This document shows positions 1-33,206 of a stretch of DNA of 33,206 bases, in pieces. The notes below the pieces were generated by a model that had not been told where the DNA came from, searched no databases, and worked only from the letters and a program-made list of their open reading frames with translations. A program made the translations under genes and the position numbers. Each line of letters opens with the position of its first letter. Position 1 is the stretch's first letter. This DNA is from Bifidobacterium breve. GTDB lineage: Bacteria; Actinomycetota; Actinomycetes; Nanopelagicales; Nanopelagicaceae. The stretch lies in NCBI GenBank assembly GCA_945898065.1, contig CAMDHH010000010.1:1-33206 (forward strand), written 5' to 3'.

Positions 1-40
1 ACGTAGCAAGCATGGGTATAAGAGGAGAAGTATCTCGCAT
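1..40 (-). CDS. 5' end of a probable ATP-dependent DNA ligase (partial)
   Basis: An ATG at 40 reads leftward off the window edge and gives MRDTSPLIPMLAT. The PMLAT string is typical of the start of the adenylation domain in bacterial ATP-dependent (LigD/LigC-type) DNA ligases, usually a few residues before the nucleotidyl-transfer region. It lies 29 bases downstream of the sigma-like gene on the same strand and would be the fourth gene of that operon. No Shine-Dalgarno sequence is visible before the ATG; a GTG three codons upstream is an alternative start. Only 13 residues are visible, so the identification is tentative. Confidence 0.35.
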   Translation of the reverse strand, partial: MRDTSPLIPMLAT

Positions 41-69
41 AAAGCGCACTTGCGCGAAATCGTGCGCGA

Positions 70-261
70 CTAAAGGCCAAGAATGAGGTGAATTCGCGCT
101 TTACCGCTGATTATGAGGGCGCTAACAGAGCGCTCTGGTACTCCAAGCAAGGAGGCTATCTCTTGCGCCGACATTGACTTCATAAAGTGCATAGTCAAAA
201 TGAAGCGCTCCTCTTCGGGTAGCGAGGCAAGTGCCTGCGCAACGCTTTGGGGCTCACTCAT
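70..261 (-). CDS. Small sigma-70 region 4-like (HTH) protein
   Basis: A 63-residue protein starting MSEPQSVAQALASLPEEER. Residues about 12-55 resemble sigma-70 region 4 of ECF-type sigma factors: LPEEER, then a helix, then SAQEIASLLGVPERSVSALI as a helix-turn-helix, then a basic helix (SGKARIHL). Region 2, needed to bind core polymerase and open the -10 element, is absent, so this is not a complete sigma factor. The frame stays open for 47 codons upstream into the SRPBCC gene, but that part shows no sigma homology. I choose the ATG at 261, 11 bases after the upstream stop. It could be a stand-alone DNA-binding regulator or a degenerate sigma factor; its target is unknown. Confidence 0.6.
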   Translation of the reverse strand: MSEPQSVAQALASLPEEERFILTMHFMKSMSAQEIASLLGVPERSVSALIISGKARIHLILGL

Positions 262-272
262 AATGGATGAGA

Positions 273-728
273 TTACTCGCCTGATCCACCGGTTCGAGCA
301 AGGGCTCGTGCAAACCTGCTCAAAGAGATTCGTACGCCAATATATAGGCCTGGAAGGGTGAGCAAGAAGAGCGCTCGCGGTGCAATCACAATCTCTGACC
401 AATGGAAAAGTGTTTCTTCATCATTGATCTTCTCAAGTCGAAATAGACCTGTGCCCTTAATTATTTTTCCTGTATGCAAAACTTCACAAGAGTACGGCGG
501 GTTCCATTGTGTGACGCGCATTGAATCTAATATCCCAAAAAATTTCTTACTCGGTATCAACCCAGTGAATGCTTCAATCTCTGTACCGATACCTTCTCGA
601 ATCTCAGATGTAACCCAGACCCGAGTTTGCAACATCCAGTCGCTCTGAGATTCCCAATCTTGAATTGAATTCCATGCTCTCTCAATCGAGACCGGAAGTT
701 TGACAGTTATAGCTATTGAATTATTCAT
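273..728 (-). CDS. SRPBCC (START/polyketide cyclase-like) family protein
   Basis: A 151-residue protein with the SRPBCC pattern: an N-terminal strand (SIAITVKLPVSIERAW), a helix with WESQSDWM, alternating strands, and a long C-terminal helix (residues about 115-146). The fold forms a hydrophobic ligand pocket; ligands in this family vary too widely to name one. No signal peptide or catalytic motif is evident, so it is probably cytoplasmic. Its ATG directly follows the TAG of the LOG-family gene with no intervening base, indicating co-transcription and probably coupled translation. The small HTH protein follows after 11 bases. The family assignment is reasonable; the function is unknown. Confidence 0.65.
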   Translation of the reverse strand: MNNSIAITVKLPVSIERAWNSIQDWESQSDWMLQTRVWVTSEIREGIGTEIEAFTGLIPSKKFFGILDSMRVTQWNPPYSCEVLHTGKIIKGTGLFRLEKINDEETLFHWSEIVIAPRALFLLTLPGLYIGVRISLSRFARALARTGGSGE

Positions 729-1259
729 CTAGGCGCACGCCGTAATTGCTTCTTCTACAGTGGTGCACCAAGTAACAAGTTCGCGCATTCCAGGCTTTAT
801 AAAATTTTCCGATTCTAAATGAAGAATTAATTCGTGTAGTGGTGAATATAAGCCATAGGGATCTAAAATAATTACTGGCTTATTGTGAAACTTCAAATAT
901 CTCCCAACCCAAATTTCGAAGAATTCTTCAAGAGTGCCGGCCCCACCTGGCATCGTTATAAAGGCATCTGAAATATCTGTAATCATTGCTTTGCGCTCCC
1001 CCATTGTTTCTACAATATGGAGTTCATCGCTATCGTGATCAGCAAATTCAATATCTACTAGTGCTTGCGGGATTACGCCGATTGTCTTTCCTAAAACTTC
1101 TCGTGCACCGCGTGCCACAGCGCCCATCATTGAAATATGGCCACCACCTGTGACGAGTTCCCAATTTTTTTCACCAATGGCCTTACCTAGTTCATGTGCC
1201 AGCTCGACATATTTCTTGTCGATAGTCGGTGATGAGGAGCAAAAGACGGCGATACGCAT
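729..1259 (-). CDS. LOG family protein (TIGR00730 type)
   Basis: A 176-residue Rossmann-fold protein starting MRIAVFCSSSP. It carries the two family signatures: GGGHISMMG (residues about 40-48; usual form GGGxxGLMG) and PGGAGTLEEFFE (about 98-109; usual PGGxGTxxE). Family members are cytokinin-riboside 5'-monophosphate phosphoribohydrolases or act on AMP-type nucleotides, releasing the base from a 5'-monophosphate; in most bacteria the physiological substrate is not settled. The frame remains open 35 codons upstream, but the ATG at 1259 gives the normal N-terminus and lies 7 bases after a TATTCT hexamer, suggesting leaderless initiation. It is the first gene of a leftward operon and is divergent from dapD. 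Confidence 0.85.
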   Translation of the reverse strand: MRIAVFCSSSPTIDKKYVELAHELGKAIGEKNWELVTGGGHISMMGAVARGAREVLGKTIGVIPQALVDIEFADHDSDELHIVETMGERKAMITDISDAFITMPGGAGTLEEFFEIWVGRYLKFHNKPVIILDPYGLYSPLHELILHLESENFIKPGMRELVTWCTTVEEAITACA

Positions 1260-1266
1260 GAGAAGA

Positions 1267-1272
1267 AGAATA
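1267..1272 (-). promoter_or_regulatory. Putative -10 element (TATTCT) for the LOG-family gene
   Basis: On the minus strand TATTCT is followed by 7 bases and then the ATG at 1259, so transcription would begin at or near the start codon. No Shine-Dalgarno sequence is visible. Assigned by analogy with the same arrangement at other genes in this window. Confidence 0.5.
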
Positions 1273-1277
1273 GGGGT

Positions 1278-1283
1278 TAGGCT
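1278..1283 (+). promoter_or_regulatory. Putative -10 element (TAGGCT) for dapD
   Basis: TAGGCT is followed by 6 bases and then the dapD ATG at 1290. The whole divergent LOG/dapD spacer is only 30 bases, so the two promoters must be almost adjacent. The match to TANNNT is fair; no clear -35 is seen. Confidence 0.45.
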
Positions 1284-1289
1284 TGGCTT

Positions 1290-2204
1290 ATGAGTATGCA
1301 TGCATCTGGCCACGGAATAGCGACAATCGCCAGCGGGGTCGTTCTCGATACATGGTTTCCACAACCAACTCTTGGAGCGCTACCTGCAGTGCCTTCGGAT
1401 TTACAAGCCTTAGTTGGTATTGATGCGATTCGCGGAGTTTCAAAAGAACTTGTAAGTATTGAGATTGATTTAGATAAAGCACCAACTTCTGTCAGTGATG
1501 CCTATCTTCGCCTCCACTTACTCTCACATCGCCTTGTAAAACCTCATGGTCTCAACCTCGATGGAATATTTGGAATTCTCAATAATGTTGTGTGGACTTC
1601 CTATGGTCCCTGCGCTGTCGAAGGTTTTGAGATGACGCGCGCAAAACTCAAAGCTGCATATGGCAATGTGAATGTACTTGGAATAGATAAATTTCCGCGC
1701 ATGGTTGATTACGTAATTCCTAGTGGTGTTCGTATTGCTGATGCTGATCGAGTCCGACTTGGTGCTCACCTTGCACATGGCACAACAGTGATGCACGAAG
1801 GATTTGTAAATTTCAATGCGGGAACTCTAGGTACATCTATGGTTGAAGGGCGCATTTCTGCTGGCGTTATAGTCGATGATGGAAGCGATATCGGTGGCGG
1901 TGCTTCGATTATGGGAACACTCAGCGGTGGTGGAAAGCAAGTGATTTCAATTGGAAAGAAATGTTTACTCGGAGCTAATTCCGGACTTGGAATTTCCCTA
2001 GGCGAAAATTGCGTCATCGAGGCAGGCACATACATTACTGCTGCAGCAAAAGTTCGACTTCCTGATGGTGAGATTGTAAAAGCTGGAACTCTCTCTGGTG
2101 CCAATAATTTATTGTTTCGCCGAAACTCTCAAGATGGTTGCCTAGAAGTTGTTATGCGCACTGGCTCTTGGGGTGGACTCAACTCAGTTCTGCACGCTGA
2201 CTAA
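1290..2204 (+). CDS. dapD: 2,3,4,5-tetrahydropyridine-2,6-dicarboxylate N-succinyltransferase
   Basis: A 304-residue DapD of the actinobacterial type (the M. tuberculosis enzyme is similar in length). It transfers succinyl from succinyl-CoA to tetrahydrodipicolinate in the succinylase branch of diaminopimelate and lysine synthesis, a cytoplasmic step that feeds peptidoglycan. The N-terminal part (residues 1-150) carries [12 protein letters not shown] and IRGV; residues about 155-265 form a left-handed beta-helix with hexapeptide repeats, for example [20 protein letters not shown] and [20 protein letters not shown]. The start is at a likely leaderless ATG. The 3' end overlaps the convergent SpoIID-domain gene by 21 bases. 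It stands alone, with no other dap gene nearby. Confidence 0.93.
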
Positions 2205-3407
2205 TTCAAACCAAGCAGATGGAATCTTTGTTCGACTTCTAAACGTTTCTCCGCGTAAAAGAACTTCAACACCTGCACTCGATACGGCTCTAATCATCGC
2301 AACTGTTCCGGTGGAATTTTTATTGACAATTTCCAATGTTGCAACATCGGGAAGCAGAAATGCCGCAGCCACTATCTCTTGAGAAACTGTGCGATCCCAT
2401 TTTGCATAGCGAGGGTTGAGTGCAATATCGACACTTGCCGAATCTGGAACACTCAATGCAAATAATCGTTCACTCCCCCAAGCGTTGATAGCCGATTCTG
2501 TTTGGCCACCAGTAGAAGATGTGAAATAGGCGGTGATAGGCACGCCCGCCATCGTGATTGCAATTCCTGTTGAATCACTCGACATAGTTGCATCTACCGC
2601 TTCTTTCCAAAATTTTCCATAAAACGGCTCGCTCTCTTTTGCAAACCCGATAAAACTTTGGTCAGAAATAGAGTCATATAAATTGCAATCACAGGAACTC
2701 TTAATGCTTCCAATTTTGCTCAGCGCATATGTCCGTGAAGCGATCACTTGAGCTTGTAGCGCTGCCGCTGGCCAAGAGGATGGGACTTCTCCGATTCCAT
2801 AGAGGTATTCATCGTGCAAGCGCAAAGAATTTGTTGCTTCAATGAAATATTTTCCCTCTTTTGTGCGAACCGACTTTAATTGAATTTGGCCGTATTTATA
2901 CTTCAAAGTTCCTTTGGGGTTAGTTACCGAAACTGTTGCACTCTCTCCACTCCATCGGAGTGTGAATTCTCGGTTTCGTGTTATTAGTTGGCTCTTCTTA
3001 CCTGTCATCGATGTGAGAGAAATCTGTGAGCCAGAGATTGAGAATAAAAATGAACTCTTAGATGGAATCTGTGCCACCGCTTTATCATTTGAGATAAATG
3101 CGCTTAGGGTCGAGTTAGAAGTAGTGGTAGAAAGTTTGATGTTCTTGAGTAAGTGACCAATATTTACTCGAATAGTTTGTGTATCCGGCAGTGACTCAAT
3201 TTCAACGCCTGAATAGTAATACTGAAGAATTGATATAGGTGTTTGACCTGCGAGAGCCATTGCTCGTGCACCTATTTGACTCATTCCAACGCCATGGCCA
3301 TAACCAGAGCCACGAAAAGAAAATGAGGTAGGAATATCAATTGCATGGGCTGGCGGAAGAAAGAGCTGAAGAGAAAGTATTGCAATAAGGCTCTTAGAGA
3401 TCCTCAT
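2184..3407 (-). CDS. SpoIID/LytB domain protein, exported
   Basis: A 407-residue protein with an N-terminal signal peptide ([20 protein letters not shown], likely cleaved after AHA). The SpoIID family cleaves or remodels peptidoglycan glycan strands; B. subtilis SpoIID is a lytic transglycosylase. Glu207 in [15 protein letters not shown] aligns with the catalytic Glu of the usual SEMP motif, followed by ASRTYAL. The other hallmark, [17 protein letters not shown], sits near the N-terminus (residues about 31-47) although it is C-terminal in Bacillus Spo[13 protein letters not shown] is also present. The ATG at 3407 overlaps the end of the ABC ATPase gene by 14 bases. The organism is presumably not a spore former, so a wall-remodelling role beside the polysaccharide exporter is likely. 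Confidence 0.8.
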
Positions 3408-4188
3408 CGACAACTGCACTCTTTCCGAGATGAAGAAATTCTTGGTAGGCATCAATGACAGTATTTGGCTCACCGCGTTGAATGAGTTTGCCTTTGTGTA
3501 GCCAAGCGATGTCATTACAAGTTTCTCGTAGCGTTCTCATAGCGTGGCTAACCAAAATAAGTGCACGATCTTCACTGCGCAATTCCTTTATTCTGTTGAG
3601 ACTTTTCTCCTTGAACTTAGCATCTCCAGTACTCAGTGCTTCATCTACTATGAGAATATCTGGACGAACAGTTGCTGCCACTGAAAAAGCTAGACGGGCA
3701 TACATTCCAGAGGAATATGTGCGCATTGGTGAATCAATCGCTTCTCCCAATTCAGAAAAATCAGCGATTTCATCAAAATGTTGCTCAATCTCTTTGCGAC
3801 TCATTCCAGCGGCTAGGCCACCAAGGAGTACGTTGTCGCGACCAGACATTGCAGGATTGAAACCAACTCCAAGTGCCAGCAGAGTGCTTACGCTTCCATA
3901 CACTTCAACTCGTCCTTGAGATGGAGGCAAGATTCCTGCAATTACGCGCATCAAGGAAGATTTTCCTGCACCGTTTGTACCAATTACTCCTAATACTTGA
4001 CCATACTCAATATCAAGATTTACATCATCGAGAGCGCGAATAGTTCTTGTCTGTTTGCCACCAAAACTTTTTAGTCGCGCCTTGAGAGTTGGTCTGCGAT
4101 CTATCGCAGTTGTGTATGTAAGACCAAGATTGCGAACTGAAACCGCAACTTCATTGGTAATCAATGGTGTGTTAGAGACGGACGGCAA
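3394..4188 (-). CDS. Polysaccharide/teichoic acid ABC exporter, ATP-binding subunit
   Basis: A 264-residue ATPase of the Wzt/TagH type. Walker A is GTNGAGKSS, the signature region is TYSSGMYARLAF (a typical variant for this family), Walker B is DILIVDEALS, and the switch histidine is in LVSHAM. Family members energise export of lipid-linked O-antigen or teichoic acid polymers through an ABC-2 permease, here the overlapping upstream gene. The C-terminal carbohydrate-binding domain of some Wzt proteins is absent. The start is uncertain: TTG at 4188 has AAGGGAG 7 bases upstream and is preferred; GTG at 4194 and TTG at 4224 are alternatives. All of them overlap the permease end. Confidence 0.85.
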   Translation of the reverse strand: MPSVSNTPLITNEVAVSVRNLGLTYTTAIDRRPTLKARLKSFGGKQTRTIRALDDVNLDIEYGQVLGVIGTNGAGKSSLMRVIAGILPPSQGRVEVYGSVSTLLALGVGFNPAMSGRDNVLLGGLAAGMSRKEIEQHFDEIADFSELGEAIDSPMRTYSSGMYARLAFSVAATVRPDILIVDEALSTGDAKFKEKSLNRIKELRSEDRALILVSHAMRTLRETCNDIAWLHKGKLIQRGEPNTVIDAYQEFLHLGKSAVVDEDL

Positions 4189-4999
4189 ATTCACGCTCCC
4201 TTGATAGGAAGAAATATGTACCAACTAGAAAAATTACTAATGCCCAAGCAAGGCCTTGAAGCATGCTCGATGTTTCAGGAACTTGTGAATGAACCACTGC
4301 TTTAGACCAAGAATCTAAGATCGGAAATAGTGGATTGAAAATTTCTAATGCACGTAGTTTTGGAGACAGACTAGAGGCTTCATAAAGAATTGGTGAAAGA
4401 TAGAGCAGAGTCCGTGTCAGATACGGTAAGAAACTAGTTATATCTCGAAAATAAACATTTACACATGAAATAGTGATTGCAACACCTAATGCAAAAAGCA
4501 TTGTTATGAAAAATACAGGAATTGCCCAAAGCATCTCCCATCCAAAGGGAAGACCAATAATCGTTCTCATAACTAAAAAAACTAAAAGGGTCGGTATGAA
4601 TTTGAAGAGCGCAATAATTGTCGCTGATATCGGAAGCATGATGCGCGGGAATGCGGTGTTGAGAATTAGACGTTGTCCAGCCGTTACTGATTTGACGCCA
4701 CCTGTAAGGCTATTGCTTACTAAATAAAACAAAAACAAACTAGCTGTTAGATGGCCGTATCGAGTTGAATCACTACTGCCGCCAATGATGACAATAAGTA
4801 GGAAATAGACAGCGGAGAGCAGCAATGGGTTGAGGACTAACCATAATTGCCCAAAGACTGAATCAAAATGCTGTTCTCGTAATTCAGATTTTGAGTACTG
4901 AGAAATAAAAGTTCGACGTGCCCACAGTGACTTCCAATAGCGACCTAGCGGGGGAAGGCCTGCCCGGAATGGTTCGTAGACTTGAAGAGGGGCACTCAT
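4172..4999 (-). CDS. Polysaccharide ABC exporter, ABC-2 type permease
   Basis: A 275-residue integral membrane protein of the Wzm/TagG type. The cytoplasmic N-terminus has the family's amphipathic pattern (RTFISQYSKSELREQHFDSVFGQLW), followed by about six membrane segments (residues about 50-75, 80-100, 120-145, 150-180, 190-210 and 240-265). It would form the pore for export of a lipid-linked glycan, powered by the ATPase that overlaps its 3' end. A TAACCT hexamer 7 bases before the ATG suggests its own leaderless promoter in the 38-base gap after the glycosyltransferase gene. The family is clear; the glycan is unknown. Confidence 0.87.
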   Translation of the reverse strand: MSAPLQVYEPFRAGLPPLGRYWKSLWARRTFISQYSKSELREQHFDSVFGQLWLVLNPLLLSAVYFLLIVIIGGSSDSTRYGHLTASLFLFYLVSNSLTGGVKSVTAGQRLILNTAFPRIMLPISATIIALFKFIPTLLVFLVMRTIIGLPFGWEMLWAIPVFFITMLFALGVAITISCVNVYFRDITSFLPYLTRTLLYLSPILYEASSLSPKLRALEIFNPLFPILDSWSKAVVHSQVPETSSMLQGLAWALVIFLVGTYFFLSREREFAVRL

Positions 5000-5006
5000 A
5001 GATGAA

Positions 5007-5012
5007 AGGTTA
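5007..5012 (-). promoter_or_regulatory. Putative -10 element (TAACCT) for the ABC-2 permease
   Basis: On the minus strand TAACCT is followed by 7 bases and then the ATG at 4999. It lies in the short gap between the glycosyltransferase stop and the permease start, so the exporter pair may be transcribed independently as well as by read-through. Confidence 0.45.
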
Positions 5013-5037
5013 CCTCAGCGAGGCATGGAGATATGTC

Positions 5038-6039
5038 TTACTTGGCCTTAGGGGCAAGTGATTTAGGTGAAGTAATGAATCCAATGCCCCATGAAATATG
5101 CATCGTCAGCAGAATAAGAGGCATGCAGATGATTTCACCGATAGATCGAGCAATTCGAAATGATGCAAGCAAAATAAAGGATAGATAGATTGCTAACGGA
5201 ACGATAAATATTGTTGAAAAAAATAAACTCATCAGAATTGAGAGCGAACTTCCCAGCACGGCAATAGGTGGTGCAAGATAGCGATAATTGATTGTTCCCT
5301 GATGAGTACGCGAGACAACCCTGCGCCAGCGCCCATAATTGAAATATTGCTTTGCAAGTGCAAGCACAGTTGAGCGTGGTCTATACGTTACAACGAGTCG
5401 TGGATCGAAATAGATCTTTCCTCCAGCATTGCGCAATCTGTGATTGAGTTCCCAATCTTGTGCACGTGTAAATCTTTCATCAAAGCCACCAGCAGCAAGC
5501 AATGCTTCTTTTCTAAATGCTCCAAGGTAAACAGTATCTACTTCCCCTGCTGCGCCCCCTGTATGAAAGCGTGATGCACCAACACCGAGTGCGCTCTTCA
5601 TAGCACGTGCAACTCCACGTTCAAAAAGTGTACGACCTTGTGCATTCATAACTCCGCCAACATTTACTGCGCCAGTTTCTTCAAGTATTGATGAAACAAG
5701 TGTCAGATAATTATTTGGTATTTGAGAGTGGCCATCAACTCTAACAATAATTGAATAATGAGAGGCAGCTACTGCCAAATTCAAAGCACTCGCTGTACGT
5801 CCACTTGGGTTTGCAACAATTATTATCCGCGAATCTTTATGTGCGAGTTGCTGCGCAATCTTTTCTGTCTCATCATGAGATGGCCCGATAGCAAGAATTA
5901 TTTCAATCTCCCCTAAATAATCCTGAGAAAGTATCGAATGAATTGACTCTTCAAGATGATCTGCTTCATTGAGAAGAGGCAGGATGATAGATATCTGACG
6001 CTTCGGTGAGCCATATAACTCATTTGCTGATGTCGTCAT
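5038..6039 (-). CDS. Family 2 glycosyltransferase, ExoA-like, membrane-anchored
   Basis: A 333-residue protein with a GT-A domain (residues about 15-240) and about three hydrophobic segments near the C-terminus (about 255-325). It starts SIILPLLNEADHLEESI, the usual GT2 nucleotide-sugar entry. The metal-binding motif is VRVDGH (about 95-100), as in ExoA-like enzymes, in place of DxD. QDWELNHRLR (about 193-202) supplies the downstream ED/QxxRW-like region. It would transfer a sugar from a nucleotide donor onto a lipid-linked glycan at the membrane. The ATG at 6039 is preceded by GGAGGGG, a strong Shine-Dalgarno sequence. Gene order with the ABC exporter and SpoIID protein indicates a surface-glycan operon. 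Confidence 0.85.
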   Translation of the reverse strand: MTTSANELYGSPKRQISIILPLLNEADHLEESIHSILSQDYLGEIEIILAIGPSHDETEKIAQQLAHKDSRIIIVANPSGRTASALNLAVAASHYSIIVRVDGHSQIPNNYLTLVSSILEETGAVNVGGVMNAQGRTLFERGVARAMKSALGVGASRFHTGGAAGEVDTVYLGAFRKEALLAAGGFDERFTRAQDWELNHRLRNAGGKIYFDPRLVVTYRPRSTVLALAKQYFNYGRWRRVVSRTHQGTINYRYLAPPIAVLGSSLSILMSLFFSTIFIVPLAIYLSFILLASFRIARSIGEIICMPLILLTMHISWGIGFITSPKSLAPKAK

Positions 6040-6063
6040 AACCCCTCCACCGTATCGTCCAAG

Positions 6064-6069
6064 TACGCT
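6064..6069 (+). promoter_or_regulatory. Putative -10 element (TACGCT) for the LCP gene
   Basis: TACGCT is followed by 6 bases and then the GTG start at 6076, consistent with a leaderless transcript. The divergent spacer to the glycosyltransferase is 36 bases. Confidence 0.45.
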
Positions 6070-6075
6070 CTCCTT

Positions 6076-7188
6076 GTGAAGGCGACGCGACCGATTCGAA
6101 TAATTACCTCACTCTCTGTGGGCATCATTCTCCTTTCAACATTCTCTTGGCTTGCACTTGGCCAAGTGAGTGGTTCGATTGATCGCATCGATGTTTTCGG
6201 TGGCTTAAAATCACGCCCTGAAAAAACTTCCAAGGCTCTCAATTATCTCTTAGTGGGTTCAGATACTCGAGAAGGTTTGACGAAAGAGCAACAGAAATTA
6301 TTGCGCGTGGGAAGCACAAAGACTGCTGCTGGTGGTCGTTCAGACACCATGCTCTTGGTGCACATAAGTAAATCGCGAGATAAAGCGATGATTATCTCCA
6401 TCCCCCGCGATTCACTTGTAACTGTCCCTGCGCACACAAGTATGGGTGGTAAATCTCAAATTGGCGCAACACAAGCGAAGATAAATGCTGCCTTTGCGTG
6501 GGGTGGTGCACCTTTGCTTATCCAAACTTTTGAAGCAAAATCTAATCTGAAAATTGATCACTACATCGAAGTTAGTTTCGCAGGTTTTGCTGGAATCGTA
6601 GATGCTCTTGGCGGTATTCAAGTATGTACGAAGCGAGATATTGATGATCCAAATAGTCACCTCGTTCTTGCCGCAGGAGTTCACACGCTCAATGGAATCG
6701 AATCGTTGAAATATGTGCGCACACGAGATTTTGATGGGATGGGCGATCTTGGTCGCATGCAACGTCAGCAGCAATTCATGAGTGCTGTACTTCGTAAAGC
6801 AACGAGTACTGGAGTTCTTCTCAACCCAATAAAACTAGTAAATTTTTTCAATGCAACTATTGCTAGTTTGAAGACAGATTCAAATCTCAATCAAAGTGAT
6901 TTATTGACACTTGCAAAACAGATGAAAAATTTATCGCCTGGCAAAGTTCGCACGCTAACAATTCCATTAGGTAATACAAATGCCCGAGTACCTGGGGTAG
7001 GTTCTGTTGTTACATGGGATTCAGTCCTTGCGCCTGAGCTTTTCCAGCGACTACGCGATGATTTGCCAATTATTGATGAGGTCACACCTTCACCATCTGC
7101 AAGTTCAACAACAACCCCAAAGGTAACTATCGTTGATAAATTCAAGACACGAACAGCCGATGAAGATCCATGCGGTGCGCTCAAATAG
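6076..7188 (+). CDS. LCP (LytR-CpsA-Psr) family cell-wall ligase
   Basis: A 370-residue membrane-anchored protein: a short basic N-terminus, one membrane helix (residues about 8-30), an extracytoplasmic LCP domain (about 53-245) and a Ser/Thr/Pro-rich tail. Conserved LCP elements are LLVGSDTREG, GGRSDTMLLVHI, ISIPRDSLV (with the Arg/Asp pair that binds the pyrophosphate-lipid substrate), INAAFAWGG and YVRTRDFDGMGDLGRMQRQQ. LCP enzymes move glycopolymers from lipid carriers to peptidoglycan. A GTG start at 6076 is chosen because it lies 6 bases after TACGCT and gives the normal N-terminus. It is divergent from the glycosyltransferase/exporter operon and followed by UDP-glucose dehydrogenase, which fits ligation of the exported polymer to the wall. 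Confidence 0.92.
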   Translation: MKATRPIRIITSLSVGIILLSTFSWLALGQVSGSIDRIDVFGGLKSRPEKTSKALNYLLVGSDTREGLTKEQQKLLRVGSTKTAAGGRSDTMLLVHISKSRDKAMIISIPRDSLVTVPAHTSMGGKSQIGATQAKINAAFAWGGAPLLIQTFEAKSNLKIDHYIEVSFAGFAGIVDALGGIQVCTKRDIDDPNSHLVLAAGVHTLNGIESLKYVRTRDFDGMGDLGRMQRQQQFMSAVLRKATSTGVLLNPIKLVNFFNATIASLKTDSNLNQSDLLTLAKQMKNLSPGKVRTLTIPLGNTNARVPGVGSVVTWDSVLAPELFQRLRDDLPIIDEVTPSPSASSTTTPKVTIVDKFKTRTADEDPCGALK

Positions 7189-7189
7189 A

Positions 7190-7195
7190 TAGACT
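7190..7195 (+). promoter_or_regulatory. Putative -10 element (TAGACT) for ugd
   Basis: TAGACT is followed by 6 bases and then the ATG at 7202. It sits in the 13-base gap after the LCP stop, with no Shine-Dalgarno sequence there, so ugd is probably also transcribed from its own leaderless promoter. Confidence 0.5.
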
Positions 7196-7201
7196 GACGA
7201 T

Positions 7202-8512
7202 ATGACGCTCAAGCTCTCAGTCGTTGGTACAGGTTATTTAGGTGCAACGCATGCGGCCTGTATGTCCTCCCTTGGTTTCACAGTTATTGGTGTCGATACA
7301 GATGCACAAAAGATTGCCCAACTCTCCCGTGGTGAACTTCCATTCTACGAACCAGGGCTGGACACACTTCTTGTTAGTGAAATAAAGACAGGCCGACTTA
7401 CTTTTACAACAGATTTTTCTGCGGTTGCAGATGCGGATGTGCATTTTATTTGCGTTGGAACTCCGCAGAGTAAAGATGGTCTTGCCGCAGATCTAACATA
7501 TGTAAAAGCATCAGTTGCAGCAATTGCACCATATTTGAAAAATGGATCATTAGTCGTTGGTAAATCAACGGTTCCAGTGGGAACTGCTCAGATGTTGCGT
7601 GATCAATTAGCGATAAGTGCTCCCCATGCAGATCTTGCATGGAATCCAGAATTTTTACGTGAGGGATTTGCCGTCGAAGATACTCTGACTCCAAATCGTC
7701 TTGTTGTTGGCGTCGCAAATGATCGTGCAGAGACGATTCTCAAAGAGGTTTATGCCCCTGTGATTGCTCTTGGGACACCTTGGATTCGCGCAGATCTTCC
7801 AACTGCAGAGCTCGTCAAAGTTGCAGCAAACTCATTTCTTGCAACAAAGATTTCATTTATCAATGCAATGGCTGAAGTTTGCGAAGCAGCAGGTGGGGAT
7901 GTAACAGTACTTGCAAAGGCAATAGGTTATGACCCTCGCATCGGAAATAGATTCCTGCAAGCAGGAATTGGTTTCGGTGGCGGATGCCTTCCAAAAGATA
8001 TTCGTGCATTTATGGCTCGCGCAGAAGAGTTAGGTGCCAAGCAAGCCCTTGAATTCTTGCGAGAGATTGATCAAATCAATTTACGTGCTCGCCAGAGAGT
8101 TATCGATGTTGTGCGCGCTGATTTATCTGAAGATCTCACTAAATATAGAATTGCTGTCCTTGGTGCAACATTCAAACCAGATAGTGATGATGTTCGCGAT
8201 TCCCCAGCACTAGATATCGCTGCGCAATTACATGCTGCTGGTGCAAAAGTTATTGTGCATGACCCTAAAGGAATTGAACCTGCACGCAAGCGTTTCCCAA
8301 CTCTGGCATTTGAAGAGGATGTAAGAGTTGCAGTCAAGGATGCAGATGCGATTTTGCACTTGACCGAATGGAAAGAATATCGAGAGTTAGATCCCGCTGC
8401 GATAGGTCAACTTGTAAAGTCTAAATTCCTTATTGATGGTCGAAATATGCTCGATCGTGACAAATGGCGCAATGCAGGATGGCGCGTTCATGCATTGGGG
8501 CGCACCGATTAA
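7202..8512 (+). CDS. ugd: UDP-glucose 6-dehydrogenase
   Basis: A 436-residue UDP-glucose/GDP-mannose dehydrogenase family enzyme. It oxidises UDP-glucose to UDP-glucuronate in two NAD-dependent steps. The N-terminal Rossmann motif is VGTGYLGATHA, then ELPFYEPGLD, CVGTPQ and STVPVGT. The catalytic Cys is Cys262 in GFGGGCLPKD. The C-terminal UDP-binding domain has GATFKPDSDDVRDSPAL. The close relative GDP-mannose dehydrogenase is less likely given the GTGYLG and GGGCLPKD context. UDP-glucuronate would supply acidic sugar for the surface polymer made and attached by the neighbouring GT2, ABC and LCP genes. Confidence 0.92.
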   Translation: MTLKLSVVGTGYLGATHAACMSSLGFTVIGVDTDAQKIAQLSRGELPFYEPGLDTLLVSEIKTGRLTFTTDFSAVADADVHFICVGTPQSKDGLAADLTYVKASVAAIAPYLKNGSLVVGKSTVPVGTAQMLRDQLAISAPHADLAWNPEFLREGFAVEDTLTPNRLVVGVANDRAETILKEVYAPVIALGTPWIRADLPTAELVKVAANSFLATKISFINAMAEVCEAAGGDVTVLAKAIGYDPRIGNRFLQAGIGFGGGCLPKDIRAFMARAEELGAKQALEFLREIDQINLRARQRVIDVVRADLSEDLTKYRIAVLGATFKPDSDDVRDSPALDIAAQLHAAGAKVIVHDPKGIEPARKRFPTLAFEEDVRVAVKDADAILHLTEWKEYRELDPAAIGQLVKSKFLIDGRNMLDRDKWRNAGWRVHALGRTD

Positions 8513-8903
8513 TTCGCAAGCAGATATTGATGCAGTTCTTGCAATGAAAACATGGGCTGTTGTTGGACTTGGAAATAATCCTGATCGTGCAGCATTTGGA
8601 GTAGCGCAATTATTACAGAATAAAGGCCATCGGATTATTCCTGTATATCCGCGAGCAGAAACAGTTCATGGTGAAACTGGATACAAGACACTTGCAGAGA
8701 TACCTACTCCTGTCGATGTTGTTGATTGTTTTGTAAATTCTCAATTAGTTGGCAAGGTCGTCGATGAAGCGATAGCAATTGGTGCAAAAGCTGTCTGGCT
8801 TCAGTTAGATGTTATTGATCACGAAGCAGTTGCGAGAGCCATAAATGCGGGCCTTATTGCGATTATGGATCGCTGTCCTGCTATTGAATACCGAAATAAA
8901 TAA
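8490..8903 (+). CDS. CoA-binding domain protein (YccU-like)
   Basis: A 137-residue single-domain protein with the CoA-binding Rossmann fold: WAVVGLGNNPDRAAFGVAQ, IIPVYPR, and the C-terminal region VWLQLDV...GLIAIMDRCPAIEY typical of YccU-type proteins. It resembles the CoA-binding part of succinyl-CoA synthetase alpha but lacks the ligase domain and phosphohistidine. The function of this widespread family is unknown. The ATG at 8490 follows GGATGG by a normal spacing and overlaps the ugd 3' end by 23 bases; the frame is open further upstream without homology. The stop is one base from the convergent purE stop. Confidence 0.82.
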   Translation: MHWGAPINSQADIDAVLAMKTWAVVGLGNNPDRAAFGVAQLLQNKGHRIIPVYPRAETVHGETGYKTLAEIPTPVDVVDCFVNSQLVGKVVDEAIAIGAKAVWLQLDVIDHEAVARAINAGLIAIMDRCPAIEYRNK

Positions 8904-8904
8904 A

Positions 8905-9411
8905 TCAAAAACCAGTCTTCTGATTTCGCTTAGCGCTAAGACTGGCACCTTTTGCTTTTGCTTCTACATTTAGCTCTTCTAGAGCCTTACTTACTTTCGA
9001 AGAAATATCTTTATCGCTGATACCAAGAATGCGCGCTGCAAGTAGTGCTGCATTCTTTGCATTACCAACTCCTACTGTTGCTACCGGTACACCTGCTGGC
9101 ATTTGCACTATCGAGAGAAGTGAATCCATTCCATCAAGATTTTTGAGAGCAACGGGTACACCGATAACAGGCAGTGCAGTAAGGGATGCAACCATTCCTG
9201 GAAGATGAGCAGCGCCACCAGCACCTGCAATAATTACTTTGAATCCTTTACTTGCAGCACTTTGTGCAAACTCAACCATTTCAAGTGGCATGCGATGAGC
9301 TGAGACAACTTCAGCGCTATATGAGATGCCGAGGGAATCAAGAACCTTTGCTGCATCTTCCATGATTGGCCAATCAGAATCTGATCCCATGATGATTGCT
9401 ACATCACTCAT
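8905..9411 (-). CDS. purE: N5-carboxyaminoimidazole ribonucleotide mutase
   Basis: A 168-residue class I PurE. It converts N5-CAIR to CAIR in de novo purine synthesis, in the cytoplasm, usually as an octamer. Diagnostic motifs are IMGSDSDWP (residues about 7-15), SAHRMP (about 38-43) with the catalytic His, and [15 protein letters not shown] (about 65-79). The ATG at 9411 gives the usual [14 protein letters not shown] start; a GTG four codons upstream is possible. It overlaps the end of purK by 8 bases, so translation is probably coupled. Confidence 0.95.
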
Positions 9412-10516
9412 CAATCTCTCCACTCATATAGGCCAAAGCATGTTCTACATCTGCACGTAATTCTACGAGATGATCGCCCAAAGCGTTAATGTGGCCAATC
9501 TTTCGCCCTGGTTTCACCTCTTTTCTATAGTGGTGGAACTTGAGATCTGGGTTGCGCGCCATCAAATGTAAATATGGACGATACATATCTTCTTTTTCTC
9601 CACCAAGAATATTTCCCATAACGACATTGCGCGCTGTCATGGAAGGATCGCCGAGGGGCAAATCAAGCACTGCTCTTAGATGTTGTTCGAATTGAGATGT
9701 CTTAGCGCCATCAATTGTCCAATGTCCTGAGTTGTGAGGACGCATAGCAAGTTCATTGACATAAAGTTCCTCACCACGAACAAACATTTCAACTGCCATC
9801 ACACCTACGACTCCAACATGAGCAGCAATATCTAGCGCTAGTTTTTGCGCCTTCGCACTGAGCGAATCAGATAAATCAGGTGACGGCGTAATTGTCATTG
9901 TGCAGATGCCATCTTTTTGAACTGTCTGAGTTGGAGTCCATGTCGTTGCTTGTCCATGTGGTGAACGAGCCACCATCACTGCAATTTCAAAGTCAAAATC
10001 GATGAGTTCCTCTATAAGAAGTTGATTTGTTTCTAGCAATATCTCTTCGAGTTGATCTAACGAATCTACTTTCCAGACTCCTCTGCCGTCATATCCTCCT
10101 GAAATTGATTTAGCAATCACTGGAAATTTCGTGACTTCATCCGAATTTGATATAACTTTCCATTGAGGCGCTGGAAAATCCTTGAGGAATTCGCGCATTG
10201 CGGCTTTATTCTGTGAATAGATGAAAGAGGCTGAACTTGGACGAACAACAACGCCATCACTTTCTAACGCTTTGATAATCGCTAGTGGTATAAGTTCATG
10301 TTCAAAAGTAATAACATCACATTTTTTCGCAAATTCGCGAACCATTTCTAAATCGCGAAAATCACCGGTTACAGAATTAGTAATTTGAGCCCCTGAATCA
10401 TTTTCTTCCGCAGCGAGTAAGAGTAAATCGATTCCTAGTGACGTAGCTGGTGCCACCATCATGCGGGCTAACTGACCGGCACCAATGACGCCCACAGTTG
10501 GAAAAGAGTTTTTCAC
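9404..10516 (-). CDS. purK: 5-(carboxyamino)imidazole ribonucleotide synthase
   Basis: A 370-residue ATP-grasp enzyme that makes N5-CAIR from AIR, bicarbonate and ATP, supplying PurE. The N-terminal motif is [12 protein letters not shown], the ATP-grasp loop is [12 protein letters not shown], and the C-terminal signature is [23 protein letters not shown] (shown in part: [12 protein letters not shown]). The GTG at 10516 starts five bases after the birA stop. TACGAT 7 bases upstream of this GTG, inside the birA end, could be an internal leaderless promoter. Its order with purE is the usual one. Confidence 0.95.
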
Positions 10517-10521
10517 GAGCG

Positions 10522-11289
10522 TTATCGTAGATGAATCACATCGCCTGCGCTGATATGCCTTCCATCATCGAGTACAAGTTCGCCAGTATGTGAAATACGA
10601 GCAACAGTTGCCTCAAGGTTTTCTCCACCAGGCAGTTGGATTCGAACTTTTTTGCCAATAGTGCTGCTCACATTGGCATATTCGTTCAACAACTCAGATC
10701 CCTCTTCCCAGGCTTCAAAGAGCTCTGCAAATGTATTTAGGATGTGAGAAAGAAGGAGATTCCTATCAGTAATATTTGAGCCTTCAATAGCAAGTGATGT
10801 TGCACTTGGAACTGGTAGTTCACTTGAGGTCATTGAAACATTGAGACCAATTCCAATAACTATTCCTTCATCAGTAGTTTGTGCAATTATTCCAGCACAT
10901 TTTTTTTCATTGATAATGCAATCGTTTGGCCATTTCAATGAAACATTTATTGCAGAATCTAATGTGGAAATCGTACATGCAAGACTCAAGCCTGCAATGA
11001 GTGGAATGAAACCCCATTCACTTCTTTGTCTGCGAGGTTTAATGTAAAAGGAAAAAAGAAGTGCACTCTTTGTGGGTGCTTCAAATGTTCTATCTAATCT
11101 TCCGCGTCCATGACTTTGAAATTCAGTAACAATTACTTGACCATCTAATGCATTTTTTGACTCAATAAGTTGTAGTAGATCGTTCTGTGTTGAACCAGTG
11201 AGTTCGACCACGCTTACCCGCCAGTACGGCGCAATTTTTGAATTGATCTCCGCTTCATCGAGTGGAGTTCTTAGCACTTCATTGCTCAC
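10522..11289 (-). CDS. birA: Biotin-[acetyl-CoA-carboxylase] ligase
   Basis: A 255-residue class I biotin protein ligase with no N-terminal DNA-binding domain. It forms biotinyl-AMP and attaches biotin to a lysine on BCCP. Visible motifs are TGSTQNDL (residues about 32-39), SHGRGRLDR (the biotinyl-AMP loop, usually GRGRxGR), SLKWPNDCI, and GIGLNV, followed by a small C-terminal SH3-like domain. I place the start at GTG 11289: it lies 7 bases after TACGGT and before the conserved domain. An ATG at 11322 is also in frame but would overlap accD on the other strand. Its divergent partner accD and the downstream BCCP-bearing accA are its natural partners. Confidence 0.9.
   Translation of the reverse strand: MSNEVLRTPLDEAEINSKIAPYWRVSVVELTGSTQNDLLQLIESKNALDGQVIVTEFQSHGRGRLDRTFEAPTKSALLFSFYIKPRRQRSEWGFIPLIAGLSLACTISTLDSAINVSLKWPNDCIINEKKCAGIIAQTTDEGIVIGIGLNVSMTSSELPVPSATSLAIEGSNITDRNLLLSHILNTFAELFEAWEEGSELLNEYANVSSTIGKKVRIQLPGGENLEATVARISHTGELVLDDGRHISAGDVIHLR
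10524..10529 (-). promoter_or_regulatory. Possible internal -10 element (TACGAT) for purK
   Basis: On the minus strand TACGAT spans the end of birA and is followed by 7 bases and the purK GTG at 10516. The same spacing as elsewhere suggests an internal leaderless promoter, but chance is more likely here because it overlaps coding sequence. Confidence 0.3.
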
Positions 11290-11295
11290 GCCTAG

Positions 11296-11302
11296 TACCG
11301 TA
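11296..11302. promoter_or_regulatory. Overlapping bidirectional -10 core (TACCGTA) for birA and accD
   Basis: On the plus strand TACCGT (11296-11301) is followed by 6 bases and the accD ATG at 11308. On the minus strand TACGGT (11302-11297) is followed by 7 bases and the birA GTG at 11289. Both hexamers fit TANNNT and share five of seven base pairs. Confidence 0.55.
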
Positions 11303-11307
11303 GGGGT

Positions 11308-12876
11308 ATGAGTGATCTCCATACAACTGCAGGAAAAATTGAAGATTTACGCGCACGCGTAGAAGAGGCTGTGCACGCTGGTTCAGCGCGCGCAGTTGAG
11401 AAGCAACATGCAAAAGGCAAGATGACGGCTCGTGAGCGAATCAGCGCACTCGTCGATGAAGATTCATTTACTGAAATCGATGAGTTTGCCCGCCATCGTT
11501 CAACAAAATTCGGAATGGAAAAGAATCGTCCCTATGGTGACGGCGTTGTGATTGGAACAGCAACGGTAGATGGTCGTCCAATTGCTCTGTACTCACAAGA
11601 TTTCACAATTATGGGTGGAAGTCTTGGCGAAGTGCATGCAGAAAAGATCGTGAAGATCGCAGAATTTGCACTCAAGAGTGGCATTCCATTGATTGGTATT
11701 AATGATTCTGGTGGAGCGCGAATTCAAGAAGGCGTTGCATCCCTTGGTGGTTATGGAAAAATATTTCGCCTCAATACACGCTCATCAGGAGTAATCCCAC
11801 AAATTTCATTGGTTCTCGGACCATGCGCAGGCGGATCTGCTTACTCACCCGCGCTCACTGACTTTACGGTTATGGTCAACGAAACTTCACATATGTTTAT
11901 TACTGGCCCAGATGTCATCAAAACTGTAACTGGTGAAGATGTCGGCATGGAAGAACTTGGCGGCGCACTTACACATAACACTCGAACTGGAAATTCTCAT
12001 TATTTAGCTGAGAGCGAAGAAGATGCCATCGACTATGTAAAAGCACTTCTTTCCTATTTGCCAAGTAATAATCTGGATGGCGTTCCACAACTTCCGCCGA
12101 CAGAAGTTCTCGATAAAAAGGCAAGTGATATCGCCTTAGATACTCTTATTCCAGATAGCACTAATCAGCCCTACGATATGAAAGTTCTCATCAATGCCCT
12201 ACTTGATGAAGGCGAATTCTTAGAAGTTCATGCACTCTACGCACCCAACATCATTGTTGGTTTCGGCCGTATTGAAGGCCAATCTGTAGGAATAATTGCT
12301 AACCAGCCACAACAATTAGCTGGAACACTCGATATCAATTCAAGTGAAAAAGCAGCACGATTTGTTCGTTTTTGCGATGCATTCAATATTCCTATTCTTA
12401 CCCTTGTAGATGTACCAGGCTTCTTGCCAGGAACTGAACAAGAGTGGAACGGCATTATTCGCCGTGGGGCAAAATTGCTCTATGCCTACGCCGAAGCATC
12501 GGTCCCACTTGTCACACTTATTACTCGTAAAGCCTACGGCGGTGCATTTATTGTTATGGGCTCTAAATACTTAGGTAGTGATATTAACTTTGCGTGGCCT
12601 ACTGCGGAAATTGCAGTGATGGGTGCACAAGGTGCTGTAAATATTCTTTACCGTGGTGAATTGAGTGAAGCAAAAGATCCAGAGAAAAAACGCGCTCAAT
12701 TAGTCGAGGAATATAACGAAACACTTGCTAATCCATATCTTGCCGCTGAACGTGGAATTATTGACACAGTTATCGAACCAAATCAATCACGCGCCTACAT
12801 AACAAAGGCATTTAGAACATTGAAGACAAAGCGAGATTCATTGCCTGCGCGCAAACATGGAAATATTCCACTCTAA
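11308..12876 (+). CDS. accD: Acyl-CoA carboxylase, carboxyltransferase (beta) subunit
   Basis: A 522-residue PccB/AccD-type carboxyltransferase. It moves CO2 from carboxybiotin to an acyl-CoA to make malonyl- or methylmalonyl-CoA. The N-terminal crotonase-like half has [29 protein letters not shown] and [14 protein letters not shown]; the C-terminal half has [14 protein letters not shown] and [12 protein letters not shown]. The residue equivalent to Asp422 of Streptomyces PccB appears to be Ile415 (GGAFIVMG), which in characterised enzymes favours acetyl-CoA. It heads a six-gene operon; its stop overlaps the epsilon start by one base (TAATG). The start fits a leaderless promoter and has no Shine-Dalgarno sequence. 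The alternative symbol is pccB. Confidence 0.93.
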
Positions 12877-13058
12877 TGAAATTTACTGTTACATCTGGAA
12901 ATCCGACCCCGCAAGAATTGGAAGCAATTCGGGAGGTACTCATTGCCAATCCTCCTGAAAAACTCGAGCCAGTAATTAAGCGCAGTCTCTTTGGCTTGCC
13001 TCAATTGCGTAAACCTCTGCCACACCAAATTACTTTTGGCACAAAGAAAAAATCATAA
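12876..13058 (+). CDS. Acyl-CoA carboxylase epsilon subunit-like protein
   Basis: A 60-residue protein beginning [20 protein letters not shown], which matches the N-terminal pattern of actinobacterial acyl-CoA carboxylase epsilon subunits (short strand, then TxEELAAL-like helix). These small chains stabilise or stimulate the alpha-beta complex. It is shorter than many Streptomyces epsilon proteins and ends in a basic tail (GTKKKS). Position is the strongest support: its ATG overlaps the accD stop by one base and the Maf start follows its stop directly. Confidence 0.78.
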   Translation: MKFTVTSGNPTPQELEAIREVLIANPPEKLEPVIKRSLFGLPQLRKPLPHQITFGTKKKS

Positions 13059-13661
13059 ATGCCAACAGTTGTTCTTGCATCTCAATCTGCATCAAGACGA
13101 CGGTTATTAGAATCTGCAGGATTGAAACCAAAAATTATGGTGAGCCATGTCGATGAAGAGACTCCATTTTTCAACTCTCTCTCCCCTGCCGATATGGTGA
13201 TTGCTCTTGCTATAACAAAAGCGCACACTATTCGTGACCAAATAGATTATCCAGCAATAATTATTGGCTGTGATTCAACATTTGAATTCGAAGGTGAGTC
13301 ACTTGGGAAACCCGGAGATCCCACAATTGCAAAAGAACGTGCATCACGAGTACGAGGCAACTCTGGATACTTACATACTGGTCATTGCATAATTGATACA
13401 GCAAGAGATATCGAGATTTCAGATCGCGTGACTACAAAAGTTACTTTTTCCGATATGACTGATGATGAAATAGATGATTACGTTGCATCCGGTGAGCCAC
13501 TCCATGTTGCTGGTGGTTTCACTCTCGATGGATTTAGTTCACCATTTATTCCATCCATTGAAGGCGATTACACAAATGTTGTTGGAATTTCTATGCCATT
13601 CTTGCGCAAAGCGATGAAGCAACTTGGCTATTCGTGGCCAGAAGTAAAGGAAATGGTATGA
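13059..13661 (+). CDS. maf: Maf-family nucleotide pyrophosphatase
   Basis: A 200-residue Maf protein. The family hydrolyses non-canonical or modified nucleoside triphosphates (dTTP, UTP, or methylated forms) to monophosphates and is linked to cell-division arrest. The N-terminal signature is [17 protein letters not shown]; the catalytic region has [26 protein letters not shown] (Asp as base) and later [14 protein letters not shown] and [10 protein letters not shown]. The ATG directly follows the epsilon TAA. The stop overlaps the accA start as ATGA. A gene inside a carboxylase operon is a known actinobacterial arrangement and probably reflects co-transcription, not shared chemistry. Confidence 0.9.
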
Positions 13662-15376
13662 AACGCGTACTCATTGCTAATAGAGGAGAAATTGCATTAC
13701 GCGTCATTCGTGCATGTAAAGACCATGGGCTTGAAAGTGTTGCGGTCTACTCTCAAGAAGATCGCAACTCATTGCATGCCCTGAGTGCAGATTATGCATT
13801 TTCACTCGATGGGATAACTGCAACCCAAACCTATTTGAATATTGAAAAATTGATTGAAGTTGCTAAAAAATCTGGTGCTGATTCTGTTCACCCTGGTTAT
13901 GGCTTTTTATCTGAAAATGCGAACTTTGCACAAGCAGTTATCGATGCAGGGTTAATTTGGATAGGACCTCCACCTGCTGCAATTCGCGCACTGGGAGATA
14001 AAGTTTCTGCACGCAAAATTGCAGCTAAAGCTGGCGCTCCACTTGTCGCTGGTACAAAAGATCCAGTTGAGGGCCACGAAGAAGTTACCGCCTTCGCTAA
14101 AGAGCATGGATTGCCCGTCGCTATCAAAGCAGCACATGGTGGTGGTGGTCGTGGACTCAAGGTTGCGCGCACAATGGAAGAAATTCCAGAGCTATTTGCA
14201 TCCGCTGTCCGCGAAGCAATATCTGGCTTTGGTCGTGGTGAATGTTTTGTTGAACGCTATGTAGATAAACCTCGTCACGTTGAAACTCAAGTATTAGTGG
14301 ATAAGCATGGCCATGCAGTTGTAATTAGTACTCGCGATTGTTCATTACAGCGCCGCCACCAAAAATTGGTAGAGGAGGCACCTGCGCCATTTCTTACTGA
14401 TGCTCAGAATGAAGAGTTGTATCGCTCAAGTAAAGCGATTATGAAAGAGGCTGGATATATAGGCGCAGGTACATGCGAATTCCTTATTGGTTTAGATGGA
14501 ACTATTTCATTTCTTGAAGTAAATACTCGTCTTCAGGTAGAACACCCAGTTAGCGAAGAAGTTACAGGAATTGATTTAGTTCGCGAACAATTTAGAATTG
14601 CTATGGGCGAATCACTTGGCTTCGATGATCCTGTTATTCGTGGTCATTCACTCGAATTTCGAATCAATGGTGAAGATCCTGGTCGCTCATTCTTGCCTGC
14701 ACCAGGACGCATAACGCAATGGGAGATTCCAACAGGTCCTGGTGTGCGCGTGGATGCAGGCTTTAGAAATGGCGACACGATTGGCGGAAATTTTGATTCA
14801 CTCCTTGCCAAACTCATTGTTACCGGCGCTACTCGTAAAGAAGCGATTGAACGCGCCCGTCGTGCGCTAGCAGAGTTCAAAGTTGATGGCCTTGCAACCG
14901 CTCTGACATTTCACCGTGCAATTCTTGAAGATAGTGCCTTCACTGAAAAATTCAGTATCTATACAAGTTATATTGAAAATGAATTTGTCAATGAGATTCC
15001 TGCCTACGTTGGAGTAGAGCCTGCACTCCAAACACATATGGCGCCACAACAATTAGTTGCCGAAATTAATGGAAAGCGCTTTGATGTATTAGTCCATGCG
15101 CCCGCACCTGTTGTGAAACGCCATCGTACAAAGAAATCACTCTCGGGCGCTGCTGCAGGAAATTCACTCAAGAGTCCAATGCAAGGTACCGTCGTAAAAA
15201 TTGCTGTCGAAGCTGGTCAAAGCGTGAAGGTGGGCGATCTTGTCATCGTTCTTGAAGCAATGAAGATGGAGCAACCACTCGTTGCTCATAAAGATGGCGT
15301 TATTTCTGATCTCACAGCAGTAATTGGCGATACCGTTGCAAGTGGTACTCGTCTCTGTGACATTATTGAGGCATGA
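13658..15376 (+). CDS. accA: Acyl-CoA carboxylase alpha subunit (biotin carboxylase + BCCP)
   Basis: A 572-residue fused chain of the actinobacterial AccA/PccA type. Residues 1-445 are biotin carboxylase: [16 protein letters not shown], the ATP-grasp loop [40 protein letters not shown]. After a linker (about 470-500) the C-terminal biotinyl domain ends with [10 protein letters not shown]; Lys536 is the biotinylation site. It carboxylates biotin with bicarbonate and ATP and passes it to AccD. The ATG at 13658 overlaps the Maf stop as ATGA and is preceded by AAGGA 8 bases upstream; an in-frame ATG eight codons earlier lacks homology. The pnp gene overlaps its end by four bases. Confidence 0.94.
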
Positions 15377-16203
15377 GTAATACTGAACTTCTATATAAGG
15401 ATCCGCTCGCTGCAGCTCAAGTTGCTGCCGATGAAATCGCTAAGCGCACAGGAATTGCATCCCACGACATTGCACTAGTTATGGGGTCGGGTTGGGTTAG
15501 CGCAGTAGATGCTCTTGGAACACCGGCTTATGAGTGCGATGCTGATGAAATTACTGGTTTCTTGCCACCTGCTGTGCAAGGTCACTCGGGAAAAGTTCGT
15601 TCCTATGAAATCCATAACGGCTCAAAGAAAATTCGCGCACTTGTATTTCTTGGTCGCACACATCTTTATGAGGGAAAAGGAATTGAACCTGTAGTACATA
15701 GCGTTCGCACTGCAGTAAAAGCAGGATGCAAAATTGTGATTCTGACTAATGCATGTGGCGGAATCAATAAGGAATATCGAGTTGGTCAGCCAGTTTTGAT
15801 CCGAGACCATATTTCGCTCACTGCAACATCACCCCTGATTGGCGCGCACTTTGTCGATCTCACAGATCTATACAGCAAGAGAATTCGCGCAATTGTAAAA
15901 AATGAAGATGCCTCTCTGCAGGAAGGTGTTTATGTGCATTGGCGTGGTCCGACATATGAAACACCTGCAGAAATTTTGATGATGCGAGCAATGGGTGCTG
16001 ACCTTGTTGGAATGTCTACTGTGCCAGAAGCAATTGCAGCACATGCACTCGGCGCAGAAGTTCTAGGTATCTCACTAGTTACAAATGCGGCGGCTGGAGT
16101 CACTGGCGAAAAGCTCAATCACGAAGAGGTAATTGCTGCAGGTAAGGCAGCTGCTGATTCAATGGGTGCGCTTCTCAAAGGGGTTATTCCGAAGTTACTG
16201 TAA
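15373..16203 (+). CDS. punA: Purine nucleoside phosphorylase (trimeric type)
   Basis: A 276-residue PNP of the trimeric family. It cleaves inosine and guanosine (and deoxy forms) with phosphate to the base and pentose 1-phosphate. Motifs: LVMGSGW (phosphate loop), [24 protein letters not shown], and [29 protein letters not shown] (given here only as [13 protein letters not shown] and LVTNAAAG), with the Glu and Asn that hold the purine. It begins with an ATGA overlap on accA and ends 4 bases before the mutase, which can accept its sugar phosphate product. Its placement after accA ties the carboxylase operon to nucleoside salvage. Confidence 0.93.
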
Positions 16204-16207
16204 GACA

Positions 16208-17830
16208 ATGGATCAAATATTCCTTGATGAAGTTGAGCAGTGGATTGCCGATGATCCTGATCCAAAGAACGCTGCCCAATTACAACTTTGGCTAGATTCT
16301 AATGATGAAGATAATCTGCGAAAATCATTTTCAGGATTTTTGGAATTTGGTACTGCTGGATTACGCGGGCCACTAGGACCAGGACCATCGTGTATGAATC
16401 GCGCAGTTGTTGGGCGCACCGCTGCTGGACTTGTGGCTTATATGAAAAAGCGCGGGCTGACTTCAGTTGTTATTGGACGTGATGCACGTTATGGATCGGA
16501 AGAATTCACACGCGATAGCGCGCAAATATTTGCAGGTGCAGGAATGAAAGTCTTTGTTCTGCCTCGACCACTTCCCACTCCAGTATTGGCTTTTGCCACC
16601 AAGGAGCTTGGTTGTGATGTTGGAGTGATGGTTACAGCTAGTCATAATCCTGCGCAAGATAACGGTTATAAAGTTTATTTGGGCGGAATTGTCGATGGAA
16701 TCAATTACAACGCTTCGCAAATAGTGAATCCAACAGATACATCAATTGCTCAAGAAATTGCAGGGATAACTTCGCTCAAATCTGTGCCACGAAGTAACAC
16801 ATGGGAACTATTAGATGAAGAAGTAATTGAGAAATATATTCATCGCACTGCTCGTCTTGCTAAAAACCCAGGGGATCTCAAAATTGTTTATACAGCAATG
16901 CATGGAGTTGGAACTGAGACTGTTCAGCGCGTATTTCATTCCAGTGGCTTTGCATCTCTTATTCTTGTCGATGCACAAGCAAAGCCTGACCCTAACTTTC
17001 CAACTGTCGCATTTCCTAACCCAGAAGAACCTGGTGCAATTGATTTAGCGCTCGAGACTGCACGCGCATTCGATGCCGATTTAGTAATTGCTAATGATCC
17101 CGATGCTGATCGATGTGCTGCTGCAATCAAAGATTTGCAAGGGCAGTGGCGCATGTTGCGCGGAGATGAACTTGGAGTCATATTCGGTGAAGCAATTGCT
17201 CGCACCATAAAGAAAGGAACTTTTGCTAATTCCATTGTTTCATCCTCTGCTCTCAAAAAGATTGCCCATCACTATTCACTCGATTTCAAAGAGACTCTTA
17301 CTGGCTTCAAGTGGCTAGCAAAAATAGAGAATCTGACATTTGGCTATGAAGAAGCAATTGGTTACTGTGTCGATTCAAAAACAGTTAATGATAAAGATGG
17401 GATTTCTGCAGCATTGTATTTAGCGCAGATTGCTAGCGATCTCGCCCAGGAAGATAAGACTTTGCAAGATTTGCTCAATGAAGTGTGGAAGAGAGATGGT
17501 TTTCACGCAACAGAACAGATTTCAATCCGCTTTACTGATCTGAACAAAATGGATCACATCCTCGCCGACCTTCGCGCCAATGCGCCAAAGGAGATTGCAG
17601 GCCTTCTCGTTGAATCAATTGATGATCTTGCAAAACCTTCAAATGATTTGCCACCAACAGAGGGAATTCGAATCTGGCTTGCAGGTGGTATTCGCGTCAT
17701 TATTCGCCCAAGTGGCACTGAACCAAAGATGAAATGTTACATAGAGGTAATTGCAGCTGATGAAAAAAGAGCGCAATCGCAGTTGGAAATACTGCGAGAA
17801 CCGCTTAGAACATTACTCAGCAGAGATTGA
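16208..17830 (+). CDS. Phosphohexomutase family enzyme, probable phosphopentomutase
   Basis: A 540-residue alpha-D-phosphohexomutase family protein of the long PGM2-like class. The phosphoserine loop is [15 protein letters not shown] (Ser145), the metal loop is NDPDADRCA, the sugar-binding loop is [11 protein letters not shown], and the C-terminal phosphate site is [15 protein letters not shown]2-type enzymes interconvert (deoxy)ribose 1- and 5-phosphates or glucose phosphates. Directly after pnp, and in a region with deoC, phosphopentomutase is the likeliest role; phosphomannomutase is the usual automatic label. The ATG at 16208 is chosen; an in-frame ATG 25 codons earlier lies inside pnp. 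The 3' end overlaps add on the other strand by 18 bases. Confidence 0.87.
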
Positions 17831-18907
17831 TAAATAGGCAGGCTTTACAACCTCTTCAATAATTGCGAGTCGTTCCTCAAATGGGATAAATGCACTCTTG
17901 AGCGCATTTATTGTGACGCGTTGTAGGTCTGTGAAATTCCAGTCAAATGCATTGACTAGCTCACTCATCTCGTGGGACATCGAAGTCTGACTCATCAATC
18001 TATTATCTGTGTTCAACGTAATTCTAAATCTTAGTTTTGCTAACTTCCCAATTGGGTGATCCTTGATTGTATGAACAGCCCCTGTTTGTAAATTTGAAGT
18101 AGGACATAGTTCTAGAGGTATTCGACGATCGCGGACATAGGAAGATAGTCGTCCAAGTTTTGCAGTAGGACCAGAAAAATCAATGTCATCAATGATTCGC
18201 ACTCCATGGCCTAATCGCTCAGCACCGCATAATTGAATTGCCTCCCAAATTGATGGCAATCCGTAGGCCTCTCCCGCGTGAATCGTGAAGTGTGCATTTT
18301 CGCGACGTAGATAATCAAAAGTTTCTATTTGATCACTAGGTGGGAAACCATCTTCAGGGCCAGCAATATCAAATCCAACAACTCCAGCATCGCGATATTT
18401 GACTACTAATTCTGCAACTTCTTGCGACAATTTGTTCTGTCGCATTCCGCAAAGAATCGATGTTACTTGGATAGAAAAACCTTCAGCCTTTGCTTCTGCC
18501 TCACCAAGTCGATAGCCCTCAAGCGTTGCCTCAATGACATCCGACATTGTCAGACCTTTATTTGTAAATAACTCTGGAGCACCACGTACTTCTGCATACA
18601 CAACACCGTCGCGCGCAAGATCTATCGCACATTCTCGAGCTACACGAACAATATCTTCGCGGCGTTGCATGACGGCGATTGTGTGAGAAAAGGTTTCTAG
18701 ATATCTAATGAGTGAACCTGAATCACATGCTTCGCGAAACCAATCCCCTAATTCTTTAGCATCACGTGTAGGAAGTGATGAGTAACCAATCTCTTGCGCG
18801 ATATCAATAATCGTTTGTGGGCGAAGACCGCCATCTAAGTGATCATGAAGTAGAGCTTTTGGTAAGCGTTTAATTTGGTCAGGGGTGGGACGGTTTTTCA
18901 AAGACAT
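17813..18907 (-). CDS. add: Adenosine deaminase
   Basis: A 364-residue adenosine deaminase. It hydrolyses adenosine and deoxyadenosine to inosine forms. Metal ligands and catalytic residues are visible: LLHDHLDGG (HxH, residues about 19-27), HAGEAYG (His and catalytic Glu), GHGVRIID, and LNTDNRLMS (Asp ligand). The ATG at 18907 is preceded by GGGGG at 6 bases, the clearest Shine-Dalgarno sequence among the first genes here; a TTG 16 codons earlier is less likely. The product inosine feeds PNP, whose operon converges on this gene. It is divergent from cdd. Confidence 0.93.
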
Positions 18908-19024
18908 CGCAGCCCCCTTTGTGAAATCGAATAGTGGCTTCACCTTACTAAACAAGTAGTAACTAAGGGAAATATTCTCACCAGAGATGTAGCCCTTACG
19001 TACTATTCACCTTAGAATCACCCA
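18908..19024. promoter_or_regulatory. Divergent add/cdd promoter region
   Basis: A 117-base spacer. For cdd (plus), TAGAAT at 19013-19018 lies 6 bases before the ATG at 19025. For add (minus), a TAAGGT hexamer (complement of 18942-18947) would give a short leader that includes the GGGGG Shine-Dalgarno sequence. An imperfect inverted repeat, CCTTACTA (18943-18950) against TAGTAACTAAGG (18957-18968), lies upstream of the add hexamer and partly overlaps it; it could be an operator, but the evidence is thin. Confidence 0.45.
19013..19018 (+). promoter_or_regulatory. -10 element (TAGAAT) for cdd
   Basis: TAGAAT is one mismatch from TATAAT and is followed by 6 bases and the ATG at 19025, giving a leaderless transcript. 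No Shine-Dalgarno sequence precedes the start. Confidence 0.6.
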
Positions 19025-19417
19025 ATGATAAAGATTGATTGGGATTTATTACATAAGAGCGCAAAGACTGCAATGAAGAGCGCATATGTTCCATACTCAA
19101 AATTTCCCGTTGGTGTTGCCGCCCTCGTCGACGATGGTCGAATTGTCACCGGTTGCAATGTTGAGAATGCAAGTTACGGACTTAGCCTTTGTGCTGAATG
19201 CGGGTTAGTTTCAAATTTAGCTTTATCTGGTGGTGGTCGACTCATTGCAATCGTTTGTGTTGATGCACAAGGTGAATTCTTATCTCCTTGCGGACGCTGT
19301 CGCCAACTTCTATTTGAACATGGCGGAAATGATTTAGTACACATGACACCCGAGGGTGCAAAAGATATGGCTCACCTTTTACCGTGGGCATTTGGACCAG
19401 ATAACTTAGATAAGTAA
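19025..19417 (+). CDS. cdd: Cytidine deaminase
   Basis: A 130-residue tetramer-type cytidine deaminase. It converts cytidine and deoxycytidine to uridine forms. Residues SAYVPYSKFPVG and GCNVENASYGLSLCAE form the N-terminal and catalytic parts: CAE supplies a zinc ligand and the proton-shuttle Glu; PCGRCRQ gives the other two Cys ligands. The start fits TAGAAT-N6-ATG, a strong leaderless promoter. The cytochrome P450 gene begins two bases after the stop, so they are probably co-transcribed. The uridine made here would suit the tandem uridine phosphorylases at 25825-27321. Confidence 0.95.
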   Translation: MIKIDWDLLHKSAKTAMKSAYVPYSKFPVGVAALVDDGRIVTGCNVENASYGLSLCAECGLVSNLALSGGGRLIAIVCVDAQGEFLSPCGRCRQLLFEHGGNDLVHMTPEGAKDMAHLLPWAFGPDNLDK

Positions 19418-19419
19418 GA

Positions 19420-20595
19420 ATGCTCGATTTCAAAAATCCAGACTTTATTGCAAACCCTTATCCCGGGTTAGCAGAGTTGCGAGCATATGGAAAACCTATT
19501 TGGCATGACGATCTTGGACTCTTTTTAGCAGCGAAGCATCGCGATGCAAACGATGTTCTACGTAATAAGTCCCTGGGAAGAATTTATCGACCTCGTGTGC
19601 CAGAAGATGAATGGTTTGATTTTAATTGGTTACATTCAGATTCAATTTTAGATAGCGAGCCACCAAAACATACTCGTCTGCGTTCATTAGTTGCAAAAGC
19701 ATTTAACAGAGGTCGAATCGATGCACTTGCTCCTCAAATAGAAACTCTGACTCAAGAATTACTAGATCAGATTGCCCTGAAGAAGGATTTTGATGTAATC
19801 GCTGATTATGCAGAGCCTCTTCCTGTAAAAGTTATCGCTGCGCTATTAGATTTTCCAGTTGAAGATGAATACTTGTTACGTCCTTGGTCACAAGCGATTG
19901 TGAAGATGTATGAGGTAGATCCAACACAAGAGAACCAAGCGGGAGCAAGGCGCGCAGCCTCTGAATTTGCGACATATGTTCATGATTTGATGATTGCTCG
20001 AAAAAAGAAGCCTGGTGCTGACCTGATTAGCGAATTAGCGATTGTGGAAGAGGCAGGGGAGAAACTCAATGCACACGAACTAATCGCAACCTGCATTCTC
20101 TTACTCAATGCTGGGCATGAAGCAAGCGTCAATGGCTTTGGCAACGGAATTGTTGCCGCCTTTAAAGAAGAATCACAATGGGATCTTCTCAAAAAAGATC
20201 CATATGCGATTTCTACAACAGCTATTGAGGAATTTTTACGCTTTGATGCTCCTCTTCACTTCTTCGATAGAACAGCAACTGAAGATACAGAAATTGGCGG
20301 GGTAAAGATCGAAAAAGGTCAGAAGATTGTGAGCCTGCTTGGTTCTGCTAATCGCGATGAAGATGTATTTGAAAATCCAAATACTATGAATTTACTGCGA
20401 GATCCAAATCCGCATATTGGCTTTGGAGCAGGTATCCACTTCTGTCTGGGTGGACCACTAGCGCGCTTGGAGATGAATATTTCGCTTCCAGCGCTATTCT
20501 CTCGTTTCCCGAATATGCGCCTTGTCGGTGAAGCAACACGCAGGCCAACATTTTCACTACGTGGATATGAAAAGATTCCAGCGACTATCAATTGA
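19420..20595 (+). CDS. Cytochrome P450
   Basis: A 391-residue soluble bacterial P450. The heme-binding motif is FGAGIHFCLGGPLARLE with Cys342 as ligand. The I-helix has LLLNAGHEASVN (the AGxE(T/A)(S/T) oxygen-activation motif), the K-helix ExxR is EEFLR, and the C-helix region has PPKHTRLRSLVAKAF. No membrane segment is seen. It would need a ferredoxin and reductase; none is encoded nearby. The substrate is unknown. It sits between cdd and a nucleoside hydrolase with 2- and 11-base gaps, so it is part of a three-gene operon of nucleoside genes, which is unusual and may hint at a nucleoside-like or base-like substrate. That link is inference. Confidence 0.93.
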   Translation: MLDFKNPDFIANPYPGLAELRAYGKPIWHDDLGLFLAAKHRDANDVLRNKSLGRIYRPRVPEDEWFDFNWLHSDSILDSEPPKHTRLRSLVAKAFNRGRIDALAPQIETLTQELLDQIALKKDFDVIADYAEPLPVKVIAALLDFPVEDEYLLRPWSQAIVKMYEVDPTQENQAGARRAASEFATYVHDLMIARKKKPGADLISELAIVEEAGEKLNAHELIATCILLLNAGHEASVNGFGNGIVAAFKEESQWDLLKKDPYAISTTAIEEFLRFDAPLHFFDRTATEDTEIGGVKIEKGQKIVSLLGSANRDEDVFENPNTMNLLRDPNPHIGFGAGIHFCLGGPLARLEMNISLPALFSRFPNMRLVGEATRRPTFSLRGYEKIPATIN

Positions 20596-20606
20596 AAGGT
20601 AAATAT

Positions 20607-21539
20607 ATGAATATCATTCTTGACGTTGATACAGGAGTTGATGATGCATTCGCGCTTCTCTTTGCTGCACGCTCTCCCCTAGTAAACCTCATTGGTATTA
20701 CATGTGTTGATGGCAATACAAATTTGGATAATGTTGTTGCTAACACGCTTACCGTTCTCGATGCTGCCGGAGCTGGCGATATTCCTGTTGCACGAGGTGC
20801 TGCAAGGCCACTCTTAGAGCTTCCTAGTTATGCCGAATTTGTACATGGCTCTGATGGAATGGTCGAAATGCAGTCGAAAGATTCCAAGCGAGTTCTTGAT
20901 CCTCGCACTGCAATTGAATTGATGAGGGATCTCATCAACGCTAGTCCTGAGCCAGTGACACTTGTTCCGATAGGACCACTTACAAATATCGCACTCTTCC
21001 TTAGGGCCTTCCCCGATGCAGCAAGCAAACTGGAGCGAATTGTTCTCATGGGTGGTTCAGCATCTGTTGGAAATGCAACTGCAACAGCAGAATTCAATAT
21101 TTGGCATGACCCAGAAGCTGCAGCAATCGTCTTTACCAGTGGTGTGCCAATCACTATGTATGGATTAGATGTTTTCACTGATCTACAGATGACTCAAGAC
21201 GATGCTAAGAGCCTGATAGCCAAAGGTGATAAAACTTCACTATTTGCGGGAACTCTTGTTGACCGATTTATCAAACAAATGGGACATGATGTAACTCTTG
21301 GTGATTATGGTGCTGTGGCAACTGCTATCGCACCACAATTAGCGCGAACACAAAGTCTCAGAGTTGTTGTTGATACTACTCATGGACCAAATCGCGGACA
21401 GACAGTATGTGATCACAGGTCATATGCCGATATCGCGCCGGAATCTGCGCACACTCATGCACCACAAGTAGATGTAGTTCTAGAAATAGATATCAAAGCA
21501 ATGAAAGATATGTGGATTAAAACAATTACTGGAAACTAA
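20607..21539 (+). CDS. Nucleoside hydrolase family protein 1 (IunH-like)
   Basis: A 310-residue inosine-uridine preferring nucleoside hydrolase family protein. The calcium-binding start DVDTGVDDA (DxDxGxDD) is intact, as are PIGPLTNIAL, VLMGGSA and EFNIWHDPEAA. The usual HDP motif near the C-terminus is LGDYGAVA: Asp233 (metal ligand) is kept but the catalytic His position is Gly232. The enzyme may therefore have altered leaving-group activation or substrate. The ATG at 20607 follows AAAGG at 8 bases; a TTG five codons earlier is possible. It is the last gene of the cdd-P450 operon. Its TAA interlocks with the TAG of the convergent short aldehyde dehydrogenase gene. Confidence 0.88.
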   Translation: MNIILDVDTGVDDAFALLFAARSPLVNLIGITCVDGNTNLDNVVANTLTVLDAAGAGDIPVARGAARPLLELPSYAEFVHGSDGMVEMQSKDSKRVLDPRTAIELMRDLINASPEPVTLVPIGPLTNIALFLRAFPDAASKLERIVLMGGSASVGNATATAEFNIWHDPEAAAIVFTSGVPITMYGLDVFTDLQMTQDDAKSLIAKGDKTSLFAGTLVDRFIKQMGHDVTLGDYGAVATAIAPQLARTQSLRVVVDTTHGPNRGQTVCDHRSYADIAPESAHTHAPQVDVVLEIDIKAMKDMWIKTITGN

Positions 21540-22375
21540 ATCCCGATTGGGTGCCAGACTGTTTTATATTCCATAAATGCAAGCATTCTTTGAGGTGTAT
21601 CTGAGCTAGAGAATTTATGAATTCTCTTCAGGTTATCCGCACCAGATACACGAACTTCTTTATCTAATTCCTTAGATAGCCCAGTTGCATCTATTGCATC
21701 GACATCCATATGTGCACCCATCCAAGGTGCAAGCTCACTTGTAATACCGGTAAGAATATTGACGACCCCACCAGGTAAATCACTTGTAGCTAGCGCTTCA
21801 CTCAGTGTTACTGCACAGAGCGGGTATTTTTGGCTTGCAACAACTACTGCAGTATTTCCACCAGCAATAACTGGAGCAATTGCTTGAACAAGTCCTAGAA
21901 GTGCACTTTTTTGTGCTGGAAATACTCCAACCACACCGACTGATTCAGGAATCGTAAAATTATAAAATGGACCCGAAATAGGATTCGTAGATCCCGCAAC
22001 CGTTGAAATTTTGTCACACCAGCCGGAATACCAAACCCAGGCATCTATTGCTTGATCTACTTGTTTCTTGGCGGCAACTCGAGAGACTCCTTCAAGTAGC
22101 GCAATCTCTTCAACAAATTCTTCACTACGTGCTTCCATCATCTCTGCAATGCGATAAAGAATTTGTGAGCGATTGAATGCAGTTGCACTACTCCAGCCAC
22201 CAAAAGCACTTCGAGCAGCGGTTACAGCATCGCGTAAATCTTTTCGAGATGCTTGAGCAGGATTTGCTATGAAATTTGATTTCGCATCAGTAACTTCATA
22301 TGTACGTCCAGATTCACTTCGAGGAAATGCTCCACCAATATATAGTTTGTAAGTCTTACGGATATCAATTCTCAT
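21536..22375 (-). CDS. Short aldehyde dehydrogenase family protein lacking the catalytic Cys region
   Basis: A 279-residue protein matching the N-terminal NAD-binding half of aldehyde dehydrogenases: KLYIGGAFPRSESGRTYEV, then AVTAARSAFGGWS, NRSQILYRIAEMME, ESVGVVGVFPAQ, IAGGNTAVVVAS, LPGGVVNILTG. It then skips the catalytic domain (no ELGGK, no NQGxxC) and ends EYKTVWHPIGI. Full-length enzymes are about 480 residues. The frame is intact and the end is not ragged, so it looks like an established short form, perhaps a partner or pseudoenzyme subunit. Its ATG overlaps the stop of the full-length gene by one base (TAATG). From memory, actinobacterial deoC loci often carry two such genes in tandem. 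Confidence 0.82.
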   Translation of the reverse strand: MRIDIRKTYKLYIGGAFPRSESGRTYEVTDAKSNFIANPAQASRKDLRDAVTAARSAFGGWSSATAFNRSQILYRIAEMMEARSEEFVEEIALLEGVSRVAAKKQVDQAIDAWVWYSGWCDKISTVAGSTNPISGPFYNFTIPESVGVVGVFPAQKSALLGLVQAIAPVIAGGNTAVVVASQKYPLCAVTLSEALATSDLPGGVVNILTGITSELAPWMGAHMDVDAIDATGLSKELDKEVRVSGADNLKRIHKFSSSDTPQRMLAFMEYKTVWHPIGI

Positions 22376-23817
22376 TATTTTTCTCCGCCCTTCAAATACG
22401 CAGCTAAGCCATGTCGCCCACCTTCACGACCCCACCCTGATTCTTTATATCCACCAAATGGACTTGCAGGATCAAATTTATTGAAAGTGTTCGCCCAGAT
22501 AACTCCCGCTTTGAGTTGCTTAGCAGCCCAGAGGATTCGAGAACCTTTCTCAGTCCACACGCCTGCAGATAAACCGTAAGGAGTGTTATTCGCTTTATCA
22601 ATCGCCTCTTGAGGTGTTCTAAATGTTAGGACTGAAAGTACTGGTCCAAATATTTCTTCCTGTGCGATTCGATTTGCTTGTGTTACACCTGTAAATATTG
22701 TTGGTGGATACCAGAATCCCTTTTCAGGCAAAGCGCACTCTGGACTCCAGCGATGCGCTCCTTCTGCATCTCCGCTGGAAGAAATCTCTTTAATGCGTGC
22801 TAGTTGCGCAGCAGAGTTGATTGCACCTAAATCAGTGTTTTTATCGAGTGGATCTCCCACTCGAATCTGAGAGATACGATGCTTGAGTTTTTCAATCAAT
22901 TCATCGTGCACATTCTCTTGAACTAGAAGTCGTGATCCAGCGCAGCAAACATGACCTTGGTTGAAGAAAATACCGCTAACAATTCCTTCAACTGTTTGAT
23001 CAATTGGTGAATCATCAAAGACGATATTGGCACCCTTGCCACCTAATTCAAGTGTTGCGCTCTTACCTGTTCCTGCAATGGCGCGTGCGATTCCTTTACC
23101 AACACCCGTTGAGCCAGTAAATGCAATTTTATCGATATCAGGATGATTCACGAGTGCTGAGCCGGTTGCGCCATCGCCTGTAACAATATTTACAACACCA
23201 GCGGGTAATCCTGCCTGCTGACACACCTCTGCGAAGAGCAGTGCTGTCAGTGGTGTTGTCTCTGCAGGTTTGAGTACAACCGTATTGCCAGTTGCAAGTG
23301 CTGGCGCAATTTTCCAAGCAAGCATAAGCAATGGAAAATTCCAAGGAATAATCTGACCAACAACTCCATGGGGACGAGGATTATCTCCAGCTCCTGCATA
23401 TTTTAATTTATCTGCCCAACCGGCGTGGTAGAAAAAATGTGCCGCAGCAAGTGGAATATCAATATCTCTGGTCTCGCGAATTGGTTTTCCATTATCCATT
23501 GTTTCAAGCACTGCAAACTCACGAGCACGTTCTTGCATGATGCGTGCGATTCTAAATAGATACTTACCACGCTCCTGTGGAGCCATTTTTGACCAAACTT
23601 TTGTGTATGCAGTGCGAGCCGCAGCAACTGCCTTATCAACATCACTTGCTTGTGCATGCGCAATTTTTGAGAGAACTTTCTCAGTTGCAGGATTAATCGT
23701 ATTGAATGTCTTTGAGCCTTTAGCATCAACAAATTTTCCATTGATAAATAGACCGTACTGCGCCCTAATATCAACAATTGCAGTTGATTCGGGCGCTGGA
23801 GAGTATTCAAATGTCAT
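22375..23817 (-). CDS. Aldehyde dehydrogenase (NAD-dependent), probably for acetaldehyde from DeoC
   Basis: A 480-residue full-length ALDH. Motifs: VGQIIPWNFPLLM, LKPAETTPLTAL, FTGSTGVGKGIA, LELGGKGANIV (general-base Glu) and FFNQGHVCCAGSR, with Cys291 the probable nucleophile; EEIFGPVLSVLTF is near the end. It oxidises an aldehyde to an acid with NAD(P). Its ATG lies two bases after the deoC stop, and DeoC releases acetaldehyde, so acetaldehyde is the likely substrate. The precise aldehyde is not fixed by sequence. The short ALDH-like gene follows with a one-base overlap. Confidence 0.92.
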   Translation of the reverse strand: MTFEYSPAPESTAIVDIRAQYGLFINGKFVDAKGSKTFNTINPATEKVLSKIAHAQASDVDKAVAAARTAYTKVWSKMAPQERGKYLFRIARIMQERAREFAVLETMDNGKPIRETRDIDIPLAAAHFFYHAGWADKLKYAGAGDNPRPHGVVGQIIPWNFPLLMLAWKIAPALATGNTVVLKPAETTPLTALLFAEVCQQAGLPAGVVNIVTGDGATGSALVNHPDIDKIAFTGSTGVGKGIARAIAGTGKSATLELGGKGANIVFDDSPIDQTVEGIVSGIFFNQGHVCCAGSRLLVQENVHDELIEKLKHRISQIRVGDPLDKNTDLGAINSAAQLARIKEISSSGDAEGAHRWSPECALPEKGFWYPPTIFTGVTQANRIAQEEIFGPVLSVLTFRTPQEAIDKANNTPYGLSAGVWTEKGSRILWAAKQLKAGVIWANTFNKFDPASPFGGYKESGWGREGGRHGLAAYLKGGEK

Positions 23818-23819
23818 TT

Positions 23820-24758
23820 CTAATCCAATGTCACATAGTTAGGGCCGGTATAGTTACCGTTGCGTAATTTCATTCTTTGCATAAGCAGGTCATTGAGTAG
23901 GGCGCTTGCTCCAATTCGAAATAGCTTTGGCGTCAACCACTCTTCTCCTGCGGTTTCGCGAACAAGGACTAATTGCTTGATTGCATCCTTAGTGGTGCGA
24001 ATACCCCCAGCTGGTTTTACGCCGATTCGAATTCCAGTCATTGCATACCAATCTCTTACTGCCTCCAACATGACCAAAACTACGGGCGCTGTTGCTGCAG
24101 GAGATATTTTTCCAGTGCTTGTCTTGATGAAATCTGCTCCCGCTGCCATGGCTAGGTGCGAGGCTTTACGTACATTGTCCAAAGTGACGAGTTCTCCAGT
24201 CTCAAGAATGACTTTGAGGTGAGCACGATCTGCGCATAATTCTTTGATGTATACGATTTCGGTAAAGACTTTTACTAGGTCTCCAGAGAGAAAAGCTCCT
24301 CGATCAATCACCATATCAATTTCAGTTGCACCGTTATTGAGTGCGTCCAAAGTATCTTGTTTCTTCACTTCTAAACTTGCACGGCCAGATGGAAATGCAG
24401 TTGATACTGCAGCCACCGGTATTGATTGCCCACCTATTGCATCTAGATGTTTTCTAGCGGTTGCAACTTTGTCATTGTAAACACAGATTGCACCAACACT
24501 TGGAACACTGGGATCTGTTGGATCAGGATGTACTGCTTTAGTACAAAGAGCTCTTACTTTTCCATCTGTATCTGAACCCTCAAGAGTTGTTAGGTCAATC
24601 ATTGAGATCGCACAATCAATTGCCCATTTTTTACTTGTAGTTTTAATACTTCTAGTTGCCAGCATTGCTGCACGTGATTCTGCGCCGACTTGATCAACTC
24701 CTGGAAGTTGTTTTAGAAAACGTCGTATTGACGTATCTGTTCCATCGACTAATTGCAC
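23820..24758 (-). CDS. deoC: Deoxyribose-phosphate aldolase
   Basis: A 312-residue DeoC of the long actinobacterial form. It cleaves 2-deoxyribose 5-phosphate to acetaldehyde and glyceraldehyde 3-phosphate by a Schiff-base lysine. Motifs: KALDLTTL-like AISMIDLTTLEGSD, AVSTAFPSGR, EIDMVIDRGAF, LKVILETGEL, ADFIKTSTGK (Schiff-base Lys) and GVKPAGGIR. The frame is open to 24896, but that would run into the divergent nucleoside hydrolase gene. GTG at 24758 is preferred: a perfect TATAAT lies 6 bases upstream and the protein begins just before the conserved RRFLKQLPGVD. It heads the deoC-ALDH-short ALDH operon. Confidence 0.92.
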   Translation of the reverse strand: MQLVDGTDTSIRRFLKQLPGVDQVGAESRAAMLATRSIKTTSKKWAIDCAISMIDLTTLEGSDTDGKVRALCTKAVHPDPTDPSVPSVGAICVYNDKVATARKHLDAIGGQSIPVAAVSTAFPSGRASLEVKKQDTLDALNNGATEIDMVIDRGAFLSGDLVKVFTEIVYIKELCADRAHLKVILETGELVTLDNVRKASHLAMAAGADFIKTSTGKISPAATAPVVLVMLEAVRDWYAMTGIRIGVKPAGGIRTTKDAIKQLVLVRETAGEEWLTPKLFRIGASALLNDLLMQRMKLRNGNYTGPNYVTLD

Positions 24759-24889
24759 AATTGAATTATATCTGAAGAATGTTAATGGTGAGAAGGGGTT
24801 GCCATGTACCGTTCTTGTAAATGTGCCTATTTTCGTTAGCATTGGCGCTCTGAAGTGAGTATTTTCAATTAAAGAGGAGTAACTACCAA
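24759..24889. promoter_or_regulatory. Divergent deoC/nucleoside hydrolase 2 promoter region
   Basis: A 131-base spacer, the longest in the window. Minus strand: TATAAT (complement of 24765-24770) 6 bases before the deoC GTG. Plus strand: TATTTT at 24860-24865 and a Shine-Dalgarno AAGAGGAG at 24872-24879, 10 bases before the ATG at 24890. No convincing operator repeat was seen. Confidence 0.55.
24765..24770 (-). promoter_or_regulatory. -10 element (perfect TATAAT) for deoC
   Basis: Read on the minus strand, TATAAT is followed by TCAATT and the GTG at 24758. This fixes the deoC start at GTG 24758 and implies a leaderless message. Confidence 0.65.
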
Positions 24890-25828
24890 ATGTCACAAAT
24901 TCCTATCATTTTGGATTGCGATCCCGGTCATGATGATGCACTTGCCATTATTTTGGCGGCATACAATCAAAAGATTGATTTACGAGGAATTGTTACAGTT
25001 TCAGGAAATGGTGCAATCGATAAAGTTACATATAACGCCCTCAGTATTTGCACACTCGCAAAAATAAGAGTTCCAGTCGCACAAGGCTCGGGTGTTTCCA
25101 TATTGGGTTCGGCTGAAGCCGCTACTGATATCCATGGTGAGACTGCACTCGATGGAGCGCCACTACCGAAACCAAACTTCGAACTTTCTAAAGAAAGTGG
25201 CATCGAGCTCATGGCTCGATTAGTGCGTGAATCAAGTGAGCCAATCACAATCGTTGCAACTGGTCCGCTAACAAATGTTGCAATTCTTCTTAAGCTATAT
25301 CCAGAATTGAAAAGCAAAATCAAAGAGATTGTCTTTATGGGTGGCAGCGCATCGCGTGGAAACCGAACTCCATACGCTGAATTCAATATCTGGATGGATC
25401 CTGAGGCCACCGATATCGTCTTGCATTCCGGCTTGAAATTGACGATGTGTGGACTCGATGTCACTCATCAAGCCTTAGTCACCAAAGAAGTATTTGCTCG
25501 CCTTGAAGCACTAAAGAGTGATCTTTCAAAAACAATTATTGGTCTACTCACATTCTTTGCTCAAACGTATAACGATGTCTTTGAGATGCCCGATCCACCT
25601 TTGCACGACCCCGTGGCTATTGCCGTCCTTATTGACCCAAGCGTTGTATCGTCGCGATTCGTCAATGTCGAAGTTGAATTAGATGGAAAATTCACCCGCG
25701 GTGCAACGGTTGTCGATATATATAAGCGCGAGGAGCGCGCAGCCAATGCCACTGTTGCACTCGATCTTGATGCTAAGAAATTCTGGGATCTAATGATTGA
25801 TGCAATAGAGGCTGCAGGAAAGTCCTAA
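24890..25828 (+). CDS. Nucleoside hydrolase family protein 2 (canonical IunH)
   Basis: A 312-residue nucleoside hydrolase with the complete canonical active site: DCDPGHDDA at residues about 9-17, ATGPLTNVA, VFMGGSAS, AEFNIWMDPEA, and PPLHDPVAIAV with His239 and metal ligand Asp240. It hydrolyses ribonucleosides to base and ribose without phosphate; preference (pyrimidine, purine or both) cannot be read from sequence. The start has a good Shine-Dalgarno sequence, unlike most first genes here. It is a single-gene unit, divergent from deoC, and its stop interlocks with that of the convergent uridine phosphorylase (CTAA). Confidence 0.92.
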   Translation: MSQIPIILDCDPGHDDALAIILAAYNQKIDLRGIVTVSGNGAIDKVTYNALSICTLAKIRVPVAQGSGVSILGSAEAATDIHGETALDGAPLPKPNFELSKESGIELMARLVRESSEPITIVATGPLTNVAILLKLYPELKSKIKEIVFMGGSASRGNRTPYAEFNIWMDPEATDIVLHSGLKLTMCGLDVTHQALVTKEVFARLEALKSDLSKTIIGLLTFFAQTYNDVFEMPDPPLHDPVAIAVLIDPSVVSSRFVNVEVELDGKFTRGATVVDIYKREERAANATVALDLDAKKFWDLMIDAIEAAGKS

Positions 25829-26571
25829 ATCTTCCCAGCGCTTCTATCGAAGGCAATAATCTCTCGTAGTCCTTGAATTGCAGTTTCTAGAAGTGGATCG
25901 AGTGAAATTACTGGACCGATGCCATGCATCATCATGATTCCACCTGCGCGCTTTCGCAACATGGAAGAGATAACGAATATTGCAGAGGCTTCCATCTCTG
26001 AGCAGATCGCTCCCCCAATTTCCCATGCTTTCCAGCGGTCTTGAAGATTACGAGCAACGCCCATTCTCTCTGGTTCATGCTGACCATAAAAAGAATCTTT
26101 AGATTGAGTTATTCCGGTACGAAATTTTACGCCAGTCTTCTTTGCTGCGCGCTGTAGCGCTTGCGTTAGATCTAAATCTGCAACAGCAGGAAACTCAATT
26201 GGCATGTAATGAATCGATGTTCCTTCATCACGAATAGCACCTGAAATAATCGCAAGTTCGCCCGAAACGATATCTTTTTGGATTGCACCAGAAGTTCCAA
26301 CACGAATAAAAGTGTCCGCACCAACTATTGCTAATTCTTCAACTGCTATTGCAGCTGATGGGCAGCCAATTCCTGTTGAAGTTACGGATACCTTTTCACC
26401 ATCTAGATAGCCTGTGTATGTAACGTATTCACGATTAGATGCAACTAATTTTGCATCATCGAAGAGGGCAGCAATGGGTGCACATCGACCTGGATCTCCT
26501 GGAAGTAATACGTAACGACCAACATCACCCGGTGCTAATTGAACGTGATACTGCTTTCCATTGGCTTCCAT
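25825..26571 (-). CDS. udp: Uridine phosphorylase, copy 1
   Basis: A 248-residue NP-I family phosphorylase. Motifs: VLLPGDPGR (phosphate site), REYVTYTGYLDG, VTSTGIGCPSAAIAVEEL, FIRVGTSGAI, SKDSFYGQHEPERMG (base-specificity segment in uridine phosphorylases) and CSEMEASAIF (ribose-binding EMEA). It cleaves uridine, and perhaps deoxyuridine or thymidine, with phosphate. The ATG directly follows the TAA of copy 2, with no gap. It is the last gene of the importer operon. No deoA or pyn gene is in the window, so these may also handle deoxypyrimidines. Confidence 0.9.
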   Translation of the reverse strand: MEANGKQYHVQLAPGDVGRYVLLPGDPGRCAPIAALFDDAKLVASNREYVTYTGYLDGEKVSVTSTGIGCPSAAIAVEELAIVGADTFIRVGTSGAIQKDIVSGELAIISGAIRDEGTSIHYMPIEFPAVADLDLTQALQRAAKKTGVKFRTGITQSKDSFYGQHEPERMGVARNLQDRWKAWEIGGAICSEMEASAIFVISSMLRKRAGGIMMMHGIGPVISLDPLLETAIQGLREIIAFDRSAGKI

Positions 26572-27321
26572 TTATAACTCCTTGCTTAGTTGATCAGCTT
26601 TAATTAGTTCTCGAACTCCCGAAATTGCTGTTTCAATCAATGGCTCAAGTGAACCAAATGAACCCTCGCCATGCATAGCCATGATTCCTCCAGCACGAAC
26701 TTTGAGTGTTGATGCAACTATGAAAAGCGCAGCTGCCTCCATCTCGGAGCAAATTGCGCCACCAACTTGCCACGCATGCCAACGATCGAGGAGTCGACTC
26801 GTTACACCGGAGCGCTCTGGTTCAACCTCTCCGTAAAAGGAATCTTTAGATTGAGAGATGCCGAGGGAGTGTGGCAAGCCAGCTTTCTGTGCAGCGCTTC
26901 GAAGTGCAGCAACAATTTCCATATCAGCAAGTGCTGGAAATGCAATTGGTAAATAATGAATTGAAGTGCCTTCATCACGAATTGCACCTGTAACAATTGC
27001 CAAATCTCCAGATTTAGTTCCAGGTTGAATTGCACCAGATGTTCCGACTCGTATAAAAGTATCTGCGCCAACTCGTACTAATTCTTCTAGTGCTATTGCA
27101 GAAGATGGGCACCCAATTCCCGTAGAGGTAACCGAAACTTTTACTCCATCAAGAAAACCTGTGTAAGTAACATATTCGCGATTCGTAGCAACATGAACAG
27201 CGCCTTCTAAATGGCGAGCAATAACTTCGGATCTACCTGGATCACCTGGGAGTAATACATATCGACCTACATCACCTTTTTGTAATTGAATATGATATTG
27301 CTTGGAATCTAAATTGCTCAT
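26572..27321 (-). CDS. udp: Uridine phosphorylase, copy 2
   Basis: A 249-residue paralogue of the next gene, clearly similar over its whole length: VLLPGDPGR, REYVTYTGFLDG, VTSTGIGCPSSAIALEEL, FIRVGTSGAI, SKDSFYGEVEPERSG and CSEMEAAALF. The main differences lie in the base-specificity segment (GEVEPERSG against GQHEPERMG) and near the C-terminus (AMHGEGSFGS against MMHGIGPVIS). This suggests divergence of substrate range after duplication. Its ATG overlaps the upstream nucleoside hydrolase stop as ATGA. Confidence 0.9.
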   Translation of the reverse strand: MSNLDSKQYHIQLQKGDVGRYVLLPGDPGRSEVIARHLEGAVHVATNREYVTYTGFLDGVKVSVTSTGIGCPSSAIALEELVRVGADTFIRVGTSGAIQPGTKSGDLAIVTGAIRDEGTSIHYLPIAFPALADMEIVAALRSAAQKAGLPHSLGISQSKDSFYGEVEPERSGVTSRLLDRWHAWQVGGAICSEMEAAALFIVASTLKVRAGGIMAMHGEGSFGSLEPLIETAISGVRELIKADQLSKEL

Positions 27322-28244
27322 AGCGTATTTACTCTTTCAATAAAGAAATCCATGAACGCTTCAACATTTACCTTCATAGCAACCTTGCTATTTGCCGCTT
27401 TACCCGTTGCCTTAAAGTGATCCGCAGAAGTTTTTGCAACATTGTGGTCACCCTTTAATTCAACGGTAACGTGGTAATCAGCGTATTGAACCAAATCTGG
27501 TCTTATCAATATTGCAGCAGCTAAAGGATCGTTGATTGCACAGCCTTCAATGCTTTGATATTCATCATGGAATTCCATATAGAAACGAGTGGAATCATCT
27601 ATAAATTTTTGAATTGCTGGATTCTTACTTTGAATGCGATCCATATGTCTTTTCTGAAACAAGCACTCATACGTAACATCTAATGGAACCAAGGTAAATT
27701 TCAAGCCCGCTCGAATAACAACGTCAAAGGCATGCGGATCACAGAAAACGTTGTATTCCGATGATGGAGTTGCATTACCAGGGGCATGAATTGTTGCGCC
27801 CATCGAGACAACATTTTTGATCAAGGGCACAATCGATGGGTCACGCAATGTTGCAAGTGCAAGATTTGTCATGGGGCCAATACATAGCAAGGTAATCTCA
27901 CCTGGATATTTATGAACCAAATTGATGATGAGCTCAACAGCAGGCAATGTAGATAACTTCAAGACTGGCTCAGGAAGAATGGCATAACCAAGCCCACCAT
28001 CACCATGTGTCTCTTCAGCTACTGACAATGATTTCACTAACGGTTCTGATGCGCCACGTGCAATCGGGACGTTTACCAGATTGCAAAGCTCTGCAATTTG
28101 TAAGGCATTCTTTGCACATTTATCCACTGTCGTATTTCCATGTGTAACCGTTATTGCCTCTAGTGTGATTTCGGGAGATGCGGCAAGTAAGAGAATTGCA
28201 AGGGCATCATCAATGCCGGGATCGGTATCAAGTATTACTCTCAT
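27318..28244 (-). CDS. Nucleoside hydrolase family protein 3 (IunH-like)
   Basis: A 308-residue nucleoside hydrolase family protein. DTDPGIDDA, CIGPMTNLAL, VSMGATI and SEYNVFCDPHAF are present. In the C-terminal motif the canonical HDP is NDP (CAINDPLAAA): Asn238 replaces the catalytic His while metal ligand Asp239 is kept. Together with VSMGATI in place of MGGSA, this marks a different subgroup from the other two copies. It sits after a queuosine-salvage gene and before two uridine phosphorylases. From memory, the Clostridioides queuosine hydrolase QueK belongs to this superfamily, so a modified-nucleoside substrate is conceivable. Its ATG overlaps the stop of a 20-codon remnant (ATGA). Confidence 0.88.
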   Translation of the reverse strand: MRVILDTDPGIDDALAILLLAASPEITLEAITVTHGNTTVDKCAKNALQIAELCNLVNVPIARGASEPLVKSLSVAEETHGDGGLGYAILPEPVLKLSTLPAVELIINLVHKYPGEITLLCIGPMTNLALATLRDPSIVPLIKNVVSMGATIHAPGNATPSSEYNVFCDPHAFDVVIRAGLKFTLVPLDVTYECLFQKRHMDRIQSKNPAIQKFIDDSTRFYMEFHDEYQSIEGCAINDPLAAAILIRPDLVQYADYHVTVELKGDHNVAKTSADHFKATGKAANSKVAMKVNVEAFMDFFIERVNTL

Positions 28245-28303
28245 TGATCGATAAATGTACGCTCGTATGGGCTAAATAGCGGACCAGCGAAATAAATCTT
28301 CAT
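28241..28303 (-). pseudogene. 20-codon remnant resembling the start of a nucleoside 2-deoxyribosyltransferase
   Basis: Between the Qng1-like gene and nucleoside hydrolase 3, an ATG two bases after the upstream TAA opens a frame reading MKIYFAGPLFSPYERTFIDQ and then TGA. KIYxAGPLFSxxER is the characteristic N-terminus of nucleoside 2-deoxyribosyltransferase family proteins (PF05014), which are normally 140-180 residues. The TGA overlaps the hydrolase ATG as ATGA. I infer that a deletion removed the rest of the gene; the short frame may still be translated and couple translation into the hydrolase gene. Confidence 0.55.
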
Positions 28304-28305
28304 CT

Positions 28306-29295
28306 TTAGTACATCACAGTCTTTGTTAGATGGTGGGGCCAATGTGTTGCGTGATACGTCTTCCAGAAACGGAAATCAACCTGTGGTTGCAGTAGCGGCT
28401 CCATTCCAGGTCGTCGCTTATTAATCTCCTCTGTGAGTTTAGCAATAACATAAATCGAACTAGCACGCAGTTCAATCTCGGCTTCACTATCTCGCTTTAC
28501 TTCGACAAGACTATTAATCTGCTTTTCGAGTTCCGGTGCATATTCAAAAATATTCATCACGCGCAACCCAACAGGAACAATGTAGTCAGCAAAAGCGGTG
28601 AGGTTGCTAGCATCTTCTAATTTCCATGCTCCTCTTGGAGAAAGAGCAAGATGCATTCCCCAAATTCCAAGTTGGGCCAATTTATAAATCTGTACTTCTG
28701 AGCCGTGATAGTTACTCACATCACGAAAACGAGGGAACTCTGTAGTCAATCGTTCAAGCAGTCCATCACCGTTGGCATAGAGACGTGGGGTGCAAGAGCG
28801 AACAAAATTAGAGTAACGACCTTGATACTTTTCGACTAGAACACGGCCCACTTCGTTGAAAAGAACTACGCGCTCATCGAGCATAGGCATCTCTATTGTT
28901 CCCGCAAATACTAATTCCAGATCTTTACGTGAAACCTTAGATAGATATTCGCCGCTGAAGAATGGGATTCCATCGCCAATAGCACGATGCATACAGGCAA
29001 CCATTGCTTCTGAGTCACACCAGCGCTTGCCAATGTAATCTGTCTCAAATTTCACACCGGTAGAGAAATCTGTAAAAGCAAAGTTCATTGTGTTTACAAC
29101 CAAGGTGAAATCCATCAAGAGATCTGGATCATTACCAAAGTCAAAAAGCATCGAACCATCTGGTTTGGCAAACTCTTCGTATGCCATCCAATTTGCTACT
29201 TGCGTGATCTTCTCGTGATTGATTCGAACTAGCTGTGCATTACTTATTACAGGTTGCAGGCTTGCCAAGACAGGAGAATCCCAGTTGATTGTCAT
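28306..29295 (-). CDS. Queuosine salvage protein, DUF2419/Qng1-like
   Basis: A 329-residue protein of the DUF2419 (queuosine 5'-phosphate N-glycosylase, Qng1/C9orf64) family, recognised by several blocks shared with the eukaryotic proteins: MPMLDERVVLFNEVGRVLVE (residues about 135-155), FPRFRDVSNYHG, IYKLAQL, FADYIVP with Asp237 as a likely key residue, EIELRASSIY and the C-terminal HHLTKTVMY. Characterised members release queuine from queuosine 5'-monophosphate. The ATG at 29295 lies 14 bases after the permease stop. It is in an ABC nucleoside importer operon and followed by a nucleoside hydrolase. No tgt or queuosine-synthesis gene is in the window, so the substrate could be another modified nucleoside. 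Confidence 0.85.
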   Translation of the reverse strand: MTINWDSPVLASLQPVISNAQLVRINHEKITQVANWMAYEEFAKPDGSMLFDFGNDPDLLMDFTLVVNTMNFAFTDFSTGVKFETDYIGKRWCDSEAMVACMHRAIGDGIPFFSGEYLSKVSRKDLELVFAGTIEMPMLDERVVLFNEVGRVLVEKYQGRYSNFVRSCTPRLYANGDGLLERLTTEFPRFRDVSNYHGSEVQIYKLAQLGIWGMHLALSPRGAWKLEDASNLTAFADYIVPVGLRVMNIFEYAPELEKQINSLVEVKRDSEAEIELRASSIYVIAKLTEEINKRRPGMEPLLQPQVDFRFWKTYHATHWPHHLTKTVMY

Positions 29296-29309
29296 ATCAA
29301 AAAATTCCC

Positions 29310-30560
29310 TTACTCAGAGCCGCGGCGATAAGGCATACCTGCCATGGCAGGCGGTGTTAGTCGCTGGGCCAGGAAGGTAAGAACTATCAACGTTGCAAAG
29401 TTAGGGAAAACTGTTACAAACTCTTGAGGAATGACATCAACACGTTGATGAATCCAAAAAGCTACAAGAGCAAGTACGGCCGATATAGCGCCTGGCTTCC
29501 ATTGGCGCGACACTGAATAGTAGAGAGCAAGAACAGTTGCAATAATTCCTGCAACCATAATGAGTGACATCACTGATTCGCTTTGGCGAACTCGAAGAGC
29601 ATCGGTAAATCCGAAAAGAATTGAGCCAGCGAATACTCCACCAGGTCTCCAGTTACCAAAGATCACAGTGGCCAGACCAATAAAACCTCGGCCAGCAGTT
29701 TGACCTTCTCTGTATACAGAAGAGGCGACGAGTGAAAGATAAGCGCCACCAAGGGATGCCAACATGCCTGAGACCGAGATTGCAATGTATCGAATTCGAT
29801 AGACATTAATACCAAGAGATTCGGCAGCCATAGGATTTTCTCCCGAGAAGCGCATGCGAAGTCCAAATTTGCTACGCCAAAGAATCCACGAAGTCAGTGG
29901 AACAAGAAGTAATAGCGCCATGGTTACTAATGAAACATCTTTAGTCAATCCGTGAAACACTCCAGCTAAGTTTGAAATAAAGAAAATGTTCTTTGCATCG
30001 ATGCTTTCTAAGAACGGTGCAATCACAGGAATAGTAAAAGTTGGAAATGAATCGACAGGTGGCGAGACGGTTCTGTCTCCACCAACTGGTGGGAAAAATA
30101 TTCCTGATAAATATCTAGCACCACCTGCTGCAATGAGATTTATCGCAAGGCCTGAGACTGCTTGATCAATTCCAATTTTTACTGTTAGAACTGCGTGGAA
30201 GAAACCTGATGCAAGACCGAAAATTGCCGCAGCCACAAAGCCAACCAATGGCCCATGGAGGTATCCAAACCAAGCAGCAGTCCAGGTTCCAACAATCATC
30301 ATTCCTTCAAGGCCGATGTTGATCACACCTGCTCGTTCAGCCCACAATCCACCTAAACCAGCCATAAGAAGTGGAATAGCAAAACGAAGAGTTGCTCCAG
30401 AGGTTCCAGGTGATGAAATATCTGTGGCTCCAGTCAAGCTTTCGACTAGCGAAATGATAAAAAATATACCGGCAACAACTAAAGTGATACGGGCCGGGGA
30501 TTTGAAGAATGTTTTCACTTTGCCTGTGCTTGTCGCAGCCTTCTTTGCATCGGTAGCCAT
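29310..30560 (-). CDS. Nucleoside-type ABC importer, permease subunit 2
   Basis: A 416-residue permease of the BPD_transp_2 (RbsC/branched-chain-like) family with about ten hydrophobic segments. Recognisable segments are GGLWAERAGVINIGLEGMM and GENPMAAESLGI, typical of the guanosine/nucleoside and BMP-linked importers (NupC/YufQ type). It pairs with the other permease to form the membrane channel. The ATG overlaps the preceding permease stop by one base (TAATG). Nucleoside specificity is inferred from family and neighbours. Confidence 0.9.
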   Translation of the reverse strand: MATDAKKAATSTGKVKTFFKSPARITLVVAGIFFIISLVESLTGATDISSPGTSGATLRFAIPLLMAGLGGLWAERAGVINIGLEGMMIVGTWTAAWFGYLHGPLVGFVAAAIFGLASGFFHAVLTVKIGIDQAVSGLAINLIAAGGARYLSGIFFPPVGGDRTVSPPVDSFPTFTIPVIAPFLESIDAKNIFFISNLAGVFHGLTKDVSLVTMALLLLVPLTSWILWRSKFGLRMRFSGENPMAAESLGINVYRIRYIAISVSGMLASLGGAYLSLVASSVYREGQTAGRGFIGLATVIFGNWRPGGVFAGSILFGFTDALRVRQSESVMSLIMVAGIIATVLALYYSVSRQWKPGAISAVLALVAFWIHQRVDVIPQEFVTVFPNFATLIVLTFLAQRLTPPAMAGMPYRRGSE

Positions 30561-31651
30561 TACTTGGACTCCTTATCAATAACAAGTTCGGCATTGACTT
30601 TACCGACCGCACGTTGCTGTTGACGAAGATTGATTCGTGCGACAACTTCATAGGCAATAACAATTGCAAGAACGATTGTTCCCTGCATGACAATCACAAT
30701 TTCAGGCGGTACGCCTTCGTATTCCAGAACAGGTGCAGCTCGTTCAAGGAATGACCACAGGAAGGCGGCAAAGAAGATTCCCACTGGATGATTTCTGCCA
30801 AGTAGTGCCAGGGCTAAACCAGTGAATGCATAGCCAGATGGAAATGCCATGCTGTAGGAGTGTGTATCCGAGAGAAGCGTTCCGATACCAACTAATCCAG
30901 CAATAGCGCCTGATAAAACAGTTGTTACAAAGATCATTCCCGGTGCGTTGACGCCACTTGATCGCGCGGCACGGAAAGATAATCCAGTTGCTCGTAAGTT
31001 GAATCCAAAGACTGTCTTATTGAGCATTACCCAGTAAGCAATTCCTACAAAAATAGCAACAAAGAGGAAGGAATAGACTTCACCATTGAACATCTTAAAT
31101 GTTGGCATCTGACCACTTACTGGTATGGGTCTGGTCTGAACATTCTGAGATCCCTCAGGAAGAATTCCTAAGAGTTCCTCGCCTAACAAAAATGCAATGA
31201 TCGCTGCTGCAATAAAGTTGAGCATAATATTACTGATTACTTCAGATACCCCACGTCGCACCTTGAGATATCCAGCGATAGCAGCCCATAGGCCACCGGC
31301 AATCATTGCCACAACAACAATAAGTAATACATGCAATACCGGCGGAAGATTAACTGCCGCACCTACTACTGCTCCAAAAAATGCGCCCATGCGATATTGG
31401 CCATCGATTCCAATATTGAAAAGCAACATCTTAAATCCGATTGCCGCTGCAACGCCTGCTAAATAATATGCAACAGTCTGATTGAGTTCAGAGACCAAGT
31501 TACGTGGACTAAATCCATAGGAAATCATTACTTTGAATATTTCTAGAGGGTTTACTCCACGAAGAATCAAGATGAGGGAAACTAATAGAAGTGAGCTGAG
31601 TATTGCTGCAAGTGGGGCGATTGCTCCCCAAAAAACTCTATTTTTTCTCAT
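30560..31651 (-). CDS. Nucleoside-type ABC importer, permease subunit 1
   Basis: A 363-residue BPD_transp_2 family permease (NupB/YufP type). It has an N-terminal helix, then AAAIGFKMLLFNIGIDGQY, the family segment, and later LRATGLSFRAARSSGVN, the cytoplasmic loop that contacts the ATPase, and about nine more hydrophobic segments. Its ATG overlaps the ATPase stop by four bases (ATGA) and the next permease overlaps it by one, indicating tight translational coupling. Confidence 0.9.
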   Translation of the reverse strand: MRKNRVFWGAIAPLAAILSSLLLVSLILILRGVNPLEIFKVMISYGFSPRNLVSELNQTVAYYLAGVAAAIGFKMLLFNIGIDGQYRMGAFFGAVVGAAVNLPPVLHVLLIVVVAMIAGGLWAAIAGYLKVRRGVSEVISNIMLNFIAAAIIAFLLGEELLGILPEGSQNVQTRPIPVSGQMPTFKMFNGEVYSFLFVAIFVGIAYWVMLNKTVFGFNLRATGLSFRAARSSGVNAPGMIFVTTVLSGAIAGLVGIGTLLSDTHSYSMAFPSGYAFTGLALALLGRNHPVGIFFAAFLWSFLERAAPVLEYEGVPPEIVIVMQGTIVLAIVIAYEVVARINLRQQQRAVGKVNAELVIDKESK

Positions 31652-33162
31652 GCACTCTTTGCTCCAGTCATAGCTAGCCCAAGATCTTCTGGAGAGGTAT
31701 TCAATGGATTAAGTATTGAAACAATACTTCCACTGTAAATAACAGCAATGCGATCTGAGAGCGAGAAGAGTTCTTCTAGATCAGCGGAGATGAGCAGAAT
31801 GCCAACCCCGTGTGATCGCGCCTTCATCAAGTGATCCCAGATGATTGCTTGGGCGCCAACATCGACTCCACGAGTAGGTTGCGCTGCAACGATTAATTTT
31901 GGATCACCACTTAATTCTCGACCTACAATAAATTTCTGTTGGTTTCCACCTGAGAGAGCGCTAGCTAATACATTGACTCCAGGTGTTCTTACATCAAATT
32001 CTTCTACGACTCGTTTGGAATCTTCTGCGGCTGCACCTTTATTGACCCAAATTCCATTTGCCATAGGGGTTGCAAATTGGTGACCTAGAATTCGATTTTC
32101 CCAGAGTGGTGCTGACATTAAGAGTCCGTCACGTTGACGATCTTGTGGAATGTAGGCAACACCTGCATTGCGTATATCTCTTGTGTGGGTGTGTGCAGCA
32201 TCTAGCCCTAGTACTTCCACACTTCCAGTTGTCGGTGAAAGTAGACCCATGATTAACTCAATAAGTTCGCTCTGACCATTACCTTCAACGCCAGCTAGAC
32301 CAAGAATTTCTCCACCGTGAAGATCAAGATTGAGATCATGAAGAATTTCTCTTCCGTCAAGGCGAGAATATGAAGCCTCTTTGATTGAAAGAATGCTCGT
32401 CTTACTTATATTTTGAACACCAGCAATTGGCTTAGGTAACTCTCCGCCAACCATCAGCTCTGCAAGTTCCTTCTTATTGGTATCAGCAGGCTTTTTGGTT
32501 ACAACAGTTGTGCCTTGACGCATAATTGTGATGTCATCTGCAATGGAAAGTACTTCATCTAACTTATGTGAAATAAAGAGAACTGTAAGGCCCTTATTCA
32601 CTAAATCTCTGAGGTTTTCAAAAAGCTCTGTAACCTCTTGTGGAACCAATACTGCTGTGGGCTCATCGAGGATGAGAATCTTCGCTCCTCGGAATAATAC
32701 TTTTGCAATCTCAACTCTTTGACGCTCTCCCACGCCTAAATTCGAAAGTGATTCATCAGGATCTATATCTAAGTGATAAGTCTCAGCAATTTCGAGTAAT
32801 TTCTTGCGAGCTTCATCATATTTTATGACAAAGCCAAAACAGGATGGTTCGCTACCCAAAATTACATTCTCTAAAACTGTAGCGTTATCGGCTAATTTGA
32901 AGTGCTGGTGAACCATACCGATACCAAGTGCGATTGCATCTTGCGGAGATTTCAGCGAAACTTCTTGACCAAATACTTTAATGGAACCGGCATCAGGGCG
33001 AATCAAACCGTAGAGAGTCTTCATCAGCGTTGACTTTCCAGCACCGTTTTCACCGATTATGGCGTGTATAGAGCCTTCACGTACTTGGAGTGATACATCA
33101 CGGTTTGCGACTACACCAGGATATTTCTTTTCAACTCCTACTACTTCCAGGATATTTCCCAC
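31648..33162 (-). CDS. Nucleoside-type ABC importer, dual ATP-binding subunit
   Basis: A 504-residue fused double ATPase of the RbsA/NupA/YufO type. Domain 1 (about 1-235): Walker A GENGAGKST, signature LGVGERQRVEI, Walker B ILILDEPTAVL. Domain 2 (about 255-500): degenerate Walker A GVEGNGQSE, signature LSGGNQQKF, then IVAAQPTRGVDVGA. Degeneracy of the second Walker A is normal in this family. The start is GTG at 33162, which follows a weak GAAAGAAG. A BMP-family substrate-binding lipoprotein usually precedes this gene and is presumably beyond the right edge. Confidence 0.92.
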   Translation of the reverse strand: MGNILEVVGVEKKYPGVVANRDVSLQVREGSIHAIIGENGAGKSTLMKTLYGLIRPDAGSIKVFGQEVSLKSPQDAIALGIGMVHQHFKLADNATVLENVILGSEPSCFGFVIKYDEARKKLLEIAETYHLDIDPDESLSNLGVGERQRVEIAKVLFRGAKILILDEPTAVLVPQEVTELFENLRDLVNKGLTVLFISHKLDEVLSIADDITIMRQGTTVVTKKPADTNKKELAELMVGGELPKPIAGVQNISKTSILSIKEASYSRLDGREILHDLNLDLHGGEILGLAGVEGNGQSELIELIMGLLSPTTGSVEVLGLDAAHTHTRDIRNAGVAYIPQDRQRDGLLMSAPLWENRILGHQFATPMANGIWVNKGAAAEDSKRVVEEFDVRTPGVNVLASALSGGNQQKFIVGRELSGDPKLIVAAQPTRGVDVGAQAIIWDHLMKARSHGVGILLISADLEELFSLSDRIAVIYSGSIVSILNPLNTSPEDLGLAMTGAKSA

Positions 33163-33193
33163 GCAAAACTTCTTTCTTTTTTAAGTGTGAAGT

Positions 33194-33206
33194 GGGGGGG
33201 GGGGGG
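33194..33206. other. Terminal run of 13 G, probable sequencing artefact
   Basis: The window ends in 13 consecutive G. No other long homopolymer of this kind occurs in the window. Poly-G ends are a known artefact of two-colour sequencing chemistry; this is probably a contig edge rather than genomic sequence. Confidence 0.6.

Follow-up and report, generated by a model that had tools for sequence, protein, structure and literature searches.

A divergent DUF2419 protein coupled to an ABC importer suggests a possible modified-nucleoside uptake and hydrolysis unit in acI actinobacteria

Results

The window analyzed here is a stretch of 33,206 nucleotides from an actinobacterium of acI (Nanopelagicaceae), a widespread freshwater lineage. 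The initial annotation described a one-strand run of genes, with overlaps or short gaps, for an importer ATPase, two permeases, a DUF2419 protein, a nucleoside hydrolase (hydrolase 3) and a uridine phosphorylase; open reading frames and Pfam matches confirmed all six genes on the minus strand between positions 26572 and 33162 (Table 1). From the ATPase gene to the first phosphorylase gene, in the order of transcription, the spacings are -4, -1, +14, +61 and -4 bases, the 14 bases lying between permease B and DUF2419. Moreover, a second uridine-phosphorylase-like gene, outside the group first annotated, abuts the first one (gap 0). A PF05014 gene has left a 20-codon remnant, which lies mostly in the 61-base gap upstream of hydrolase 3 and has a stop codon that overlaps the hydrolase start (ATGA); one relative (L048) has the identical junction, and in a close relative (L051) the PF05014 gene is intact. 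In relatives the ATPase gene comes after a Bmp gene, and the contig stops 44 bases beyond the ATPase start, so that the Bmp gene and the divergent ribokinase gene of the relatives would fall off the window. An Rfam search of the window gave no match at the gathering score, and thus no preQ1 riboswitch. Promoter-like sites in the window were fewer than in shuffled sequences (7 vs 16.8), and terminator-like sites were near the shuffled level (9 vs 7.0).

Table 1. Genes and gene remnant at the DUF2419 locus
Feature	Position	Strand	Pfam match
ATPase (two ABC domains) of Bmp/PnrA-type nucleoside importer	31648..33162	-	ABC_tran, 171.6 bits, two stretches
Permease A of importer	30560..31651	-	BPD_transp_2, 125.8 bits
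Permease B of importer, directly 5' of DUF2419 gene	29310..30560	-	BPD_transp_2, 115.8 bits
DUF2419/Q_salvage protein of divergent clade, putative free-nucleoside N-ribosyl hydrolase	28306..29295	-	PF10343, 197.7 bits
PF05014 (nucleoside 2-deoxyribosyltransferase-like) gene remnant, 20 codons	28241..28303	-	
IunH-family nucleoside hydrolase (hydrolase 3), neighboring block	27318..28244	-	IU_nuc_hydro, 314.8 bits
Uridine-phosphorylase-like protein 1, neighboring block	26572..27321	-	PNP_UDP_1, 127.4 bits
Uridine-phosphorylase-like protein 2	25825..26571	-	PNP_UDP_1, 128.6 bits

Within the order, orthologues of permease A (PermA; 61-100% identity) were found in 27 of the 28 genomes with DUF2419 and in none of the 268 others, whose best match has 48% identity; in the 28th genome, a contig end cuts the locus inside permease B. 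Permease B lies immediately 5' of DUF2419 in all 27 evaluable loci of relatives, so the arrangement is not due to chance. All 16 loci of relatives with at least 7 kb upstream contain the Bmp gene (PF02608, 185.5 bits in L042) and the divergent ribokinase gene. When compared pair by pair, the identities of Bmp, ATPase and the two permeases follow those of DUF2419 (r 0.79-0.85), but follow those of NH3, UDP1, UDP2, NHa, DeoC and ALDH1 only at r 0.20-0.60. Because of this co-occurrence and co-variation, the actual unit is the importer plus DUF2419, and the coupling of DUF2419 to a nucleoside-type importer first noticed in this single locus is borne out by the neighbors in relatives. On the other hand, hydrolase 3 and phosphorylase 1 had also been counted in the operon, and their membership is weakened because they track another gene block: the identities of hydrolase 3 correlate at 0.32-0.53 with the importer genes and at 0.53 with DUF2419. 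The closest PDB match of hydrolase 3 is RihA, and phosphorylase 1 scores 264.3 bits against TIGR01718, below the cut-off of 280.3. Two other neighbors are intermediate, namely the MFS gene (r 0.81 with DUF2419, 0.85 with DeoC; missing in 2 of 26 evaluable loci) and the PF05014 gene (r 0.64 with DUF2419; present in 22 of 26).

The DUF2419 protein is well over the PF10343 cut-off of 25 bits and matches Qng1, which releases the vitamin-like tRNA base queuine, in the PDB by sequence search (E=1.4e-45). Its AlphaFold2 model (pLDDT 94.8) superposes on nine chains of Sphaerobacter thermophilus Qng1 with query-normalized TM-scores of 0.86-0.89 (E 9e-22 to 1.4e-20). The solved structures returned by fold and sequence searches are from S. 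thermophilus and human, both of the canonical type; one of them, 7u91, is S. thermophilus Qng1 deposited with queuosine-5'-monophosphate. We took Lys199 and Asp231 of Qng1, mutated in 7u5a and 7ulc, as catalytic references: their counterparts K205 and D237 are retained in all 45 aligned clade members. The active-site residues D298 and W302, named in PMC11592518, correspond to D307 and W311, and W311 is present in 44 of the 44 members that have a residue there. The protein keeps both the catalytic Lys/Asp and the D/W pair. However, six positions differ from canonical Qng1 (W75T, G94D, R206L, K239I, Q315H and Y321H in the numbering of our protein). They are at least 93% conserved among canonical members, and the canonical residue occurs in 0, 0, 1, 0, 0 and 0 clade members, respectively. 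Positions 206 and 239 neighbor K205 and D237, where two positive charges are lost (we infer the roles of R206 and K239). In the tree, the protein falls in a clade of 43 rows with support of 100/100, and the S. thermophilus enzyme lies outside; the canonical rows form no single clade, and 14 of them, a group from candidate-phylum bacteria and archaea, lie closest to it. The designation as Qng1-like therefore stands for fold and catalytic residues but not for membership in the characterized S. thermophilus clade.

In importer-free loci of this DUF2419 clade, a ribokinase homologue occurs in 10 of 15 (7 of 12 outside Nanopelagicales), compared with none of 48 loci of other DUF2419 genes (0/39 canonical, 0/9 third-type; Fisher 2e-8). 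Ribokinase TIGR02152 was the best NCBIfam model for all eight PfkB-family kinases scanned, with 285-339 bits in seven of them (three above the cut-off of 299.65) and 158 bits in L154; the best PDB matches of the L045 kinase are also ribokinases. We considered a PfkB-family kinase that supplies a 5'-monophosphate to DUF2419, and rejected it, since nucleoside-kinase models scored far lower. The linkage suggests that free ribose is a product and, consequently, that the substrate is a nucleoside and not a 5'-phosphate. This departs from the 5'-phosphate chemistry of known Qng1 that the initial annotation cited.

A search for tgt and queuosine genes, which had been proposed as a check, gave a divided answer. 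In this assembly (85% complete) tgt was not found. Across the order, 103 of the 108 good genomes carry it (260 of all 296), as do all 10 good genomes among the DUF2419-bearing relatives. We rejected the reading that the missing tgt shows queuine to be irrelevant to this organism, because the order-wide search indicates an assembly gap. Neither queA nor a queF over the cut-off was found in the 50 genomes of the order searched; three QueF matches, all below the cut-off, are presumably FolE. All 27 aligned Nanopelagicaceae TGTs have GG---A[LIF]DK in place of GGLAVGE, with no residue aligned with Val233. With tgt present, queA absent and Val233 missing, the order should need ready-made queuine. 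The known transporter QPTR is present in only two of the 50 genomes. The queuine-type motif GG[LS][AS]G, as given in PMC11570991, is not matched by these TGTs, and Val233 to Gly in the Zymomonas mobilis TGT did not enable queuine insertion, according to PMC3660597. Among the 12 hosts of the DUF2419 clade outside Nanopelagicales, 10 have queA and eight a TGT match, all eight being of preQ1 type, so little would be gained from queuine there; in one clade host (G553, 97% complete) a TGT search gave no match. Moreover, DUF2419 is missing from 268 of the 296 genomes of the order while tgt is in 260, thus TGT does not require DUF2419.

Discussion

We tentatively propose, from sequence comparisons, that the importer and DUF2419 may form a unit for uptake and hydrolysis of a modified purine-type ribonucleoside, likeliest queuosine. 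The Bmp-type ABC importer would carry the free nucleoside into the cell, the DUF2419 enzyme would split the N-glycosidic bond directly into base and free ribose, and the divergent ribokinase, seen in relatives and off this contig, would recapture the ribose. Queuine would then pass to the TGT of the order, which lacks the Val233 segment hindering queuine in preQ1-type enzymes, in cells with no QueA to complete preQ1. The observed ground for this is the importer, the Qng1 fold and catalytic residues, the co-inheritance of importer and DUF2419, the ribokinase linkage and the tgt without queA of the relatives. Hydrolysis of a nucleoside rather than a 5'-phosphate is probable to us, and a base of the 7-deazaguanine type is slightly favored. 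Queuosine itself is the best single guess for the substrate, at somewhat less than an even chance, and is unproven because 10 of 12 clade hosts outside the order have queA. The salvage of queuosine or a modified nucleoside raised in the initial annotation is thus partly supported, by the Qng1 fold and catalytic residues, importer coupling and tgt without queA in relatives, while the substrate may be another modified nucleoside, as was allowed there.

Several known systems resemble this unit. It shares with Qng1/QNG1, the queuosine-5'-monophosphate hydrolases of PF10343, the fold, the catalytic Lys/Asp and the active-site D/W pair, but differs in its separate clade, its six altered positions and its importer and ribokinase neighbors. 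A Bmp, a two-domain ATPase and two BPD_transp_2 permeases are common to Bmp/PnrA nucleoside importers, but the loop of the binding protein is PGFNQ in 16 of 16 DUF2419 operons and DKSFND in 12 of 12 ordinary paralogues, and only the former is tied to DUF2419. QueK, a member of the IunH superfamily acting with QueL, frees queuine from queuosine that has been imported (PMC11130926 and PMC11570991); the DUF2419 unit would do likewise with an unrelated protein family (PMC11130926), and hydrolase 3 belongs to IunH like QueK but tracks another gene block. Direct queuine salvage with a queuine-type TGT, as in Chlamydia, also has tgt without queA and no residue aligned with Val233, but here the motif is GG---ALDK instead of GG[LS][AS]G and QPTR is rare. 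Literature searches on acI or Planktophila with queuosine returned nothing relevant.

There is a substantial, though minority, chance that the clade was repurposed to hydrolyze another modified or minor nucleoside (such as preQ0/preQ1 nucleoside, other 7-deazapurines or damaged purine nucleosides), chiefly for ribose and base and unrelated to queuine for TGT. The fixed differences around the catalytic residues, ribokinase and IunH as neighbors, the altered Bmp loop and the queA and preQ1-type TGTs of outside hosts all agree with this. In addition, an Acidobacteria cluster of the clade (L153) contains a ureide permease, and an Acidobacteriota ureide permease beside qng1 imports preQ0/preQ1, not queuosine, as reported in PMC11130926. 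On the other hand, the catalytic Lys/Asp and the D/W pair are retained, and the Nanopelagicaceae genotype should need queuine.

It is rather improbable that the importer is a general one standing in for the relatives' ordinary Bmp-ATPase-permease-permease operon, with DUF2419 as a mere passenger. At E<=1e-40, each DUF2419-bearing genome has one PermA homologue (in G266 as two complementary pieces), and a PermA paralogue of 44-48% identity occurs in 56 genomes, all lacking DUF2419, among at most six candidates scored per genome. Aldehyde dehydrogenase genes of the same kind lie near both operons, and general nucleoside genes surround both; downstream of the ordinary paralogue in L090 come cytidine deaminase, pyrimidine nucleoside phosphorylase and adenosine deaminase. 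However, DUF2419 is kept in all 27 importer genomes, while PF05014 and MFS are missing in four and two of 26 loci, and the binding-protein loop is altered. Less probable still is an ordinary Qng1 that hydrolyzes queuosine 5'-monophosphate arising as the cell turns over its own tRNA, and that shares the operon only through nucleotide salvage: fold and catalytic residues match S. thermophilus Qng1 (7u91), and canonical hosts such as Sphaerobacter likewise carry queA and preQ1-type TGT, so that genotype does not distinguish the two clades, but the separate clade, the fixed changes with two positive charges lost, the absence of ribokinase from 39 canonical loci and the strict importer tie within the order speak against it.

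Returning to the uptake and hydrolysis unit, a broader reading is less likely than not: within the Qng1 superfamily, this would be a new clade that acts on free nucleosides instead of 5'-monophosphates, goes together with ribokinase in Actinomycetota and Acidobacteriota, and has come to lie behind a dedicated ABC importer in acI. In any case, caution is needed with the label 'Queuosine salvage protein', which spans at least three sequence types.

Finally, according to PMC11130926, queuosine-precursor transporters are unknown in gut species that should need them, most gut Actinomycetota are predicted queuine salvagers, and an ABC family is among the untested transporter candidates. The unit supplies a defined set of candidates, namely an importer, a binding protein and a hydrolase, and places acI among the probable queuine dependents. 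If the broader reading is true, the unit would be the first known one of ABC type for queuosine (or 7-deazaguanosine) uptake and base release, and would feed a TGT whose queuine-accepting pocket is new.

Results

The six genes named in the initial annotation (importer ATPase, two permeases, DUF2419 protein, nucleoside hydrolase 3 and uridine phosphorylase) were all confirmed by strong Pfam matches, with spacings of -4, -1, +14, +61 and -4 bases. The surroundings of the importer-DUF2419 genes are a nucleoside-catabolism island, whose enzymes are a PNP_UDP_1 phosphorylase, a phosphoglucomutase-family protein, adenosine deaminase, cytidine deaminase, a cytochrome P450, three IunH hydrolases, two aldehyde dehydrogenases, DeoC and two uridine-phosphorylase-like proteins. 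The window is one entire contig of an 85% complete assembly (1.39 Mb, 77 contigs), and its host is an acI actinobacterium, because relatives with 79-86% identity in DUF2419 carry the names Candidatus Planktophila or Candidatus Nanopelagicaceae. The nearest records, two public MAG entries titled Bifidobacterium breve (L118, CAMCCH010000015.1; L119, CAMBGL010000028.1), encode a DUF2419 protein 96% identical to that of the window; their titles look mislabelled, since the matching genomes (G231, G229) were placed in the window's genus.

Features with coordinates in the window and in loci of relatives
Feature	Record	Positions	Remark
DUF2419 gene	window	28306-29295 (-)	
Two abutting uridine-phosphorylase-like paralogues	window	25825-27321	TIGR01718 264.3 and 266.2 bits, both below the cut-off of 280.3
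Cytochrome P450 gene	window	19420-20595	within the nucleoside gene cluster
Cytochrome P450 gene	L090	4707-5891	part of a relative's ordinary nucleoside operon
Cytochrome P450 gene	L150	2875-4128	near DUF2419 in a Chloroflexi record
DUF2419 frame	L155 (Acidobacteria)	1514-2752	Tat-signal match of 20.7 bits, below the cut-off of 22.7

DUF2419 was present in 28 of the 296 genomes of the order Nanopelagicales. Permease A orthologues (61-100% identity; E<=1e-40, at most six candidates per genome scored) occurred in 27 genomes, every one of them DUF2419-bearing, and in the 28th (G229) the contig ends within permease B (L048). Among the matches listed, no DUF2419-lacking genome had an importer orthologue, and the best permease A match in these 268 genomes was 48%. 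A permease A paralogue of 44-48% identity exists in 56 genomes; in all 12 inspected it lies in an ordinary Bmp-ATPase-permease-permease operon with DUF2419 absent nearby, followed in L090, the sole such operon checked by Pfam, by cytidine deaminase, pyrimidine nucleoside phosphorylase and adenosine deaminase. DUF2419 directly follows permease B in 27/27 evaluable loci, and wherever at least 7 kb of upstream sequence is available (16 loci) the binding protein Bmp and a divergent ribokinase are present, with a LacI-type regulator in 10 of these loci.

Pairwise identities of DUF2419 correlated with those of Bmp, the ATPase and the permeases (r 0.79-0.85; these correlations are among related sequences, hence no independent tests). 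A second block of hydrolase 3 (NH3), the two uridine-phosphorylase-like proteins (UDP1, UDP2), a nucleoside hydrolase (NHa), DeoC and an aldehyde dehydrogenase (ALDH1) showed mutual r of 0.71-0.90, against 0.20-0.60 with the importer genes and 0.36-0.53 with DUF2419. The MFS gene tracks both sets (0.81 with DUF2419, 0.85 with DeoC), and the PF05014 gene falls in between. Thus, of the single operon first proposed, the importer and DUF2419 co-vary, whereas NH3 and UDP1 group with the other block by identity correlation.

The 61-base gap before hydrolase 3 corresponds to the first 20 codons of a PF05014 (nucleoside 2-deoxyribosyltransferase-like) gene, and the stop of this remnant overlaps the hydrolase start; the junction is identical in L048, and the gene is intact in L051. 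The PF05014 and MFS genes look dispensable, because they are missing in 4 and 2, respectively, of the 26 loci whose downstream side could be read. PF05014 adjoins DUF2419 in 22 of the 26 evaluable loci of L034-L061 and also in L126, L133 and L135; this adjacency persists in both orientations, which suggests a functional tie.

For phylogeny, the best 80 of 349 relatives found in a scan with one genome per species were combined with 12 further loci from a phylum search (match in 16/396 genomes, 13 over the cut-off). In the 92-row tree, the window protein falls in a 43-row group with branch support 100/100, and the S. thermophilus enzyme lies outside it. The canonical rows are split among several parts of the tree, whose root serves the drawing only, and one canonical group, 14 rows from candidate-phylum bacteria and archaea, joins the clade of the window protein at 100/99. 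Beyond Nanopelagicales, members of this clade occurred in Acidobacteriota, Chloroflexota and other Actinomycetota. Another 9 rows make up a third group, likewise separate at 100/100 (L198, L201 and L203-L209, other Actinomycetota; motifs NFGSGWFP and ADNLVPH); its f43 hosts lack queA and have the TGT motif GG-SLG in 7/7 cases, and both of its f45 hosts have queA. The Acidobacteria enzyme of L155 may be periplasmic, judging from its weak Tat-signal match and a nearby outer-membrane barrel gene.

Ribokinase also accompanies the clade where the importer is missing. Among 15 importer-free clade loci (12 outside Nanopelagicales and 3 from Nanopelagicales-like records), a ribokinase homologue was found in 10 (7/12 outside the order) and an IunH homologue in 5 (5/12), against neither in 39 canonical and 9 third-type loci (Fisher 2e-8 for ribokinase, kinship ignored). 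In 8/10 the kinase is encoded on the other strand and lies immediately upstream of DUF2419, as judged by position, frame starts being mechanical. The exceptions are L158 with none of the sought markers, L150 with MFS and phosphorylase homologues only, and canonical L173 with a PF05014 homologue.

The window protein matches Qng1 of S. thermophilus (E=1.4e-45) and human (3e-26), and its predicted structure (pLDDT 94.8) gave query-normalised TM-scores of 0.86-0.89 against S. thermophilus Qng1 structures. K205 and D237, equivalent to K199 and D231 that are mutated in PDB entries of S. thermophilus Qng1 (K199C and D231N in the titles), are conserved in 45/45 clade members, and D307 and W311 correspond to D298 and W302, called active-site residues of Qng1 in PMC11592518. 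At window positions 75, 94, 206, 239, 315 and 321, canonical W, G, R, K, Q and Y (41 rows) are replaced by T, D, L, I, H and H in the clade (45 rows). Two of these substitutions each abolish a positive charge close to the catalytic Lys and Asp, and we infer that the lost residues bind phosphate in canonical Qng1.

In the order, tgt was detected in 260/296 genomes (103/108 good ones) and in 23/28 DUF2419-bearing genomes (10/10 good ones); it was not found in the window's own 85%-complete assembly. queA was found in 0/50 genomes by a search positive in 9/14 controls, and queF over the cut-off in 0/50 with three below it (8/14 controls matched, 7 over the cut-off). QPTR was present in 2/50, one of them DUF2419-bearing. 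The Nanopelagicaceae TGT is 3 residues short at the preQ1 pocket in 27/27 aligned sequences (GG---A[LIF]DK versus GGLAVGE of Z. mobilis, the gap being placed by MAFFT). The shortened pocket (GG---ALDK) of L030, L064-L089, L224, L226 and L233 differs from both published motif types.

Discussion

The initial annotation proposed a possible salvage unit for queuosine or another modified nucleoside. The unit of importer and hydrolase, based on a divergent clade of the Qng1 superfamily, is real and recurrent, and queuosine is the leading substrate, yet unproven. The unit is undescribed in the titles and abstract openings of the literature matches listed, a set with subscription papers mostly outside its scope.

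Ribokinase acts on free ribose, and hydrolysis of queuosine 5'-monophosphate would yield ribose 5-phosphate. The simplest reading is therefore that the clade enzyme, unlike the queuosine 5'-monophosphate hydrolase, frees ribose from an unphosphorylated nucleoside.

With regard to queuine, salvage by most gut Actinomycetota was already predicted (PMC11130926). In Z. mobilis TGT, Val233 hinders queuine; the human enzyme carries Gly at this position, but Val233Gly, alone or with Cys158Val, did not lead the Z. mobilis enzyme to insert queuine (PMC3660597, PMC6165067). The Nanopelagicaceae TGTs lack the published queuine-type motif GG[LS][AS]G (PMC11570991). Moreover, clade hosts outside Nanopelagicales have queA in 10/12 and a TGT match in 8/12, of preQ1 type in 8/8, which makes the case for queuine weaker as regards the clade. 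Qng1 function is still compatible with both traits, because two canonical Sphaerobacter genomes also have queA and the TGT motif GGLSVGE. An Acidobacteriota ureide permease adjoining qng1 was found to import preQ0/preQ1 and not queuosine (PMC11130926); the DUF2419 cluster of L153 also contains a ureide permease, possibly the same protein.

The binding protein Bmp has the loop PGFNQ in 16/16 DUF2419 operons versus DKSFND in 12/12 ordinary paralogues. In BmpD and PnrA, loop 2 lies beside the purine (PMC7093131), and we take the PGFNQ/DKSFND segment to be this loop. If so, it is plausible that the Bmp proteins of DUF2419 operons recognise a different base.
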